Source: Agromyces sp. Root81
Lineage (GTDB): Bacteria; Actinomycetota; Actinomycetes; Actinomycetales; Microbacteriaceae
Assembly (NCBI RefSeq): GCF_001429165.1
Contig: NZ_LMIR01000003.1
Span: 62,001 to 126,000, forward strand
DNA length: 64,000 bases
Direction: 5' to 3'
A program made the position numbers and the translations under genes. Below the pieces are notes generated by a model that had not been told where the DNA came from, ran no database searches, and saw only the letters and a program-made list of their open reading frames with translations. Positions 1-64,000 of this stretch are shown piece by piece; within the stretch, counting starts at the first letter, position 1; every line of letters begins with the position of its first letter.

Positions 1-59
1 TCGGAGCCGCCGAAGCCGCATCCCGGAATGCATCACATCTGACGGGCGCGCGCAGCGCG

Positions 60-1175
60 TCAGCTCCGGGCGTCGCTCCACCGTTCACGGGCGAGCTCGG
101 CGCCGGCGGCCTCGAGCCACCGCAGCGGATTCGTCATGGCGGCATCCGCGCCGCCGGCGAGCCCGGTCAGGGCGACGGATGTCGCGAACCCACGCGGTTC
201 GGCGGTGATCGACCCTGCGATGAGCGCGACCGGCACCCCGGCCGACACCGCCAGGCGGGCGACCTCGCTCGGCGCCTTGCCGGCCTCGGACTGACCGTCG
301 AACCTGCCCTCGCCGGTGACCACGAGGCCCGCGCCGGCGAGATCGCGGTCGAGCCCGACTGCACGAGCCACGAGTGCCGCGCCGCCGCCCATCTCAGCTC
401 CCCACGCGAGGAGCCCGAAGCCGGTGCCGCCCGCCGCCCCGGCACCCGGCGTCTCGGCCGCGACACCGGGAACGAGGGCGGCGAGCCGCGCGAGGTTGCC
501 GTCGAGCACCGCGACGGTCGATGCATCCGCTCCCTTCTGCGGGCCGAAGACGGCCGCGGCGCCCTGCGCGCCGAGCAGCGGATTCGTGACGTCGCCGAGG
601 ATCACGGCTCCCCCGGCCGGGAGCGGGCGGAGCCCCGCGAGGTCCACACGCGCGAGTCGGGCGAGCCCGCCGCCCCCGAGGGGCACCACGCGCCCGTCGT
701 CGTCGAAGAATCGTGCGCCGAGCGCCGCGAGTGCGCCGGCGCCGCCGTCGGTGGAGGCGCTGCCGCCCACTGCGAGCAGCAGCCGCCGAACGCCGGCGTC
801 GAGCGCCGCGCCGAGCGCCTCGCCGTACCCCGCGGTGTGCGCGTCGAGCGGCGCGAGACGGTCGAGCAGGGTGATGCCCGACGTCGCCGCGAGCTCGACG
901 ACGCCCGTGCCGTCGGGCAGCAGCAGCCAGTGCGTCGCGACCGGGGCGGACCCCGGCGACGCGATCGGCGCGCGCACGGTGAGCGGCATGCGCCGGGCCC
1001 CGGGCACTGCGACCTCGAACGCGTCGAGGGTGCCCTCGCCGCCGTCGGCCATCGGACGCTCGATCAGTTCGTCGTCAGCGCGAACCGAGTGCCATCCGCG
1101 CGCGATCGCCGCCGCGACATCCGCTGCGCTCGCCGTGCCCTTGAACGAATCGGGGGCGATGACGACCCGGGTCAC
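60..1175 (-). CDS. Glycerate kinase
   Basis: A 371-residue member of the GarK/GlxK glycerate kinase family, which phosphorylates D-glycerate with ATP and feeds glyoxylate or sugar-acid breakdown into glycolysis. Family motifs are plain: DSFKGT near residue 9, MADGGEGT near 42, GGSASTDGG at 137-145 and a late TGEGRFDGQ. The open frame extends further upstream, but the GTG at 1175 gives the expected N-terminus (VTRVVIAPDS) and its first bases overlap the stop of the ThuA-like gene as GTGA, which implies translational coupling. Length matches the family. Cytoplasmic. Confidence 0.93.
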   Translation of the reverse strand: MTRVVIAPDSFKGTASAADVAAAIARGWHSVRADDELIERPMADGGEGTLDAFEVAVPGARRMPLTVRAPIASPGSAPVATHWLLLPDGTGVVELAATSGITLLDRLAPLDAHTAGYGEALGAALDAGVRRLLLAVGGSASTDGGAGALAALGARFFDDDGRVVPLGGGGLARLARVDLAGLRPLPAGGAVILGDVTNPLLGAQGAAAVFGPQKGADASTVAVLDGNLARLAALVPGVAAETPGAGAAGGTGFGLLAWGAEMGGGAALVARAVGLDRDLAGAGLVVTGEGRFDGQSEAGKAPSEVARLAVSAGVPVALIAGSITAEPRGFATSVALTGLAGGADAAMTNPLRWLEAAGAELARERWSDARS

Positions 1176-1879
1176 CGCGCGTTCGCCGTGAGGGCCGGCA
1201 CGCGGGCGAGCCACGCGAGCGAGCGGGCGAGCAGCTCGCGATGCCCCTCGGAGGCGTAGGAGCGGGCATCGTGGCCGAGCGCGTCGTAGACGAGTCTGGA
1301 GCGTCCGAACTCCCGCGCCCACACGAGCGGGTGCCGGATGCCGTCGTGCTCGTGCTCGGCGATCGGCTCGATCACGTCATCGAGCCGGAAGTCGGTGTAG
1401 CGCTCGTCGAACACGGTGAAGTCGGCGAGCCCCCCGGCGATCGCGTGGTTGCCGACGATGTGCACGGCGGCCTCGCCGATGGGCGGATGCCACGACCGGT
1501 CGCGAATCCAGCGCGCCCCGAGCGCCCGCTCGTAGGCCGGGTAGTCGCGCAGGCTCGCCGCCGCGGCGTGCACTGCGAGGATGCCGACGCCGCGATCGAT
1601 CGCCGCGTCGAGTGCGGCGTTCGCGGCGTCGAGCACGGATGCCTCGACCGCGGCGGCGGTCTCGCCCTCCGCCGCCGGGGCGTGCGGATCGCCCGCGTTC
1701 ACGACGATGAGGCCGACATCGTCGGAGAGCCGTGCGAGCGTGCGATCGATGTCGGCGCCGTCGATCTCGACATCGAACCCCGCCGCAGCGACGAGCTCAC
1801 CGAGTCGCTCACTCGTCTCCGAGTGCGCATGCCACGGGTCGGCGTAGCGGCCCGAGCCGCTCAGAATGACGGCACGCAT
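1172..1879 (-). CDS. ThuA-like domain protein
   Basis: A 235-residue protein resembling ThuA/trehalose-utilisation proteins, which have a glutamine-amidotransferase-like fold and are often found with sugar catabolic genes; the biochemical reaction is not established for most members. Visible landmarks are VVNAGDP near the end of the first third, GILAVHAAAASL in the middle and a conserved WHPPIGEAAVHI stretch. ATG at 1879 is preceded by a strong GAGGAGG ribosome site, so it is preferred to the in-frame ATG five codons upstream. It is the first gene of a two-gene unit with glycerate kinase, overlapping it by 4 bp. Confidence 0.8.
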   Translation of the reverse strand: MRAVILSGSGRYADPWHAHSETSERLGELVAAAGFDVEIDGADIDRTLARLSDDVGLIVVNAGDPHAPAAEGETAAAVEASVLDAANAALDAAIDRGVGILAVHAAAASLRDYPAYERALGARWIRDRSWHPPIGEAAVHIVGNHAIAGGLADFTVFDERYTDFRLDDVIEPIAEHEHDGIRHPLVWAREFGRSRLVYDALGHDARSYASEGHRELLARSLAWLARVPALTANAR

Positions 1880-2021
1880 GGCGCCTCCTCGCATCGCGCC
1901 AATCGTATCGCGCTCCCTCCACCGCGGCTCGAGGTGACATCTGTCGTCGGATCCACCGGGACGCGACCGACGACATGTGTCATCTCGAGGAGATGGGGCG
2001 CGCCCCGACTACGATGGATTG

Positions 2022-3353
2022 ATGTCGTTCGACCTGCAGGGGTTCCCCGCCGATTCCGAGGCGCTCGCCGCGCTGGCCGCGAGAGGACTCGACTACCGCC
2101 TGGTCGACACGACCGACGTCGCGGCCACCTCGGCGTGGGTGGAGGCCGATCACCGCGGGTTCCACCACTCGCGTCCGCGCCAGATCGACCTCGACTTCGA
2201 TCTCGGCATGCTGGCCGAACGGCGCGTGCACGGCGTGTACGACCCGACCATGGCCGATCCATCGGTTCCGGTCGCCACGGTCTCCAGCTGGCCGACCGGC
2301 CTCAGCGTCCCCGGCGGGCGCAGCGTCGACGCCTGGGCCGTGAGCTCGGTCACCGTCTCTCCGACGCATCGCCGCCGCGGCATCGCCAGGGCGCTCATGC
2401 TCGCCGAGTTGCAGAACGCGCGTGCCGCGGGCGCAGCGCTCGCCATGCTCACCGCCACCGAGGCCACGATCTACGGCCGCTACGGCTACGCACCGGCCGC
2501 TCGCGCGGCGACGGTGTTCGTCGATCGGCGGCGCGCGCACTGGGTCGGGCCGGATGCCCCGGGCCGCGTGCAGTTCGTCGATGCGGCGTCGATCCGCGAG
2601 ATCGCTCCGGCGCTCGCCCGCCGCGCGGTGGCACGCACGCCCGGCGAGATCGATCGATGGCCGGCGCTGCTCGACCACGTGCTCGGCCTCCACGACCCCG
2701 AGAGCGAGAGGTCGCGCGCGCGCCGGGTCGTGCGCTACGACGACGAGCGCGGCAACCCGCAGGGATTCGCCGTCTTCCGCGTCACCCGCGAGCCCAATGA
2801 GCCGGGCGTCGCGGAGTTCGACTTCCTCGCGGCTGCGACCGACGATGCCGAGCGGGCCCTGTGGCGCTTCCTCGTCGAGCAGGACTTCGTGTCGGGCACG
2901 CGCGGATTGCTCCGCTCGGTCGACGAACCCCTCCCGTGGCTGCTCGAGGACCCCCGCGCCGTCACGGTCTCCAACGTCGTCGACCACCTGTGGGTGCGCG
3001 TCATCGACCCCGTCGCGGCGCTCTCCGCCCGGAGCTACAGCACGCCGGGCCGGCTCGTGATCGAGGTCGACGACACCGTCGGCATCGCAGGCGGCCGGTT
3101 CGAGCTCGTCGTCGACGAGCGCGGTCGCGCGGAGGTCGCGGCGATCGATCGAGCGGATGCCGCGGCATCCGCGACCGGTGTGCGCGGCATCCGGCTCGGG
3201 GTGCGCGAGCTCGGCGCGATCTACCTCGGCGGCGTGCACCCCTCGGTGCTCGCACGCGCCGGCCGCATCGAGGAGACCTCGCCGCGCTCGGTCGAACTCG
3301 CCGACGCCATGTTCGCCTCGCAGCGCACGCCGCACCTCAGCATCTGGTTCTGA
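2022..3353 (+). CDS. eis: Eis-type GNAT N-acetyltransferase
   Basis: A 443-residue acetyl-CoA-dependent N-acetyltransferase of the Eis/RRNAD family. The N-terminal GNAT fold carries the acetyl-CoA pyrophosphate loop RRRGIA at residues 117-122, followed by a second GNAT-like domain and a C-terminal SCP2-like domain. The protein ends HLSIWF, and in this family the free C-terminal carboxylate serves as catalytic base. Homologues modify aminoglycosides or other amines, but the substrate here cannot be read from sequence. The start at 2022 removes a 15-residue non-conserved extension. It is transcribed alone, divergent from the ThuA-like gene. Confidence 0.85.
   Translation: MSFDLQGFPADSEALAALAARGLDYRLVDTTDVAATSAWVEADHRGFHHSRPRQIDLDFDLGMLAERRVHGVYDPTMADPSVPVATVSSWPTGLSVPGGRSVDAWAVSSVTVSPTHRRRGIARALMLAELQNARAAGAALAMLTATEATIYGRYGYAPAARAATVFVDRRRAHWVGPDAPGRVQFVDAASIREIAPALARRAVARTPGEIDRWPALLDHVLGLHDPESERSRARRVVRYDDERGNPQGFAVFRVTREPNEPGVAEFDFLAAATDDAERALWRFLVEQDFVSGTRGLLRSVDEPLPWLLEDPRAVTVSNVVDHLWVRVIDPVAALSARSYSTPGRLVIEVDDTVGIAGGRFELVVDERGRAEVAAIDRADAAASATGVRGIRLGVRELGAIYLGGVHPSVLARAGRIEETSPRSVELADAMFASQRTPHLSIWF
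3153..3172. repeat. Perfect 20-bp palindrome inside the Eis gene
   Basis: GCGGATGCCGCGGCATCCGC is a perfect palindrome within the coding sequence, encoding an Ala/Asp/Ser stretch. It is the most complete example here of the CGGATGCC/GGCATCCG word that recurs across the window in genes and in terminator stems. Confidence 0.85.
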
Positions 3354-3392
3354 ACGGCGCCGCGGCGCTCGGCGGCGTCGACCGCCGCATCG

Positions 3393-3800
3393 TCAGTCGA
3401 CGACGGCCGCGATCGCTTCGATCTCGACGAGCTGGTGCTCCCAGCCGAGCACGGTGACGCCGAGCAGCGTGCTCGGCACGTCGTGGGCTCCGAACGCGTC
3501 GCGCACGACCTGCCAGACCGCTCCGAGGTCTTCGCGCTGCGAGGAGGCCACGAGCACGCGGGTGCTGATGACGTCGTCGATCGAGGCGCCGGCTGCGGCC
3601 AGTGCACGCGTCATGGTCTCGATGCAGGCGGCGGCCTGACCGACGTAGTCGCCGACCGCGACGGTCGAACCGTCGTCGTCGAGAGGGCAGGCACCGGCGA
3701 GGAACACGAGTCGCGCCTCTTTCGGGGCGGTCGCCGCGTAGGCGTACTCGGCGACGTCGGAGAGCGTCGACGCTCTGATCAACTGCACGGAACTGGGCAT
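3393..3800 (-). CDS. RidA family protein
   Basis: A 135-residue protein of the RidA/YjgF/UK114 family. Classical RidA deaminates reactive enamine/imine intermediates from PLP enzymes, while other subfamilies serve in specific catabolic pathways. Recognisable are FLAGACPLDDDG near residue 33, the central VGQAAACIETMTRALAAAGAS helix region, and STRVLVAS leading to the C-terminal VEIEAIAAV strand. The ATG at 3800 gives the standard family length; the longer open frame upstream is a shadow of the AI-2E gene. It lies downstream of that gene on the same strand with a 50-bp gap. Confidence 0.85.
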   Translation of the reverse strand: MPSSVQLIRASTLSDVAEYAYAATAPKEARLVFLAGACPLDDDGSTVAVGDYVGQAAACIETMTRALAAAGASIDDVISTRVLVASSQREDLGAVWQVVRDAFGAHDVPSTLLGVTVLGWEHQLVEIEAIAAVVD

Positions 3801-3830
3801 CCGATGATCATGGCAGAGCGCACGGCCGAC

Positions 3831-3850
3831 GGCGTCGGCGTCGGCGTCGG
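3831..3850. repeat. Short (GGCGTC)n microsatellite
   Basis: About three and a half copies of GGCGTC lie between the RidA gene and the stop of the AI-2E family gene. The same hexamer array occurs inside the membrane protein gene at 57.3 kb, where it encodes a Pro-Thr run. Confidence 0.7.
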
Positions 3851-4981
3851 CTAGATCGTGTCCTGGCGGGGGAAGATGACCTTCTCCACGATGATGATGA
3901 GCGACGCCGCGACGGGGATCGCGACGAGCGCGCCGAGCACGCCGCCGAGGGTGCCGCCCGCGACGGCCGCGATGACCACGAGCGCGCCGGGCACGGCGAC
4001 CGCGCGGCTCATGATGCGCGGGCTCAGCACGTAGGCCTCGACCTGCATGTAGATCAGGTAGTAGATGGCCGCGGCGAGCGCGGTCTCCGGCGACGCCGCG
4101 AAGGAGACGAGCGTGATGATGATCGCGCCCGTCAGGGTTCCGACAAGGGGCACGAGCGAGAAGAGGAAGGCGATGAACGCGAGGAGGATCGGCGCCGGCG
4201 CCCCGATGATCGACAGGTAGATGAGGCTCAGCACGCCGTTGATGGCGCCGAGGCTGAACTGGCCGATGACGTAGCGGCCGACGGAACCGGTGATCTCCTC
4301 GGACACGTCGCGGTAGGCGGGGCGCGAGCTCGCCGGAACGAAACGGGCCGCGTAGCGCTTCATCGAGTCGAGCGAGGCGAGGAAGTAGAGGGTGAGGATC
4401 AGCACGATCGTGGCGCCCGTGAAGCCACCGGCGATGCCGGCGCCCACGGCGAGGATGCCGCCGCCGAGCGAGCCGAGGTTCGCGGGGTCGGCGAGCCACT
4501 GGCCTGCCGACTCGATGGCGTCCTGGATCGCGTGCTCGCTGCCGCCGAGGGTGTTCAACCACGCCACGAAGTTGCTGTTCTGCACGTTCGCGACGATCTC
4601 GTCCCAGCTCTCGACGATGTTCGTCGTCTGCTCGATGATGATCGGCACGATGGTGGCGATGAGGCCGACGAAGATCCCGATGACGCCGGCGAACACGATG
4701 AGGATCGCGACCCAGCGCGCCATGCCGCGGCGTTGCAGCCAGCTGACGATCGGGTCGAGGCCGAGCGCGAGGAAGAGGGCGAGGGCGACGTAGAGGATCA
4801 CGGTGCCGAGCTCGCCGACGATGCCGCCGATGAGCACGGCGAGCAGCACGCCGAGTGCTCCGACGAAGCCGATGCGGAACGCGTTGATCTTCACCTCGGG
4901 CGCCTTGGAGTCGCCATCGCTCGTGACCTCCGCCACGGCGGGAGGGGGCGCGGGCAGCGCCCGCTTCGTACGGATCCTCAT
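3851..4981 (-). CDS. AI-2E family transporter
   Basis: A 376-residue integral membrane protein of the AI-2E/PerM/TqsA family (PF01594). Some members export autoinducer-2 or act as ion-driven exporters; the cargo here is unknown. Hydrophobic segments begin with FRIGFVGALGVLLAVLIGGIVG after about 45 polar residues, and roughly eight transmembrane helices surround a soluble stretch. The C-terminal half has the family-typical motif PLVGTLTGAII and a conserved YVLSPRIM segment. The ATG at 4981 is preferred over an upstream in-frame start because the extra residues are low-complexity. It is divergent from the MFS gene. Confidence 0.87.
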   Translation of the reverse strand: MRIRTKRALPAPPPAVAEVTSDGDSKAPEVKINAFRIGFVGALGVLLAVLIGGIVGELGTVILYVALALFLALGLDPIVSWLQRRGMARWVAILIVFAGVIGIFVGLIATIVPIIIEQTTNIVESWDEIVANVQNSNFVAWLNTLGGSEHAIQDAIESAGQWLADPANLGSLGGGILAVGAGIAGGFTGATIVLILTLYFLASLDSMKRYAARFVPASSRPAYRDVSEEITGSVGRYVIGQFSLGAINGVLSLIYLSIIGAPAPILLAFIAFLFSLVPLVGTLTGAIIITLVSFAASPETALAAAIYYLIYMQVEAYVLSPRIMSRAVAVPGALVVIAAVAGGTLGGVLGALVAIPVAASLIIIVEKVIFPRQDTI

Positions 4982-5127
4982 GGCTCCGACGGTAGTGGTC
5001 GTCGACGCCCGGGATGCGCGCACGGCCCGGCGAGTTCGATCAGATGGCGCGATGCGGAATGAATCCGGTGCGACCGCGTTGCTTGTACATGGGCCGGTTC
5101 CAGCGCGCCCGCAGACCGAGGGGGAAT

Positions 5128-6567
5128 GTGACCGAGACGACTGCTGTGGGATTCCGTTCGGAGCGCGGGCCGGTGCTCATCTCCGTGATGCTGGCCACGG
5201 GCCTCATCGCGATCGACTCGACGATCCTCGCGACCGCGGTGCCGTCGATCGTCGCCGACCTCGGCGGGTTCACCCAGTTCCCGTGGCTGTTCTCGATCTA
5301 CCTCCTCGCCCAGGCCGTCTCGGTGCCGATCTACTCGAAGCTCGCCGACACCGTCGGCCGGAAGCCGATCATGCTCATCGGCATCGGCATCTTCCTCGTC
5401 GGCTCTGTGCTCTGCGGCTTCGCCTGGGACATGACCTCGCTCATCGTCTTCCGCGCGATCCAGGGCCTCGGCGCCGGCGCTGTGCTGCCCGTCTCCATCA
5501 CGATCACCGGAGACATCTACACCGTGCGCGAGCGCGCCCGCGTGCAGGGCTACATCGCGAGCGTCTGGGCGGTCTCCTCGGTCGTGGGCCCCACGCTCGG
5601 CGGCCTGTTCGCCGAGTTCGCCTCGTGGCGCTGGATCTTCTTCGTGAACATCCCGCTCTGCCTCATCGCCGCGTGGATGCTCGTCCGCTCGTACCACGAG
5701 TCGGTTCACCGTGAGAAGCACCGCATCGACTTCGCCGGCGCGACCGTGCTCACGATCGCCTCGACCCTGCTGATCCTCGCGGTGCTCGAGGGCGGCCAGG
5801 CGTGGGAGTGGCTCTCGTGGCAGTCGATCGGCGCGTTCTCGATCGGCGCGGTGCTGCTCGTCGCATTCGTGTTCATCGAACGCCGGGCCGCCGAACCGGT
5901 GCTGCCGCTGTGGGTCTTCTCGCGTCGGCTCATCGTCACGACCTCGCTCATCTCGCTCGGCGTGGGCGCGGTGCTGATCGGGCTCACCTCGTACGTGCCG
6001 ACCTTCCTCGAGGCGACGGCCGGCGCCTCCCCGCTCGTGTCGGGACTCGCGGTCGCCGCGCTGACGCTCGGCTGGCCGATCGCGGCGAGCCAGGCGGGGC
6101 GGCTCTTCCTCCGCATCGGATTCCGCCGCACCGCGCTCATCGGCCTGGCGATCGCCGTGCTCGGTTCGACGGCGCTCGTGGCGGCCTCGCTCACGCCGAA
6201 CGTCTGGACCACCGCGATCGCGTGCTTCATCGTGGGCCTCGGCCTCGGCCTCGTGGCCTCTCCCACGCTCATCGCCGCCCAGTCGTCGGTGCCGTGGTCG
6301 GAGCGCGGCGTCGTCACCGGGGCCAATATGTTCCTCCGCTCGATGGGCAGCGCGGTCGGCGTCGCGATCTTCGGGGCGGTGGCCAACGGCGTGATCGCGC
6401 GGTCGGGTCTCGGCGAGCACTCCCCCGTCGCGATCCACGGGGCATCGACGGCCGTGTTCGTCGCGGTGCTCATCGCGGCGGTCGTCACGATCGCGGGCGG
6501 CCTCGCGATGCCGAGCGCGCATGTCGACGACGTCGAGCACCGGGTGGGCGAGCCCGCCGGCGCCTGA
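5128..6567 (+). CDS. DHA2-type MFS drug exporter
   Basis: A 479-residue major facilitator of the EmrB/QacA (14-helix, DHA2) class, expected to export hydrophobic or cationic compounds by proton antiport in the plasma membrane. The first helix contains the signature IDSTILATAVPSIVADLGG; motif A appears as KLADTVGRKPIM between helices 2 and 3; helix 5 has the antiporter-type pattern around SSVVGPTLGG. The GTG at 5128 follows a GAGGGGGA ribosome site, which decides it against several in-frame ATG codons upstream. A monocistronic unit with no adjacent regulator. Confidence 0.9.
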   Translation: MTETTAVGFRSERGPVLISVMLATGLIAIDSTILATAVPSIVADLGGFTQFPWLFSIYLLAQAVSVPIYSKLADTVGRKPIMLIGIGIFLVGSVLCGFAWDMTSLIVFRAIQGLGAGAVLPVSITITGDIYTVRERARVQGYIASVWAVSSVVGPTLGGLFAEFASWRWIFFVNIPLCLIAAWMLVRSYHESVHREKHRIDFAGATVLTIASTLLILAVLEGGQAWEWLSWQSIGAFSIGAVLLVAFVFIERRAAEPVLPLWVFSRRLIVTTSLISLGVGAVLIGLTSYVPTFLEATAGASPLVSGLAVAALTLGWPIAASQAGRLFLRIGFRRTALIGLAIAVLGSTALVAASLTPNVWTTAIACFIVGLGLGLVASPTLIAAQSSVPWSERGVVTGANMFLRSMGSAVGVAIFGAVANGVIARSGLGEHSPVAIHGASTAVFVAVLIAAVVTIAGGLAMPSAHVDDVEHRVGEPAGA

Positions 6568-6594
6568 GCCGGGCGCGAGCAGCCGCGCCGCCCC

Positions 6595-8034
6595 TCACCC
6601 CAGCCCCGACGGCGGCACGACGTCGCCCTGCAGCGTGCGCACCCAGCGGTCGCCCGTCTCCCGGAACTGCGCGTGCGTCGTGAACCGGTAGTGGTAGGCG
6701 CGGGCGCGCACCCAGCGCGGGGCGGCCCCGTCGAACGGGTCGGTGTCGAGCAGGGCGAGCGTCGGGGCATCCGCTTGGAGCAGTCGCAGCAGGAAGACTT
6801 CGAACCAGGGTTCCCACATTCGCCCGAGCGGCAGGAACCACATGAGCCAGTCGAGCCGCAGGTGGTACGGAGCGAACTGCCGCGGGATGCGCCGGAGCGC
6901 GCCGGGCTTGCCCTTGAAGGCGTACTCGCGCCACTCGGCCTCGTCGTCGGGCAGCTCGGCGAGCGTGCCCTCGACGACGATCTCGATGCGCCGCTTCGTC
7001 ACCGTGCCGAAGGCGCCGTAGGCGTTCACGAGCATCCAGCGGTTGAACGACGCGTTCATGAGCTGGCGCCGTGAGAGCAGGTTCCTGATCGGCCAGAAGC
7101 TCAGCACGACGAGCAGAGCGGATGCCGCGAGCACCGTGCCCGCCCACCAGACCGGCGTCGCCGCGGCATCCGTGCCCAGGTCGGTCGGGATCGCGGGGAT
7201 CAGCCAGTGCCAGGCGGAGTCGGTGACGGCGGATGCCGCGAGCACCACCGTGATCCAGTTGAGCCACGCGAAGTTGCCGGTCACGATGAGCCAGAGCTGC
7301 GTGAGGATCACGATCGCCGCGGCCGACGAGCCGACCGGGCCCGGCACGAACAGCAGGAACGGAACGACGAGCTGTGCGAAGTGGTTGCCGAGCACCTCGC
7401 CGCGGTGGAACCACTGGGGCAGCAGGTGCGCCTGACGGCTGAGCGGGCCCGGCATGGGCTGGGTCTCGTGGTGGTAGGTGAGCGCGGTGAGGTCGCGCCA
7501 TTCGCGCCCGCCGCGGATCTTGATCATGCCCGCCCCGAACTCGAGCCGGAACACGAGCCACCACACGGCGATGACGATCGTCAGCGGCGGGGGCGTCTGG
7601 TCGGAGCCGAGGAACGCCATCGTGAAGAGCGCCTCGCAGAGGAGCATCTCCCAGCCGAAGCCGTAGAAGGTCTGGCCGACGTTCACGATCGAGAGGTACA
7701 GGATCCAGAGCGCGAGGAAGACGCCGAGCGGCAGCCACGGCGGACCGAGCTGCGGCAGGCCGGCGAGGACGGATGCCGAGAGCACGAGCCCGACGACCGC
7801 GACGGCGACGAGCCGCCGGTCGGTGTACCCCCAGCGGAAGATGCTCGGGCCGCGGAGGCGCCGCGCGCGGCGCAGCAGCTCGGGCACCGGCAGCATGCCG
7901 CGCTCGCCGAGGAGCGGGCGGAACTGGTTCAGCGTCGAGAGGAAGGCCACGAACGCGAGCGCGCCGACCCCGCGCTGCAGGATCTGCCGTGCGATCTCGT
8001 AGTCGTGCGCGTCGAACCAGGCGGTCCAGTCCAC
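6595..8034 (-). CDS. Lipase maturation factor family protein
   Basis: A 479-residue multi-pass membrane protein related to vertebrate lipase maturation factors LMF1/LMF2 (PF06762). The family hallmark runs YGFGWEMLLCEALF, then RLEFGAGMIKIRGG with EWRDLTALTYHHETQPMPGP, and a long C-terminal soluble part beginning near KGKPGALRRIPRQFAPYH. In animals LMF1 helps fold secreted lipases in the ER; bacterial members have no proven role. About ten hydrophobic segments occupy the first 330 residues. It is convergent with the MFS gene and separated by 27 bp. Confidence 0.82.
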   Translation of the reverse strand: MDWTAWFDAHDYEIARQILQRGVGALAFVAFLSTLNQFRPLLGERGMLPVPELLRRARRLRGPSIFRWGYTDRRLVAVAVVGLVLSASVLAGLPQLGPPWLPLGVFLALWILYLSIVNVGQTFYGFGWEMLLCEALFTMAFLGSDQTPPPLTIVIAVWWLVFRLEFGAGMIKIRGGREWRDLTALTYHHETQPMPGPLSRQAHLLPQWFHRGEVLGNHFAQLVVPFLLFVPGPVGSSAAAIVILTQLWLIVTGNFAWLNWITVVLAASAVTDSAWHWLIPAIPTDLGTDAAATPVWWAGTVLAASALLVVLSFWPIRNLLSRRQLMNASFNRWMLVNAYGAFGTVTKRRIEIVVEGTLAELPDDEAEWREYAFKGKPGALRRIPRQFAPYHLRLDWLMWFLPLGRMWEPWFEVFLLRLLQADAPTLALLDTDPFDGAAPRWVRARAYHYRFTTHAQFRETGDRWVRTLQGDVVPPSGLG

Positions 8035-8055
8035 GTGCCCACGCTACGCCTCGCA

Positions 8056-8142
8056 GGTTGAGGAGGCCGCCCGCGGCCGTCTCGAAACCCCCACGCCCGA
8101 GCGGGCGGGTTTCGAGACGCTCGCTTCGCTCGCTCCTCAACC
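8056..8142. repeat. REP-like nested palindrome
   Basis: GGTTGAGGAG at 8056-8065 pairs with CTCCTCAACC at 8133-8142, and inside these GTCTCGAAACCC at 8079-8090 pairs with GGGTTTCGAGAC at 8108-8119. The right half contains the 'gctcgcttcgctcgctcc' core seen as a dispersed intergenic repeat in Microbacteriaceae (recalled, not searched). It separates the FAD oxidoreductase from the lipase-maturation-factor gene on the same strand, so it may also serve as an attenuator or terminator. Confidence 0.8.
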
Positions 8143-8153
8143 CACGAACAGGA

Positions 8154-9590
8154 TCAGCGCAGGCCGAAGCGCTCCCGCAGGGCGAGTTTGGCGGCGAACC
8201 AGCCGTTCATGCCGTGCACGGCGGGGCCCGGTGGCGTCGCGCTCGAGCAGAGGTAGACGCCGTCGACCGGCGTGCGCCAGGGCTTCGGCGACACGACCGG
8301 CCGTTTCAGCAGCTGGGCCATCGTGAGCGCGCCCGAGTAGATGTCGCCGCCGACGTAGTTCGCGTTGTACCGCCCGAGCTCGGCCGCCGAGCTCGCCGCC
8401 GAGGCCAGCACGACGTCGCGGAAGCCCGGTGCGAAGCGCTCGACCTCGGCGGTGACGAGCTCGGTCGCGTCGAGCGTCGAACCCGCCGGCACGTGCGTGT
8501 AGGCCCACAGCACGTGCTTGCCGGCGGGCGCCCGGCTCGGGTCGGCGATCGTCGGCTGCGTCACCAGCACGTACGGATGCTCCGCTCCCCCGCCGCCCGC
8601 GACCCCGGGCTGGTAGCCGCGGGCCACGGCGTTCTCGGCCGCCGCGATCTCGGCCCGGCTGCCGCCGAGGTGCACGGTGGGCGCGAGGCGCACCTCGGGG
8701 TTCGTCCACGGCACGGGCCCGCTGAGCGCGAAGTCGACCTTCGCCACGCCCGAGCCGTACCGGTACCGGCGCAGTGCCCGCGCGTAGCGGCCGGGAAGTT
8801 CGGCGGTGAACAGCAGCTCGGGCGAGGTGTCGAGCAGCACGGCGCGCGAACCCGAGACCTCGGCGAGCGAGGCCACCGGGGCATCCGTCACGATCTCGCC
8901 GCCGCGCGCACGGAGCTCGTCGGCGAGCGCATCGGCGATCGCCTGCGAGCCGCCGACCGGCAGGCCCCACCCGGCGCCGTGCCCGTGCATCGCGATGAGG
9001 AGCCCCGCCCCGGCGGAGGCGAGCGAGGGCATGCCGCCCGCCGCGTGGGCGACGACGCCCGTGAAGAGCGCGGGTGCGACGTCTCCGCTGAAGCGCGAGT
9101 TCCATGCGCCCGTGCCCTGCTCGAGCGCTCGCACGCCGAACCGCAGCGCGGCGACGGGGTCGCGCGGCACCCGCAGCAACTGCGACCCCGTGAAGTCGAC
9201 GACTCCGCGGCTGCGGGCGAGGAGCGGGGCGATGAGGCTGCGCCAGGCCGCGCCGTCGCGCCCGAGGCCGTCGGCGGTGCGCTCGAGATCGCGCCACGCA
9301 ACCCCGGCGCGGCCGCCGTCGAGCGGGTGCGCGTACGACACCTCGGGCACCACCCAGTCGACGCGGTCGAGCAGGCCGAGCTTGCGGAACACCGGCGAGG
9401 CGAGGCCTGCGGGATGCACTGTCGAGCAGACGTCGTGCAGGAAGCCCGGGAGGGTCAGCTCGGCGGTGCGCAGGCCGCCGCCGATCGTCGGGGCCGCCTC
9501 GAGCACCCGTACCGAGAGCCCGGCGCGGGCGGCGAGCACCGCGGCGACGAGCCCGTTGGGCCCGCTCCCGACGACCGTGACGTCGGTCAC
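8154..9590 (-). CDS. Phytoene-desaturase-like NAD(P)/FAD oxidoreductase
   Basis: A 478-residue flavoprotein of the CrtI/phytoene dehydrogenase-like family. The N-terminal dinucleotide-binding motif is VVGSGPNGLVAAVLAARAG with the acidic residue at the end of strand 2 (VLEAAP), followed by GGGLRTAELTLPGF. The C-terminal FAD-contact region reads VDGVYLCSSATPPGPAVHGMNG. No carotenoid synthase genes are nearby, so it should not be taken as a carotenoid enzyme; members also act as poorly characterised retinol-saturase-like oxidoreductases. The GTG start at 9590 lies 4 bp from the stop of the Nudix gene upstream, implying one transcript. Confidence 0.85.
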   Translation of the reverse strand: MTDVTVVGSGPNGLVAAVLAARAGLSVRVLEAAPTIGGGLRTAELTLPGFLHDVCSTVHPAGLASPVFRKLGLLDRVDWVVPEVSYAHPLDGGRAGVAWRDLERTADGLGRDGAAWRSLIAPLLARSRGVVDFTGSQLLRVPRDPVAALRFGVRALEQGTGAWNSRFSGDVAPALFTGVVAHAAGGMPSLASAGAGLLIAMHGHGAGWGLPVGGSQAIADALADELRARGGEIVTDAPVASLAEVSGSRAVLLDTSPELLFTAELPGRYARALRRYRYGSGVAKVDFALSGPVPWTNPEVRLAPTVHLGGSRAEIAAAENAVARGYQPGVAGGGGAEHPYVLVTQPTIADPSRAPAGKHVLWAYTHVPAGSTLDATELVTAEVERFAPGFRDVVLASAASSAAELGRYNANYVGGDIYSGALTMAQLLKRPVVSPKPWRTPVDGVYLCSSATPPGPAVHGMNGWFAAKLALRERFGLR

Positions 9591-9594
9591 GCGC

Positions 9595-10335
9595 TCAGAA
9601 TCCGGCGCCGAGGGTGTTGATGTAGATCCACGGCAGTCGGTCCATCATGAGCCGGTGGCGATTGCCGTCGGCGTCGGGCCCGTCATCGGGCACCGAGGGG
9701 TCGCGGGACTCGCGCTTGTGCTCGGAGACGTACTCGTCGTCCTCCTGCCAGAGGATCGTCGAGCCGCCGTCGGCGACCTTCGCGACGAACGGCTTCACCT
9801 CGCCGTTGCGAAGCTCCTCGAGCGCCGCGTCCACGGAGGCAGCGCGCGTCAGTCCGTGCAGCGTGACCCACGTGGGCGGCCACAGCGTCATCGCCCCGGC
9901 GGTGTGCCGGTCGATCGCGTCGACGGGGCGCAGCCACACGGCGTCGGCCACCTCGTCGGGTGCGAGGCGCAGCTCGCCGTCGGGCACGCGCACGGCGAAG
10001 AAGGTCGTGGTGAGCCGCTTCGGGGCGTTCTCGGGCGGCGTCCAGTGCGAGAACGGCACGAGCTCGTCGGCGTCGAGCGCGAGCCCGACCTCTTCGCGGG
10101 TCTCGCGCACGGCAGCGCGGCGGGCCGCTTCGATGCCGTCGAGCGGGTCGCCCGCGGCATCCGCTTCGTCGACCGCACCGCCCGGGAAGACCCAGGCGCC
10201 GGCGAACGAGCCGCGATCGCGGGGGCGTTCGGCCAGCAGGACCTCGACGCCGCGTTCGCCGTCTCGCAGGAGCACCACGGTCGCCGCGGCACCGGTCGCG
10301 GCCGGATTCGTCAATGACTCGAGCTCGCTGTCCAT
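9595..10335 (-). CDS. Nudix hydrolase (long-box, NUDT7/19-like)
   Basis: A 246-residue Nudix protein. The Nudix box is stretched: GGAVDE begins at residue 52 and is followed by an insertion of about ten residues before VRETREEVGL at 76-85, an arrangement typical of the larger NUDT19-type group that cleaves CoA-like or other nucleoside-diphosphate substrates. The upstream part VVLLRDGERGVEVLLAERP is the usual first strand pair. Substrate is not deducible. It is first gene of a pair with the CrtI-like oxidoreductase and divergent from the MBL-fold gene across 57 bp. Confidence 0.85.
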   Translation of the reverse strand: MDSELESLTNPAATGAAATVVLLRDGERGVEVLLAERPRDRGSFAGAWVFPGGAVDEADAAGDPLDGIEAARRAAVRETREEVGLALDADELVPFSHWTPPENAPKRLTTTFFAVRVPDGELRLAPDEVADAVWLRPVDAIDRHTAGAMTLWPPTWVTLHGLTRAASVDAALEELRNGEVKPFVAKVADGGSTILWQEDDEYVSEHKRESRDPSVPDDGPDADGNRHRLMMDRLPWIYINTLGAGF

Positions 10336-10392
10336 CCCCTCAGACTAGGACCCGGCGGGCCGTCGCGCACCGGTCGCCGATACACTTCCGGC

Positions 10393-11244
10393 ATGGATGA
10401 GCCCGCCGTCGCCGGTGAACGAGTGTCGACCTTCGCGCGTCTCGTGCTCGCTCCGAACGCCGGACCGATGACGCTCGACGGTACGAACTCCTACCTGCTG
10501 CAGGCGCCCGGTTCCGACGGCGTCGTCGTGGTCGACCCGGGGCCGTCCGATGCGGCGCACCTGGCGGCCCTCGCCGGCGCGGGCCGCGTCGAACTCGTGC
10601 TCGTCACCCATCACCATCCCGATCACACGGAGTCGCTCGGCGAATTCCATGCGATGACGGATGCCCCGGTGCGCGCGATCGACCCGGCGTACTGCCTGGC
10701 CGGGGCGCCACTGGCCGGCGGCGAGCGCATACTCGCCGCAGGGCTCGAGATCGACGTGATCGCGACGCCGGGCCACACGGCGGACTCGGTGTGCTTCTCC
10801 TTGTCGGCCGACCGTCTCGCCGGCACCGGCACCGGCGCCGACTCGCGAGAGACGGCCGGCGCCCGCGGCACCGTGCTCACGGGCGACACGATCCTCGGGC
10901 GCGGCACGACGATCATCGCCGACCCCGACGGCGCGCTCGGCCCGTACCTCGACTCGCTCGAGGCGCTGCGCACCCTCGGCACCCCGGGGCCCGTGGGCAT
11001 GCTGCCCGGCCACGGCCCGGTGCTGCCCGACCTCGCGGTGATCTGCGGGGCCTACCTCGCGCACCGCGCCGAGCGACTCGACCAGGTGCGCGGGGCGCTG
11101 CGCGAACTCGGCGCCGACGCCGGGGCGGCTGCCGTCACCGACCTCGTCTACGCCGACACAGATGCCTCGGTGCGCAGCGCAGCCGAGGCATCCGTTCGAG
11201 CGCAATTGGCCTACCTGCGGCGCGCGACGATCTCACCGGAGTGA
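10393..11244 (+). CDS. MBL-fold metallo-hydrolase (LACTB2-like)
   Basis: A 283-residue metallo-beta-lactamase-fold hydrolase. The zinc site motif is H73-x-H75-x-D77-H78 in THHHPDH, with the later ligands in ATPGHTADS and TGDTILG and a final LPGHGP histidine. The C-terminal helical tail with AHRAERLDQVRGAL matches the LACTB2/RNase-like subgroup (winged C-terminal domain), so activity may be nuclease or thioesterase rather than lactamase. There is no signal peptide, so it is cytoplasmic. It starts on the opposite strand from the Nudix gene. Confidence 0.85.
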   Translation: MDEPAVAGERVSTFARLVLAPNAGPMTLDGTNSYLLQAPGSDGVVVVDPGPSDAAHLAALAGAGRVELVLVTHHHPDHTESLGEFHAMTDAPVRAIDPAYCLAGAPLAGGERILAAGLEIDVIATPGHTADSVCFSLSADRLAGTGTGADSRETAGARGTVLTGDTILGRGTTIIADPDGALGPYLDSLEALRTLGTPGPVGMLPGHGPVLPDLAVICGAYLAHRAERLDQVRGALRELGADAGAAAVTDLVYADTDASVRSAAEASVRAQLAYLRRATISPE

Positions 11245-11313
11245 ACGTGTCGCGTGGGAGTGCACGAATCCGTTGCCTCCGACGCGGGCCACGTCCTCCG
11301 ATGCGCCTCGCGA

Positions 11314-11886
11314 TCAGGCGACGAGCGCGATGCCCGCGTCCCAGCCGACCTTCTCCTGCACGGCGAGGGTGAGCTGCAGGAAGCCGACGGCCTCGAGCTC
11401 ACGGGCGCGCGAGAGGCGGCCGGCGTCGACCGCGGCAACGCCGCCGGCGCGCACGATCTCGGCGAGGGCGAGCTTGGCCTCGTCGTCGTCGCCGGCGATG
11501 AGCACGGTGGTGGGGTTCGCGCCGACCGTCTTCGCGGCGAGCGTGGCGGCGAAGTTCGTGTTGAAGGCCTTCAGCACCTTCGAGTCGGGCAGGGCGGCGG
11601 CGAGCTCGCTCGCACGCGAGCCGTCGGCCGGCACGACGAGGCTGTCGAACGTCGAGAAGTCGAGCGGGTTCGTGATGTCGACCACGACCTTGCCGGCGAG
11701 CTCAGTGCTGCGCGCGGCGACGATCTCGTCGATCGCGAAGTGCGGCACGGCGAGCACGACGATGTCGCCCGTGATCTGCTGAGCGCCATCGCGCCCGATG
11801 AACTCGACGGTGTTGCCGCCGGCGGCGACGATGCCGCCGATGGCGGTGCCCATGTTGCCGTTTCCGATGATGCTGACGGTCGTCAT
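11314..11886 (-). CDS. NADPH-F420 reductase-like oxidoreductase
   Basis: A 190-residue Rossmann protein of the F420-NADP oxidoreductase/NpdG-like group (PF03807). The dinucleotide motif SIIGNGNMGTAIGGI sits at residues 4-18; VVVDITNPLDF and KVLKAFNTNFA are the conserved central motifs. Members either reduce NADP with F420 or act as related reductases, and the short form seen here is often annotated only as NAD(P)-binding. The ATG at 11886 follows GAGGAA; the frame upstream is not conserved. It is divergent from a MarR regulator with repeats between them, so it is the likely regulatory target. Confidence 0.82.
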   Translation of the reverse strand: MTTVSIIGNGNMGTAIGGIVAAGGNTVEFIGRDGAQQITGDIVVLAVPHFAIDEIVAARSTELAGKVVVDITNPLDFSTFDSLVVPADGSRASELAAALPDSKVLKAFNTNFAATLAAKTVGANPTTVLIAGDDDEAKLALAEIVRAGGVAAVDAGRLSRARELEAVGFLQLTLAVQEKVGWDAGIALVA

Positions 11887-11919
11887 GTCATTCCTCCCCG
11901 CGCCGTTCGACGCGATTAC

Positions 11920-11969
11920 TTGTTCCGACAACCAACACCCTACGCGCAATCAGTTGTTGCGTCAACCAA
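11920..11969. promoter_or_regulatory. MarR operator pair
   Basis: Two near-identical 16-bp words, TTGTTCCGACAACCAA at 11920-11935 and TTGTTGCGTCAACCAA at 11954-11969, lie 34 bp apart between the divergent reductase and MarR genes. Each contains an inverted TTG/CAA pair, as expected for a dimeric winged-helix repressor. A possible -10 hexamer TAGACT at 11975-11980 for the MarR gene lies just downstream, so binding at the second site would block transcription. Confidence 0.65.
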
Positions 11970-11987
11970 TGCGGTAGACTCTCAGGC

Positions 11988-12509
11988 ATGACGGATGACA
12001 CGAGGTGGCTCGCCCCCGAGGAGTCGGCCGCATGGGTGCGTCTCGTCGCGCTCGCCGAGCTGTTGCCCGGCGCCCTCGACGCGCAGCTCCTGCGCGACGC
12101 CGGACTCACGCATTTCGAGTACGGCGCGCTCATGGCGATCGCTGCGGCCCCGTCGCGCACGATGCGCATGACCGAGCTGGCCTCACGCACGAACGCGACG
12201 CTCCCCCGCCTCTCGCACGTCGCCAAGCGCCTCGAGGAACGCGGGCTCATCGAGCGGTTCCCGTGCCCCGAAGACCGGCGCGCGACGAACGCCACCATCA
12301 CCCGAGCCGGGCTCGCCCTCATCTCCGAAGCGGCGCCCGGCCACGTCGAGACGGTGCGCGCCAACGTGCTCGACGCCCTCGCACCCGAGCAGCTCGAACA
12401 GCTCTACGTGATCGCGGGCGCGGTGCTCGCCCGCCTCGATCCCGACGCGCGCCTCTCGGCGACGTCATGCCAGTTCAGCGAAGGCCCGGTCGACCACGTC
12501 GTCGCCTGA
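11988..12509 (+). CDS. MarR family transcriptional regulator
   Basis: A 173-residue winged-helix regulator. The recognition region is MRMTELASRTNATLPRLSHVAKRLEERGLIERFPCPEDRRATNATITRAGL, with the classic wing DRR. MarR proteins are dimeric repressors that release DNA on ligand binding. It is divergent from the F420-type reductase and shares the repeat pair at 11920-11969, so it probably controls itself and that gene. The inducing ligand is unknown. It converges with the DUF1540 gene at its 3' end with 13 bp between stops. Confidence 0.9.
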   Translation: MTDDTRWLAPEESAAWVRLVALAELLPGALDAQLLRDAGLTHFEYGALMAIAAAPSRTMRMTELASRTNATLPRLSHVAKRLEERGLIERFPCPEDRRATNATITRAGLALISEAAPGHVETVRANVLDALAPEQLEQLYVIAGAVLARLDPDARLSATSCQFSEGPVDHVVA

Positions 12510-12522
12510 CGACCTTCGCGCC

Positions 12523-12825
12523 TCAGCGCGGGTCGTAGGTGAGGCAGTCGGCGTCGTCGGCACCGGCGCCGATGCGCACCGAGGCCGCCGTGCACTCGAG
12601 CGACTCGTTGTGCACGCACTCGGCCCGCTGACACGCCCCGACGTGCGTGATCACCTTGTCGAGCCCGCCCTTCTTGCCGAGCGGGATGAAGGTTGCGCAC
12701 TCCGCATCGCCGACCGAACCGCCGATCGTGACCGCGGCGGCATGGCAATGCGAATGATCGTTGTAGGAGCATCCGGCCACCGAGCATTCGGCGACGGCGG
12801 GCAGTTCGTCGAGCGTCATGCTCAT
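12523..12825 (-). CDS. DUF1540 cysteine-rich protein
   Basis: A 100-residue protein with two copies of a DUF1540-type cysteine motif: C-x4-C-x6-7-C (CSVAGCSYNDHSHC, near residue 14) followed by a CATFIP segment, and CQRAECVHNESLEC near residue 64 followed by DCLTYDP. The cysteine/histidine spacing suggests metal binding, but no function is established for the family. A GGAGG ribosome site sits 6 bp before ATG 12825. It is likely an independent short transcript. Confidence 0.85.
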   Translation of the reverse strand: MSMTLDELPAVAECSVAGCSYNDHSHCHAAAVTIGGSVGDAECATFIPLGKKGGLDKVITHVGACQRAECVHNESLECTAASVRIGAGADDADCLTYDPR

Positions 12826-12981
12826 GGTGACCTCCAGTGCGGTGACGGACCTTCGTTCCCGGTGATGCTACGCCCACCTGCGCCGAACGCGCAGCACCGA
12901 CGGGACGGGTTTCCGCAGATCATCGCCACTTTCTTCTGAGGCCAGCCTTACCTCACCGAGCGCCGGACGGCGTGCTCCGCT

Positions 12982-13932
12982 TCAGCGGGTGACGGTGCCC
13001 ATGCGGCTCGCGATCGGCTTCAGCACCGCCGGACGCACGGCGAACCAGGCGCCGATCATGACCGCGAGCGACACCGCGAAGATCGCGAAGCCGAGCCACG
13101 ACGCGCCGTCGCGGCTCGCGAACATCGCGTCGAGGTTGCGCAGCGCACCCGTCGCGAACACGAGGGTGACGTGCACGATGACGAAGGCCACGAACACGAG
13201 CATCACCGGGTAGTGCACCGCCTTGGCGAGCTTCGCCGGGTAGACGCGATTCAGCCGCTCGGCCCGCTGCGGCCAGACCGACGAGAGCCGCAGACCCGTC
13301 AGCACGGCGAGCGGGGCGACCATGAACACGATCGCGAAGTAGCTGAGCACCTGCAGGCTGTTGTAGTTCACCCAGGCATGCTCGACCGGCCAGTCGAGCG
13401 AGGCGTACTGCAACGCCGCGGAGACCGCGTTCGGCCAGATGTCACCACTCGTCGGCACGATGCGCATCCACTGTCCGGTGACGAACAGCAGCACGATGAA
13501 GACGATGCCGTTCACCACCCAGAGCGCGTCGACCGTGTAGTGCAGCCAGAGGTGGATGCTCACCTTCCACGGCGGGTTCTTCGTGCGGATGAGCCCGTCG
13601 TTGCGTCGCACCCACCGCGCCGGCGGACGACCGCCCTTGCGCAGCAGCAGCCCCGAGCGCACGAGCAGCACGAGGAAGAAGGCGTTCAGGAAGTGCTGCC
13701 AGCCGAGCCAGGCCGGAATGCCGACCGGCGCCTCATCGGGCAACGGCGTCGTCCCGGGATAGCGGGCGATGAACTCCTGCACCGCGGGCTGGGCGCGCAA
13801 CCACATCGCGGCCAGCACGACCCCGCCGAGCAGTGCGACCCCGGCGAGCACGGCCAGCGCGACCGGCAGCCACCTGATGCGTCGACGAGTCGCGTGATGC
13901 GCGGTCGGGTCGGTGAGGCGGGTCACCGACAC
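12982..13932 (-). CDS. Cytochrome b/b6-domain membrane protein
   Basis: A 316-residue membrane protein similar to cytochrome b561/thiosulfate-reductase-type b subunits. About five to six hydrophobic helices are visible, the first at residues 20-45, then around HFLNAFFLVLLVRSGLLL, HYTVDALWVVNGIVFIVLLFVTG, LQVLSYFAIVFMVAPLAVLTGL and HYPVMLVFVAFVIVHVTLVFATG. Histidines in these helices (HFLNAF, LWLHYT, VHYPV, VIVHV) are candidate haem ligands. No partner molybdopterin or iron-sulphur gene is adjacent, so its electron partner is unknown. Start is GTG at 13932 or GTG at 13926; neither has a strong ribosome site. Confidence 0.78.
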   Translation of the reverse strand: MSVTRLTDPTAHHATRRRIRWLPVALAVLAGVALLGGVVLAAMWLRAQPAVQEFIARYPGTTPLPDEAPVGIPAWLGWQHFLNAFFLVLLVRSGLLLRKGGRPPARWVRRNDGLIRTKNPPWKVSIHLWLHYTVDALWVVNGIVFIVLLFVTGQWMRIVPTSGDIWPNAVSAALQYASLDWPVEHAWVNYNSLQVLSYFAIVFMVAPLAVLTGLRLSSVWPQRAERLNRVYPAKLAKAVHYPVMLVFVAFVIVHVTLVFATGALRNLDAMFASRDGASWLGFAIFAVSLAVMIGAWFAVRPAVLKPIASRMGTVTR

Positions 13933-14019
13933 ATTTTGGCATGACCGCCCGAGCGCTCGCCGGGGGCGATGACCCGCAATGTCACGGATGCCGCGGACGG
14001 CGTGCAGCATGCTGGAGAC

Positions 14020-14697
14020 ATGCCACCCGAGAATCGAGCGATGCCGACCGTCGATCGCGTCATGTACTACTCGAAGTTCCGCGACGTCGGGCTGTCCGAT
14101 GCCCTCGAAACGTGGTCGGCCGGAGCATCCGCCGCCTCGTACTGGGGCGATCACGGCATGCACGACGTTGCGGTGTACACGCTCGACACGCACGTCTGCC
14201 TCTATGCGGAGACGGCCGGCGGGGCCGCGCGGGCCTGGGACTGGCCCGCGGAGATCGCGGAGCTGTTCGAGCGCTGGCCGTCGCCCGACTCCGCCGACCT
14301 GCGCTGTGCGGTGCCGATGCTCGACGTGTTCCACGACGGCGTACCGATCGATGCCGAATCGTGGCGTGGTGACCGCGAGGTCGCCGATCGCGTCGGCAGC
14401 CTCACGTTCCTCAAGCCCGAGATGTTCGCGAGCTACGTCTTCCACCACTTCCAGCGACAGGAGGAGCTGCCGGAGAGCTTCAACAGGACGTACATGATCG
14501 GCTCGCTCGGCACGCTGTTGTTCTCCTACAGCGAGTCGCCGGCAACCGCCGCCAACGTCGACGCGCCCGCGAGGGCCGGACAACGCACGCCCACCGACTG
14601 GCACGCCGTGATGCAGCCGCACTTCGACCTGACGCACGGCCGACCGGACGCGCCGGCCGACGAGCCGATCTGGCGACGGATGCATCGACTCGTGTAG
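14020..14697 (+). CDS. Hypothetical protein
   Basis: A protein of about 225 residues that I do not recognise. It is soluble, rich in aromatic residues (VMYYSKFRDVG, WDWPAEIAELFERWP, YVFHHFQRQ) and carries no signal peptide or membrane segment. Candidate starts are ATG 13969, 14020 and 14041; 14020 has a GGAG close upstream, and the conserved-looking part begins DRVMYYSKF. Codon use matches the neighbours. It is divergent from the cytochrome b gene and followed by the clpP pair after 73 bp, with no obvious functional link. Confidence 0.6.
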   Translation: MPPENRAMPTVDRVMYYSKFRDVGLSDALETWSAGASAASYWGDHGMHDVAVYTLDTHVCLYAETAGGAARAWDWPAEIAELFERWPSPDSADLRCAVPMLDVFHDGVPIDAESWRGDREVADRVGSLTFLKPEMFASYVFHHFQRQEELPESFNRTYMIGSLGTLLFSYSESPATAANVDAPARAGQRTPTDWHAVMQPHFDLTHGRPDAPADEPIWRRMHRLV

Positions 14698-14745
14698 CGC
14701 TCCGCTCACAGCAGCACTGCTCTCGGCGGCATCCGCCCCACGCGA

Positions 14746-14756
14746 CGCCTGCCGCG
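14746..14756. promoter_or_regulatory. Possible ClgR-type site before clpP pair
   Basis: CGCCTGCCGCG is an 11-bp imperfect dyad 15 bp ahead of the first clpP start. It resembles in outline the CGC-N5-GCG form recalled for actinobacterial ClgR sites, matching most but not all positions. In DNA this GC-rich such a match can arise by chance. Confidence 0.25.
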
Positions 14757-14770
14757 CGCACGCTGGGGAC

Positions 14771-15412
14771 ATGAGCGAACACGACTCCCCACCGATCCAT
14801 CCGATCGACGCCGAGCTCACGAGGCGCCTCTTCCACGAGCGCATCATCGTGCTCGGCGACGAACTCGACCAGCAGGGCGGCAACCGGCTCTGCGCGCAGC
14901 TCGTCACCCTCGCGGCCGACGACCCGCGCCGCGACATCCGCTTCTGGATCAATTCGCCCGGAGGCTCTGTCTCGGCGATGCTCGCGATCGCCGACGTCAT
15001 GCGCTCGATCCCGAACGACGTGTCCACGATCGCCGTCGGCATCGCGGCGAGCGCGGGCCAGTTCCTGCTCTCGGCGGGCACGAGGGGAAAGCGGTTCGCG
15101 CTGCCGCACTCTCGCATCCTGATGCACCAGGGCTCTGCCGGCATCGGCGGCACCGCCGTCGACATCGAACTGCAGGCCGATGACCTGCGCTCCACGCGCG
15201 ACACGGTGCTCGGCATCACCGCCGAGAACACGGGCCAGCCGATCGAGCGCATCGCCGAGGACTCGCTGCGCGACCGCTGGTACTCCGCGACCGAGGCCGT
15301 CGACTACGGCTTCATCGACCGCATCGCCGACGGCTTCGGCGAGATGTTCCCCGGCGGCGATCGGCCCCAGGTGGGACTGCAGGCCAGCACCGGAACAGGA
15401 GCTCCATCATGA
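14771..15412 (+). CDS. clpP: ATP-dependent Clp protease proteolytic subunit (active)
   Basis: A 213-residue ClpP serine peptidase subunit. The triad is intact with canonical spacing: Ser94 in GIAASAGQ, His119 in LMHQ and Asp168 in SLRDRW (25 and 49 residues apart). FWINSPGGSVSAMLAIADVM is the family hallmark. ClpP forms tetradecamers with ClpX/ClpC to degrade unfolded or tagged proteins; housekeeping actinobacterial clpP1P2 usually lies with tig and clpX, which are absent here, so this looks like an accessory pair. It overlaps the next gene by 4 bp (ATGA), so the two subunits are probably made together and may form mixed rings. Confidence 0.93.
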   Translation: MSEHDSPPIHPIDAELTRRLFHERIIVLGDELDQQGGNRLCAQLVTLAADDPRRDIRFWINSPGGSVSAMLAIADVMRSIPNDVSTIAVGIAASAGQFLLSAGTRGKRFALPHSRILMHQGSAGIGGTAVDIELQADDLRSTRDTVLGITAENTGQPIERIAEDSLRDRWYSATEAVDYGFIDRIADGFGEMFPGGDRPQVGLQASTGTGAPS

Positions 15413-16038
15413 GCAGCTACACGATCCCCTACGTCATCGAGAAGCGCGGCAACAGCGAGCGCTCGCTCGACGTCTACAGCCGGCTGCTCTCGGAGCGCAT
15501 CGTCTACCTCGGCACCGAGATCGACGACGGCGTGGCCAACGTGCTCATCGCCCAGTTCCTGCACCTCGCCTCGGAGTCGAGCGAGACGCCGATCAGCCTG
15601 TACGTGAACTCCCCCGGCGGCTCGCCCTGGGCGGCCCTCGCGGTCTACGACACGATGCAGCACATCCGGCCCGACATCGCGACGACGTGCGTCGGCCAGG
15701 CGGGCGGACCGGCCGCCGTGCTCCTGGCGGGCGGCGCCAAGGGCATGCGGGCCATCCTCCCGCACGGCCGCGTCGTGCTGCACCAGCCGTCGACGCAGGG
15801 CCGCGGCACGATCCCCGACCTGATCCTGCACGCCGACGAGGTCCTGCGGGTGCGGGCCGAGCTCGAGGCCGCGCTCGCCGCCGCCACCGGCCGCGACGCG
15901 ATGACCTTGCGCCACGACACCGATCGCGACCTCATCCTGCCTGCGGCGGCGGCCGTCGAGTACGGCATCGCCGACCACGTGCTGACGGCGCAGGTCGAGG
16001 TGGCGGGCTCGGCCGCCGCCTACGCCGCGAGCAGGTAG
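15409..16038 (+). CDS. clpP: ClpP paralogue lacking the catalytic serine
   Basis: A 209-residue ClpP-like subunit. The fold motifs LYVNSPGGSPWAALAVYDTMQ and VVLHQPSTQG are clear, and the positions matching His (H125) and Asp (D174) are kept. The nucleophile position is Gly100: the usual GQAAS(M/A)GA reads GQAGGPAA, with codon GGA at 15706-15708. The subunit should therefore be proteolytically inactive, like ClpR-type subunits of plastids and cyanobacteria, and could shape a mixed ring or dock the ATPase. It is translationally coupled to the active clpP and its 3' end overlaps the convergent regulator by 19 bp. Confidence 0.9.
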   Translation: MSSYTIPYVIEKRGNSERSLDVYSRLLSERIVYLGTEIDDGVANVLIAQFLHLASESSETPISLYVNSPGGSPWAALAVYDTMQHIRPDIATTCVGQAGGPAAVLLAGGAKGMRAILPHGRVVLHQPSTQGRGTIPDLILHADEVLRVRAELEAALAAATGRDAMTLRHDTDRDLILPAAAAVEYGIADHVLTAQVEVAGSAAAYAASR

Positions 16039-16562
16039 GCCGTCGGCTCGGCGGGCGCGTGCTGCCTGCCGGGCCCAACGACGGCGAGCGGATGCCCCGG
16101 CGCGACGTCGACCGCGCCGTGCAGGTCGGTCACGTCGACCAGGCCGAACTCCTCGCCGGCATCGATCGCCTCGGCTGCGTCGGCCCGGAAGGCGAACGAG
16201 GTCTCGACCCGCAGGATCTCACGCCGCTCGGCTGCGCGTCGCTCGGCCTCCCGGCGTTCGCCGAGCAGCCCGCCGACGCGTTGCACGACGTCGACGAGGT
16301 CGAGTCCGAGGGCTTCGGCGACCGAGCCGAGCAGCTCCGACGAGGGCTCCTTGCGGCCGCGTTCGATCTCGGAGAGGTACTGCGGTGAGACGCCGGCCGT
16401 GGCCGCGACCTCGGTGAGGATCCGCTCCTGCTCGAGTCGCTCAGCCCGCAGCACCTCGCCGAGCGCGTGCCGCCAGAGCGGCTTCGCGGCGTCTCGGCGC
16501 TGTGCGCGCTGCTTCGAGGTGTGCGGAGCGGCGACCCGGGTGAACTCGACGACGTTGCCCAT
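16020..16562 (-). CDS. ClgR/PopR-like XRE regulator with -LLAA tail
   Basis: A 180-residue regulator whose HTH (residues about 33-95) reads EVLRAERLEQERILTEVAATAGVSPQYLSEIERGRKEPSSELL, the pattern of ClgR/PopR activators of actinobacterial clp genes. The C-terminus is TAYLLAA; in Streptomyces, PopR is degraded by ClpP and needs its terminal alanines for this, so an ssrA-like degron is likely here. It is convergent with the clpP pair and overlaps the stop region of the second clpP. Inferred role: an unstable activator of the adjacent pair, accumulating when Clp proteolysis is limiting. Starts at ATG 16562; the 32-residue N-terminal extension is basic and of unknown role. Confidence 0.82.
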   Translation of the reverse strand: MGNVVEFTRVAAPHTSKQRAQRRDAAKPLWRHALGEVLRAERLEQERILTEVAATAGVSPQYLSEIERGRKEPSSELLGSVAEALGLDLVDVVQRVGGLLGERREAERRAAERREILRVETSFAFRADAAEAIDAGEEFGLVDVTDLHGAVDVAPGHPLAVVGPGRQHAPAEPTAYLLAA

Positions 16563-16711
16563 GCCGAGAGGCTAGCCGCGGCATCCGTGCGCCGACAGCT
16601 CGATCCGCTCAGAGCAGAACCGCGGGCGATCGCCTCGTGCTCGATGTCGGCCGATCACTGGCGGCGACGGTCGCCCAGATGCAGAATGAACCCACGACGT
16701 GGAGGTGGGCG

Positions 16712-16822
16712 ATGTCGACGGAAACCGTGATCTGGTCGATTCTCGGAGCATTCATCGTGGTCGGAGGCCTGTTGGGCCTGGCCGCGCTCTGGTCGCTGAT
16801 CCGACGACCGCGCGAGCACTGA
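16712..16822 (+). CDS. Small single-pass membrane protein
   Basis: A 36-residue protein with one hydrophobic helix (residues about 7-29) and a basic C-terminal RRPREH, giving a C-in topology. The start at ATG 16712 is supported by a near-perfect GGAGGTG ribosome site at 16701-16707, which is the main reason to accept such a short frame; a longer in-frame start at 16637 lacks one. Function unknown. It lies between the ClgR-like gene and an SDR-type gene. Confidence 0.65.
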   Translation: MSTETVIWSILGAFIVVGGLLGLAALWSLIRRPREH

Positions 16823-16860
16823 CCGGTCCGACGGTCGTGCGCGCGCTCGAGCGGCGTCGG

Positions 16861-17499
16861 TCAGTCGAGCGCTTCGGCGATCGGCGTGCCGCCGCTGTTG
16901 AAGCGGATGGTTCGGCGCGCCGTCGAATCGCGGTGCACCGCTTCGGCGGCGACGGCCGCGACATCCGCTCGATCAACGGTGCCGCTGCTCGGCGCGTCGA
17001 CATCGACCAGTCCGGTGCCCTCGCCGTCGGTCAGGGTGCTCGGGCCGAGGATGGTCCACTCGAGCGTCGTGCCGACGAGGTGCTCGTCGGCCGCCGCCTT
17101 CGCCGAGGCGTAGGCGCGGAAGGAGTTGCCCTCGGGCACGCTGTGGTCTGGAGAGCCGAAGTACGACACCATGACGTACCGCGTGACCCCCGCACTCTCG
17201 GCCGCGTACATCGACCGGATCGCCGCATCGCGGTCCACGGCGTAGGTGCGTGCCGGATCGCCGCCGCCGGCTCCCGCCGACCAGACCACCGCGTCGTGGC
17301 CGTGCAGGATCTCGGCGAGGTCGTGGACGTCGAGTCGCTCGATGTCGGCGACGACCGGGCGCGCCCCTGCTGCCGTGACGTCGCCGGCATGCTCGGGATT
17401 GCGGATGATCGCGTCGACCTCGTCTCCCCGCTCGGCGAGCAGACCGGCCAGCCGCAGGGCGATCCTGCCGTGGCCTCCGATGATCACGATGCGTGCCAT
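16861..17499 (-). CDS. NAD(P)-binding SDR-like oxidoreductase
   Basis: A 212-residue atypical short-chain dehydrogenase (NAD(P)H-binding, SDR_a5-like). The dinucleotide motif is IVIIGGHGRIALRLAGLLAERG at residues 4-25; the middle carries AVVWSAGAGGG and YVMVSYFGSPDH in place of a classical Tyr-x3-Lys catalytic pair, with YASAKAAADEHL following. Such proteins often act as epimerase-like or redox-sensing enzymes. The substrate is unknown. It is divergent from the Nudix gene at 17574. Confidence 0.85.
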   Translation of the reverse strand: MARIVIIGGHGRIALRLAGLLAERGDEVDAIIRNPEHAGDVTAAGARPVVADIERLDVHDLAEILHGHDAVVWSAGAGGGDPARTYAVDRDAAIRSMYAAESAGVTRYVMVSYFGSPDHSVPEGNSFRAYASAKAAADEHLVGTTLEWTILGPSTLTDGEGTGLVDVDAPSSGTVDRADVAAVAAEAVHRDSTARRTIRFNSGGTPIAEALD

Positions 17500-17573
17500 G
17501 GGTTCCTCCTTCGGGTGGCGCGCCCCACGCTACTCCGGGCTGCTGCCGACCCGTCCGATCCCGGGGGTGCGCC

Positions 17574-18062
17574 GTGGCGGTGACGAGCGCGGGCCTGCTG
17601 CTCTTCCGCGAGCTCAGCGGACTCGAGGTCTTCATCGCGCACATGGGCGGGCCGTTCTGGGCACGCAAGCAGGCCGGCGCATGGTCGATCCCGAAGGGCG
17701 AGTTCACCGACGAGGAGCCGCTCGCCGCGGCGCGGCGCGAGTTCGCCGAGGAGATCGGCGTGCCGGCGCCCGATACGGACGTGATCGACCTCGGTGCGTT
17801 CCGGTACTCCTCGGGCAAGACGGTGCGGGTGTTCGCAGCCCGTGCCCCCGAGTTCGAGGTCGACGAAGTGCGCTCGAACACGTTCGAGATCGAGTGGCCG
17901 CCGCGCTCGGGGCGACGCCAGGCCTTCCCCGAGGTCGACGAGGCGCGGTGGACGCCGGTGTTCGAGGCCCGGGAACTGCTCACGGCCGGCCAGCGGCCCG
18001 CCCTCGATGCGCTCCTGGGCGCCCTCGACGGCTCACTCGGGCGAAGCGACGCGGCCGACTGA
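17574..18062 (+). CDS. Nudix hydrolase (COG4119-like)
   Basis: A 162-residue Nudix protein of the COG4119 type (predicted NTP pyrophosphohydrolase). It begins with the group-typical VTSAGLLLFR strand and PFWARKQAGAWSIPKGEF; the box continues to RREFAEEIGV, one residue shorter between the glycine and REFAEE than the classic 23-residue pattern. GTG at 17574 (or 17580) is chosen because upstream sequence overlaps the divergent SDR gene and is not conserved. Cytosolic; the natural substrate is unknown. Confidence 0.82.
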   Translation: MAVTSAGLLLFRELSGLEVFIAHMGGPFWARKQAGAWSIPKGEFTDEEPLAAARREFAEEIGVPAPDTDVIDLGAFRYSSGKTVRVFAARAPEFEVDEVRSNTFEIEWPPRSGRRQAFPEVDEARWTPVFEARELLTAGQRPALDALLGALDGSLGRSDAAD

Positions 18063-18137
18063 CCGACGCGACGGGGCCGACTGACGCGACGTAGTCGACC
18101 GATGCGCACCGCGCAGTCCTCACGCGGCGGAGTTCTC

Positions 18138-18226
18138 GAAATCGCGAAGTTGGGATTCCCGACTTGCTGATTTCGCAGCATTTCGACGGATCGCTCTTGA
18201 TTTCGGCAACGTTCGCACGACATACT
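18138..18226 (+). promoter_or_regulatory. Promoter with phased GAAATC words
   Basis: A promoter-like pair TTGATT (18197-18202) and CATACT (18221-18226) with 18-bp spacing precedes the amine oxidase gene. GAAATC occurs at 18138-18143, and its complement GATTTC at 18169-18174 and 18199-18204, about 30 bp apart, i.e. close to three helical turns each, with the last overlapping the -35. Phased sites are typical of Lrp/AsnC oligomers, and an Lrp gene lies downstream of the oxidase. Confidence 0.5.
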
Positions 18227-18346
18227 CCAAACCATCCCGCGCACTGCGCCGTCCGCGGGACTGCCGAGCCGCGCACACCTCGCGGGCTCCGGCGCACCGC
18301 CCCGGATCGACGGCGCGAGTTCGCACGGAACCGTTGGAGGAGACCC

Positions 18347-19783
18347 ATGATCAGCTCGGCATCGCGGCAGGACGACCGGCCGACCGGCAGCGCCGGAACG
18401 GGCGGCCTCACCCGCCGATCGCTCATCGGATTCGGCGCCGCCAGCGCGGCCGGCGTGCTGCTGACCGCCGGAGCGCGGCCCATGGCCGGCAACCCCGCGC
18501 AGCAGATGTGGGACACGATCGTGATCGGCGCCGGGGCATCCGGTCTCGGTGCCGCGCGCGTGCTCGCGGATGCCGGCAAGAAGGTGCTCGTGCTCGAGGC
18601 GCGCGATCGCATCGGCGGCCGGCTCTGGACCGACACGACGTCGATGGGCATCCCGTTCGAGCGCGGCGCCGAACTCGTGCACGGCACGACCGTCTCGACG
18701 TGGGGGCTTATCGACCAGCTCGGCCTGCAGACCCACAAGTGGGAGAACGAGTACTCGAAGTGGAGCCCCGAGACCTCGTCGTGGGTGAGCCAGGGCGACT
18801 TCGAGTTCTACCACTTCCCGCAGGGCGCCCCCTCCTTCCCGGACGGCCTGCCCGCCCCGCTCGACGGCGAGACCGCCGAGGCGTGGCTGCTGCGCATCGG
18901 CGTGCCGCGCGACAACTACCCGCTGTCGCTGCTCGTCATTGAGGTCGACACCGAGCAGTTCGACGTGCTGCCGGCCGAGTACATCGTCGGCGACGTCGAG
19001 GAGGCGCTCGAACTCCAGTCCGAATCCGGTCAGATCCCACCCGAGGAGTACGGCGACTACCGCGTCATCGGCGGATACAACCAGGTGCTGCAGCCGCTCG
19101 CGGCCGGCATCCCGCTGCGACTGAACAGCCGGGTGCACACGGTCGAGTACCGCAAGAACCACGTCTCGATCCACGTGGGGAGCCAGCGCTTCAAAGCCCG
19201 CACGACGGTGATCGCGCTGCCCGGCGGCGTGCTGAAGCACGGCGACATCACGTTCAGCCCGCCGCTGCCCGCCGAGCGACGCGACGCGATCCAGGAGATC
19301 GAGTACCTGCCGGTCTTCAAGGGCATCCTCGAGTTCGCGGCGCCGGTGCTCGCCGCGGACCCCATGGTGGCGCCGGCCTGGGACCTGCTCGAGACGTACT
19401 CGCAGAACCCGCCGACGCTCTGGAACGCGTCGGTCGGCACCCCCGGCTACGCCGGCCAGCTCATCGTCACGTGGATGACGGGCGGCAAGGCGCAGGAACT
19501 CCTCGACCTGCCCGAGCACGAACGGCACCTCGCCGGGCTCGAGACGGTGCGCGCCGCGGCGGGCGACCCCGGGCTCGAGTTCGTGAACGCCTCGACCTAC
19601 GACTGGTCGAAGGACGAGTTCGCCCGCGGCGCCTACCCCGGCCCGTTCTCGCGACGGTCGGGTCTGAACGGGCCGATCGAGGACGTGCTGTTCTGGGCCG
19701 GCATGACGACGAGCACGGTGCACAGCTCCCGCAACTCGGGTGTCGCCGCCGCCGGCCAGGTGCTGGAGGCGCTCGCGAAGTAG
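18347..19783 (+). CDS. Tat-exported flavin amine oxidase
   Basis: A 478-residue flavin monoamine oxidase (PF01593). A twin-arginine signal TRRSLIGFG at residues about 22-30 with a following hydrophobic Ala/Gly stretch predicts export of the folded flavoprotein. The FAD motif VIGAGASGLGAARVLADAGKKVLVLEARDRIGGR and the C-terminal FAD loop LFWAGMTTSTVHSSRNSGVAAAG are complete. The substrate is probably an amine such as a polyamine, but this is not shown. ATG 18347 follows GGAGGAG. An Lrp/AsnC regulator lies 79 bp downstream, beyond a strong hairpin, and could control it. Confidence 0.88.
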   Translation: MISSASRQDDRPTGSAGTGGLTRRSLIGFGAASAAGVLLTAGARPMAGNPAQQMWDTIVIGAGASGLGAARVLADAGKKVLVLEARDRIGGRLWTDTTSMGIPFERGAELVHGTTVSTWGLIDQLGLQTHKWENEYSKWSPETSSWVSQGDFEFYHFPQGAPSFPDGLPAPLDGETAEAWLLRIGVPRDNYPLSLLVIEVDTEQFDVLPAEYIVGDVEEALELQSESGQIPPEEYGDYRVIGGYNQVLQPLAAGIPLRLNSRVHTVEYRKNHVSIHVGSQRFKARTTVIALPGGVLKHGDITFSPPLPAERRDAIQEIEYLPVFKGILEFAAPVLAADPMVAPAWDLLETYSQNPPTLWNASVGTPGYAGQLIVTWMTGGKAQELLDLPEHERHLAGLETVRAAAGDPGLEFVNASTYDWSKDEFARGAYPGPFSRRSGLNGPIEDVLFWAGMTTSTVHSSRNSGVAAAGQVLEALAK

Positions 19784-19804
19784 CGCACTCGGTGCCGGGT
19801 GGGC

Positions 19805-19839
19805 GGTGCCGGGTGGGCGCGCAGCCTCCACCCGGCACC
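19805..19839 (+). terminator. Hairpin after amine oxidase, one arm duplicated
   Basis: GGTGCCGGGTGG at 19805-19816 pairs with CCACCCGGCACC at 19828-19839 (12-bp stem, 11-nt loop). The same left arm also occurs at 19791-19802 as part of a 14-bp direct repeat, so two alternative pairings are possible. It is located between the oxidase stop and the Lrp gene. There is no long T-run, as is common in high-GC actinobacteria. Confidence 0.65.
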
Positions 19840-19861
19840 GCGCTGGCGCTAGGTTCGTTCC

Positions 19862-20359
19862 ATGGCCGCACCATTCGAGATGGACGACATCGACCGTCGC
19901 ATCATCGCCGCCCTCCAGGTCGACGGGCGCCGGTCGTTCCAGCGTCTCGCCGACGACCTCGGAGTGCCCGCCTCCTCGGTGCGATATCGCACGAAACGGC
20001 TCGAGGACGCCGGGATCCTGCAGATCGTCGGCATCGCGAACCCGCTCGCCATCGGCTTCGACCGGCTCGCGATGATCGGCATCCGCGTGGCGCCCGGCAC
20101 GGCGCGCGCGGTCTGCGCCGCCCTCGCCGAACTCCCCGAGACGAGCTACGTCATCCACACCACGGGCCGCTTCGACGTGATGGCCGAGGTGATCTGCGAA
20201 GACGTTCCGCACTTCATCGAGATGCTGAACGGACGCATCGCGGCGATCACCGGGGTCGTCTCGACGGAGTCATTCTTCGTGCTCGAGGCGCACAAGCTCT
20301 CGTACGGCTGGGGCGTCGGCAGTGTGCGCCCCGCGATCGAGGAGCCGGGCGGAACGTGA
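19862..20359 (+). CDS. Lrp/AsnC family regulator
   Basis: A 165-residue Lrp/AsnC protein: N-terminal HTH MDDIDRRIIAALQVDGRRSFQRLADDLGVPASSVRYRTKRLEDAGIL and a C-terminal RAM ligand domain (GIRVAPGTARAVCAALAELPETSYVIHTTGRFDVMAEV). Lrp proteins assemble as octamers and respond to amino acids or other small molecules. It is located just downstream of the amine oxidase and 3 bp upstream of a coiled-coil protein with which it may be co-transcribed. The repeated GAAATC words before the oxidase are candidate sites. Confidence 0.9.
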   Translation: MAAPFEMDDIDRRIIAALQVDGRRSFQRLADDLGVPASSVRYRTKRLEDAGILQIVGIANPLAIGFDRLAMIGIRVAPGTARAVCAALAELPETSYVIHTTGRFDVMAEVICEDVPHFIEMLNGRIAAITGVVSTESFFVLEAHKLSYGWGVGSVRPAIEEPGGT

Positions 20360-20362
20360 CGC

Positions 20363-21265
20363 ATGCCGCCGGCTGACTCGCGCGACAACGCGCTCCACGA
20401 CGCGGCGACGGCGCTCTACGCGCTGCGCCCCGACGAGTTCACCGCCGCCCGCAACGCACGGGCGCAGGCCGCCAAGGCCGACGACCGCGAACTCGGCGCG
20501 CGCATCCAGGAGCTGCGGCGCCCCTCCCCCGCCGCCTGGCTCGTGAACCAGCTGGTGCGGCACCGGCCGAGCGAAGTGGAGGCGGTCCTCGAACTCGGCG
20601 CCGAGGCGCGAGAGGCACAGGGCAGCTTCGACGCGGTCGAACTCGCGGAGCTCGGCCGACAGCGCCGCCGACTCGTCTCGGCACTCGCCCGCGACGGGGG
20701 CGAGCTCGCCGAGGAACTCGGCGCCCCCGTGCGCGCCCCAGTGCTCGACGAGGTCGCCCAGACGCTGCAGGCCGCGATGTCGGATGCCGCGGCCGCCGAT
20801 GCCGTGCGTTCGGGGCGACTCGTTCGCGCGCTCGAGGCCGTCGGCGTCGAGGTCGACCTGAGCGACGCCGTCGCGGGCGGGCCGCCGCCGCGCACCGAAC
20901 GAGCGGATGACGCGGCCGCCCCCGACACCGCACCGGCCGCGTCCGCGGCCGCCGGCCGTCGCGCTCGGGCCGCCAGGGAACACGCCGAGCGCGCGGTCGA
21001 GTCCGCCGAGCGACGGTCGGCCGAGGCATCCGCTGCGCTCGAGGCGATCGATGCCCGACTGGCCGACGCCGGCCGCCGCCACGACGAGCGCACCGCTCGA
21101 CGCGACGAACTCGAGGAACAGCTGCGCCGCGTCGAGGCGGAGATCGCCGAGGCCGACCGCACGCTGCGCGCAGTGACGAGGGAGCAGGAGCGCGCGGCAC
21201 GAGCCGTCGAGGCGGCCGAGGTCGACGTCGACGAGACGCGCGAGGCGCTGGACGGCCTCGAGTAG
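20363..21265 (+). CDS. Hypothetical coiled-coil protein
   Basis: A 300-residue Ala/Arg/Glu-rich protein of a kind frequent in actinobacteria but without known function. The N-terminal 110 residues are a helical region with the recognisable RRPSPAAWLVNQLVRHRP; residues about 195-295 are a strongly charged predicted coiled coil (ARREHAERAV-type heptads, DELEEQLRRVEAEIAEADRTLR). There is no signal peptide or membrane helix. It starts 3 bp after the Lrp stop, suggesting coupling. Convergent with the hydrolase at 21297. Confidence 0.75.
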   Translation: MPPADSRDNALHDAATALYALRPDEFTAARNARAQAAKADDRELGARIQELRRPSPAAWLVNQLVRHRPSEVEAVLELGAEAREAQGSFDAVELAELGRQRRRLVSALARDGGELAEELGAPVRAPVLDEVAQTLQAAMSDAAAADAVRSGRLVRALEAVGVEVDLSDAVAGGPPPRTERADDAAAPDTAPAASAAAGRRARAAREHAERAVESAERRSAEASAALEAIDARLADAGRRHDERTARRDELEEQLRRVEAEIAEADRTLRAVTREQERAARAVEAAEVDVDETREALDGLE

Positions 21266-21296
21266 TCGACGGGTTGCCGACCGCCGGCCCGACCGC

Positions 21297-22130
21297 TCAG
21301 CAGCGCTCGAGCAGCCAGTCCATCGCGTCGGGCACGACGTCGAGCACCGAGACGTGCCCGTCGTCGAGCCGCATCCAGAGCGAGGCGCGAGGGATGTGCG
21401 CGAGCAGCCACGAGGCGTGGGTGGCGGGCACCACGCGGTCGCCCTCGCCCTGCACGATGAGCACCGGCACGTCGATGCCGCCGAGGTCGAAGCCCCACCG
21501 GGAGGCGAAGGCGACGTCGTCGTCGATGAGGCCGTCGGGTCCGGCCTCCCCCGCCAGCACGGAGTCGGCGCCGAGCGACGCCCATCGCTCGTCGAGCGCC
21601 GCCCAGTCGACGGGGAGGAACTGCGACGGGTCGAACTCCTCCGTCTCGGCGAAGGCCGCGCGCGCGGCGCGCCCCTCGACGGCGGCGCGCAGTCCGCCCG
21701 GCGAGGCCATGCCGGCGAACCAGTCGTAGGTGTCGGTGCGCGGGGCGATGCCCGCGAGCGTCACCGCGCCGACGACGCGCCCCGGCAGCAGCGCCGCGCA
21801 GGCGAGCGCATGCGGGCCGCCGCCCGACGCCCCCATCACGGCGAAGCGCTCGACGCCGAGGGCATCGGCGACCGCCGCGACATCGGCTGCAGCGGAGGCG
21901 ACGTCGCGCCCGGGCCGCTGCGTCGAGCCCCCGTACGACGGGCGCGCATACGAGACGAGCCGGATGCCCCGGGCCGAGGCCGCCTCGAGCAGGGGCGCGA
22001 TCGGCGCCCCAGTCTGCGGGGAGCCGTGGTGCCACACGAGGGTCAGCGGCGACGCGGCATCCGCGCCGGTGTCGGAGGCGTGCAGGATGCCGCCGCCGCG
22101 GAGGGGCACATCGAACTCGGTGACCGTCAT
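21297..22130 (-). CDS. Alpha/beta hydrolase
   Basis: A 277-residue alpha/beta hydrolase. The nucleophile elbow is G100-A-S102-G-G; the oxyanion region is WHHGSPQTG at residues 33-41; the acid is likely in VQGEGDRVVP and the catalytic histidine in DDGHVSVL near the end. The substrate is unknown. ATG 22130 lies 8 bp after the stop of the TetR gene on the same strand, so the two form an operon, and the regulator probably controls both this gene and the divergent hydrolase at 22846. Confidence 0.87.
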   Translation of the reverse strand: MTVTEFDVPLRGGGILHASDTGADAASPLTLVWHHGSPQTGAPIAPLLEAASARGIRLVSYARPSYGGSTQRPGRDVASAAADVAAVADALGVERFAVMGASGGGPHALACAALLPGRVVGAVTLAGIAPRTDTYDWFAGMASPGGLRAAVEGRAARAAFAETEEFDPSQFLPVDWAALDERWASLGADSVLAGEAGPDGLIDDDVAFASRWGFDLGGIDVPVLIVQGEGDRVVPATHASWLLAHIPRASLWMRLDDGHVSVLDVVPDAMDWLLERC

Positions 22131-22137
22131 GGCGGGC

Positions 22138-22719
22138 TCAGCCCTGCACGCCGGCGGCTCGAACGGCGGCCTCGGTGAACGCGGGCCGCACCCGCTCCCA
22201 TCCGTCGAGGTAGCCGCCGACCATGGCGGCGTCGCGCAGCAGCACGAGCTGGGCGGCCGCACCGGCGGCATCCTCCACCTCGGCCGCCGTCAGCACGGAC
22301 TCGAGCTCGGAGCGGAACCACTCGCGGTGCTCGGCGACGGCGCGCCGCACGCCGCTCTCGGCGTCGGGATACTCGGCGGCGGCGTTGATGAACGGGCAGC
22401 CGCGGGTGTGATGGCGGGCGACGTCGTCGGCGAGGCCGTCGATCACGAGGCCCACGAGCTGCTTCGGTTCTGCTCCGGATGCCTCGGCAGCCGCGAACGC
22501 CCCGCGGATGTTCGCGTCCTCGACGCCGAGGTAGGCCTCGACGAGGTCCTCCTTGCCCGGGAAGTGCCGGTAGAAGGTCGCCCGGGTGACCCCGGCCTCG
22601 CCGATGATGCGGTCGACGCCGACCGAGTGGATGCCTTCGCGGTAGAAGAGCTCGGAGGCCGTGCGCAGCAGCCGCTCGCGCGCTTCGGAGGTGCCCGTTG
22701 GAGTGCTTCGTGATGCCAT
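22138..22719 (-). CDS. TetR family regulator
   Basis: A 193-residue TetR repressor. The HTH runs RERLLRTASELFYREGIHSVGVDRIIGEAGVTRATFYRHFPGKEDLVEAYL (residues about 15-65), followed by a helical ligand domain. Two matching palindromes flank the divergent promoter region at 22732-22745 and 22796-22809, so autoregulation and control of the divergent hydrolase are likely. It is co-transcribed with the hydrolase at 21297. Confidence 0.92.
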   Translation of the reverse strand: MASRSTPTGTSEARERLLRTASELFYREGIHSVGVDRIIGEAGVTRATFYRHFPGKEDLVEAYLGVEDANIRGAFAAAEASGAEPKQLVGLVIDGLADDVARHHTRGCPFINAAAEYPDAESGVRRAVAEHREWFRSELESVLTAAEVEDAAGAAAQLVLLRDAAMVGGYLDGWERVRPAFTEAAVRAAGVQG

Positions 22720-22731
22720 ACCCAAAATGAT

Positions 22732-22809
22732 AGAACGATCTTTCTCTTTTTGCTTGACATCGGGTTCGACCCGGAGTAACTTCCCAGACATAGACAGAAC
22801 GATCGTTCT
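22732..22809. promoter_or_regulatory. TetR operators and divergent promoter
   Basis: AGAACGATCGTTCT at 22796-22809 is a perfect 14-bp palindrome, and AGAACGATCTTTCT at 22732-22745 matches it at all but one position. Between them is a consensus -35 TTGACA (22754-22759) with a weak -10 TAACTT (22777-22782) at 17-bp spacing, reading toward the hydrolase at 22846. The right operator would sit just after the transcription start. Confidence 0.85.
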
Positions 22810-22845
22810 ACCAGAGCGGTAGGACACGGAAGAAGGAGCAGGATC

Positions 22846-23676
22846 ATGACCACCACCAAGACCCCCATCGTCCTCATCCACGGACTCTGGATGACCCCGA
22901 AGAGCTGGAACACCTGGGCCGAGTACTTCCGGGCCCGCGGCCACGAGGTCATCGTCCCGGGCTGGCCCGGCATCGACGACCGCGAGGTCGCCGACATCCG
23001 CTCGAACCCCGAGGCGCTGAAGGGCATCGGCCTCGAGCAGATCGCCGACCACTACGAGCGCATCATCCGGGCTCTCCCCGAGAAGCCGATCATCATGGGC
23101 CACTCCTTCGGCGGCCTTCTCACCCAGATGCTCGCCGACCGCGGTCTCGGCGCCGCCTACGTCGGCGTCACCCCCGGCCAGCCCGCGGGCATCACGACCC
23201 TGCCGCCGTCGACGCTCTGGACGGGCACGCCGATCCTCGCGAACCCGTTCGCCAGGAACGGCGCGAAGCCGCTCTCGAAGGGGCACTTCCACTTCACCTT
23301 CGGCAACGACCTCGACCGCGAGGCATCCGATCGCCTCTGGGAGGAGTTCGCGGTGAACTCCTACAACCGGGTGTTCTTCGAGGGCGTCGCCGGGGCGTTC
23401 AACGAGCAGGGCGGCGTGAGCCACGTCGACTTCGGCCGTGCCGACCGCGCGCCGCTCCTCGTCATCACCGGCGAGATCGACCACGTCGTGCCGCCGGCGA
23501 TCGGCCGGGCGATCGTTGCGAAGTACCACTCGACCGGCAGCCCCGCCGTCGTCGAGTACCGCGAGTTCGCCGGCCGCACCCACCGCATCGTCAGCCAGGA
23601 CGGCTGGGAGGAGGTCGCCGAGTACGCACTCACCTGGGCGACCGAGCACGCCGAGGCGGCCGCGCACACGGCATGA
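22846..23676 (+). CDS. Alpha/beta hydrolase (TetR-controlled)
   Basis: A 276-residue alpha/beta hydrolase. The oxyanion region is LIHGLWMTPKSW at residues 10-21, the nucleophile elbow G85-H-S87-F-G-G, the acid in ITGEIDHVVPP and the histidine in FAGRTHRIV. The family includes small esterases and putative haloperoxidase-like enzymes; the natural substrate is unknown. A good AGAAGGAG ribosome site precedes ATG 22846. Two TetR operators lie upstream, so expression is likely induced by a ligand of the divergent TetR protein. Confidence 0.9.
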   Translation: MTTTKTPIVLIHGLWMTPKSWNTWAEYFRARGHEVIVPGWPGIDDREVADIRSNPEALKGIGLEQIADHYERIIRALPEKPIIMGHSFGGLLTQMLADRGLGAAYVGVTPGQPAGITTLPPSTLWTGTPILANPFARNGAKPLSKGHFHFTFGNDLDREASDRLWEEFAVNSYNRVFFEGVAGAFNEQGGVSHVDFGRADRAPLLVITGEIDHVVPPAIGRAIVAKYHSTGSPAVVEYREFAGRTHRIVSQDGWEEVAEYALTWATEHAEAAAHTA

Positions 23677-23691
23677 CAGAGGCGCCCTTTG

Positions 23692-23877
23692 TCAACGCTC
23701 GGCGGAGTCCCGCCCGCCGAACACGCTGCGCAGCACGAAGTAGACGACGACCGCGACCACCGCGACGATCACGAGCTTGCCGACGAACCAGAGCAGGCTG
23801 AACAGCACGTCGACGAGGAACCACGCGATCACGACGGCGACGATCACGCCGATGACGGTCCAGACGGTGCGGCTCAT
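23692..23877 (-). CDS. Small membrane protein
   Basis: A 61-residue, almost wholly hydrophobic protein with two predicted helices (residues about 6-28 and 33-51) and a short polar RSVFGGRDSAER tail. It resembles small actinobacterial membrane proteins annotated without function. ATG 23877 is the only sensible start. It converges with the hydrolase gene after 15 bp. Confidence 0.75.
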   Translation of the reverse strand: MSRTVWTVIGVIVAVVIAWFLVDVLFSLLWFVGKLVIVAVVAVVVYFVLRSVFGGRDSAER

Positions 23878-23937
23878 GATCCGAGGCTAGCCGAAGGGCG
23901 CGGATGCCTCGGCTCCGCGGCGCCCCCGGTCGCAGGG

Positions 23938-24540
23938 TCAGGGCGCGTGGCCATCGAAGAGCAGCGTCGGCACGGGGCCGAACGGCATCGATCGCACGCG
24001 GAGCGGACGCACGTCGTCGCCGATGAACCCGGCGTCGGCGAGCGCCGTGGCGGTGTCGCGATCCCAGTGGCAGCCGTGGCAGAACCGCGCCGTGAACGGC
24101 GTCGCGATGCCCTGCACCGCCCGCTTCACGGTGCGCGGCGGCGCCACGACGTGGTCGATGAACACGACCCGACCGCCGGGCACGAGCACCCGGCGCACCT
24201 CGGCCAGTGCGACCGCGAGGTCGGCGACGGAGCAGAGTACGTAGGTGGCGACGACCGCGTCGACCGAGCGGTCGGGCAGCGGGATCGACTCGGCCATGGC
24301 ATCGAGCGGCTCCGCGTGATGCCCCCACTCGCGGGCGCGTGTCGCGAGCTCGACGCGGCGCTCGGCGTCGGGCTCGAGCCCGATCCAGTCGACATCGACG
24401 TGCAGGGCTCCGAAGTTCTCGCCCTCGCCGGCGCCGATCTCGAGCACCCGCCCGCGCACCCGTCCGACGAACTCCCGCTCGAGGTCGTCGAGGCGGTCGT
24501 CGTCGATGAGGTCGGACGCCGCGGCCCTCGCTTGCTCCAT
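23938..24540 (-). CDS. Class I SAM-dependent methyltransferase
   Basis: A methyltransferase of about 200 residues. Motif I is VLEIGAGEGENF, motif II covers DWIGLEPDAERR, and the later motifs are DRSVDAVVATYVLCSVADLAVALAEVRRVLVPGGRVVFIDHV. A CHGCHWDRDT segment near the C-terminus is typical of a subgroup of phosphatidylethanolamine/ubiquinone-type enzymes, but the acceptor is unknown. The start is uncertain: ATG 24540 or 24549 is preferred over 24624, which would add a non-conserved stretch nearly touching the divergent gene. Confidence 0.85.
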   Translation of the reverse strand: MEQARAAASDLIDDDRLDDLEREFVGRVRGRVLEIGAGEGENFGALHVDVDWIGLEPDAERRVELATRAREWGHHAEPLDAMAESIPLPDRSVDAVVATYVLCSVADLAVALAEVRRVLVPGGRVVFIDHVVAPPRTVKRAVQGIATPFTARFCHGCHWDRDTATALADAGFIGDDVRPLRVRSMPFGPVPTLLFDGHAP

Positions 24541-24635
24541 GCCCGCCATGCGAGCACGTCGGCGGCCCTGCGTCAACCTGACGCGCGTCACCGGTTGCAG
24601 ATCGACCGAGGCAGCCCGCGCCATAGGCTGGTTCG

Positions 24636-25406
24636 ATGCTCAGGCGATTCCTCTCCGGCGCCGGCCTGCTGGTGCGCGGCTTCGGGTTCTGGGGGCGCCG
24701 GCCCGACCTCATGCTGCTCGGCCTGATCCCGGCGGCGATCGTCTTCGCGATCGTGCTCGCCGCGCTCGTCGCACTCGGCATCCAGCTGCCGGCGATCGTC
24801 GAGTGGGCCACGCCGTTCGCCGAGCGATGGGACGCGTTCTGGACCGCGTCGCTGCGCATCGCCATCGCCGCGGTGACCTTCGCCGGAGCCGTACTGCTCG
24901 CGGCGGTCACGTTCACCGCGTTGACGCTCGCCGTCGGCGACCCGTTCTACGAGCGCATCTGGCGCGCCGTCGAGGTCGAGCTCGGCGGAGACGTGCCCGA
25001 TCGCGGCGCCGGGTTCTGGCGCGCGGCCGCCGACGCCGCCGCGCTCATCGGGCTCGGCATCGTCGCGGCACTCGTCGTCGGCCTGATCGGGTTCGTTCCG
25101 GTGGTCGGCGCGGTCGTCGCACCGGTGCTGGGCGTCGTGCTGTCGGGATGGCTGCTGGCACGCGAACTCACCGCACGCGCCTTCGAGGCCCGTGGCATCT
25201 CGTCGACCGACCGCACGGCATTACTTCGTGGACAGCGGTCGCGGATGCTCGGGTTCGGCGTCGCGACCCAGCTCTGCTTCATGGTGCCGCTCGGCGCCGT
25301 GGTCGCGATGCCGGCGGCCGTCGCCGGTTCGACGATGCTCGCGCGCGGCGCGCTCGACGCATCGGAGCGCCCGGGCGGCTCGAGTCCGACGCCGCCGTCG
25401 GACTGA
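24636..25406 (+). CDS. EI24 domain membrane protein
   Basis: A 256-residue membrane protein of the EI24/CysZ superfamily (PF07264). The family pattern is present: an N-terminal amphipathic part, helices at about 25-50 and 78-105, the conserved GDPFYERIWRAVEVELGG loop, and two further helical pairs (AALIGLGIVAALVVGLIGFVPVVG and TQLCFMVPLGAVVAMPAAVAG). CysZ transports sulfate in enterobacteria; the actinobacterial EI24 proteins have no established substrate. It is divergent from the methyltransferase. Confidence 0.87.
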   Translation: MLRRFLSGAGLLVRGFGFWGRRPDLMLLGLIPAAIVFAIVLAALVALGIQLPAIVEWATPFAERWDAFWTASLRIAIAAVTFAGAVLLAAVTFTALTLAVGDPFYERIWRAVEVELGGDVPDRGAGFWRAAADAAALIGLGIVAALVVGLIGFVPVVGAVVAPVLGVVLSGWLLARELTARAFEARGISSTDRTALLRGQRSRMLGFGVATQLCFMVPLGAVVAMPAAVAGSTMLARGALDASERPGGSSPTPPSD

Positions 25407-25568
25407 GCATCAGGGGCGGGGACACCCTTGAGCCCACGCACGTCTGCACTCATTCCTCGCGAACGATCGCGATGCGCGCCGGTAGGGTGCCTGTAGCTGG
25501 ACGGCGTGCGCTGAGAACTCCGAGCTCCAGCCAGGCAGTCCGCGACCCGACCAGAAGGAACCGTCCTC

Positions 25569-26048
25569 ATGACTCAGAACCGCACCATCAAGCCCTCGCC
25601 CGCGTTCATCGGGGCGTCCTGGGCGGCTCTCGCCATCGGCATGGGCACCTTTCTCATCTCGCTCCTGAACGCCGACATGCAGCTGAACGAGAAAGGGTAC
25701 TACCTCTCGCTGCTCCTGTTGGGCCTGTTCGCTGCGATCTCCGTGCAGAAGTCGGTGCGCGACCGCGCCGAGCGGATCCCTGTCACGAACATCTACTACG
25801 GCATCGCCTGGCTGATGCTCGCCGCCGCCCTTACGCTGCTCATCGTCGGGCTCATCAACGCCCGCAGCATCTCCATCAGCGAGAAGCTGGTCTACGGCGT
25901 CTGCTTCGCGATGTCGCTCTACGCCGTGGTCGCGATCCAGAAGAACGTCCGCGATCTCGCGACCTCGGAGGATCCGGACGAAGCGCAGGCGTCTCCTCAG
26001 CCTCATCTCCTGACCAGTTCGCAGTCCAACGACGGGGCTCGTGACTGA
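25569..26048 (+). CDS. YiaA/YiaB two-helix domain protein
   Basis: A 159-residue inner-membrane protein with two YiaAB domains (PF05360). Four helices are visible as two similar pairs: FIGASWAALAIGMGTFLISLLNA / GYYLSLLLLGLFAAISVQKSVRD and YYGIAWLMLAAALTLLIVGLINA / KLVYGVCFAMSLYAVVAIQKNVRD. Each pair ends in the same QK-x-VRD signature, showing an internal duplication. Function unknown. A strong hairpin follows the gene. Confidence 0.88.
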   Translation: MTQNRTIKPSPAFIGASWAALAIGMGTFLISLLNADMQLNEKGYYLSLLLLGLFAAISVQKSVRDRAERIPVTNIYYGIAWLMLAAALTLLIVGLINARSISISEKLVYGVCFAMSLYAVVAIQKNVRDLATSEDPDEAQASPQPHLLTSSQSNDGARD

Positions 26049-26066
26049 GGGCCGACACCGAACAGC

Positions 26067-26106
26067 AGAGCGGATGCCGCAGGCTCGGGCCTGCGGCATC
26101 CGCTCT
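26067..26106. terminator. Bidirectional hairpin terminator
   Basis: An 18-bp perfect stem (arms at 26067-26084 and 26089-26106) with a TCGG tetraloop lies between the convergent YiaAB-type and epoxide hydrolase genes. The arms contain the recurrent GGATGCC/GGCATCC word. It is a good candidate for terminating transcription from both sides. Confidence 0.85.
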
Positions 26107-26120
26107 GTGCGATGAGGCCG

Positions 26121-27269
26121 TCATGCGCCTCGCAGCGAGGCGAAGAAGGCGCGGATGTCGCCGGCCACGAGCTCGGGCACCTCGAGCGCCGCGTAGTGGC
26201 CGCCCTGCTCGAAGCGGCTCCAGTGCACGATGTTCGAGTTGTCGCGCTCGGCGAAGACCTTGATGGTCTGGAAGTCGTCCTTGAAGACGGCCACCCCGGT
26301 GGGTGCCGCGTTCACCTGCGGCTCGGCCTCGGCGCGTGCGTTGTCGAGATAGCTCCGACTCATGCCCGCAGCGGCATTCGCGAACCAGGTGACGCTCACC
26401 TCGGTGATGATCTGCTCGAGGGTGACGAGCGAGGTGCCGTTGCCGAAGGAGTTGAAGAGCTCGCTGTAGGCGAGCAGCGCGATCGGCGAGTCGCTGAGGC
26501 CGACCGCCACGGTCTGCGGACGGCTCGCGTTCATCGTGTTGTAGCCGCCGACCGACTGGAACCACTGCATGTGCTCGAGTCCCGCGTAATCCTGGGGCTC
26601 GAGTCGTTCGAACTCGGCCGGGTCGCCGCTCGGGAACGAGAAGAGCTGCAGCACGTGCAGGCCGAGGAAGCCCTCGGGGCTGGCGAGTCCGAGGTCGCGT
26701 GCGACGAGCGCGCCGTTGTCGGAACCGTGGATGCCGTACTCGGTATACCCGAGTCGACGCATGAGCTGGTCGTAGGCGCGCGCGACGCGAGCGGTGGTCC
26801 AGCCCGGCTCGGTGACGGGGTTCGAGAAGCCGTAGCCCGGGGCATCCGGGATCACGACGTCGAAGGCGTCCTCGGCGCGGCCGCCGTGCGCGACGGGGTC
26901 GACGAGCAGGTCGATGAGGTCGAGGTAGTCGACGGATGACCCGGGGTAGGTGTGCGCCAGCAGCAGCGGCGTGGCGTCGGGGTGGGCCGAGCGCACGTGG
27001 ATGAAGTGGATCGGCTGGCCGTCGATCTCGGTCGTGAAGTGCGGCGCGGCGTTGATGCGGGCCTCGGCGACGCGCCAGTCGAAGGCGCGCCAGGCCTCGA
27101 CGGCCTCGCGGAGGTAGGAGTTCGGCGTGCCCGCGTCCCAATCGTCGGTCGGGGCCGGCTGCGGCAGCCGGGTGCGTGCGAGGCGCTCCATGAGGTCGTC
27201 GAGGTCGGCCTGGGCGACGTCGATGCGGAAGGGGCGGATTTCGGTGCTGGATTCGGTGGTGGTGTTCAT
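26121..27269 (-). CDS. Epoxide hydrolase (EHN type)
   Basis: A 382-residue epoxide hydrolase of the microsomal/EHN class (PF06441 N-terminal domain followed by the alpha/beta core). The N-terminal region FRIDVAQADLDDLMERLARTRLP is typical, the oxyanion segment is HTYPGS at 106-111, the nucleophile Asp184 lies in HGSDNG (usually GGDWG), and the catalytic His is in QGGHYAA near the C-terminus. It hydrolyses epoxides to diols; the substrate is unknown. ATG 27269 is preferred over 27290. It is divergent from a WYL regulator with a palindrome between them. Confidence 0.9.
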   Translation of the reverse strand: MNTTTESSTEIRPFRIDVAQADLDDLMERLARTRLPQPAPTDDWDAGTPNSYLREAVEAWRAFDWRVAEARINAAPHFTTEIDGQPIHFIHVRSAHPDATPLLLAHTYPGSSVDYLDLIDLLVDPVAHGGRAEDAFDVVIPDAPGYGFSNPVTEPGWTTARVARAYDQLMRRLGYTEYGIHGSDNGALVARDLGLASPEGFLGLHVLQLFSFPSGDPAEFERLEPQDYAGLEHMQWFQSVGGYNTMNASRPQTVAVGLSDSPIALLAYSELFNSFGNGTSLVTLEQIITEVSVTWFANAAAGMSRSYLDNARAEAEPQVNAAPTGVAVFKDDFQTIKVFAERDNSNIVHWSRFEQGGHYAALEVPELVAGDIRAFFASLRGA

Positions 27270-27291
27270 GTCTTCGACGGTACGGTGCATA

Positions 27292-27310
27292 TAGGAACAT
27301 CTAGTTCCTA
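27292..27310. promoter_or_regulatory. WYL regulator operator
   Basis: TAGGAACATCTAGTTCCTA is an inverted repeat with 7-bp arms and a 5-nt centre. It lies 22 bp from the epoxide hydrolase start and abuts an in-frame ATG of the regulator at 27311. It is the only clear dyad in this intergenic region. Confidence 0.8.
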
Positions 27311-27331
27311 ATGATCGAGACGAGTTCGACG

Positions 27332-28291
27332 ATGTCCGACACCGCCGCCAGACTGCTGGCCCTCCTCGCCCTGCTGCAGACGCGCCCCGACTGGACGAGC
27401 ACCGAGCTCGGCTCCCGGCTCGGCGTGACCCCGCGCACCATCCGCAACGACATCGACCGTCTGCGCGAACTCGACTACCCGGTCGACGCGACCCGCGGAG
27501 CGGCGGGCGGCTACCGGCTCGGCGCGGGCGCGAAGCTGCCGCCGCTGCTCCTCGACGACGAGGAGGCGGTCGCGGTGGCCATCGGCCTGCGTGCCGCCAC
27601 GGGTATCGCCGGCGTCGAGGAGTCGAGCTCGCGCGCCCTCTCGAAGCTCGAGCAGGTGCTGCCGTCGCGGCTCCGCCCGACGGTCGAGGCGCTCGCGACG
27701 GTGATCGAGCACGCGCCGGAGAACAACGACACCGACGCCCCCGACCCCGAGGTCGACGCCACCGTGCTCACTGCGGTGGCGAGCGCCATCCGGGGGGTCG
27801 AATGGATCCGGTTCGACTACCAGGGCGCCGCCCGCCTCATCGAGCCGTACCGACTGCTGAGCTGGGCGCGTCGCTGGTACCTCGTGGGCCGCGACCCGTC
27901 GAGCGACGAGTGGGGCACGTTCCGCGCGGACTGGATCGAGCCGCGCATGCCGACGCGGCGCCGCTTCCAGCCGGTGGCGTTGCCCGGCGGCGACTACACC
28001 GCCTTCGCGATGCGCTCGATCGCCGAGAGCGGCTGGAAGGTGCACGCGCGCCTGCGCATCGCGGCGCCGGCCGACGCCGTGCTCGACCGGATCCACCACG
28101 CGGTGGGCGTCGTCGAGGCCGTCTCCGAGACCGAGTCGGTGCTCGTCACCGGCGCCGATTCCCTCGACACCATCGCCGCCTACATCGGCATGCTGGGCAT
28201 GGACTTCACGGTCGAGTCGCCCGACGAGCTTCGCGCGCTCCTGCTGACCTACAGCGAACGCTACGCGAGAGCCGCCCGCGAGCCCGGATGA
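27332..28291 (+). CDS. WYL-domain transcriptional regulator
   Basis: A 319-residue regulator with an N-terminal DeoR-like/HTH_11 winged helix (ARLLALLALLQTRPDWTSTELGSRLGVTPRTIRNDIDRLRELDYPV) and a central WYL sensor domain (YQGAARLIEPYRLLSWARRWYLVGRD) plus a C-terminal WCX region. WYL proteins bind nucleic-acid or small-molecule ligands. The ATG at 27311 is also in frame, but it directly abuts the operator, so 27332 is favoured on domain start. It probably represses the divergent epoxide hydrolase and itself. Confidence 0.88.
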   Translation: MSDTAARLLALLALLQTRPDWTSTELGSRLGVTPRTIRNDIDRLRELDYPVDATRGAAGGYRLGAGAKLPPLLLDDEEAVAVAIGLRAATGIAGVEESSSRALSKLEQVLPSRLRPTVEALATVIEHAPENNDTDAPDPEVDATVLTAVASAIRGVEWIRFDYQGAARLIEPYRLLSWARRWYLVGRDPSSDEWGTFRADWIEPRMPTRRRFQPVALPGGDYTAFAMRSIAESGWKVHARLRIAAPADAVLDRIHHAVGVVEAVSETESVLVTGADSLDTIAAYIGMLGMDFTVESPDELRALLLTYSERYARAAREPG

Positions 28292-28301
28292 GCCGGACCG
28301 C

Positions 28302-28320
28302 AGCGGGCTCGACGCCCGCT
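28302..28320. terminator. Short hairpin between convergent genes
   Basis: AGCGGGC and GCCCGCT form a 7-bp stem with a TCGAC loop, starting 10 bp after the WYL gene stop and touching the stop codon of the convergent gene. Confidence 0.5.
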
Positions 28321-29516
28321 CAGCGGCACCCCTTCGAGCGCTCGATGAGCTCGTCCGGGGGGTGTCCGTAGAGCCACTCGCCGTTGCCGTTGGGGTCCGT
28401 GTACCCCTGGCCGATCGCCCAGGCGACGGCCCACGGTTCGTTGTCGTTCGCGTACTCGCCGACGAGGTCGTAGCACTTCGAGGTGATCGCGTGGCCGACC
28501 TCGTGCGTGACGAGCGCGGCCATGATCGGGTCGCCCCACTGCTCGGCGATGCTGTTCGAGAGCGTGATCGTCGAGAGACCGCCCTCCCAGGTGTCCCAGG
28601 TGGCGGTGCCCCCGGCCGAGCCGTTGTCTCCATAGCCGATGACCATCGGGGCCCAGTCGAACTCGAGCAGCACGCCGCCTGCGATCGAGCGCGCATAGGC
28701 CTCGACGGCGATGCGGCGATCGTAGAGCGGGCCGGCCTTCTCCGCCTCTTCGGCGGCGTGCGTCGACTGCAGGGCTGCGGCCGCCGCCACGTACTCGTCG
28801 AGGCGAGCGGATGCGTCGAACCCCCAGGTGACGCCGCTCGAGAGCAGCTCGACGGAGTTGCGGTACTCGATGCGCTCGATGTTGCGTGCCGAGCCGTTGG
28901 CGGCCTCGACCGAGGCGGCGACGGGCGCGACCGCCTCGAGGAACGCCATGCCGGAGTCGGCGGTCGCCTGATCGGCGGCGGCGAGCTCGACCGCGTGCGC
29001 CTCAGCGGCGGCGGCCTCCGCGTCGAGACGCTCGCTCTCCGCGGCGAGGACGCTCGAGGCACGGTCGAGGTCGGCGAACCAGATCGGCCGCGACATCGGC
29101 CGCGTCGGTGCGGCGAAGTCCGTGGCGGGTGCCGCCTCGATCACCGAGCCGAGCGCGCCGGCTGCGGTCGAGAACGTCGCCTTGGCCGCCGGGTCGACGA
29201 GGGCGTCGGGCGCTGCGAGCATCGACGCCGCGATCTCCGCGGTGACACCGGCATCCGCTTCGACGGTGGCCGTTGACTCACCGGCGGAGGCCGCGTCGGC
29301 CACTGCCACGCGGTGCGCGGCGATCGCCGCGTCGAAGCGGAGGTTCGCGATCGCGTTGGCCGCGAGGATCGCCGCAGAGAGCAGCAGGAAGAGCGCAACG
29401 CCGAGCACCGTCCAGGCGATCGTCGCGCGCGAGCGCTGCGCCGGAGGAACATCGGACCCGACCGGTGCAGGGCCGGCGGGATCGAGCATCGCGTTCGGGG
29501 CGGATTCGAGGGTCAC
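28320..29516 (-). CDS. Membrane-anchored HExxH protein, putative metallopeptidase
   Basis: A 398-residue protein with one transmembrane helix (residues about 32-58) and a long Ala/Glu-rich helical extracytoplasmic region. Near the C-terminus is H338-E-V-G-H342, the zinc-binding helix of metallopeptidases, with Glu360 in NEPWAVAW 18 residues on, which suits a gluzincin-type third ligand. I do not recognise a named family. The C-terminal part also has two cysteines (SKCYDL, KGCR) that could form a disulphide. GTG 29516 is chosen as start; upstream frame is not convincing. Confidence 0.7.
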   Translation of the reverse strand: MTLESAPNAMLDPAGPAPVGSDVPPAQRSRATIAWTVLGVALFLLLSAAILAANAIANLRFDAAIAAHRVAVADAASAGESTATVEADAGVTAEIAASMLAAPDALVDPAAKATFSTAAGALGSVIEAAPATDFAAPTRPMSRPIWFADLDRASSVLAAESERLDAEAAAAEAHAVELAAADQATADSGMAFLEAVAPVAASVEAANGSARNIERIEYRNSVELLSSGVTWGFDASARLDEYVAAAAALQSTHAAEEAEKAGPLYDRRIAVEAYARSIAGGVLLEFDWAPMVIGYGDNGSAGGTATWDTWEGGLSTITLSNSIAEQWGDPIMAALVTHEVGHAITSKCYDLVGEYANDNEPWAVAWAIGQGYTDPNGNGEWLYGHPPDELIERSKGCR

Positions 29517-29744
29517 CCGTGAAGTATCGTCGCTCCACTGCGAATCAGGCAATCCGCAATGTCCCCGCACATCATCGAGCCGGCGCCGAGCCGACATTCA
29601 GCCTGCTCTCGGCGAGCTCACTGTCGCCATTCGACCTGCTCGCGGCCGGCCCACTGCTGCGACCCGGGCGTCGAGTTGAGTTGGACGCTTGACTGAGACG
29701 AATGACCCACAATACGCTGCCTCCAACCGAGCAAGGAGGCTCAG

Positions 29745-31880
29745 ATGGCGATCGATCATGCACGCCCAGACCGTGTCCGTTCCGAACGCACCACCGAGCA
29801 ACGAAAGCGCAGGTGGCGATCCAGGACACTGGGCCTCGCCCTGGCAGCCGCGCTCGCGACATCGGCCCTCGCGGCGATGCCCGCAGCACTGGACGCCACC
29901 CCGGCCGAGGCCGCAGACGGCGACTGGTGGGAGGCGCCGAACCGCCCCGCCGAAGACGTCGAGCTGAACGTCACCGGCGAGCCCTTCACTGGCACGACCG
30001 AGAACGGCGAGGTGCAGGGCTTCATCGACTCGCACACCCATCTGAACTCCAACGAGGGCTTCGGCGGACGCATGATCTGCGGCTCGCCGTTCTCCCCCGC
30101 GGGCGTCGCCGACGCACTGAAGGACTGCCCCGACCACTACCCCGACGGCAGCGCCGCCCTCTTCGAGAACCTCGTCAGCGGCGACGCCGACGGCAAGCAC
30201 GACCCCGTCGGCTGGCCGACCTTCACCGATTGGCCGAAGACGACGTCGATGAGCCACCAGGCCTCGTATTACGCCTGGGTCGAGCGCTCATGGCGCGGCG
30301 GCCAGCGCATCCTCGTCAACGACCTGGTCACGAACGGCGTGATCTGCTCGCTGCCGATCATGCCAAAGGACCGCTCGTGCGACGAGATGACGGCGATCCG
30401 ACTCGAGGCGCAGAAGGCCCGCGAGATGGAGGCCTACATCGACGACATCTACGGCGGCCCCGGCAAGGGCTTCTTCCGCATCGTCACGACACCGGCCGAC
30501 GCGCGAGCGGTGATCGAGCAGGGCAAGCTCGCCGTCGTGCTCGGCGTCGAGATGTCCGAGCCGTTCGGCTGCAAGATGATCCTCGACGTCGCGCAGTGCT
30601 CGACGGCCGACATCGACCGCGGGCTCGACGAGTTCGAGCAACTCGGCATCTCGAGCATGTTCCTCTGCCACAAGTTCGACAACGCCCTCTGCGGCGTGCG
30701 CTTCGACACCGGCACGCAGGGCACGATCATCAACGTCGGCCAGTTCTACTCCACCGGCACCTTCTGGCAGACCGAGACCTGCCCCGGGGCTCGTCACGAC
30801 AATCCGATCGGCAACGCCACCGTGCCCGAGGTCGAGGTCCAGCTTCCCCCGGGCGTCGAGGTGCCCGAGTACTCGGCGGGCAACAACTGCAACACGCGCG
30901 GCCTCACCTCGCTCGGCGCCTACGCGCTCAAGGCGATGATGGCCCGAAACATGATGGTCGAGCTCGACCACATGAGCGTGAAGGCGGCCGAACGCACCCT
31001 CGACCTGCTCGAGGCGCAGGGCTACCCTGGTGTGCTCTCGAGCCACAGCTGGATGGACTCCGGCTGGACCGAGCGGCTCTACCGTCTCGGCGGCTTCAAG
31101 ACGGGCTACCCGCACGACGCTGCCGGCTTCATCGGCGAATGGCAGGAGGGCAGCGCGCTCCGCGCCCAGTACGACAAGGGCTACGGGTTCGGACTCGACT
31201 TCAACGGCGTCGGCAGCCACCCTGCAGCCGACAGCGCACCGGTCGACATCACGTACCCGTTCACGAGCGCCGACGGCGGCACGACCATCGACCGGCAGGT
31301 CAGCGGCCAGCGCACCTTCGACATCAACGTCGACGGGTTCGTGCACTCGGGTCTGGCGCCCGACTACCTCGAGCTGCTGCGCCAGTCGGGCGGCGGCGAC
31401 GCCATCGTCTCCGACCTGATGCGCGGCGCCGAGTCGTACCTGCAGACGTGGGAGGCGACGCGCGACTACTCGAGCGCGGCGAACCTCGCGACCGGGAAGC
31501 CGGCTTCGGCGAGCTCGAGCGAGTCCAACCCGTTCACGAGCTACGCCCCCGGCCGCGCCGTCGACGGACGCACCAACACCCGCTGGGCGAGCGGCAACTG
31601 GGGGGTCAACCCGCAGTGGCTGAGCGTCGACCTCGGCGCGTCCGAGCCGATCAGCCGGGTCGTCATCGACTGGGAGGCCGCCGCGGCGAAGTCCTACGAG
31701 GTCCAGGTGTCGGACGACGCGCAGAACTGGCGCACCGTCTCGTCCACCACCGTCGGCAACGGCGGGCTCGACACCGCGTCGTTCGCAGCGACGAGCGCCC
31801 GCTACGTGCGCGTGCTCTGCACGGTGCGCACGACGAACTACGGGTACTCCATCAAGGAGCTCGGCGTCTTCTCGAACTGA
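29745..31880 (+). CDS. Secreted metal-dependent hydrolase with discoidin domain
   Basis: A 711-residue exported protein. Residues 1-57 form a long basic n-region, hydrophobic core and an Ala-x-Ala cleavage zone. The catalytic part resembles the amidohydrolase/membrane-dipeptidase superfamily: D95-S-H97-T-H99 supplies a metal-binding HxH, with later ELDHMS and LSSHSWMDSG histidines. Residues about 570-711 are an F5/8 type C (discoidin, CBM32-like) domain (NLATGKPASASSSES, AVDGRTNTRWASG, WLSVDLGASEPISRVVIDWE), which usually binds sugars. A strong AAGGAGG precedes ATG 29745. A terminator-type hairpin follows. The physiological substrate is unknown. Confidence 0.85.
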   Translation: MAIDHARPDRVRSERTTEQRKRRWRSRTLGLALAAALATSALAAMPAALDATPAEAADGDWWEAPNRPAEDVELNVTGEPFTGTTENGEVQGFIDSHTHLNSNEGFGGRMICGSPFSPAGVADALKDCPDHYPDGSAALFENLVSGDADGKHDPVGWPTFTDWPKTTSMSHQASYYAWVERSWRGGQRILVNDLVTNGVICSLPIMPKDRSCDEMTAIRLEAQKAREMEAYIDDIYGGPGKGFFRIVTTPADARAVIEQGKLAVVLGVEMSEPFGCKMILDVAQCSTADIDRGLDEFEQLGISSMFLCHKFDNALCGVRFDTGTQGTIINVGQFYSTGTFWQTETCPGARHDNPIGNATVPEVEVQLPPGVEVPEYSAGNNCNTRGLTSLGAYALKAMMARNMMVELDHMSVKAAERTLDLLEAQGYPGVLSSHSWMDSGWTERLYRLGGFKTGYPHDAAGFIGEWQEGSALRAQYDKGYGFGLDFNGVGSHPAADSAPVDITYPFTSADGGTTIDRQVSGQRTFDINVDGFVHSGLAPDYLELLRQSGGGDAIVSDLMRGAESYLQTWEATRDYSSAANLATGKPASASSSESNPFTSYAPGRAVDGRTNTRWASGNWGVNPQWLSVDLGASEPISRVVIDWEAAAAKSYEVQVSDDAQNWRTVSSTTVGNGGLDTASFAATSARYVRVLCTVRTTNYGYSIKELGVFSN

Positions 31881-31894
31881 TCCACCGACACGGG

Positions 31895-31926
31895 GCGGAT
31901 GCCGCGGCGCGAGCCGCGGCATCCGC
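31895..31926 (+). terminator. Strong hairpin terminator
   Basis: A perfect 14-bp stem (GCGGATGCCGCGGC at 31895-31908 with its complement at 31913-31926) with a GCGA loop, followed by tctt, lies 14 bp after the discoidin-hydrolase gene and ahead of the ABC operon. Confidence 0.85.
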
Positions 31927-32093
31927 TCTTCGTCTGCCGTGGCGCGCGTCGCCGAATCGACGCCCGGCATTCACGTGCGATTCACCCGCCCGGAGCATGC
32001 CCGACGGGCACCGTCCCTAACGTGGCCTCGGCTTCACCGGTTCTGCACGCCCGTCCCACAGCACGGGCGGCCGGTGGACCAAACGGAGGACAC

Positions 32094-33218
32094 GTGTTGA
32101 AGAAGCAACTCACCCTCGCGGCGCTCGGGCTCTCGACCGCAGTGGCGCTCGGCCTCACCGGCTGCGCGGGAGGACCGGCCGACGCCGGCGAAGGCGGTAC
32201 GGATGCCGCGACCGCGACGAGCCTCGCCGACTTCGGCGACCTCGCCGCGCTCGAGGAGGCGGCGAAGGCCGAGGGGCAGTTGAACGTCATCGCGCTGCCG
32301 CGCGACTGGGCGAACTACGGCGCGGTGCTCGACGCGTTCGCTGCGAAGTACCCCGAGATCACGATCAACGAGGCCTCGCCCGACGCTTCGAGCGCCGAGG
32401 AGATCCAGGCCGCTGAGACGAACGCCGGCCTCGACACGGCACCCGACGTCTTCGACATCGGCCTGACGGTCGCCCTGCAGAACACCGAGCAGTTCGCGCC
32501 GTACCAGGTCGCCACGTGGGACGACATCCCCGCCGAGCTGAAGGAGCCGAGCGGCTTGTTCGTCGGCGACTACGGCGGATTCATGTCGATCGGCTACGAC
32601 TCGTCGAAGTTCAAGGCACCCGAGTCGCTCGACGACCTGCTCGGCGCCGAGTACAAGGGATCGGTCGCGATCAACGGCGACCCGACGCAGGCCGGGGCGG
32701 CCTTCGCCGCGGTCGGCCTCGCCACCGTGCAGTCCGACGGCACGCTCGACGACTTCCAGCCGGGCATCGACTTCTTCTCCGAGCTGAACGCGGCCGGCAA
32801 CATGCTGAAGGTCGACGTCACGACCGCGACGGTCACCTCTGGCGAGACGCCCGTCGTCTTCGACTGGGACTACCTGAACGCCTCGCACCGCGAGGCGAAC
32901 CCGAACTGGGAGGTCGTGATCCTGCCGGGCACCGGCTACGCCGGCTACTACAACCAGGCCGTCAACGTGGATGCCCCGCACCCGGCCGCCGCTCGCCTGT
33001 GGCAGGAGTTCCTCTACAGCGACGAGGCCCAGAACCTGTGGCTCGAGGGCGGCGCCCGCCCGGTGCGCGCCGACGCGATGGCCGAGGCCGGCACGATCGA
33101 CGAGGAGCTCTTCTCGAAGCTGCCCGCAGCACCCGAGGAGACGGTGGTTCCCACCGAAGAGCAGTCCACGAACGCCGGCACCCTGCTCGGCGAGAAGTGG
33201 GCCGCGGCGGTCGGTTGA
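32094..33218 (+). CDS. ABC transporter substrate-binding lipoprotein
   Basis: A 374-residue periplasmic-type binding protein. The signal peptide ends in a lipobox LGLTGC, so it is lipid-anchored outside the membrane. The mature part is a PotD/iron- or polyamine-type family 1 fold (EGQLNVIALPRDWANYGAVLDAF, VFDWDYLNASHREANPNWEVVILPG). The solute is not certain; operon type suggests polyamines, opines or phosphonates. GTG 32094 follows GGAGGA; TTG 32097 is an alternative. Its stop overlaps the permease start by one base (TGATG), so the four genes form one operon. Confidence 0.9.
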   Translation: MLKKQLTLAALGLSTAVALGLTGCAGGPADAGEGGTDAATATSLADFGDLAALEEAAKAEGQLNVIALPRDWANYGAVLDAFAAKYPEITINEASPDASSAEEIQAAETNAGLDTAPDVFDIGLTVALQNTEQFAPYQVATWDDIPAELKEPSGLFVGDYGGFMSIGYDSSKFKAPESLDDLLGAEYKGSVAINGDPTQAGAAFAAVGLATVQSDGTLDDFQPGIDFFSELNAAGNMLKVDVTTATVTSGETPVVFDWDYLNASHREANPNWEVVILPGTGYAGYYNQAVNVDAPHPAAARLWQEFLYSDEAQNLWLEGGARPVRADAMAEAGTIDEELFSKLPAAPEETVVPTEEQSTNAGTLLGEKWAAAVG

Positions 33219-34138
33219 TGACCGTCGCCGCACCCGCGGCGCCCGTTGCCGTGGCGGATCCGGTCTCCCCGGTTCCGCCACGGCGGCATGCCCGCCCGGG
33301 ACTTCCTCCGGCGCTCGGCCTAGTGCCGTTCGCCGCCTACGTACTGCTGTTCCTCGCCCTGCCCACCGTGCTCGCGGTCGCGAGCGGGTTCTTCGACGGC
33401 GACGGCGCCTTCACCCTCGACAACGTCGCCGCGCTCGGCGATCCCGTCATCGTCGCGACCTTCGTGAACTCGGCCTGGCTCTCGGCCCTGACCGCCGTGG
33501 TCGGCGCCCTGATCGGCGCCCTCGCCTGCTACGCGCTCGTGGGCATCGAACACGGCCGGGCTCGCAGCCTCGTCGACGCGGCCAGCGGAGTGCTCGCCCA
33601 GTTCGGCGGCGTCATGCTCGCCTTCGCCTTCATCGCCACGATCGGCATCCAGGGGCTCGTGACGGTGTGGCTCCGCGACACCTTCGGCATCGACATCTTC
33701 GCCGAGGGCGCGTGGATCTACGGCCTGCCGGGTCTCGTACTCCCCTACATCTACTTCCAGGTGCCCCTCATGATCATCACCTTCATGCCCGCGATGGGTG
33801 CGCTGAAGCCGCAGTGGGCCGAGGCGAACCTCACGCTGGGCGGCACCCGCGCCGGGTTCTGGCTGCACGTCGGCATCCCCGTGCTCGCGCCGTCCTTCTT
33901 CGCGAGCCTGCTGCTGCTCTTCGCCAACGCCTTCTCGTCGTACGCGACCGCCGCCGCCCTCGCGAGCCAGGGTTCGCAGATCGTGCCGCTGCAGATCCGC
34001 ACCGCCCTCACGAGCGAGACGATGCTCGGCCGTGAGAACCTCGCGGGCGCCCTGGCGCTCGGCATGATCCTCGTGATGACGGTCACGATGTGGGCGTACT
34101 CGCTCGTGCAGCGCCGCGCCGCACGGTGGCAGCGATGA
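33218..34138 (+). CDS. ABC transporter permease (PotB-type)
   Basis: A 306-residue inner-membrane permease with about six helices, the first at residues about 31-55. The cytoplasmic coupling loop reads EANLTLGGTRAGFWLHVGIPVLAP, a version of the EAA motif. It pairs with the next gene to form the translocation channel of the importer and overlaps it by 4 bp (ATGA). Confidence 0.92.
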   Translation: MTVAAPAAPVAVADPVSPVPPRRHARPGLPPALGLVPFAAYVLLFLALPTVLAVASGFFDGDGAFTLDNVAALGDPVIVATFVNSAWLSALTAVVGALIGALACYALVGIEHGRARSLVDAASGVLAQFGGVMLAFAFIATIGIQGLVTVWLRDTFGIDIFAEGAWIYGLPGLVLPYIYFQVPLMIITFMPAMGALKPQWAEANLTLGGTRAGFWLHVGIPVLAPSFFASLLLLFANAFSSYATAAALASQGSQIVPLQIRTALTSETMLGRENLAGALALGMILVMTVTMWAYSLVQRRAARWQR

Positions 34139-34953
34139 CCCGGGGCCTGGCACCGCACCCCGCGACGCGCTGGGTGATCGGCATCGCCATCGTCGGCCTC
34201 TTCGCGATCCCGATCGTCTCGATGGCCGAGTACACGCTCCGCGACGTCGACGGGCACTCGCTCGTGCACTGGGCGTCCCTCTTCGATCCCGCGAACGCGG
34301 CGAAGTACCGGCCGATCTGGATCGGCCTCGGCAACTCGGTCGTGCTCGCCGTCGTCTCTGTGGGGATCGTGCTGTTCCTGCTCGCGCCGACGATGGTGCT
34401 CGTTGCGCTCCGATTCCCCGGGTTGCGGCGATCATTCGAGTTCCTCGTGCTGCTGCCCATCACCATCCCCGCGATCGTGCTCGTCGTCGGGCTCGCCCCG
34501 ATCTACCTCGCGATCGGCCGTACCTTCGGCACCGGCGTGTGGACGCTCGCATTCGCCTACGGCATCACCGTGCTGCCGTTCGCCTACCGGGCGATCCAGT
34601 CGTCGATGGAGGCGACCGACGTCACGACGCTCGCCGAGGCGGCCCGATCGCTCGGCGCGCCCTGGCCGACCGTGCTGCTCCGCGTGCTCGCCCCGAACCT
34701 CCGGCCCGGGCTCATCGCCGCCTCGCTCATCTCGGTCGCCGTCGTGCTCGGCGAGTACACGATCGCCTCGCTCCTGAACCGGCAGAACCTGCAGACCGCG
34801 CTCGTCGTCGTCGGCAAGCAGGATCCGTACGCCTCGGTGATCCTCTCGCTGCTCGCTCTCGTCTTCGCATTCGTGCTGCTGCTCGTGATCGGGCGCGCCG
34901 CCCGCCGCCCCATGCGCGCCGCCCGCCGCCCCATGAAGGAAGTCCGCCCATGA
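34135..34953 (+). CDS. ABC transporter permease (PotC-type)
   Basis: A 272-residue inner-membrane permease with six predicted helices. The EAA loop is EAARSLGAPWPTVLLRVLAPNLRPG. The C-terminus carries a duplicated heptapeptide RAARRPM encoded by a tandem 21-bp repeat, giving a strongly basic tail. It overlaps the upstream permease and the ATPase gene by 4 bp each. Confidence 0.92.
   Translation: MTRGLAPHPATRWVIGIAIVGLFAIPIVSMAEYTLRDVDGHSLVHWASLFDPANAAKYRPIWIGLGNSVVLAVVSVGIVLFLLAPTMVLVALRFPGLRRSFEFLVLLPITIPAIVLVVGLAPIYLAIGRTFGTGVWTLAFAYGITVLPFAYRAIQSSMEATDVTTLAEAARSLGAPWPTVLLRVLAPNLRPGLIAASLISVAVVLGEYTIASLLNRQNLQTALVVVGKQDPYASVILSLLALVFAFVLLLVIGRAARRPMRAARRPMKEVRP
34893..34934 (+). repeat. 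Tandem 21-bp coding duplication
   Basis: Two identical 21-bp units (34893-34913 and 34914-34934) encode RAARRPM twice at the C-terminus of the PotC-type permease. This is probably a recent slippage event. Confidence 0.9.
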
Positions 34954-36029
34954 CCGATTCCGCCACCGTCGCCACCGCCGACAACTCGATCCTCGCCGCC
35001 CGCGGCGAGGGCACCGCCGTCGAGTTCGACGGCGTCGTGAAGGACTACGGCGCGAACCGCGTGCTGCACGGCGTCGACCTCGCCATCCGCCCCGGAGAGT
35101 TCGTGTCGCTCCTCGGCCCATCGGGCTGCGGCAAGACCACCGCGCTCCGGGTACTCGCGGGCCTCGAGCGTGCCGACGGCGGCAGCGTGCGCATCGGCGG
35201 CGCGGATGTCTCGGGCGTGCCGACGAATCGCCGCGACCTCGGCATGGTGTTCCAGGCGTACTCGCTGTTCCCGCACCTCGACGTCGCCGCGAACACGGCG
35301 TTCGGCCTGCGGATGCGCAAGGTGGCGAAGCCGGAGGCATCCGCTCGCGTGCGCGACGCGCTCGCCCTCGTGGGGCTCGGCCATCTCGCCGGGCGCTACC
35401 CGCACGAGCTCTCGGGCGGCCAGCAGCAGCGTGTCGCGCTGGCCCGCGCGCTCGTCACCGAACCGCGGGTGCTGCTCCTCGACGAGCCGCTCTCGGCGCT
35501 CGACGCCAAGGTGCGCGTGCAGCTTCGCGACGAGATCCGGCGCATCCAGCTGCGGCTCGGCATCACCACGGTGTTCGTGACCCACGACCAGGAGGAGGCG
35601 CTCGCCGTCTCCGACCGCATCGCGGTCATGGACGGCGGCCGCATCGACCAGTTCGGCACCCCCGAGGAGCTCTACCTGCGACCCGCGACGGCGCACGTCG
35701 CAGAGTTCGTCGGGCTGTCGAGCGTGCTGCCGGCGTTCGTCACGGGCGGTGCCGCCGTCGTACTCGGCGTCACGCTGCCGGTGCTCGGTGAGATGGCGGA
35801 CGGCCCGGCCGAAGTGTTCGTCCGGCCCGAGAACGTGCGACTCGGCGGCCCGATCGCCGCGATCGTGCAGGAGAGCACCTTCCTGGGCAGCATGCGCCGC
35901 ACCCTGCTGCGCACCGAGAGCGGTGAGCTCCTGCGCATGCAGCATCCGACTCGCGAGCAGCTGCAGTTCGGCGAGCGCGTGACGGTCGACCTCGATGCCG
36001 TGGAGGTGGCGGTGCGGCCGGCGGGCTGA
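34950..36029 (+). CDS. ABC transporter ATP-binding protein (PotA-type)
   Basis: A 359-residue ATPase of the polyamine/opine/phosphonate transporter class with a C-terminal TOBE domain. Walker A GPSGCGKT is at 56-63, the Q-loop at FQAYSLFPH, the signature LSGGQQQ at 154-160, Walker B VLLLDEP at 174-180 and the H-loop in THDQEE. The C-terminal FVRPENVRLGG and FLGSMRRTLLRT mark the TOBE part. It energises import through the two upstream permeases and is the last gene of the operon. A different ABC locus at 37-43 kb lacks its own ATPase, which in sugar systems is commonly a shared MsiK-type protein. Confidence 0.94.
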   Translation: MTDSATVATADNSILAARGEGTAVEFDGVVKDYGANRVLHGVDLAIRPGEFVSLLGPSGCGKTTALRVLAGLERADGGSVRIGGADVSGVPTNRRDLGMVFQAYSLFPHLDVAANTAFGLRMRKVAKPEASARVRDALALVGLGHLAGRYPHELSGGQQQRVALARALVTEPRVLLLDEPLSALDAKVRVQLRDEIRRIQLRLGITTVFVTHDQEEALAVSDRIAVMDGGRIDQFGTPEELYLRPATAHVAEFVGLSSVLPAFVTGGAAVVLGVTLPVLGEMADGPAEVFVRPENVRLGGPIAAIVQESTFLGSMRRTLLRTESGELLRMQHPTREQLQFGERVTVDLDAVEVAVRPAG

Positions 36030-36158
36030 GCCGTCGGCCCGCACTCATCGCGAGCGCCTCAGCTGCACCACCCTGAGATCCGCCCAGCACCAGCACTGAG
36101 GAAATCTCAATGTCTAGCACGGATGCGGCCGCGGCCGACCGCGCGCACGCTTTCCCCC

Positions 36159-37025
36159 ATGACTGATTCATCGGCCCAGCAGGCCACACCAGCCCCCACG
36201 ATCGATCCGACGACGGCCGACCGCGTGCTCAAGACGAAGCACCGTGCGATGTGGGCGTCGGGCGACTACCCGACGCTCGCCGCCGACCTCATCTGGAGCC
36301 TCGGCCCCGTGCTCGTCGACGCGGTCGGCGTGCACCCGGGCGACCGGGTGCTCGATGTCGCGGCGGGCTCCGGCAATGCGGCGATCCCCGCGGCACTCCG
36401 CGGCGGCGCCGTCGTCGCGAGCGACCTCGCCCCCGAGCTCTTCGACGCCGGCCGACGCCGCGCACAGGCGGCCGGTGCCGAGCTCGAGTGGCGCGAGGCC
36501 GACGCCGAGGCGCTGCCGTTCGACGACGCCGCGTTCGACGCGACCGTCTCGTGCGTCGGCGTCATGTTCGCACCGCACCACCGGCGCGCTGCCGGCGAAC
36601 TGCTCCGCGTGACCCGCCCAGGCGGACGCATCGGCGTGCTGAGCTGGACACCCGAGGGCTTCATCGGCCAGATGTTCAAGACCATGAAGCCGTTCGCCGC
36701 GCCGCTGCCCGACGGCGCGGAGCCCGCCCCGCTCTGGGGCGACGTACAGCACGTCCGCGACCTGCTCGGCGACGGCGTCGACGACTTCGAAGCGCGGCGA
36801 CAGCGCGTCACCGTCGATCACTTCGCCTCGCCCGAGGCGTTCCGCGACTACTTCAAGCTGAACTACGGACCGACGATCGCGGTGTACCACCGTATCGCCG
36901 ACGATCCCGACCAGGTTCGCACCCTCGACGACGCGCTCGTCGAACTCGCGCGATCCCACGGTCTCCGAACCACCGGCGATGCCCTGCAGTGGGAGTACCT
37001 GCTGGTCACCGCCCGCCGAACCTGA
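36159..37025 (+). CDS. Class I SAM-dependent methyltransferase
   Basis: A 288-residue methyltransferase of the UbiE-like/methyltransferase-11 type. Motif I is RVLDVAAGSGNAAIPAALRGG, with DAEALPFDDAAFDATVSCVGVMFAPHH and ELLRVTRPGGRIGVLSWTPEG as later motifs. The acceptor is unknown. No ribosome site is visible before ATG 36159, and an upstream in-frame ATG at 36123 is even less supported, so a leaderless mRNA is possible. A small protein gene follows after 35 bp on the same strand. Confidence 0.87.
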   Translation: MTDSSAQQATPAPTIDPTTADRVLKTKHRAMWASGDYPTLAADLIWSLGPVLVDAVGVHPGDRVLDVAAGSGNAAIPAALRGGAVVASDLAPELFDAGRRRAQAAGAELEWREADAEALPFDDAAFDATVSCVGVMFAPHHRRAAGELLRVTRPGGRIGVLSWTPEGFIGQMFKTMKPFAAPLPDGAEPAPLWGDVQHVRDLLGDGVDDFEARRQRVTVDHFASPEAFRDYFKLNYGPTIAVYHRIADDPDQVRTLDDALVELARSHGLRTTGDALQWEYLLVTARRT

Positions 37026-37060
37026 CCACGGTCAGGTCATCCCCCCGAAGGAGTCGAATC

Positions 37061-37300
37061 ATGCATCTCAGCGAAGACTATTTCGTGTTCGAACTGCACC
37101 ACCGCGGCGAGGAGCGCCTGAACCGTGAGCTCGAGCGGCGCCGGCTCATCGCCGAACGCGCCGCAGAGGACGCGGAAGCGCAGGTGACGGATGTCTCGCG
37201 TCCGCCCTTCCTCGTGCGCTGGCGCCGCCGCCTGGCGCTGCCGGGCAACGCCGTGTTCGGGGCGGGCCATGGCGGAGGGCCGACCCCCGCCGCTTCGTGA
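37061..37300 (+). CDS. Small hypothetical protein
   Basis: A 79-residue basic protein, unrecognised, with the helical segment RGEERLNRELERRRLIAERAAEDAEAQ and a more hydrophobic C-terminal third. ATG 37061 follows AAGGAG at 37048-37053. It is downstream of the methyltransferase and probably co-transcribed. Confidence 0.65.
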   Translation: MHLSEDYFVFELHHRGEERLNRELERRRLIAERAAEDAEAQVTDVSRPPFLVRWRRRLALPGNAVFGAGHGGGPTPAAS

Positions 37301-37419
37301 CCCGATCAGGCGCGCCACCCGCACCCGATCGTCAGCGCCGCCGCAGGCATCCCCGCTTCATCCGGCCGGCCACCGTGCATCGCCCGATGGCCGACCGGAG
37401 TGTCGAGGCGGTCGCCTCC

Positions 37420-39501
37420 TCAACCAGCCGCGGCGTCTCCGAACTCCAGTCGGAACTCGTAGGTCTGGTCCTCCTCGAACCACATCCGGTAGTTCGTTCC
37501 CCACACGTTGTTGTGGAGCAGGAAGTGGAACCCCTCGCGCAGGTCGCCGTACGAGTTGCCGTAGTGCAGCAGATTCTGTTCGCCGATCGCGACGACCGCT
37601 GCATCGATGCTGGTGATCGTCACGTCGTCCACCGCGTGCTCCAGCGCCTCCACGGCGTGCATCCGGCGGTTGCCGTTCCGCACCACGTCGACGGGGTCGA
37701 CGAGCGCCCCGAGCTTGCGCAGACGCCACCCCTCAGGCTCGGCGACCCGCGGCGCCAGCGAGAACCAACTCGCCTCGGGGAGCCGATTCGCATCCTTCTG
37801 GCAGACCCGCAGTTCGATCGAGAGTGCGGCGCCGTCGTCTGACGCCCGGTAGTCGATCTCGACGACGCGAGGAGCGCCGAGGCGTTCCGAGGCATCCGGA
37901 GACATCGCCGCGGTCACCCGCAGGACGTCCGTCGTCCCCTCGCGCCAGGTCTCCGCCTCGAGGACGACCGGCCGGAACACCTCCCGGCGCGGTGCCGGCG
38001 TGCTGGACTCGAAGCCCGGCTTCCCGAAGTCGGCGATCGCCCAACCGGCATGCAGGTCGAGGCCGCGGCAGTAGTTGTCGAACCACACCCCGTAGTCCTC
38101 GGGCGCGAAGCTCTCGTAGCGATACTGTCCGATCGGGTGCTGTGCCGCCCAGTCGCGGCCCGTTCGGTCCCGGAGCAGGCTCAACGCGCCGTCGCCCGCG
38201 ATCGCGACCTCGAACGCGCCGAGCTTCGTGACGCCGAGAACGGGCACGCGGTCCACGGGCGCATCCGACTTGGCGGGCGAGGCGATCATGCCCCGAACGA
38301 CGGATCGCACCGATTCGGGCAGACGATCGATCGCGTGCTCGAGGAAGTCTCGTTTGCCCTGCCATGACTGCTCGTACGCGGAGTACGACCAGCCCTGCCG
38401 CGGTCGAATGCTCAGCGCGGCCTCGAGTTGCGGGGCGTACCGCTCGGGGTTCGCCGAGATGTCGATCTCATCGCGCCGCCTCGCGGCCTCGAAGGCCGAC
38501 TTCTCGTAGTTCACGAAGTCGGGCAGGAAGACCTGCCCGGACTCTCCCCACGTGTGCTCGGCGACGAGGAGCAGCCCCTCGGAGACATCCGCCAGCTGGT
38601 CCTCGGTGAGCGGTGAATGACCGCGCGACCATGCCTCGCGAGCACGCGACAAGCGGCGGTATCGCGACAGCACCCACGGGTCGCTCGCGACGCCGTGGAT
38701 CCAGGTGTCGCCGATCTCGCTCTCGATGCACGGCAGCTCATCGCGGAACTCGGTGATGGCCGCCGCGAACCGATCGAGCGTCGAACTGACGATCTCGGCG
38801 TCCGGGTAACTGGTTCGAAGCTCGTCGAAGAGGCCCATGACCGTCGACTCGGTCGGCGGGCCGTGGTTGTCGTTCGTGAAGGCGATGTACAGCGCCTGGT
38901 CGCCGACCATCGTGAGCTGCTCGGGGTCGACCCGCGAAGCTCCGTAGTCGCTGTCGTAGACGACGACGATCTCCGAGCCGTCGGGCGCCCGCCAGCGGAA
39001 CGCGTGCGGCACCTCGGGCAGTGCGCTGACCGGGTTGACTCCGAGGTGCAGCAGCTCCACGCCGCCCGCGCGGAGCAGCGGAACGACGCCGACGGTGTGG
39101 CCCGGCACGTCGGTCATCTTCGCGGCCACGGTCGAGCGCCCGTACGTCCGGTCGAGATCCTGCGAGATGCCGAGACCGAACTCGAAGAGGCTGCGATCGG
39201 CGAGTTCGCTCTGGATCGTCATCGGCATCGCGTGCCACGCGATCTTGCCTTCGCGAATCGCCCGATCGACGTTGCCGCGCTGCTGCTCGGTCCCGTTGCG
39301 CAGCGCGTGACTGACGAGCCACGAGCCGGTCGTCCAGATGAACTGCTCCGGACCGCCGCGCTCGGCGAGGCGGTCGGCCAGGGCGATCGCGGCCGGGATG
39401 TACTCGTCGACGTATCGTGCGATCACGTTCTGCGCATAGTCGGTGTACCCGACGTCGAGGTGGGTCTTCTGAAGGACGTGGATGGTGCGGGGGGATGCCA
39501 C
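37420..39501 (-). CDS. GH38-like alpha-mannosidase family protein (DUF5054-like)
   Basis: A 693-residue protein with the N-terminal metal-site signature of GH38 enzymes: QKTHLDVGYTD at residues 11-21 (His14, Asp16), then MTDVPGHTVG and FTNDNHGPPT, and GDTWIHGVASDP further on. The C-terminal half is a beta-rich domain as in alpha-mannosidases. It lacks a signal peptide, so the substrate is probably an imported oligosaccharide. GTG 39501 has a GGAAAGGA ribosome site at good spacing; ATG 39552, which overlaps the permease stop, would add 17 low-complexity residues. It is the last gene of a sugar ABC operon. Confidence 0.82.
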   Translation of the reverse strand: MASPRTIHVLQKTHLDVGYTDYAQNVIARYVDEYIPAAIALADRLAERGGPEQFIWTTGSWLVSHALRNGTEQQRGNVDRAIREGKIAWHAMPMTIQSELADRSLFEFGLGISQDLDRTYGRSTVAAKMTDVPGHTVGVVPLLRAGGVELLHLGVNPVSALPEVPHAFRWRAPDGSEIVVVYDSDYGASRVDPEQLTMVGDQALYIAFTNDNHGPPTESTVMGLFDELRTSYPDAEIVSSTLDRFAAAITEFRDELPCIESEIGDTWIHGVASDPWVLSRYRRLSRAREAWSRGHSPLTEDQLADVSEGLLLVAEHTWGESGQVFLPDFVNYEKSAFEAARRRDEIDISANPERYAPQLEAALSIRPRQGWSYSAYEQSWQGKRDFLEHAIDRLPESVRSVVRGMIASPAKSDAPVDRVPVLGVTKLGAFEVAIAGDGALSLLRDRTGRDWAAQHPIGQYRYESFAPEDYGVWFDNYCRGLDLHAGWAIADFGKPGFESSTPAPRREVFRPVVLEAETWREGTTDVLRVTAAMSPDASERLGAPRVVEIDYRASDDGAALSIELRVCQKDANRLPEASWFSLAPRVAEPEGWRLRKLGALVDPVDVVRNGNRRMHAVEALEHAVDDVTITSIDAAVVAIGEQNLLHYGNSYGDLREGFHFLLHNNVWGTNYRMWFEEDQTYEFRLEFGDAAAG

Positions 39502-39548
39502 TGGCGATCCTTTCCGTTGTGTCGTGGTGCGATCGGGGGCAGCGGTGC

Positions 39549-40373
39549 TCATTCCTTGACCGCTCCCTGCAGGAACCCGCGGATCAGCTGGCGCTGGAAG
39601 ATGAGGAACACGATGAGGACCGGGATCATGACGATGATCGTTCCGGCCGCCAGGAGCGGCACGTCCTTGCCGTGCTGTGTGATGAACTGCCCGAGTCCGG
39701 CGGGTGCGGTGCGATGACTCGCATCCTGGATGAGGATCAGGGCGAGCAGGTACTGATTCCAGCTCCACAGGAAGAAGAGCAGCGCGAGGGTGCCGATGGC
39801 CGGGCGCGCGGTCGGCATCAGGATGCGCCAGAACACCTGCCAGTGGTTCGCACCGTCGATCTCCCCGGCCTCCATGAGGGACTTCGGCACGGTGTCGAAG
39901 TGCGTGCGCATCCAGAAGACGCCGAAGGGCATGAAGAGTCCGAGCAGCGGAAGGATCAGGGCGAAGTAGGTGTCGAGGATCCCCAGCGGCCGGAACATGT
40001 AGAACAGCGGCACGACCACGACCTCGTACGGGAGCGTGAGCCCGGCGAGGAACACGGCGAGCACCACCGCCCGACCCCGGAACGTCATGGTTCCCATGGC
40101 GTACCCCGCGAGGCTCGCGATGAGCACGCCGATGATCACCACGGCGACGGCGACGATGGCGCTCGACATGAAGAGGCTGAGGAAGCCGCCGTCGGTCCAG
40201 GCCCTCGCGAAGTTCTCCCAGGCCGGTTGCGCGGGCCAACTCACTCCTCGGACGATGGATCCGGCAGGTTGCAGCGCCGCCGAGAAGATCGCGACGAACG
40301 GCACCATGATGGTGGCGGCGACGGCGATCAGGAAGGCCGGCGCGATGACGACCTCGAGCCGTGAGCGGATCAT
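39549..40373 (-). CDS. Carbohydrate ABC transporter permease (MalG-type)
   Basis: A 274-residue permease of the CUT1 MalG/LacG family with six predicted helices and the EAA loop EAGEIDGANHWQVFWRILMPTARPAIG. The C-terminus IFQRQLIRGFLQGAVKE is the standard tail of the family. It overlaps the upstream permease by 4 bp. With the other permease and the lipoprotein it imports a glycoside, probably the substrate of the adjacent GH38-like enzyme. No ATPase gene is present locally. Confidence 0.93.
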   Translation of the reverse strand: MIRSRLEVVIAPAFLIAVAATIMVPFVAIFSAALQPAGSIVRGVSWPAQPAWENFARAWTDGGFLSLFMSSAIVAVAVVIIGVLIASLAGYAMGTMTFRGRAVVLAVFLAGLTLPYEVVVVPLFYMFRPLGILDTYFALILPLLGLFMPFGVFWMRTHFDTVPKSLMEAGEIDGANHWQVFWRILMPTARPAIGTLALLFFLWSWNQYLLALILIQDASHRTAPAGLGQFITQHGKDVPLLAAGTIIVMIPVLIVFLIFQRQLIRGFLQGAVKE

Positions 40374-41251
40374 TTCTTCTCCCGTGCGAGGCCGTTGATG
40401 AGGATGACGACGAGGTACACCATCAGGCTCAGCACGATGGCGAGGGCGGAGGCCTGCCCGACGCGGCCGTTCGTGAACGCCTGGTTGTAGATCTCGACGC
40501 CGGGAACCATGGTCTGCGTTCCCGGGCCTCCTCGGGTCATGATGTAGACGACGTCGAAGCTCGCGAGGGCCGAGATCACCGTGAGCGTCGCGGCGACCGC
40601 GATCTCGCCGCGGAGCTGCGGCAGCGTCACCGTGAAGAACTCCCTGATGGCGCCGCCACCGTCGAGCCGTACCGCTTCATACAGGCCCGGATCGATCTTC
40701 TGGATTCCCGAGAGCAGCAGCACGAGGCAGAGCCCGGTGCTGACCCATGTGCCGACGAGGCCGACGGCCGGGAACGCCCAGTTGTAGTCACCCAGCCAGG
40801 CCCGGGCGAATTCGCCGAGTCCGACCGTTTCGAGGGCCTGATTCACCAGCCCGTCCTCGGAGTAGATCCAGCGCCATGCCACGCCGACCGCCACGAGCGG
40901 GACGATCTGCGGGAGGAACACGATCGCCCTGACTGCACCCCAGCTGTGGCGGCGTCGTGCGAACACCGCCGCGAGGACCAGGCCGAAGGTGATCGGCAGC
41001 ACCGTGAAGAAGAAGATGAGGAGCACGGCGTTGAAGAGGGCTGCGAACTGCTCGGGCTCCGTGAAGACCCTGACGTAGTTGTCGAGGCCGACCCAGGTCG
41101 CGAGGCCGACGCCGTTCCATTCGAAGAACGAGTACCAGAGGCTGTTGACGTAGGGGTAGATGACGAACGCGAGGTAGAAGGCGGCCGCAGGGGCGAGGTA
41201 GAGCCATGCGACTCCACCTCGCCTCCGCCGCCCGGATCGGGGCGAGGACAT
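40370..41251 (-). CDS. Carbohydrate ABC transporter permease (MalF-type)
   Basis: A 293-residue permease of the MalF/LacF type. Its first helix is WLYLAPAAAFYLAFVIYPYVNSLW, and the EAA-type loop is YEAVRLDGGGAIREFFTVTLPQLRGEI. ATG 41251 lies 3 bp from the stop of the binding-protein gene; the 3' end overlaps the MalG-type gene. Confidence 0.92.
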   Translation of the reverse strand: MSSPRSGRRRRGGVAWLYLAPAAAFYLAFVIYPYVNSLWYSFFEWNGVGLATWVGLDNYVRVFTEPEQFAALFNAVLLIFFFTVLPITFGLVLAAVFARRRHSWGAVRAIVFLPQIVPLVAVGVAWRWIYSEDGLVNQALETVGLGEFARAWLGDYNWAFPAVGLVGTWVSTGLCLVLLLSGIQKIDPGLYEAVRLDGGGAIREFFTVTLPQLRGEIAVAATLTVISALASFDVVYIMTRGGPGTQTMVPGVEIYNQAFTNGRVGQASALAIVLSLMVYLVVILINGLAREKK

Positions 41252-41254
41252 GGT

Positions 41255-42568
41255 TTAGCCGTGCACCGAGTCCCAGTCCTCTTGGACTGCCTCGATCAGT
41301 TCGCCCGCGGTGCTGCGACCGGCGATGAGATCCTGCGTCTCCCGGATGAACGTGTCGTTCATGCTCACCGTCGCCCCGGCGAACGCCGTGACGGAGCCAT
41401 CCGCCGCACTCGTCGCTGCGAAGCCGTTCACGATGTCCTCGCTGACGCCCGACTCCGGGGTGAGCTCGCTCGTGTCCTGCGGGAGGAACCCGGAGGCGAA
41501 GATCGCCGCGGAGGCCTCGGGCGAGTGGAAGAAGTCCAGGAATGCCGCGGCGGCGTTCTTGTGCTGGCTCTTCTCGGAGATCGCGTAGGCGATGCTGCCA
41601 CCCGCGCCGGTGGGCTTGGCACCCGGGAAGCCGAAGAAGCCGGCGTTCTCTCCCATCGCCTCCTCGATCGCGGCGGAGTCCCAGTTCCCGTCGATGAAGA
41701 ACATCCCGTCGCCGGCGGTGAACTTGCCGACGGCCTCACCGAGGTCGGTGCCGTTCACCTCGGTGGCAGGGGGGAAGTAGCCGCTCTCGTTCCACTCCAC
41801 GAGCTTGTCGACGGCCGTGCGGTTGGCGGAGGTGTCGAAGGTGTTGCCCGACTTCCCCCATACCCAGTCGCGCCACTCGGCAGCGCCGCCGACGGACTGG
41901 CCGATCTCCTGAATCGTGAACCCGGCGTGGCCCTGAGCGTTGCCGAACTGGACGGGCAGGATGCCGGCGGCCTTCGCCTTCGCGAGGGCGGCTTCGAACT
42001 CGTCGAGCGACTGCGGAAGTTCGGTCACTCCGGCCTTCTCGAGCAGTTCCTTGTTGTAGTAGACCCCGACGTGGAAGAACCCGGTCGGCAAGGCGATCTG
42101 GTTGGTCCCGCCGGCGCTCACGAGATCGTCACCGACCGCATAGTCGCCGAGCTGGCCCGCCGAGTACACGTCATCCCAGCCGTACGCATCGACGTATTCG
42201 TTCAAGTTGAGGATGAGCCCGTCCTTCGCCAGGTTCCCGGTGATGTTGACGAGCGCGATATCGGGCGAGCTGTTCGAGGCGAGCTGCAGCGGAAGCTGCT
42301 TGTTGTACTCGTCGAACGTCGTCTCCTGGTGCTCGACCGTGATGTTCGGGTACTTCTCGTTGAACGCTTCGATGATCTCGGGCAGCGGTGCACCGGACTC
42401 GGGCGTCGAGACGATCTTGATCGTGACCTTCTCGGAGCCGACGTCGGTCGAGACCGGTTGCGCCGCACCCGCGCTCTGGCCACCAGAGCCAGGTGCGCAG
42501 CCGCCGAGGGCGAGTCCGATCGCAAGCGCGAGTGCGCCCGCGATGGCCGCTGTGTGCTGTGTCTTCAT
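41255..42568 (-). CDS. Sugar-binding ABC lipoprotein
   Basis: A 437-residue family 1 extracellular solute-binding protein. The lipobox is LALGGC, so the mature protein is lipid-anchored. The N-terminal lobe has TIKIVSTPESGAPLPEIIEAFNEKYPNITVEHQETTFDEY, typical of CUT1 sugar-binding proteins. A truncated relative of this gene lies at 48825-49105. It is first gene of a four-gene unit with two permeases and the GH38-like enzyme, and the neighbouring ROK protein is the likely regulator. Confidence 0.92.
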   Translation of the reverse strand: MKTQHTAAIAGALALAIGLALGGCAPGSGGQSAGAAQPVSTDVGSEKVTIKIVSTPESGAPLPEIIEAFNEKYPNITVEHQETTFDEYNKQLPLQLASNSSPDIALVNITGNLAKDGLILNLNEYVDAYGWDDVYSAGQLGDYAVGDDLVSAGGTNQIALPTGFFHVGVYYNKELLEKAGVTELPQSLDEFEAALAKAKAAGILPVQFGNAQGHAGFTIQEIGQSVGGAAEWRDWVWGKSGNTFDTSANRTAVDKLVEWNESGYFPPATEVNGTDLGEAVGKFTAGDGMFFIDGNWDSAAIEEAMGENAGFFGFPGAKPTGAGGSIAYAISEKSQHKNAAAAFLDFFHSPEASAAIFASGFLPQDTSELTPESGVSEDIVNGFAATSAADGSVTAFAGATVSMNDTFIRETQDLIAGRSTAGELIEAVQEDWDSVHG

Positions 42569-42703
42569 GGGAGATCCCTTCGTGATCTTGGAGCAACTTC
42601 GTCGTTGTCACATCGCGGCGCGGAGCCTGATACCGGGATGCGCCGCGTCCGTCGCTGATGCGGCCGGAGAGCGGTTCACGGAGATCACCATACACAAATA
42701 TGA

Positions 42704-42717
42704 ATTGGGATTCCAAT
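42704..42717. promoter_or_regulatory. Possible ROK operator upstream of sugar operon
   Basis: ATTGGGATTCCAAT has 5-bp arms with a 4-nt centre and sits in an unusually AT-rich stretch (about 42690-42725) 136 bp upstream of the binding-protein gene and just downstream of the ROK gene. AT-rich dyads are typical ROK sites. Confidence 0.45.
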
Positions 42718-42766
42718 ATTTCTGACACAATCCCGCAACTGGGAGAGCGCCTCCGCTTCAGCGGGT

Positions 42767-43900
42767 TCAGAGATCGGCGACGAGGCCGAGCACGTGGGAC
42801 TCGACATGGTCCAACGCGAGGCGCGCGGCACCGACTGCGACCGCGCGATCGCCGAGCTCCGAGATCTCGACGCGGGGGTGGAGCACGGCCGCATGCACGG
42901 CGAGACGGTCCCTGATGGCGGCCGCCAGGGACGGACCGGCCTTGGAGATGCCGCCGCCGACGACGATGAGTTCGGGGTCGATCGCGAGAGACAACGCGGC
43001 GAGGCCCACCGCGACCGCGTCCACGTAGCGCTCGACCGCCTCAACTGCTGCGGAATGCCCCTCGTGCGCGGCATCGAATACCTCGAGCGCCGTGACATCC
43101 CGACGTCCGGTCGCAGTGGCGTAGTCGGAGATCAAGCGCGCGAATGAATCGGCCCACTGAAGGACCCGCATCTCACCGACAGCGCCGGCGGCGCCGGATG
43201 CCCCGCGGTGGATGCGACCTCCGACTACCGACCCTGCCGCCGTGCGGAAGCCCGCGAGCAGGTAGACGAAATTGCTCGTTCCCCGGCCAGCGCCGTAGCG
43301 GAACTCGCCGAAGGTGGCTGCGAGCGTGTCGCTCTCGACGAAGACCGCAGCGCCGAGCATTCGGCTGACCTGCGGCCCGAGGTCGATTCCCTCCCACTCG
43401 CGCAGCGCCGGCGAGAAGGTGATCCGCCCGGTGGCGTCGCTGATGCCCGGAGCGCCGAGGCCGACGGCGATCAGCTTCGCATGATGACCATGCGCGTCGA
43501 CAGCGTCGGAAATCGCGTCGACGACGGCCCTGACCCTCAGCGAACCGGTCAGGCTCTCCGACGTCTCGACCCGGTGCTCGCCGACCGTCTTCCCGTTGAG
43601 GTCCTGCACGAGCACGACGATCTTGTGCACGCCGATGTCGACGCCGGCGATCACGGCGGCGTCCGCGACGAAGCCGAAACGCATCGCCGGCCGCCCTGCC
43701 CCGACGGGAACGGCCGGGCTCAGCCTCTCGACGAGGCCGTGGCGCTCCAGATCGGTCGCCGCCGCGAGCACCGTCGGCCGCGACAACCTGGTCAACCCCG
43801 CGATCTCGGAGAGCGTCTGTGACGCACGTCCACGCAGGGCGGCGAGCGTGGCGACCGAGAACGGGTCCGTCACAGGGCCGATCTGGAGCTGCTTGCGCAT
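42767..43900 (-). CDS. ROK family transcriptional regulator
   Basis: A 377-residue ROK repressor: an N-terminal MarR-like winged helix (SQTLSEIAGLTRLSRPTVLAAATDLERHGLVERL) and a sugar-kinase-like ROK domain (VIAGVDIGVHKIVVLVQDLNGKTVGEHRVE, KLIAVGLGAPGISDATGRI). The usual zinc-binding cysteine cluster is not evident, so it is probably a sensor only. It lies directly upstream of the sugar ABC/GH38 operon on the same strand and probably represses it in the absence of its sugar. Confidence 0.9.
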   Translation of the reverse strand: MRKQLQIGPVTDPFSVATLAALRGRASQTLSEIAGLTRLSRPTVLAAATDLERHGLVERLSPAVPVGAGRPAMRFGFVADAAVIAGVDIGVHKIVVLVQDLNGKTVGEHRVETSESLTGSLRVRAVVDAISDAVDAHGHHAKLIAVGLGAPGISDATGRITFSPALREWEGIDLGPQVSRMLGAAVFVESDTLAATFGEFRYGAGRGTSNFVYLLAGFRTAAGSVVGGRIHRGASGAAGAVGEMRVLQWADSFARLISDYATATGRRDVTALEVFDAAHEGHSAAVEAVERYVDAVAVGLAALSLAIDPELIVVGGGISKAGPSLAAAIRDRLAVHAAVLHPRVEISELGDRAVAVGAARLALDHVESHVLGLVADL

Positions 43901-44293
43901 CGAATGCCTCCCAAATTTTGATCGTCATTTGAGAATAGTCAATGCCTACCGCCGGAGGCCACTCATCGACCGCCACGTAAGGAACCGGCGCACTGTGCGC
44001 AGCCAGCCCCAACGTCCGCGAGCTCCAGGCGGCGGCCCCCGCCCACGCTCATCGTCGACGGGACAGGTGCAGTGAGTACGGCCAGGCGCAACTCCCCAGC
44101 AGCCGCCCAGATCCTGCGTCAGCATCGCGCCGATGACTGGCTTCAACGGGTCCAGCATCACACTGATATCCAGAGAGATAGTCCTGAATCAGGCTGTCAT
44201 CCGGTCCCGAAGCAAGCTGTCAGATTCGATCAAAGAGTGGGAATAGAAGCGAGGGCTTGCAGATCTCGGGTAAGGCCTCCCTGAAGTTGGGGA
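43901..44293. other. Intergenic region with degraded sequence
   Basis: This 393-bp stretch has no convincing gene. It contains the AT-rich start region of the ROK gene (to about 43950), a GC-rich middle, a CCTGAATCAGG dyad at 44183-44193, and a short transposase-like remnant at 44105-44161 described separately. Confidence 0.6.
44105..44161 (-). pseudogene. Possible IS21-family transposase scrap
   Basis: The minus frame reads MLDPLKPVIGAMLTQDL, close to the LDPFKPVI-x3-L-x2-DL segment I recall from actinobacterial IS21-type IstA proteins. The similarity stops on both sides within about 20 residues, so at best it is a small remnant. Based on memory of the family, not on a search. Confidence 0.3.
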
Positions 44294-44635
44294 TCAGTGT
44301 GCTGCCGCGTAAGCATCCCTGATCTTCGCGGAAACACGGCCACGGTCGGAAACCTCGTAGCCGTTCTCCTTAGCCCATGAGCGAAGCGCAGCCAATTCCT
44401 CCTTGTTGGCGGTTGACCGAGTGCCACCAGAAGAACGACGCGAGGACGTGGAACGACCAGCCTCGATATAAGGCTTCAGTGCCTTTTCGAGCGCCTCACG
44501 GTTACCGTCTGAGAGGTCGATTTCCCACTCTCGCCCGTCCAGGCCAAACCGCACGGTGGCTCCGGTGCCGTCTTCGATAACAGCACCATCCAGGTCATCG
44601 GTGAACGTAGTAATGGTCTTCGTCTGCTTGGCCAC
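44294..44635 (-). CDS. lsr2: Lsr2-type nucleoid-associated protein
   Basis: A 113-residue Lsr2 homologue, the actinobacterial H-NS analogue that bridges and silences AT-rich, foreign DNA. The N-terminal oligomerisation domain is TITTFTDDLDGAVIEDGTGATVRFGLDGREWEIDLS; the C-terminal DNA-binding part is RSWAKENGYEVSDRGRVSAKIRDAY, with the AT-hook-like RGR at 98-100. GTG 44635 follows GGAGGAAG and gives the standard length; the frame continues upstream without conservation. It lies at the edge of the lower-GC island and may silence it. Confidence 0.93.
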   Translation of the reverse strand: MAKQTKTITTFTDDLDGAVIEDGTGATVRFGLDGREWEIDLSDGNREALEKALKPYIEAGRSTSSRRSSGGTRSTANKEELAALRSWAKENGYEVSDRGRVSAKIRDAYAAAH

Positions 44636-44803
44636 GACGGGTCTTCCTCCCACTGCAATTCGAGCGGGTTCGCTCATACTAAGCGGCAGACTAACGGAGA
44701 TCGACATGAATGCACTCGCTCGCCACTACTGAATGAGCGCCGTCCCGCTAGTAGCGGGTGCCTGACGTGAGTGTATTTCTTCCCCCTCGCAGAACCGTTC
44801 CAT

Positions 44804-44843
44804 TCTTATGTAGGACTGCCACCTCTTATGTAGGACTGCCACC
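44804..44843. repeat. Tandem 20-bp direct repeat
   Basis: TCTTATGTAGGACTGCCACC occurs twice back to back (44804-44823, 44824-44843). Repeated short words near element ends are known in IS21-family insertion sequences, which is one possible origin. Confidence 0.75.
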
Positions 44844-45122
44844 GGGTCCGCATTTCCATTCGGTACGTTGACCTGCCGGCTGAAGAAGGAGAAGCCCGGA
44901 ACTGCGGTAGACCCCGGATTCCGGACACTCACCAGGCTGGTTGTGCGTGCTGCGGGACTTGTCGAGTCCCCGCACCTGGCACCCGCCGACTTCCGCCCGC
45001 GGTAGCGGACAAGCTCGCACGCTCTCACCGAAACAGGGTCATGCGGTAACCAACCCGCGTGGATCAGACTGCCCCCGCGTCCCCAGACACGCCGCATCCC
45101 CGCCACCCTCCGATCGAACGAC

Positions 45123-45160
45123 GAAGCGTCCGGCGGACCGGCCAGCCCGACGGACGCTTC
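45123..45160 (-). terminator. Hairpin downstream of the surface-glycosidase gene
   Basis: GAAGCGTCCG (45123-45132) and CGGACGCTTC (45151-45160) form a perfect 10-bp stem with an 18-nt loop, 31 bp past the stop of the gene ending at 45192. There is no T-run. Confidence 0.55.
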
Positions 45161-45191
45161 ACCCTGCTCGCTTGACAGATACCGCTACATA

Positions 45192-48100
45192 TCAGTTCAT
45201 CCGACGACGTCGCCTCAACAGCACTGCGCCGATCGACATCAGAGCAAGGCCGATCGCGGCCGCGAGCGACCACGCTGCGGCATCCATGCCGGTCATGGCA
45301 AGGTCGCTGCCGGGACCGGAGCCGTTGCTTCCGCCGGCACCGCCGTTGCCTCCGCCGGTACCACCATCAGTGGGAATCGCGGTCACGGTGAGGGAGGTGC
45401 GTGCCAACTCGGCGCCGTCGGTGTCGGTGGCGACAAGGGCGTGCTCGCCGGCAACAGTGTCGGCGGGAACGGTGATCGGCACCACGGCCGAGCCCTCGCC
45501 CGACGTCGTGACCTCGCCCACCTTGACCGGGGTTGAGTGCAGCCAGAGCTCGACGAGCTGATTCGGCGCGAAGCCCTGAAGCTGCACGTTCACGCTCGCA
45601 CCGGCCTGCACACTGCCGATCGACGGAGCGATCTCCGGGGTACTGCCCCCGGGAGCCTCCGTGACGTCGAGCTGCGCGCTCACCTGGGTCTCGGAGTTGG
45701 CATTCTTCACGACCACCTGATGCGTCCCAGCAGTGGTGCCTGCGGGAATGAGCAGTTGCGTGTCCAGTGTGCCCTCAGCGGTGAAGGCCGCCTCGGCCAA
45801 CTTCTGATCATCCAGCCAGATCGACACGGTCGAATCCGGAGCGAATCCGCTCAGCGCTGCGTCCACCGACGCTCCGGCTTCGACGGACGGCGCACCCAGC
45901 GCCAGCTTCGGGTCTACCTTTTGCTGGCAGCCGGTCTGAATCAATCGCGTTACGTCCGCCTGACTCATCGCACGGTCGAATATGCAAACGTCATCCAGCA
46001 GTCCACTGTAGGCCTCTCCCCATGGAGCGGCTCCGATCATCATATTGCGCGTTGCGTCCGGAAGCGGCCCGAGATTCGTTGCGTCGCTTGCCACGACGTG
46101 ACCGTCGACATAGACCTTCAGCCCCAATGTGTGATCGTATGAAGCCGCATAGTGATGCCAACTGTCATCGTTATAGGTCCATGGGAACACCAGCGTTTTG
46201 GCACTAGACGAACCATTGGGCCAATAGGCCACCTGAGCTTTCCCTCCGCCAATCAACTGCAGCGGCGTGAAACGCTGATCTTGACGAACAACGCCGTAAT
46301 AGCCATTCGACGCCTGGGAGGTCTTGAACCACAACGACACGGTCTCGTCGCCTGTTGCATTCAAAGTTGCCGAAGGGCTGACCTCAACCCTTGAGCCGCC
46401 GTTGAAAGCAAGCGCTCCGCCGACCTTGCCCGAATCGGTCCACGTAGGGTTGCCAATGAGTGTTCCCGTGTTGTCCTTGCCGGATGAATCGCCAGCGGTT
46501 GTACCGGAGCCTTCATCGAACTTCCATTGAGCTACGAGTTCGGCAGACTTCGTAGTTACGCGAATGCTTGTTGCCAATGCGACACCATCCGGGTTGTCGA
46601 TTCCAATGGGGAGCGTAACGGTTCCCGGTACCGCGAATGTCTGCGGCGTCGTAGCCGTCGGGTCGTAAATCACACCACTGAGATCCCAATTCGCATAGGC
46701 ATCCACATCTCCTGAAGAGGTTGCAACCGATACCTTGGTGGGCAGGTCAAGCGCAGCTGCTGTCTTCGCAGCTCCGATGGGAGCTCCCGTGTCCGCCGAC
46801 GGATTGATGCCGATAAGGCTCGCCGTGGGCTGGAAGTCGCCCGCGTACAGACGAACACCGACAGCATATTTTCCGACCTTCAGATTCGCATCTTGAACAT
46901 TTGCGGCGGTACGTCCATCGATGACCAGATTGTTGATCTGTACACCATCAACGGTATGGGTGGAATCAATGCCGGTGATAGACGAAGCGGCTTCATTCGG
47001 CCCAGTCGTGTAGTAGATATCTTGGAACGAAATGTTCCTAATGTTGCCGCTCGTGGAATTCCATGGCGCAAATGGTGTGATCTTGAACAAGCTACCCATG
47101 GAATTGCGTTCCACGACAATATTCTTGAAGACCATGTTTGTTACGAGGCCACCCTGGCCTGCAGCAATTCCAATCACGCCATTTTGTACGACTTCTGCCT
47201 CGTAGTGATTGACAATATAGATGTTCGTGGCGGAGTAATTGTCAAGCGGCGTTCCATAGGGGTTGCCAACTCCGGCCATAATGCTATGGGCCTTCTGGCC
47301 GAAGACTACGATATTGTCAAATGAAATGTGATTGTTCGAGGAATCGCTTACCAAAGCATCATCAGACGTTCTGAGATAGGAGTTCTTGACGGTCACGTGG
47401 CTGTTACCGCCGGTACTGACAATGCCATCACCTTCTAGCATTGCAGTAAAGCCCTTAAAGTTGTCCACTGTCACATCCGTTGAGGTGTGAATGTGAATTT
47501 GCTGCCTTTCAGGATTGACCACGACGACACCTTCAACGGTCACATGATCCGAATTGAAGATCGCAATAGCCGGCATCTCCGGGTTCCGCGAGCGAGCTGC
47601 GTCGGTAAAGTCGCCACACCACCGTGAAACATCAATCACGCCCCGTCCGCGGATTGTAATATCATTCGTCCGTGGTGCATTTTGCCAGCCCGCCTGGTTG
47701 AAGAATGGGTTGGTTTTGATCTGAGCCTGTACGACGGCACCGCCTTGGATATAGACAGTCGTTCCGCTCGGTACATAAATCACATCCTGTGTGGTCGTGC
47801 GGCCGCCGTAGTGAGTGGGTACGGTCTCCCTGGTGATTCTTGGATCACTGCCATAGGCATGAAGTCCTGGTTCGAAGAACATCACATTCGGATCGGTCGG
47901 GGAAGGGACGTCGGTCTCAATAGGATTGGCGAAGATCTGCAATGCGTCGTACATATCGCCGTTGATTTCCAGCACAATGTTCTTCGGCTCGGCAAGCGGA
48001 ATCGTGATCACGTTACCGTCAATTGAAGGCTCGATGCCGTAAGCCTGCGGCCAGATCTTTGCCGAGTCGACGTCCCCGCCGTTGTATGTGACCTGCACTT

Positions 48101-48590
48101 CCACAGGACCCGAAGAGTCGAACATGACGAACCCGACTGGTGTCGTCGCGTCAGAGACTCCGCTCCTCATGACACGAGCAGCATAAGTGAATAGGTCGGA
48201 GAATTCTCCGCCAGGAGTCCGTACGTGTGTTGTGAAATTGGAAACACTTGGTGTGCCGGCAGGCGGGTCGGAGTATGTGACAAGTTGGCTTGCGCCACTT
48301 GCTTCGCTTGCGGCACTTACCTCGCTTGCGTCGCTTACTTGGCTTGCGCCACTCACTTCGCTTGCGGCACTTACCTCGCTTGCATCATCTACTTCGCTCG
48401 CGTCACCCACTTCGCTCGCGTCACCTACTTCGCTTGCGTCATTTACTTCGCTTGCGTCATTTACTTCGCTTGCGTCACTTACTTCGCTTGCGGCCCTTGC
48501 ATCGCTTGTTTGATATACGAGTGCGCTAGACAAGATCCATGCACTGGCCATAACACTCAGCGCTATTCTTACCCGTTTCATTTTCGGCAT
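45192..48590 (-). CDS. LAxTG-anchored beta-helix glycosidase with hexapeptide repeats
   Basis: A 1132-residue surface protein. Order: signal peptide (about 1-33); eleven ASEVxD-type hexapeptides (34-99, plus a partial copy to 102); an N-terminal beta domain (about 110-230); a right-handed beta-helix of the GH28/GH49 type (about 235-600) with LEGDGI (Asp388) and TSDDALV (Asp410, Asp411) as candidate catalytic acids; an Ig-like domain to about 680; a LamG-like domain (about 685-885, AQWKFDEGSG to LLDDVCIFDRAMS); two Ig-like repeats (895-1070); a Gly-rich linker; and LAMTG (1097-1101), a membrane helix and RRRRRMN. LAxTG is the class E sortase signal. The substrate is probably a dextran/pullulan- or pectin-like glycan. 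Its GC content is clearly lower than its neighbours, suggesting transfer. GGGAGG precedes ATG 48590. Confidence 0.88.
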   Translation of the reverse strand: MPKMKRVRIALSVMASAWILSSALVYQTSDARAASEVSDASEVNDASEVNDASEVGDASEVGDASEVDDASEVSAASEVSGASQVSDASEVSAASEASGASQLVTYSDPPAGTPSVSNFTTHVRTPGGEFSDLFTYAARVMRSGVSDATTPVGFVMFDSSGPVEVQVTYNGGDVDSAKIWPQAYGIEPSIDGNVITIPLAEPKNIVLEINGDMYDALQIFANPIETDVPSPTDPNVMFFEPGLHAYGSDPRITRETVPTHYGGRTTTQDVIYVPSGTTVYIQGGAVVQAQIKTNPFFNQAGWQNAPRTNDITIRGRGVIDVSRWCGDFTDAARSRNPEMPAIAIFNSDHVTVEGVVVVNPERQQIHIHTSTDVTVDNFKGFTAMLEGDGIVSTGGNSHVTVKNSYLRTSDDALVSDSSNNHISFDNIVVFGQKAHSIMAGVGNPYGTPLDNYSATNIYIVNHYEAEVVQNGVIGIAAGQGGLVTNMVFKNIVVERNSMGSLFKITPFAPWNSTSGNIRNISFQDIYYTTGPNEAASSITGIDSTHTVDGVQINNLVIDGRTAANVQDANLKVGKYAVGVRLYAGDFQPTASLIGINPSADTGAPIGAAKTAAALDLPTKVSVATSSGDVDAYANWDLSGVIYDPTATTPQTFAVPGTVTLPIGIDNPDGVALATSIRVTTKSAELVAQWKFDEGSGTTAGDSSGKDNTGTLIGNPTWTDSGKVGGALAFNGGSRVEVSPSATLNATGDETVSLWFKTSQASNGYYGVVRQDQRFTPLQLIGGGKAQVAYWPNGSSSAKTLVFPWTYNDDSWHHYAASYDHTLGLKVYVDGHVVASDATNLGPLPDATRNMMIGAAPWGEAYSGLLDDVCIFDRAMSQADVTRLIQTGCQQKVDPKLALGAPSVEAGASVDAALSGFAPDSTVSIWLDDQKLAEAAFTAEGTLDTQLLIPAGTTAGTHQVVVKNANSETQVSAQLDVTEAPGGSTPEIAPSIGSVQAGASVNVQLQGFAPNQLVELWLHSTPVKVGEVTTSGEGSAVVPITVPADTVAGEHALVATDTDGAELARTSLTVTAIPTDGGTGGGNGGAGGSNGSGPGSDLAMTGMDAAAWSLAAAIGLALMSIGAVLLRRRRRMN
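48285..48491 (-). repeat. Coding 18-bp tandem repeat array
   Basis: About eleven and a half 18-bp units encode ASEVSD, ASEVND, ASEVGD, ASEVDD and close variants directly after the signal peptide of the surface glycosidase. Units differ mainly in the fifth residue. Such arrays vary in copy number by slippage. Confidence 0.93.
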
Positions 48591-48824
48591 ATTTACGCCT
48601 CCCTGACTATTTTGGATTGAAGTGAATTGTCGATTGCAGAGTCCACGAGCGGAATCGCTTGGTAGAGAACGTGGAGAACCCTTGGAACCAGCCGACCCAG
48701 CGCTGGACGGAAAGACCGCAGAAGGCAGGATGAGAGACGGCCACGCGGTACCGCTGAATCAGGTTCTTCGCACAAGCGCAGCTCGCCAGGCGAGAAGACC
48801 TCTCCCACCCGTAGAGCTTGGTAC

Positions 48825-49105
48825 CAGCTGCAACGGCAGCTGCGTGTTGGAGTCGTCGAACGTGGTCTTCATGTTCTTCACCGTGACGCTCGGCTGTTTC
48901 TTCTCGAACGCGGCGATGATCTTGTCGAGAGGAGCTCCCGACTCGGGGGTCGTGACAAGGTCAGCGACACCTTCTCCGAGCCGAGACTCTTCGACGGGGT
49001 TCCACTCGTCGTCGCCGAAGAGGCCCCACCAGGCGCGCACGCGCTGAGCGCGCTGAGCTGGATGGCCCCGGCGATTGCTGGCGCCGGTAGTTTCCGAGAC
49101 TTCAT
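48825..49105 (-). pseudogene. Truncated, frameshifted sugar-binding lipoprotein
   Basis: From ATG 49105 the first frame reads a lipoprotein signal (IQLSALSAC lipobox) and then GSEKVSLTL. A one-base shift near 48956 moves to VTTPESGAPLDKIIAAFEKKQPSVTVKNMKTTFDDSNTQLPLQL, which matches the intact binding protein at 41255-42568 (VSTPESGAPLPEIIEAFNEKYPNITV and TTFDEYNKQLPLQL). Similarity ends at about 48825, so some 90 of about 430 codons remain. It marks a break point at the right edge of the island. Confidence 0.85.
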
Positions 49106-49502
49106 TGTCGTTCTCTCTCGATACTGAGGGAAATAGTGAATCCGATTTATGAAACGCCGATTCATTATCGCGGTCCGAACATAGCTGCCGCCTGCCTAAT
49201 CGTCAAGTAGTGTTTGAGAATCGTTGCAATCGTCGCCGCACGATGAATCTGAAACGGAGTAGCGAAACGGCGAAGGAGCTGAGAAGGAGTGTTGCGGCTG
49301 GTCGACCGCGCCGCCGACAGAACCGCTCTCGATCCCGGCGTTGGTGGCCTTGCGGAGGAGAGTTCCCGGGGCGTGTCTCCTTTCTGCCGGGTGATTGGTC
49401 CATGCCAGGTGGTTGAGTCGTGCGCCTCGGTGCGGCCGCGCCGTGACGAGCCTCGATGAGGAGCCTCGGCGACGACCGATGCGCACCTGGTAGAACTGCG
49501 GC
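49106..49502. other. Intergenic region, no gene recognised
   Basis: This 397-bp stretch holds the old upstream region of the pseudogene (with TGAATC/GATTCA half-sites around 49137-49165) and the gntK leader. Open frames crossing it in both directions resemble nothing I know and are probably not genes. Confidence 0.55.
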
Positions 49503-50021
49503 ATGGGCATTCGTCTCGTCATCATGGGCGTCTCGGCGGTCGGCAAGTCGACCGTCGGCCGGTCGCTGGCCGAGCGCTTCGGTGTGCCGTTCCGCGACGC
49601 CGACGATCTGCACCCGGCGTCGAACGTGGCGAAGATGGCATCGGGCGTCGCGCTCGACGACGTCGACCGCGACCCATGGCTCGACCTCGTGGGCGCCGAA
49701 CTCGAGGCGTCGACCACAGGAGTCGTGATGGCGTGCTCGGCGCTGAAGCGCGCATATCGCGATCGACTCCGCGAGGCCGCGCCGGCCACGGTGTTCCTGC
49801 ACCTGCACGGTTCCCGCGAGCTGCTCGCCGCGCGGGCGGCGGCACGCGCCGATCACTTCATGCCCGCGAGCCTGCTCGACTCCCAGCTCGCCGCGCTCGA
49901 GCCGCTCGCGACCGACGAGGCCGGCATCACGGTCGACGTCGCCGACGCACCCGCCGAGATCGTCGCGCGCGCCGTCATCGGCCTCCGCCCGTTCGTCGAG
50001 CCGGTCACACCCCGATCGTGA
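49503..50021 (+). CDS. gntK: Gluconokinase
   Basis: A 172-residue gluconate kinase that converts D-gluconate to 6-phosphogluconate for the pentose-phosphate pathway. The P-loop GVSAVGKST is at 9-17, followed by PFRDADDLHPASNVAKMASGVALDDVDRDPWL, and CSALKRAYRDRLR is the conserved substrate region. Length is typical. No gluconate permease or GntR regulator is adjacent; the gene lies directly to the right of the island. Its 3' end overlaps the convergent dioxygenase-like gene by 17 bp. Confidence 0.92.
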   Translation: MGIRLVIMGVSAVGKSTVGRSLAERFGVPFRDADDLHPASNVAKMASGVALDDVDRDPWLDLVGAELEASTTGVVMACSALKRAYRDRLREAAPATVFLHLHGSRELLAARAAARADHFMPASLLDSQLAALEPLATDEAGITVDVADAPAEIVARAVIGLRPFVEPVTPRS

Positions 50022-50877
50022 GCGCCGCCGTGTATCCGCCGGCGACCGAGCCCGACATGCTCGCGATCTGGTGGATCCCGCCGTCGTCGCGGAACACGTT
50101 GTCGCTCGAGAGGCTGACCTCCGAGACGTTCCGCACGCTCTGCTCGTAGCCGCTCGTCGCGTAGACGAGCCCGTTGACCTCCTCGGGCAGGGCGATCTGC
50201 GAGGTCTTCACGACCGGGCCCGACGCGACGGCGTTCGCCACGTCGGAGTACACCTCGAAGTGGATGTGGGGCCACCGGCCCGAGTAGCACGCGGGGTAGA
50301 TCGAGGTGAAGCGCACCGTGCCCATCGCGTCGGTCTCCTGCACGCCGCGCAGGTAGTTCTCGTTCTCGACGCCGCGCGAGTAGAGCGAGTAGTCACCGTC
50401 GCGGTCGCAGTGCCAGAGGTACACCCCGGCGCCGACGACGGCGCTGCCGGACGCGGCATCCCGCACTGTCAGTTCGATCGTGAGCGGCACGCCCTGCGCG
50501 ACCGTCGTCGACGAGCCGAACGACGAGCGGATGTCGCTGCGCACGATGCCCGAGTCGTCGAGCACGTTCACCCCGTTGGAGCCGTCGGCGGGGTACGGCC
50601 CGCCGGTCTCGTCGGGCACCTCGTCGAGGGTGCCGGATGCCGCGGCCGATGCCGAGGGGCCGGGCGTCGCGCTCGCCGTGCCGGTCGAGGCGGCGCTCGC
50701 GCTCGGCGCCGGGTCGCTGCCGGAGCAGGCCGCGAGGAGCGTGGTGAGCCCGATGCCGCCGAAGATTCCGAGCATGCGGCGCCGATCGACGAGGGTGCGG
50801 ATGTCGTAGACGAGGCCGCGGTGGTCTTCGTCGATCTCGTTGCCGTGCTCGTCGAGCCAGCGCGGGTCGGTCGTCAT
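50005..50877 (-). CDS. Intradiol dioxygenase-like exported protein
   Basis: A 290-residue protein with an N-terminal membrane/lipoprotein-type segment (LGIFGGIGLTTLLAACSGSD, lipobox LLAAC near residue 52), a Ser/Ala/Pro linker, and an intradiol ring-cleavage dioxygenase fold. Candidate iron ligands are tyrosines in YSRG and NYLRG and the histidines of RWPHIHFEVY. Such exported intradiol-like proteins are common in actinobacteria, and their aromatic substrate is unclear. The N-terminus (about 40 residues before the hydrophobic part) contains RRRMLG, so Tat export is possible. ATG 50877 is preferred over 50898. Confidence 0.85.
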   Translation of the reverse strand: MTTDPRWLDEHGNEIDEDHRGLVYDIRTLVDRRRMLGIFGGIGLTTLLAACSGSDPAPSASAASTGTASATPGPSASAAASGTLDEVPDETGGPYPADGSNGVNVLDDSGIVRSDIRSSFGSSTTVAQGVPLTIELTVRDAASGSAVVGAGVYLWHCDRDGDYSLYSRGVENENYLRGVQETDAMGTVRFTSIYPACYSGRWPHIHFEVYSDVANAVASGPVVKTSQIALPEEVNGLVYATSGYEQSVRNVSEVSLSSDNVFRDDGGIHQIASMSGSVAGGYTAALTIGV

Positions 50878-50967
50878 GGGCTGCACCTCCGCTCTCATCA
50901 GAGCATCAGCATGGAGCGCCGCGCAATGGCCGTGCTGTGCGTCGCCGATGAGCCGCCTGTGCCGCGC

Positions 50968-51543
50968 TCACGCTCCGGTGCGCAGGTGCACCCGTTCGCC
51001 CTGCACGCTCAGCAGGTTGAGGATCTCGGCGGGTTCGGACGACGCGCTCGCGTGGCCGTGCGGCACCCGGGTGTCGAACTCGGCGGCCTCGCCGGGCTCG
51101 AGGATGATCTCGTCATCGCCGAGCGCGAGCCGAACCCGGCCGCTGAGCACGTAGATCCAGTCGTATCCGTCGTGCGCCCGCTGTTCGACGGGCTGGTCGG
51201 GTGGATGCCCCGGCAGCACCATCTTGAAGGCGTGCAGGTCGGGGTTCTGCCGGGTGAGCGGGATGACGGCCTTGCCGTTCCGGTAGAACGGCTTCGGGTG
51301 CACGCGGGGGTCGGCGATCTGCGGCGCGCCGACCAGGTCGTCGAGGTTCGCCCGGTAGGCGGCCGCGATGCGGATGAGCAGTTCGAGCGTCGGCCGCCGC
51401 AGCCCTGATTCGAGCCGTGAGAGGGTGCTCGTCGAGATGCCGGTCTCTGCGGCGAGTTCGGCGAGGGTGTACCCGCGGCGGAGGCGCAGCTCGCGCAGCC
51501 TCGGCGCGACGGCGCTCAGCATCGTGTCGAGGTCGTGGGCCAT
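50968..51543 (-). CDS. XRE regulator with cupin domain
   Basis: A 191-residue regulator: N-terminal XRE HTH (LRELRLRRGYTLAELAAETGISTSTLSRLESGLRRPTLELLIRIAAAY) and C-terminal cupin sensor (DWIYVLSGRVRLALGDDEIILEPGEAAEFDTRVPHGHAS). ATG 51543 follows AAGGAG. It is divergent from the thioredoxin-reductase-like gene across 65 bp, so that enzyme is the likely target. The ligand of the cupin is unknown. Confidence 0.9.
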   Translation of the reverse strand: MAHDLDTMLSAVAPRLRELRLRRGYTLAELAAETGISTSTLSRLESGLRRPTLELLIRIAAAYRANLDDLVGAPQIADPRVHPKPFYRNGKAVIPLTRQNPDLHAFKMVLPGHPPDQPVEQRAHDGYDWIYVLSGRVRLALGDDEIILEPGEAAEFDTRVPHGHASASSEPAEILNLLSVQGERVHLRTGA

Positions 51544-51608
51544 CTGCACTCCTTGCCGTTTCGGCAACAGGCGTTGCCACTCGCTCAGGCTACCGCGAGG
51601 CTGGAGCC

Positions 51609-52559
51609 ATGCAACGGGAATCGTGGGATGTCATCATCGTCGGCGGCGGCAGCGCCGGACTCAGCGCCGCGCTCATGCTCGTGCGCGCCAGACGGCGCGT
51701 GCTCGTGCTCGACGGCGGTGCGCCGCGCAACGGCGTCGCCGCGCACATGCACGGCGTGCTGGGTCGCGACGGCTGGTCGCCGCTCGAGCTGCTCGAGCGC
51801 GGGCGTGAGGAGGTCGCACGCTACGGCGGGGTCGTGCGCACCGCGGAGGTCGCGACCGCCGAGGCGTACACCGCCGACTCGAACGGCGGTCCCGGCTTCA
51901 CCGTGACCCTCGCCTCGGGCGAGCGCCACGCCGCACGCCGGCTGCTCGTGGCGACCGGCCTGCGCGACGAGTTGCCCGAACTCCCCGGCCTCGCGGAGCA
52001 GTGGGGAACGGGCGCGGTCGTGTGCCCCTACTGCGACGGCTGGGAGGTCCGCGATCGCCGCATCGGCGTGCTCGCGACCGGCCCGCGCAGCCTCCACCAG
52101 GTGCAGCTGCTCCGGCAGTGGTCGCCGTCGGTCACCTTCTTCACGAACGGGGCTGAGCTCGACGGCGACGACTCGGCCGGCCTGCTCGCGCGCGGCATCG
52201 CGGTCGAACGGCGGGCCTGGGCGAGCGTGACCGCCGACGAGACCGGCCGACTCAGCGGCATCCGCCTCGCCGACGACGCGGTGATCGCCCTCGATGCGAT
52301 CTTCCTCGGCCCCCGACCCGTGCCGAACGATGCCCTGCTGACGGGACTCGGTGCCTCCACCGCGCCCGGGTTCGTCGACGACGCCTGGGTCGACGTCGAC
52401 GCGACCGGTCGCACGAGCGTGCCCGGTGTCTGGGCTGCAGGCAACGTCGTCAACCCGGCGGCGACCGTGCCGCTCTCAGCGGGCGCCGGCAACCTCGCCG
52501 GTGCCGCGATCAACGCCGACCTCATCGAGGAGGAGATCCGAGCGGCACTCGCCGGCTGA
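51609..52559 (+). CDS. Thioredoxin-reductase-like FAD oxidoreductase
   Basis: A 316-residue FAD/NAD(P) oxidoreductase of the TrxB family. The FAD motif is VIIVGGGSAGLSAALMLVRARRRVLVLDGG (8-37), and the redox-active pair is C139-P-Y-C142 followed by DGWEV, where TrxB has CATCDG. The C-terminal FAD motif is SVPGVWAAGNVVNP. The NADPH site (GTGPRSLHQVQLL, in place of GGGDSA) is degenerate, so the electron donor is unclear. It is divergent from the XRE-cupin regulator. Confidence 0.88.
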   Translation: MQRESWDVIIVGGGSAGLSAALMLVRARRRVLVLDGGAPRNGVAAHMHGVLGRDGWSPLELLERGREEVARYGGVVRTAEVATAEAYTADSNGGPGFTVTLASGERHAARRLLVATGLRDELPELPGLAEQWGTGAVVCPYCDGWEVRDRRIGVLATGPRSLHQVQLLRQWSPSVTFFTNGAELDGDDSAGLLARGIAVERRAWASVTADETGRLSGIRLADDAVIALDAIFLGPRPVPNDALLTGLGASTAPGFVDDAWVDVDATGRTSVPGVWAAGNVVNPAATVPLSAGAGNLAGAAINADLIEEEIRAALAG

Positions 52560-52626
52560 TCGGAATGGGGGTTTCCCACATGGGCTTCGCGGCGAACAAT
52601 GGGGAGCGGAGGGGAAGGAGCTCACC

Positions 52627-53250
52627 ATGGGAGTCATCGTCGTCGACCAGTTCGTCACGCTCGACGGGGTGTACCAGTCACCGGGCAGCCGCGATGAGGA
52701 CACCGAGGGAGGGTTCCCGTTCGGCGGCTGGCAGGGCGCGTACGTCGACGCCGAGTCGGGCGCGGCGATCGGCGCCAACATCGAGCGCGTCGACGCGCTG
52801 CTGCTCGGCCGCAAGACCTACGACATCTGGGCGAGGTACTGGCCGTTCCAATCGGACGACATCGGAGCCAGGTTCAACGCCGTGCCGAAGTTCGTCGCCT
52901 CGCACTCGCTGACCGACCCGTCGTGGGCCGGCACGACGGTCGTGACGGATGTCGCGGCGGAGGTGCGGGGCATCCGCGACCGCTTTGACGAGACCCATGT
53001 CTTCGGCAGCGGCGACCTCGTGCGCACGCTGCTGCGGGAGGACCTCGTCGACCGCATCAACCTCTGGCTCTACCCGGTGGCGCTCGGCACCGGCAAGCGA
53101 CTCTTCGCCGAGGGCACGGCCCCCGCCGCGTTCTCGCTCGTCGAGCCTCCGCTCGCCTTCCCCAAGGGGTCGATCCAACTGGTCTACGAGCGGGCGGGCG
53201 AGCCCGTCACCGGCATCGACATGAGCACCGTGGATGAGGCCGGGGCATGA
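52627..53250 (+). CDS. Dihydrofolate reductase-family protein (RibD C-terminal)
   Basis: A 207-residue protein of the RibD C-terminal/DHFR-like family: VVDQFVTLDGVYQSPG at the start, LLLGRKTYDIWARYWP in the middle and THVFGSGDLVRTLLREDLVDRINLWLYPVALGTGKRLF near the end. Members are NADPH-binding reductases of unknown substrate, not true DHFR. A ribosome site GGAAGGAG precedes ATG 52627. It overlaps the next gene by 4 bp (ATGA). Confidence 0.9.
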   Translation: MGVIVVDQFVTLDGVYQSPGSRDEDTEGGFPFGGWQGAYVDAESGAAIGANIERVDALLLGRKTYDIWARYWPFQSDDIGARFNAVPKFVASHSLTDPSWAGTTVVTDVAAEVRGIRDRFDETHVFGSGDLVRTLLREDLVDRINLWLYPVALGTGKRLFAEGTAPAAFSLVEPPLAFPKGSIQLVYERAGEPVTGIDMSTVDEAGA

Positions 53251-53576
53251 CCGAACGGGAGACGGGCCGGGCACGGCTCGACGAGATCGCCCCGGCACTG
53301 CTGGCGCGCCGTGACGTCGCGATCGGCCGGATGTTCGGATCCGACGGCATCTCGGTGCGCGGCAAGCTCTTCGCGTTCGTCGCGAACAGCGGCAGCCTCG
53401 TGGTGAAGCTGCCCGAGGCACGCATCGACGCACTCGAGCTCGACAACATGGTCATGCACGGCCGCCCGATGCGCGAGTGGGCGGTCGTGCCGTTCGACGA
53501 CGGCGTCGACCGCTGGCGCGAGATCGCGGGCGAAGCTCATGCCTTCGTCGACTCGATCACGCCTCCTGGGGAGTGA
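53247..53576 (+). CDS. TfoX N-terminal domain-like protein
   Basis: A 109-residue protein similar to the TfoX/Sxy N-terminal domain: RRDVAIGRMFGSDGISVRGKLFAFV, SLVVKLPEARIDAL and GRPMREWAVVP. TfoX regulates competence in proteobacteria; actinobacterial short forms have no defined role. It is translationally coupled to the RibD-like gene. Its last 20 bp overlap the convergent membrane-protein gene. Confidence 0.75.
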   Translation: MTERETGRARLDEIAPALLARRDVAIGRMFGSDGISVRGKLFAFVANSGSLVVKLPEARIDALELDNMVMHGRPMREWAVVPFDDGVDRWREIAGEAHAFVDSITPPGE

Positions 53577-53979
53577 GACGTCCGTCGACGATCCAGGCTC
53601 CGATGAGTATGACCACGAAGACCGCTCCAGCGAGGACCCAGACCAGCCAGGGCGCGTCCCCGTTCCGAACCACCGTCCACACCAGGATCAGCGAACCGAC
53701 GACGACGACTCCGACGACCGCGAGATAGGCGATGACGCTCCCGTCCATGCGCGTGTTGAACGATGCGGAAGAGAACCGGCGAGCAAGGAAGTCGACCAGC
53801 GCGGAAAGGAGTGCCGCCCCGGTGAGCACGAGGCCGGCGATCGGTTGCGGCAGCACCGCGAAACCGATCACTGCCGCTGCGCCGATCAACCCGATCGCGA
53901 TGTAGTACCAGACGAGGCGCCCCGGTCGGTCGACGTCGTCGGGACCGCCTGTGCTCGTCGCTTCGCTCACGCCAGCCAT
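53557..53979 (-). CDS. Four-helix membrane protein
   Basis: A 140-residue membrane protein with four predicted helices (WYYIAIGLIGAAAVIGFAVL, IAGLVLTGAALLSALVDFL, VIAYLAVVGVVVVGSLILVW, WLVWVLAGAVFVVILIGAWIV). Unrecognised. ATG 53979 is preferred over 54006. It is downstream of the DNA ligase on the same strand with a 37-bp gap. Confidence 0.75.
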   Translation of the reverse strand: MAGVSEATSTGGPDDVDRPGRLVWYYIAIGLIGAAAVIGFAVLPQPIAGLVLTGAALLSALVDFLARRFSSASFNTRMDGSVIAYLAVVGVVVVGSLILVWTVVRNGDAPWLVWVLAGAVFVVILIGAWIVDGRLTPQEA

Positions 53980-54016
53980 CCATTCACAGCTGCAACCAGA
54001 TGTCAACGATCGTTGC

Positions 54017-55540
54017 TCAGCCGCGAAGCAGCGCTCGGAGCGTCTGGATCGTGTCGGTCTCGGCCGCCGTCTTGTCGTCGCGGTACTTCTTGACCCGCGC
54101 GAACCGCAGCGCGATGCCGCCGGGGTACCGGCTCGACCGCTGCACGCCGTCGATCGCGATCTCGACGACGATGCTCGGCTCGACCCACACGGTGTGCTCG
54201 GTGCGCCGCGTCTCGATCTGGGGGAAGCGCTCGGTCTGCCAGCGCAGGAGATCGTCGGTGAGCCCCTTGAACGTCTTGCCGACCATCACGAAGCCGCCGG
54301 GCTCGCCGAACTCGCCGATGGAGTCGAGCGCGCCGAGGTGCAGGTTCGAGAGCCAGCCCGTGCGCCGGCCCGAGCCCCACTCGCAGGCGAGCACCACGAG
54401 GTCGTAGGTGAGCACGGGCTTGACCTTGATCCAGCTCGACCCGCGCCGGCCCGCCGCATAGGGCGAGCCGATCGCTTTGACCAGCACGCCCTCCTGTCCC
54501 GCCGCGAGGGCGTCGCGGGACACCTGCTCGGCCACCTCGGGGTCGGCGGTCACCTCGCCCGGGATGCGATGCCCGGGTGCGATGCGCTCGAGCTCGGCGA
54601 GCCGCGTGGCGAGCGGCTCGTCGAGCAGGTCGCGACCGTCGACGTGCAGCACGTCGAAGAACCACGGATGCAGCACCGTCTCGCGAGCGGCATCGGCGCC
54701 GAAGCTCGACATCGTGTCCTGGAAGGGCCGCGGTGCCCCGTCTTCGTCGAGCGAGAGCGTCTCACCGTCGAGGATGACGTCTCGCACCGGCAGCGCGCGC
54801 ACGACCTCGACGACCTCAGGCAGCCGCCGGGTCACGTCGGCGAGGTTGCGGGTGAAGACCTGCACGTCGTCGCCCGCGCGATGCACCTGGATGCGCGCGC
54901 CGTCGAGCTTGTACTCGACGGACGCCTCACCGGTGGTCTCGAGCGCCGCTGCGGCACTCGATGCGGTGGCGGCGAGCATCGGCAGCACCGGCCGGCCGAC
55001 GACGAGGCCGACCGCCGCGAGCTCGGCCTCGCTGCCCGTGAGCGCGAGCCGTGCGGTCTCGCCGAGATCGCCCGAGAGCATCGCCGCGCGACGCACCACG
55101 TCGACCGGGCGCTCGGCGGCGCGGGCGACGGCGTCGGTCACGACGCCCTCGAGCGCACCGGTGCGCACCTCGCCGAGCAGCACCCGGCCGATGAACGACT
55201 GCTCGCGGGCGGTCGCGCGGCCGATGAGCTCGTGCAGTCGCTGCGCCCGCTCCCCCGATGAGCCCGAACCGGATGTCGCGGCCAGGCGATCGAGCTCGGC
55301 GTCGAGCTCGCCGACCGTGAGCGAGGGCTCGGCGGCGGGCTCCCCGGTCGCGGCGGCCACCCCGCGCCATCCGACGCCGATGCGCCCCTGCCGGGGCTTG
55401 CCGATGAGGATCCCGACGGCCGGCGCGATCTCGTCGGGCTCGAGCCGGCGCAGCAGTTCGGCCAGCGCGTCGACCTTCGCGAGTCGCGATCGGGTCGAGG
55501 CGACGGTGTCGGCGGTCAGCGCGAGTTCGTCGAGCAGCAC
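54017..55540 (-). CDS. lig: ATP-dependent DNA ligase
   Basis: A 507-residue ATP-dependent ligase similar to mycobacterial LigB. An N-terminal DNA-binding domain precedes the nucleotidyl-transfer motif I EYKLDGAR with Lys211 as the AMP-accepting residue. The OB-fold ends with the family motif around LRFARVKKYRDDKTAAETDTI. It seals nicks, probably in repair alongside the NAD-dependent LigA. No Ku or polymerase gene is adjacent, so an NHEJ role is not indicated. Confidence 0.94.
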   Translation of the reverse strand: MLLDELALTADTVASTRSRLAKVDALAELLRRLEPDEIAPAVGILIGKPRQGRIGVGWRGVAAATGEPAAEPSLTVGELDAELDRLAATSGSGSSGERAQRLHELIGRATAREQSFIGRVLLGEVRTGALEGVVTDAVARAAERPVDVVRRAAMLSGDLGETARLALTGSEAELAAVGLVVGRPVLPMLAATASSAAAALETTGEASVEYKLDGARIQVHRAGDDVQVFTRNLADVTRRLPEVVEVVRALPVRDVILDGETLSLDEDGAPRPFQDTMSSFGADAARETVLHPWFFDVLHVDGRDLLDEPLATRLAELERIAPGHRIPGEVTADPEVAEQVSRDALAAGQEGVLVKAIGSPYAAGRRGSSWIKVKPVLTYDLVVLACEWGSGRRTGWLSNLHLGALDSIGEFGEPGGFVMVGKTFKGLTDDLLRWQTERFPQIETRRTEHTVWVEPSIVVEIAIDGVQRSSRYPGGIALRFARVKKYRDDKTAAETDTIQTLRALLRG

Positions 55541-55606
55541 GGGGCCAGTCTCCCACCGGCATCCGACATGCGCGCCGACTGCCGCCGCGGACGCGGGTGA
55601 GCGCGC

Positions 55607-56245
55607 TCAGCGCACGCCGACGCCGTATGCCGCGACGAAGACGCGTGCAGCATGCGCCGCGTGGCGCTGCAGCGCCGCGACATCGGGGATCGCCTCGTCG
55701 CCGAGCAGCATCGCCTCGTTCATCGGCGCGCCCATGACGAGCCAGTTGAAGGTCGTCGCCGCCTCGACCGGGTCGTCGGCGGCGAGCAAGCCGCGATCGG
55801 TGAACTCGGCCATCGTGACGGCGAGCGAGCGGATGGCGCGCTCCGGCCCGTTCTCGTAGAGCGCGCGCGCGAGGTCGGGGAAGCGCTCGACCTCGCCGAT
55901 GACGAGCCGGCGCAGCTTGAGCACGCGCGGGGTCATCACGACGGCGAGCTCGTCGGCGGCGTAGCGGGCGAGGTGGCCGGCGACATCGCCGTCGAGTGCC
56001 GCCCGCTCGTCGCGATCGTGCAGACCGTCGCCCGCGGCGGCGGTCATCGACGAGACGAGCTCGACGAACAGGGACTCCTTGCTGCCGAAGTGCGCGTAGA
56101 CGGTCTGCTTCGAGACCTCCGACAGCTCGGCGAGCTCGTCCATGCTCGTGCCGAGGTACCCGTTCCGAAGGAAGAGGGCCTCAGCGGCGGCGAGGATGGC
56201 GCGGCGCTTCCGCTCCGAACGCGACAGCTCGTTCGTGGTGGCCAT
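55607..56245 (-). CDS. TetR family regulator
   Basis: A 212-residue TetR regulator with HTH KRRAILAAAEALFLRNGYLGTSMDELAELSEVSKQTVYAHFGSKESLF and a TetR_C-type helical domain. A GAGGAGG ribosome site precedes ATG 56245. It is divergent from an alpha/beta hydrolase; two related dyads lie between them. Confidence 0.92.
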   Translation of the reverse strand: MATTNELSRSERKRRAILAAAEALFLRNGYLGTSMDELAELSEVSKQTVYAHFGSKESLFVELVSSMTAAAGDGLHDRDERAALDGDVAGHLARYAADELAVVMTPRVLKLRRLVIGEVERFPDLARALYENGPERAIRSLAVTMAEFTDRGLLAADDPVEAATTFNWLVMGAPMNEAMLLGDEAIPDVAALQRHAAHAARVFVAAYGVGVR

Positions 56246-56269
56246 GGCTTCCTCCTCTTGACGCGCAGT

Positions 56270-56312
56270 ACTGGACAGTCTAGTTTGATCGAATCATACT
56301 GGTCAGTCCAGT
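56270..56312. promoter_or_regulatory. TetR operator pair
   Basis: ACTGGACAGTCTAGT (56270-56284) and ACTGGTCAGTCCAGT (56298-56312) are related 15-bp imperfect palindromes, 28 bp apart, in the 100-bp region between the divergent TetR and hydrolase genes. Confidence 0.8.
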
Positions 56313-56345
56313 TCGCACACTGTTTCTGGGATGAGAGGAACCACC

Positions 56346-57146
56346 ATGTCCGAGTTCATCGTCTCCACCGCCGGCGATCGCATCGCCTTCGACCGTCACG
56401 GCACCGGGCCGGCACTCGTCTTCGTCGCGGGCGCCGGGCCGTGGCGGGAGATCGATCCCGAGACCACCGGCACCGCAGAACTCCTCGCCGCCCGGGGCGT
56501 CACGGCGATCGTGTACGACCGTGTCGGCCGGGGCGAGAGCGCCGCCGCCGGCACGATCACCCTCGACCGGGAGCTCGCGGCCATCGAGGCGCTGATCGAC
56601 ATCGCCGGCGGCGGCGCTGTGCTCTGCGGCCATTCCTCCGGCTGCTCGATCTCGCTGCGCGCCGCGGTCGCCGGCCTCGCCGTCGACGGCCTCGCCCTCT
56701 GGGAGGCCCCGCTCGCGCCGCCCGACAGCGGCGGGCGCGAATGGGCCGACGCGGTGAACCGGCTGATCGACGCCGGTGACAACGGCGGCGCCCTCGACGC
56801 GTACATGCGGGACATGCCGCCCGAGATCCTCGAGATCGTGCGCAGCATCCCCGCCATGATCGACCAGGCGCCGAGCCTGCGGCCCGACGGCGAATCGCTC
56901 GCCTGGGCCGAGTCCGCGCCGCACGCCGAACTCTTCGGCGGTATCCGGGTGCCGGTGCTGGCGATGGTCGGCGAGCAGACGTACGACATCATGACCCCGG
57001 CCGCCGAGTCCATCGCCGCGGCGATCCCCGGTGCGACGTGGAAGGCGATGCCGGGGAGCGAGCACGGCTGGGAGCCCGAGTCGATGGCCGCCGAACTCGC
57101 CGCCTTCGTGCACGCCGCCCACGATCGGGCCGCCGATCTGGAGTAG
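56346..57146 (+). CDS. Alpha/beta hydrolase (TetR-controlled)
   Basis: A 266-residue alpha/beta hydrolase. The oxyanion region is VFVAGAGPWRE, the nucleophile elbow G95-H-S97-S-G (GHSSGC), the acid in MVGEQTYDIM, and the histidine in GSEHGWEP. The substrate is unknown. ATG 56346 follows GAGAGGAA. It is divergent from the TetR gene and probably de-repressed by its ligand. Confidence 0.9.
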   Translation: MSEFIVSTAGDRIAFDRHGTGPALVFVAGAGPWREIDPETTGTAELLAARGVTAIVYDRVGRGESAAAGTITLDRELAAIEALIDIAGGGAVLCGHSSGCSISLRAAVAGLAVDGLALWEAPLAPPDSGGREWADAVNRLIDAGDNGGALDAYMRDMPPEILEIVRSIPAMIDQAPSLRPDGESLAWAESAPHAELFGGIRVPVLAMVGEQTYDIMTPAAESIAAAIPGATWKAMPGSEHGWEPESMAAELAAFVHAAHDRAADLE

Positions 57147-57182
57147 CGGAGGCCTCAGCGCACTGCCGGGCAGCCGGCTCAG

Positions 57183-57563
<381 letters not shown>

Positions 57564-57627
57564 GGCCGTCAGCATAGGGGGCAGCGGCGCAGGTGCGCGA
57601 GGGGGACCCGTCCCCATGCGCACGCGG

Positions 57628-58503
57628 CTACCGCGCGACGAGCCCCGCCACCTCGCCGACGTGCCGCATGAAGCCCTCGAGGTCGGGCTCGTCGGAGGTC
57701 GGCTGCAGCACCACGGCGTCGACGCCGACGGCGAAGAACCGCTCGGCGACCGCGGCGGCGGTCGCGACGTCGCCGACGGCGGCGAGGCGCTGGTCATCCG
57801 GCATGTTCCACTGTGTGAGTTCGTGGTCGACCCGTGCGCGGGCGTCGGCACCGCCGAACGCGGCCATCACGTAGACGACCGACTCGCTGCGCCCCTCGCG
57901 CCCGGCAGCGCTGCGGCCCGCCGCGATCGCCGCGACGGCCTCCGCCGCCCGCTCGACGGTGGTGCCGCCGGTCAGCACCGTGCCGTCGGCCACCTCGCCG
58001 GTGAGGTGCAGGGTCTTCGGTCCTTCGCCGGCGGCGTAGACGAGCGGCACCTCGGCGGGCGGCCAGTCGAGCTTCACCCGGTCGAGCTTCACGTAGCGGC
58101 CGTCGGCCGTGACCTCGTCGCCGGCGAGGAGCTGCCGGAGCGCGGGCACGTACTCGCGCATGAGCGTGAGCGGCGAGGCCACCCGACTGCCGGTCTGCGC
58201 CATCCACCGCTGCACGCCGTGCCCGACGCCGGGCAGCACGCGGCCGGGGAACAGGCGCGCGAGCGTCGCGATCTCCATGGCCGTGACGGCGACGTTGCGC
58301 AGCGGCATGGGGGCGACGCCGATGCCCACCCGCAGCCGTTCGGTCCAGGCGAGTGCCGCGCCGGCCGTGGCGAACGCCGACTCCTGGAAGCAGTCCTCCC
58401 AGAGCCACAGCTCCGGCACTCCCCCGGCGTCGGCGGCCTCGACGGCGGCGCGCAGCCGCTCCGGTGGGAACGCGGGCTGGAAGATCGCTCCGATTCGACG
58501 CAT
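57628..58503 (-). CDS. LLM-class flavin/F420-dependent oxidoreductase
   Basis: A 291-residue luciferase-like monooxygenase family protein. It shows GAIFQPAFPPERLRAAVEAADAGGVPELWLWED at the N-terminus, RVGIGVAPMPLRNVAVTAMEIATLARLFPGRVLPGVGHG in the middle, and the C-terminal VDAVVLQPTSDEPDLEGF. F420-dependent members are common in actinobacteria, and the cofactor here is a prediction. ATG 58503 is preferred over 58596. Confidence 0.88.
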   Translation of the reverse strand: MRRIGAIFQPAFPPERLRAAVEAADAGGVPELWLWEDCFQESAFATAGAALAWTERLRVGIGVAPMPLRNVAVTAMEIATLARLFPGRVLPGVGHGVQRWMAQTGSRVASPLTLMREYVPALRQLLAGDEVTADGRYVKLDRVKLDWPPAEVPLVYAAGEGPKTLHLTGEVADGTVLTGGTTVERAAEAVAAIAAGRSAAGREGRSESVVYVMAAFGGADARARVDHELTQWNMPDDQRLAAVGDVATAAAVAERFFAVGVDAVVLQPTSDEPDLEGFMRHVGEVAGLVAR

Positions 58504-58580
58504 GCCCTCACTCTGGCACCATCCACAGACGCGGGCGCCGACACCACGAGCGGATGCCGCGTTCGGGCATGATGGGGCGC

Positions 58581-58940
58581 ATGAGCGAATCCGCACCGAC
58601 CGCCGTCCAGGGCTCGACCACGAATTTCCGACTCATCGGGGTGATCTCCTTCGTGATCGGCGCCGCCGCAGTGCTGATGACCCGGCTGCTCGGCCTGATC
58701 GCGCCGCTGATGGTCAGCACCGGGCTGCCGTGGGCGTACTCGCTCATCAGCGGCATGGGGATCCTCGCCAACGCGCTCTCGCTCATCCTCGGCATCGTGG
58801 CCCTCGTGCTCGGGCTCGCCGTGCTCCTGCGCCGCGGTGCTCCGAAGGGATTCGCGGCCGCGGGTGCCGCGCTCGGCGGCGCCGAGATCCTGAGCGCACT
58901 CATCGGGTTCGGCCAGGCCGCGTTCTACTCCGCCGTCTGA
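58581..58940 (+). CDS. Hypothetical membrane protein
   Basis: A 119-residue membrane protein with three to four hydrophobic segments (LIGVISFVIGAAAVLMTRLLGLIAPLMV, LANALSLILGIVALVLGLAVLL, GAALGGAEILSALIGFG). Unrecognised. ATG 58581 gives the first methionine before a polar leader. It is divergent from the LLM oxidoreductase. Confidence 0.72.
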   Translation: MSESAPTAVQGSTTNFRLIGVISFVIGAAAVLMTRLLGLIAPLMVSTGLPWAYSLISGMGILANALSLILGIVALVLGLAVLLRRGAPKGFAAAGAALGGAEILSALIGFGQAAFYSAV

Positions 58941-59037
58941 CCGCTCGACCTTGTCGGAACACTTGCGTTCGGATGCCCCGCCACCCCAGTCTGTTCGAGG
59001 GGGTGCCGTGCGGCATCAACGGATGGAGGGAACATCG

Positions 59038-59328
59038 ATGTCATTCCAGGCCTATCTCGACAACATCGAGAAGAAGACCGGGCTCACGCCGCGGCAGTTC
59101 GTCGAACTCGCGACGGCGAAGGGCTTCGGCGAGGGCACGAAGGCGACGCCCATCGTGGCGTGGTTGAAGGAGGACTACGGCCTCGGGCAGGGGCACGCGA
59201 TGGCACTCGTGCACGTCATCACCAAGGGCCCGCAGATCAGCACCAAGCATGTCGGCACCGACGGCGTGCACCGCGACGCCACCGACACGCTCTGGCTCGA
59301 CGGGGCGGCCACGAATCCCAACGGGTAG
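59038..59328 (+). CDS. DUF4287 domain protein
   Basis: A 96-residue protein beginning MSFQAYLDNIEKKTGLTPRQFVELATAKGF and continuing WLKEDYGLGQGHAMALVHVI, the DUF4287 pattern. Function unknown. GGAGGGAA before ATG 59038 decides the start against an in-frame ATG at 58951. It converges with the Nudix gene 12 bp downstream. Confidence 0.88.
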   Translation: MSFQAYLDNIEKKTGLTPRQFVELATAKGFGEGTKATPIVAWLKEDYGLGQGHAMALVHVITKGPQISTKHVGTDGVHRDATDTLWLDGAATNPNG

Positions 59329-59340
59329 TCGCCGAGGGCC

Positions 59341-60063
59341 CTACAGGTCGTCGGGTTCGACGATGCGCTCGTGGTTCCACGGCTCCGCCCAGCCGAGCTC
59401 GTCGAACATGCGGGCGAGCACGAGCGCGGTGACGCCCCAGACGAGGCGGCCGCCGACGGTGAACGCGGGCGAACGGTAGGTACGCCCGCTGAAGGTGAGC
59501 TGCGTGATCGCCCGGTTGGCGGGGTCGAGCATCTCGGCGACGGGCACGCGGAAGACGTCGACGGACTCGTCGTGATCGACGGCCGCCACCTCCGACGGGC
59601 GCGTCCACCACGCCGGCACGGGCGTGACGAGATGCCTGCTCACCGGCACCGGCATGGGCGGCAGCGTGCCGAGCGGCTCGATGCCGTCGACCTCGACACC
59701 GGTCTCCTCGTACGCCTCACGGAGAGCGCCGGCGATCGGCCCGGAGTCGGATGCCTCGAGCCGCCCGCCCGGGAACGCGATCTGCCCGGCATGGCTGCCG
59801 AGGGTCGCGGCCCGGCGCAGCAGCAGCACGTCGAGGTCGCCGGGCACCGCTCCGCCGGTGCGCGCCGGCACCGCGTCGAGCACCCCGAAGAGCACGAGCA
59901 CCGCGGCCGGGCGGAGCGCCGTGGCATCCGCTCGCCGGTTCGGCCAGTCGCTGCGCCACTCGAGCCCGCGCTCGCACAACGCGATGAGCTCGGCACGTGC
60001 ATCGGCGATGGCGTTCAGGAGTCCTCCCGGGGGGGTGACGTCGCACGAGTGCCATCCTGCCAC
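59341..60063 (-). CDS. CoA pyrophosphatase-type Nudix hydrolase
   Basis: A 240-residue Nudix hydrolase of the NudL/CoA pyrophosphatase group. The CoA-specific upstream motif reads SHAGQIAFPGGRLE at 90-103, and the box ends in REAYEETGV at 115-123. The enzyme cleaves CoA or its derivatives to 3',5'-ADP and phosphopantetheine. The start is GTG 60063. It is divergent from the hypothetical gene at 60166. Confidence 0.9.
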   Translation of the reverse strand: MAGWHSCDVTPPGGLLNAIADARAELIALCERGLEWRSDWPNRRADATALRPAAVLVLFGVLDAVPARTGGAVPGDLDVLLLRRAATLGSHAGQIAFPGGRLEASDSGPIAGALREAYEETGVEVDGIEPLGTLPPMPVPVSRHLVTPVPAWWTRPSEVAAVDHDESVDVFRVPVAEMLDPANRAITQLTFSGRTYRSPAFTVGGRLVWGVTALVLARMFDELGWAEPWNHERIVEPDDL

Positions 60064-60165
60064 CTCGGTCAGGGAGCACGGGGATCGGAACGCCTACACT
60101 CGTCGGGGCGCGCGGCAACTCCGCCGCGATGAACCAGCGCCGACGACCGACCAGGAGACCGCTCG

Positions 60166-60582
60166 ATGAACGCACCGGAGCCGACGGAGGCCATCGAGTC
60201 GGTGGCGCTCGAGTTCGAGAACGGCACGCTGCCGCCGGCGCAGCTCTCGCATCGCGTGCACCTGGCCCTCGGATGGCACTACCTGCAGCGCGACGGCTTC
60301 CCCGCCGGTGCCGCGACGTTCTGCGAGCATCTGCAGCGCTACGTGCAGGCCGTCGGTGCGATCGGCAAGTACCACGAGACCATCACCTGGGCCTACCTCG
60401 TGCTGCTGAACGAGGAGCGCACGCTGCGGGCCGAGCCCGGCGAGACCTTCGACGCGATGATCGCGCGACGGCCCGACCTGCTCGACCACCGCGCCGGCGC
60501 CCTGCGGCAGTGTTACACCGCCGAGGAGCTCGACGCCCCGGAGGCGCGCACCACGTTCATGCTGCCCCGGGGCGCCGGCTGA
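60166..60582 (+). CDS. Hypothetical protein
   Basis: A 138-residue soluble protein, unrecognised. It is largely helical with the motifs LSHRVHLALGWHYLQRDGF, KYHETITWAYLVLLNEE and LDHRAGALRQCY. AGGAG precedes ATG 60166. Codon use matches the chromosome. Confidence 0.7.
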   Translation: MNAPEPTEAIESVALEFENGTLPPAQLSHRVHLALGWHYLQRDGFPAGAATFCEHLQRYVQAVGAIGKYHETITWAYLVLLNEERTLRAEPGETFDAMIARRPDLLDHRAGALRQCYTAEELDAPEARTTFMLPRGAG

Positions 60583-60615
60583 CGAGCCGCGATCGTCGAA
60601 CCGACGACCCGCTCA

Positions 60616-62073
60616 TCAGTCCTCGACCGACGCCTGAGACTCGACGGAGGACTGGCCCTCCCCGGAGGCATCCACGTGCTTCGCCGGGTTGCGGATCGCC
60701 CAGACCACGCCGGCCACGGCGACGACGACGAGGGAGCCCATGAGCGCCCAGTTCACCCAGTCGGTGCGGCCGGTGAGCAGGTCGAGGTTCGTCAGCATCA
60801 GATACAGGCCGATGATGAGCCCGACGACACCGAGCGCCGGCGCGATGATCACGCGGAACACGCCGTGCCCGCGCCGATCACGGCGGAAGAAGGCGATCAC
60901 GCTGACCATGCAGAGCGCCTGCAGGGCGACGACGCCGATGATGCCGACGCCGTTCGTCCAGAGCAGCAGGTGCAGGTACGGGTCCCCGTTGAACACGAGG
61001 GCGACGACGATCAGCACCAGCGAGGAGATGGTGGTGACCATGCTGGCGAGCGCGGGTGAACGGTAGCGCGGGTGGGTCCGGCCGAGCTTCGCCGGCAGGA
61101 TGCGCTCGCGGCCGAGCGCGAACAGGTAGCGGGATGTCGCGTTGTGGAAGGCGATCGTCGCGGCGAGGATGCTCGTGACGATCAGCAGCCCCATCACGAG
61201 CACCGCCCAGCTGCCGAGGTAGGACTCGGCGAGCATGAAGTAGAGCCCCTGGAAGACGTCGGAGAGGGTGAACTCGGTGAGTCCGTCGACGCCCATCGCC
61301 GCGACGGCGACCCAGGCGATGAACCCGTAGAAGAGGGCGAGGAACCCCACCGCGAAGTACGTCGCCCGCGGCACGGTGCGCTTCGGGTCACGGGCCTCCT
61401 CGGCGTAGATCGCCGTGCCCTCGAAGCCGATGAACGCGCCGAGGGCGAGTACGAACATGCCGCCGCTGCCCGCGTTGAAGACGTTGACGGGGGCGAAGGG
61501 CTCGAGCGAGAAGTTCGTCGTACCCTCGGTCACCAGCACGGCGACCGCGAGCACCACGAGGATCGCCACCTCGAGCGTCATCAGCACTGCGAGCACACGG
61601 GCGCCGATGTCGATCTGCCGGTACCCGAGGAATGCGACGATCGCGACGGCGATCAGCGCGTACACCGACCAGTGCAGCTCGAGCCCGAACGCGTCGGAGA
61701 ACGTCGTCTGGGCGTAGAACCCGAAGAAGCCGTAGAACCCTCCGCAGATGAGGGCGTACGACAGCAGGGCGACGAACGCCGCGCCGACACCGGCCGGGCG
61801 CCCGAGCCCCCGGCCGATGAAGGCGTAGAACGCCCCCGCATTGCGCACGTACAGCGCGAAGGCGGTCAGTCCCGCCGCGCACAGGATGTACACGATGCCG
61901 CTGAAGACGTAGGCACCGGCCGCGCCGATGCCGCCGAGTCGGAACGCCAGCGGCGCCGCCCCTGCCATGACGGCGAGGGGTGCCGCCGCCGCGACCACGA
62001 AGAAGAAGATGTCGAACGTGCCCAGCTTGCCGCGGGCCAGTCCCTGTTGCTCGTCAGTCGTGGTCGTGGTCAT
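60616..62073 (-). CDS. APC family amino acid permease
   Basis: A 485-residue APC-superfamily transporter with about 12 helices. Helix 1 has FVVAAAAPLAVMAGAAPLAFRLGGIGAAGAY, and the GFEGTAIYAEEARDPKRTVPRAT motif in the middle is typical of amino acid/polyamine antiporters. AGGAGGAG precedes ATG 62073. It is downstream of the amidase on the same strand with an 80-bp gap, so it may import the amide substrate or export the product. The substrate is not certain. Confidence 0.9.
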   Translation of the reverse strand: MTTTTTDEQQGLARGKLGTFDIFFFVVAAAAPLAVMAGAAPLAFRLGGIGAAGAYVFSGIVYILCAAGLTAFALYVRNAGAFYAFIGRGLGRPAGVGAAFVALLSYALICGGFYGFFGFYAQTTFSDAFGLELHWSVYALIAVAIVAFLGYRQIDIGARVLAVLMTLEVAILVVLAVAVLVTEGTTNFSLEPFAPVNVFNAGSGGMFVLALGAFIGFEGTAIYAEEARDPKRTVPRATYFAVGFLALFYGFIAWVAVAAMGVDGLTEFTLSDVFQGLYFMLAESYLGSWAVLVMGLLIVTSILAATIAFHNATSRYLFALGRERILPAKLGRTHPRYRSPALASMVTTISSLVLIVVALVFNGDPYLHLLLWTNGVGIIGVVALQALCMVSVIAFFRRDRRGHGVFRVIIAPALGVVGLIIGLYLMLTNLDLLTGRTDWVNWALMGSLVVVAVAGVVWAIRNPAKHVDASGEGQSSVESQASVED

Positions 62074-62152
62074 GGTGCTCCTCCTGGATGTCAGAAACGG
62101 GGGTGACAGCGGTGGTGCATGGTGGTGCGGTGATGCGGGAGTGCGTTTCGGC

Positions 62153-63547
62153 TCAGAGCGCCGGCCACCAGGCCGGGTCGGTCCACAGGGCGAGCTCCTG
62201 CTCGAGGGCGGCGCCCACGCGGAAGACGGTGGTGTCGTCGTAGGTGCGGCCCACGATCTGCACGCCGGTCGGCACGCCGTTCGGCGCGATGCCCGACGGC
62301 ACCGAGAGCACCGGCACGCGGCCGATGACGTTGAACGGCAGGGTCATGAGCTGCGAGAACACCGTGTCGCTGTCGGTGGCCGGCTCGTCGGCGGCGAGGC
62401 CGGTGCTCGCGACCGTCGGGCAGATCATCACGTCGTAGTCGAGCATGATCTCGGCGAACGGACGGTAGAAGGCGGACTCGGCGACGAGGCCCTCGACGTA
62501 GTCGCCGCCCCGGGCGGCCTTCGCCGCGAAGGCTCGCGTGTACGGCATGAGCTGCGCGGCCCGCTCGGGGTCGCCCTCGACGATGCTCTCGATGAACGGC
62601 CCCATGACGGCGCCGAAGTGCGGCCAGGCCGTCTCCTGCACCTGCTCGGGCGTCCACGGCAGGGTGACCTCGACGACGGTCGCGCCGGCGAAGGTCAGCG
62701 CCGCGGCGACGGCACGGGTGTTCGCCTCGACCGCGGGATCGACCTCGTACGCGCCGAGCTGCAGGCACAGGGCGACCCGGATGCCGCGGAGCGAGCCGAC
62801 CGCGCCCGAGACCGCCGCGATGTCGCGCAGCGATGCTGCGTCGCCGACCCACGGGCCGGCGATCACGTTCTGCAGCATGGCGACGTCGGCGACGCTGCGT
62901 CCCATCGGGCCGTCGGCGCAGTACGTGTCGGAGTTGAAGGGAGCCATGCCCGGCACCCGGCCGAACGGCGGCTTGAAGCCGACGACGCCGCAGAACGACG
63001 CCGGAATGCGGATCGACCCGCCGATGTCGGAACCGGTGGCGAGCACCGTCGAGCCGGCGGCGAGCACCGCGCCCGAGCCGCCCGACGAACCGCCCGGCGT
63101 GTAGTCGGGGTTCCACGGGTTGCGGGTGATGCCCCACAGCTTCGAGTGGGTGACGGGCGAGCAGCAGTACTCGGGGGTCTTGGTGCGGCCGTGGATGACG
63201 GCGCCGGCGTCCTGGATGCGCTCCACGATCGGGTGCGTGACATCGGCGATGTTGCCCTGCTCGAGCAGGCAGCCGTCTTCGAGCAGCCGGCCTTCGACGG
63301 GCTGCTCGTCCTTCAGCATCAACGGGATGCCCTCGAGCGCGCGCACCTGGTCGCCGGCCGCGAATCGCGCCTCGGAGACGACGGCTGCGGCCCGCGCCTC
63401 GTCGAGCCACTGCTCGGTGACGGCGTTGATCGTGGGCTCGGTCGCCTCGGTGCGTGCGATCACCGATTCGAGCAGTTCGACCGGGGAGAGCTCCCGGCTT
63501 CGGAACAGCTCGGATGCTTCGGTGGCCGTGAGCCGATACAGATCCAT
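62153..63547 (-). CDS. Amidase (amidase signature family)
   Basis: A 464-residue amidase-signature enzyme. The Ser-Ser-Lys triad is fully visible with FAAH-like spacing: Lys79 (LMLKD), Ser154 (PGGSSGG) and Ser178 (GSDIGGSIR), 75 and 24 residues apart. It hydrolyses an amide to acid and ammonia; the substrate is unknown. ATG 63547 is preferred over 63610, which would run through the operator. It is first of an operon with the APC permease and divergent from a TetR gene. Confidence 0.92.
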   Translation of the reverse strand: MDLYRLTATEASELFRSRELSPVELLESVIARTEATEPTINAVTEQWLDEARAAAVVSEARFAAGDQVRALEGIPLMLKDEQPVEGRLLEDGCLLEQGNIADVTHPIVERIQDAGAVIHGRTKTPEYCCSPVTHSKLWGITRNPWNPDYTPGGSSGGSGAVLAAGSTVLATGSDIGGSIRIPASFCGVVGFKPPFGRVPGMAPFNSDTYCADGPMGRSVADVAMLQNVIAGPWVGDAASLRDIAAVSGAVGSLRGIRVALCLQLGAYEVDPAVEANTRAVAAALTFAGATVVEVTLPWTPEQVQETAWPHFGAVMGPFIESIVEGDPERAAQLMPYTRAFAAKAARGGDYVEGLVAESAFYRPFAEIMLDYDVMICPTVASTGLAADEPATDSDTVFSQLMTLPFNVIGRVPVLSVPSGIAPNGVPTGVQIVGRTYDDTTVFRVGAALEQELALWTDPAWWPAL

Positions 63548-63566
63548 GAAGTGGTGCCTTTCGCGC

Positions 63567-63585
63567 GTCCGTACAATGTACGGAC
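63567..63585. promoter_or_regulatory. TetR operator
   Basis: GTCCGTACAATGTACGGAC is a perfect 19-bp palindrome (central A) in the 53-bp gap between the divergent amidase and TetR genes; the CGTACAATGTACG core is a common TetR-family target form. Confidence 0.9.
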
Positions 63586-63600
63586 GATACTGTTGCACGC

Positions 63601-64000
63601 ATGGCGCCACGTCAAGAGGTTGAGGAGATTCGGCAGAATCTGACTCGACGCGACCTCACCTCGGCCGCGATCACGCTGATCGAACGCGACGGGCTCGGCG
63701 CGTTGACGATGCGGCGACTCGCCGCCGAGCTCGACTGCGCGCCGATGAGCCTCTACACGCACGTGCGCAATCGCGACGACCTGATCGACGCGATCGTCGA
63801 CCAACTGATCGAGCTGCTCGACCTGCACGAGCCGAGCGGCGAGAGCTGGCAGGAGATCGTGTGCCAGACGTTCCGGGCGTACCGCGATCTGGCCGTGCGG
63901 GTGCCGAAGTCGTTCGAGCTGCTCGCCCTCGCGCCGTACGACACGTCACCCGTCGCGCCGCACCTGGCCAGGTTCGTGGCGAGCCTCGAGGCCGCCGGCC
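63601..64000 (+). CDS. TetR family regulator (3' end outside window)
   Basis: An open frame from ATG 63601 to the window end, at least 133 residues. The N-terminus reads MAPRQEVEEIRQNLTRRDLTSAAITLIERDG and the HTH continues LTMRRLAAELDCAPMSLYTHVRNRDDLIDAIVD, followed by the first helices of a TetR_C-type domain. It is divergent from the amidase/permease operon with one palindrome between them, so it is the likely repressor of that operon. Truncated only by the window edge. Confidence 0.92.
   Translation, partial: MAPRQEVEEIRQNLTRRDLTSAAITLIERDGLGALTMRRLAAELDCAPMSLYTHVRNRDDLIDAIVDQLIELLDLHEPSGESWQEIVCQTFRAYRDLAVRVPKSFELLALAPYDTSPVAPHLARFVASLEAAG

Follow-up and report, generated by a model that had tools for sequence, protein, structure and literature searches.

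The window, a 64,000-nucleotide stretch of the Agromyces sp. Root81 genome (C3:62-126 kb), contains two adjacent clpP genes in the same orientation and a regulator gene convergent with them. The first, clpP-A (14771..15412, + strand), encodes a ClpP3-like, putatively catalytic subunit of 213 amino acids, in which the Ser-His-Asp triad that marks a catalytically active ClpP is intact and the docking pocket and N-terminal loop are reduced. The second, clpP-B (15409..16038, + strand), overlaps it by 4 bp (15409-15412) and encodes a ClpP4-like protein of 209 amino acids, which has Gly in place of the catalytic Ser (GQA-G-G-P at the nucleophile site versus the usual GQA-A-S-A) but keeps the His, the Asp, the N-terminal loop (YTIPYVIE) and the pocket Tyr. 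Both products match Pfam CLP_protease (E values of 2.6e-61 and 2.4e-58). The PopR/ClgR-type helix-turn-helix regulator (16020..16562, - strand; 180 amino acids; Pfam HTH_3) overlaps clpP-B by 19 bp at its stop end, and its C terminus, AYLLAA, is a candidate Clp degron. Finally, a putative tandem PopR-type operator (14703..14728, unstranded), made of two GCY-N3-RGC dyads 15 bp apart, lies 68 bp before the clpP-A start codon. The ORF coordinates and Pfam matches confirm the layout given in a preliminary description of this DNA (two clpP genes with a 4-bp overlap and a convergent ClgR/PopR-type regulator), and its claim of one active and one dead subunit agrees with the intact triad of A and the missing Ser of B.

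That description also took the pair to be accessory. The genome (4.16 Mb, 99.97% complete) encodes four ClpPs, and the second clpP pair is found at C1:802.3-803.6 kb, where the order on contig C1 is tig, clpP1, clpP2, clpX and where both triads are intact. The genome has a single ClpX zinc-finger match, which lies on the same contig beside this housekeeping pair. As had been stated, there is no clpX, clpC or tig in the window: no clpX or tig homolog was found within the 64 kb, and the Clp_N proteins (ClpC/ClpB type), at C2:619 kb, C3:141 kb and C4:612 kb, are all outside. Because a separate tig-clpP1-clpP2-clpX locus exists, as the preliminary description had suggested checking, the window pair, which is not linked to tig or clpX, is accessory; the refuting case of a genome with no other clpP does not apply, since the second pair is present. 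The window pair does resemble housekeeping clpP1P2 in being a clpP gene pair in an operon, but the separate locus with its intact triads led us to reject this identity, and it is further contradicted by the genus, in which four ClpPs are encoded by 50 of 60 genomes and two by the other 10; the latter lack the accessory module but still carry the other pair. We regard a housekeeping role of the window pair as practically untenable. In the housekeeping locus of this genome (L005), an unrelated-looking ORF with the appearance of a P-loop ATPase (6538-7578, - strand; GENGSGKSTLLEG) lies between clpP2 and clpX and splits the usual cluster.

In the family, 35 of 249 genomes had a B-like match of at least 58% identity over nearly the full protein, and among 394 genomes of the class, about 107 (hand count) had a B-like score above those of four housekeeping pairs, L154-L157. 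About four fifths of these ca. 107 were retrieved. The module set initially comprised 148 distinct loci; L154-L157, rejected as modules because they are housekeeping pairs beside clpX, were left out of all final counts, giving 144 loci distinct in B DNA. The clpP-A/clpP-B overlap of 4 bp was present in 103 of the 144. The layout recurs across the class and is thus not a chance arrangement, the point on which conservation of the neighborhood had been proposed as a check. What did not stand was the claim that the module is self-contained. It encodes no ATPase and would therefore have to borrow ClpX or ClpC, and by the published Streptomyces scheme, as given in sections of PMC9765437, it is the housekeeping ClpP1P2 that destroys the activator.

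A ClgR-family gene adjoins the clpP pair, and its product is a predicted activator; against the NCBIfam ClgR model, it scored 72 bits, under the cut-off of 170. This cut-off (NF041677) was reached in 0 of 14 control genomes, Corynebacterium glutamicum included, and would consequently miss many ClgR relatives. A convergent related regulator was present in the examined flanking DNA of 128 of the 144 module loci and absent from the flank in 16. Its C-terminal tail was AA in 121 of the 128 (LAA in 112), leaving 7 that lacked AA. An Ala-Ala end is needed for the ClpP-dependent decay of PopR, and AYLLAA could provide it; we infer from this tail that the window regulator may be unstable. The second ClgR-like gene of the genome (C4:45.8-46.1 kb; L158, 1504-1812, - strand) follows a cinA-like gene, and its product ends in MMVR, without an Ala-Ala tail. 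The LAA tail is therefore a feature of the module, and the housekeeping regulator of this genome may not be degraded as a Clp substrate of that type.

The candidate operator was described by a pattern, TGCYNNNRGCANNNNTGCYNNNRGCA, written after seeing the promoters of the genus, to which the window site has 2 mismatches and is the only match in the window. With up to 2 mismatches, the pattern was found before clpP-A in 30/30 loci of the genus, 20/29 of the rest of the family and 51/85 others, compared with shuffled controls of 0 in the genus, 0 in the family and about 0.1 of 89 others. At the same threshold, none was found in 250-bp stretches inside clpP-B. Even with 3 mismatches allowed, it was absent from 20 of the 85 loci outside the family and from 3 of the 29 family loci outside the genus. 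The best match started at -67 to -70 in only 21 of 30 genus loci, in 17 of 20 in the family and in 24 of 51 elsewhere; the remaining best matches in the genus were one or two repeats further up. Two further candidate locations were rejected. Before the regulator gene, matches with up to 2 mismatches showed no excess (0/25 in the genus, 1/25 and 2/75 in the other sets), and a scan of the whole genome allowing 1 mismatch gave 22 strand matches, fewer than the backward control (63 and 72). The operator before clpP-A is the only genome site taken as real. ClgR boxes (GTTCGC-5N-GCG) occur before housekeeping clpP1 (L005, 8651-8664, no mismatch) and clpX (6513-6529), but they are only suggestive because the 24 matches with at most 1 mismatch in L005 are at chance level.

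These features recall the PopR-clpP3-clpP4 operon of Streptomyces (S. lividans; Viala 2000, 2002), which we know through what PMC9765437, PMC9775585 and PMC12607617 relate of it. The two systems are alike in gene order, convergent regulator, LAA tail and tandem operator, in having a catalytic first gene and a broken second gene, and in the setting, that is, adjacent co-directional clpP genes away from tig/clpX with a housekeeping pair elsewhere in the genome. Relative to the Streptomyces PopR box, quoted in part of PMC9775585 as TCTGCC-3N-GGCGAATCTGCC-3N-GGCAGA, the window operator before the first clpP has the same spacing, dyad and 15-bp period, whereas the letters differ (GCTGCY/CACTGCY versus TCTGCC); it could mediate an equivalent regulation. 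Similarity to ClpP4 was used to retrieve 80 loci from named Streptomyces; the convergent regulator was present in all 80 (75 ending in AA), and TCTGCC-N3-GGC[AG]A[AG] was found within 300 bp before clpP3 in 48. The ClpP3 triad was intact in 78 of these loci and not fully readable in the other 2. ClpP4, on the other hand, had lost the catalytic His in 80/80, with Ser-Gly-Asp in 79 and Ser-Ala-Asp in 1. Judged by gene order, LAA tail and tandem operator, the window locus reads as a PopR-clpP3-clpP4 module, as the preliminary description had proposed. Its overall interpretation stood for the accessory nature, the active/dead pair and the PopR-like circuit, but not for a distinct variant set apart by one dead subunit: since ClpP4 of the named Streptomyces loci is dead too, a dead partner does not distinguish the window module, and an S. 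coelicolor allele lacking critical residues is already mentioned in a passage of d'Andrea 2022 (PMC9067928). The two differ in the residue affected, Ser (to Gly) in the window B and His (to Gly in 79, to Ala in 1) in Streptomyces. The locus itself fits a known system, and what is of interest is the evolutionary pattern that surrounds it; searches of open-access text returned no mention of the PopR link, of repeated loss, of its one-sidedness or of an operator conserved across families.

The triads of A and B behaved in opposite ways across the modules. Ser-His-Asp was complete in A in 144/144 actinomycete modules, while of 141 distinct B proteins, 113 were broken and 28 intact. The Ser was replaced in 94 (by Gly, Ala, Trp, Glu or Phe), the His in 14 (by Gly, Asp or Gln) and the Asp in 19. 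Since similarity to the window B, or to aligned broken Bs, decided which loci were taken, 113/141 cannot be read as a prevalence, but the contrast between A and B within the same loci is unaffected by this sampling. In the modules sampled, B is as a rule predicted to be dead, and the 28 intact B triads mean that a dead ring is not required. As controls, we took the housekeeping pairs of 60 of the same genomes (59 matched), in which the triads were intact in 58/58 distinct ClpP1 and 58/59 distinct ClpP2 proteins. In four module Bs of family code f27 (L123, L136, L139 and L140), Glu replaces Ser and His or Asn replaces Asp, so that the whole active site appears remade, and it is kept over several genomes.

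The main tree was a maximum-likelihood phylogeny of 43 B representatives and 7 outgroup rows, with the triad columns omitted. On it, the intact and broken states required 6 changes, of which at least 4 were forced by well-supported branches; a larger quick tree (102 representatives) also gave 6 changes, 3 of them forced. We rejected one origin of the broken B, which appeared in 0 of 200 bootstrap trees, while constraining the broken rows together cost 177 log-likelihood units (AU p 8e-87). When rooted on housekeeping ClpP2, the first-branching Bs were intact and the changes are therefore read as losses, with the root and a few inner branches weakly supported. Relatives of the window module thus appear, from their sequences, to have broken the same partner several times and in different ways. 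The Bs with Ala for Ser (AHD clade, in the range L043-L090) come from at least 8 family codes (f1, f10, f11, f24, f25, f27, f34 and f36) and are mostly grouped, and four modules (L065-L068) are on plasmid records of Tsukamurella, Prescottella, Embleya and Streptomyces. From this grouping and these records, the module seems to move between families.

Repeated breakage of B by differing lesions suggests that the broken half is the docking ring and not the blade, and the docking surfaces showed the opposite pattern to the triads, kept in B and worn in A. The pocket positions given for E. coli ClpP in the part of PMC9765437 concerned are Y74, Y76 and F96. Position 76 of B was Tyr in 141/141, and position 96 was Phe, Tyr or His in 140/141 (in the window B it is His, not Phe or Tyr). 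In A, position 76 was Trp (92) or Tyr (34), but only 13 of 144 had an aromatic residue or His at position 96. Among the pairs inspected, B had the N-terminal IPxVIE loop known from E. coli ClpP and A did not. The position 96 aromatic of A was already lost in 10 of 12 representatives with an intact B, and a correlation test over independent branches between loss of the A pocket and loss of the B triad gave no signal; taken together, A seems to have lost docking first. If A no longer docks and B need not cut, the B triad becomes dispensable, which would explain its repeated loss.

The lost nucleophile of B, together with the loss of His or Asp in other lineages, could also be seen as the decay of a pseudogene retained in an operon with a useful clpP-A. 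However, across six genus pairs, dN/dS was 0.07 to 0.18 for B and 0.09 to 0.27 for A, with B as low as or lower than A in 6/6. clpP-B is under purifying selection, and we rejected the pseudogene reading on these values; the invariant pocket Tyr and the maintenance of the B reading frame, the 4-bp overlap and the operator over the class also oppose it, and we consider it very improbable. We give equally little credence to a B that still cuts through another nucleophile or a residue supplied by its partner. His and Asp are kept in the window B and in most relatives that lost Ser, and Listeria ClpP1, with its odd triad, works only inside a mixed core, as an excerpt of PMC9765437 notes, but the Ser position is Gly, Ala, Trp, Glu or Phe depending on the lineage and others lose His or Asp, so no single alternative chemistry fits.

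The best explanation of the whole, to which we assign a probability of roughly 0.75, is that the locus is a PopR-clpP3-clpP4 backup module, silent until the housekeeping system fails, in which the A ring would cut and the B ring would dock. A working housekeeping ClpP1P2 (ClpXP1P2) would degrade the LAA-tailed activator and keep the module silent. If the housekeeping core were blocked, the activator would accumulate, bind the tandem operator and switch on clpP-A and clpP-B. This is modeled on Streptomyces, where PopR is degraded by ClpXP1P2 and ClpP3/ClpP4 appear when ClpP1P2 fails (in the account of the operon in PMC9765437). A and B would form a mixed 14-mer (A7B7) with a cutting A ring, while the noncatalytic B ring would provide the platform on which the ClpX or ClpC of the cell docks and would control entry. 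A7B7 with the borrowed ATPase would take over and could then remove the regulator. Gene order, operator, LAA tail, the A/B triad contrast and the opposite docking-surface patterns are legible in the DNA; assembly of the A and B rings and their activity we infer.

A different use of the subunits would be a swap into the housekeeping core (A for ClpP1 or B for ClpP2) that remodels or poisons ClpP1P2. A is closer to the ClpP1 of the same genome (45% identity) than to B (36%), and there is the example of ClpP-ADEP, from an ADEP producer, which takes ClpP1 apart and associates with ClpP2, as portions of PMC12607617 describe. Yet A and B are co-encoded and overlapping in the 103 loci counted above, and Streptomyces survives on clpP3clpP4 without clpP1clpP2 (a statement within PMC9765437), and a swap strikes us as improbable. 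We hold it to be rather unlikely that the main function of the module is resistance to natural products directed at ClpP, through the addition of an insensitive core. ClpP3P4 is ADEP insensitive and expressed when ClpP1 is lost (parts of PMC12607617), and S. coelicolor without clpP3 clpP4 is killed by beta-lactones (as mentioned in the review PMC9775585). Resistance is, however, compatible with the backup module as its selective cause.

A cutting/docking division has precedents. In Streptomyces, proteolysis comes from ClpP1 alone, and the ATPases dock on ClpP2 only (relevant text of PMC9765437); the same holds for M. tuberculosis ClpP1P2 in vivo (passages of PMC9067928), and PMC4416901 also supports this division. 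The window pair resembles these experimentally established catalytic P1 and docking P2 subunits in its sequences. The housekeeping pairs differ from it in keeping both triads, whereas the accessory B is mostly broken, in their separate tig/clpX locus and, in Agromyces sp. Root81, in having their own ClgR-type gene without an AA tail. A non-cutting subunit is also known from cyanobacteria and plastids, where ClpR, which has the ClpP fold but no catalytic residues, is part of a mixed core, a parallel drawn in a section of PMC9067928; compared with ClpR, the losses described here started from intact relatives within the actinomycete ClpP4 lineage. We lean, by a modest degree, towards the view that actinomycetes evolved a ClpR-like non-cutting ClpP ring several times within one backup operon. 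A would have given up ATPase docking first and B would then have lost its triad repeatedly and by different residues, never the reverse, leaving a backup protease that cuts with one ring, and so with half of the catalytic sites, under conditions of stress or ClpP poisoning.

The backup module looks like the housekeeping cut/dock design carried to its end, with the cutting site of the docking ring repeatedly deleted by nature, while both housekeeping triads stay intact by sequence. Such modules are natural half-dead cores with which to ask what the second triad does, why it has been retained in the housekeeping pair and whether a dead ring improves survival of the cell under ClpP-aimed drugs. 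The sole broken housekeeping ClpP2 of the 59 (L196, from genome G585) has Trp for the catalytic Ser, and the module B of the same genome (L146) is also broken (Asp to Ser), so this genome may have no cutting docking ring.
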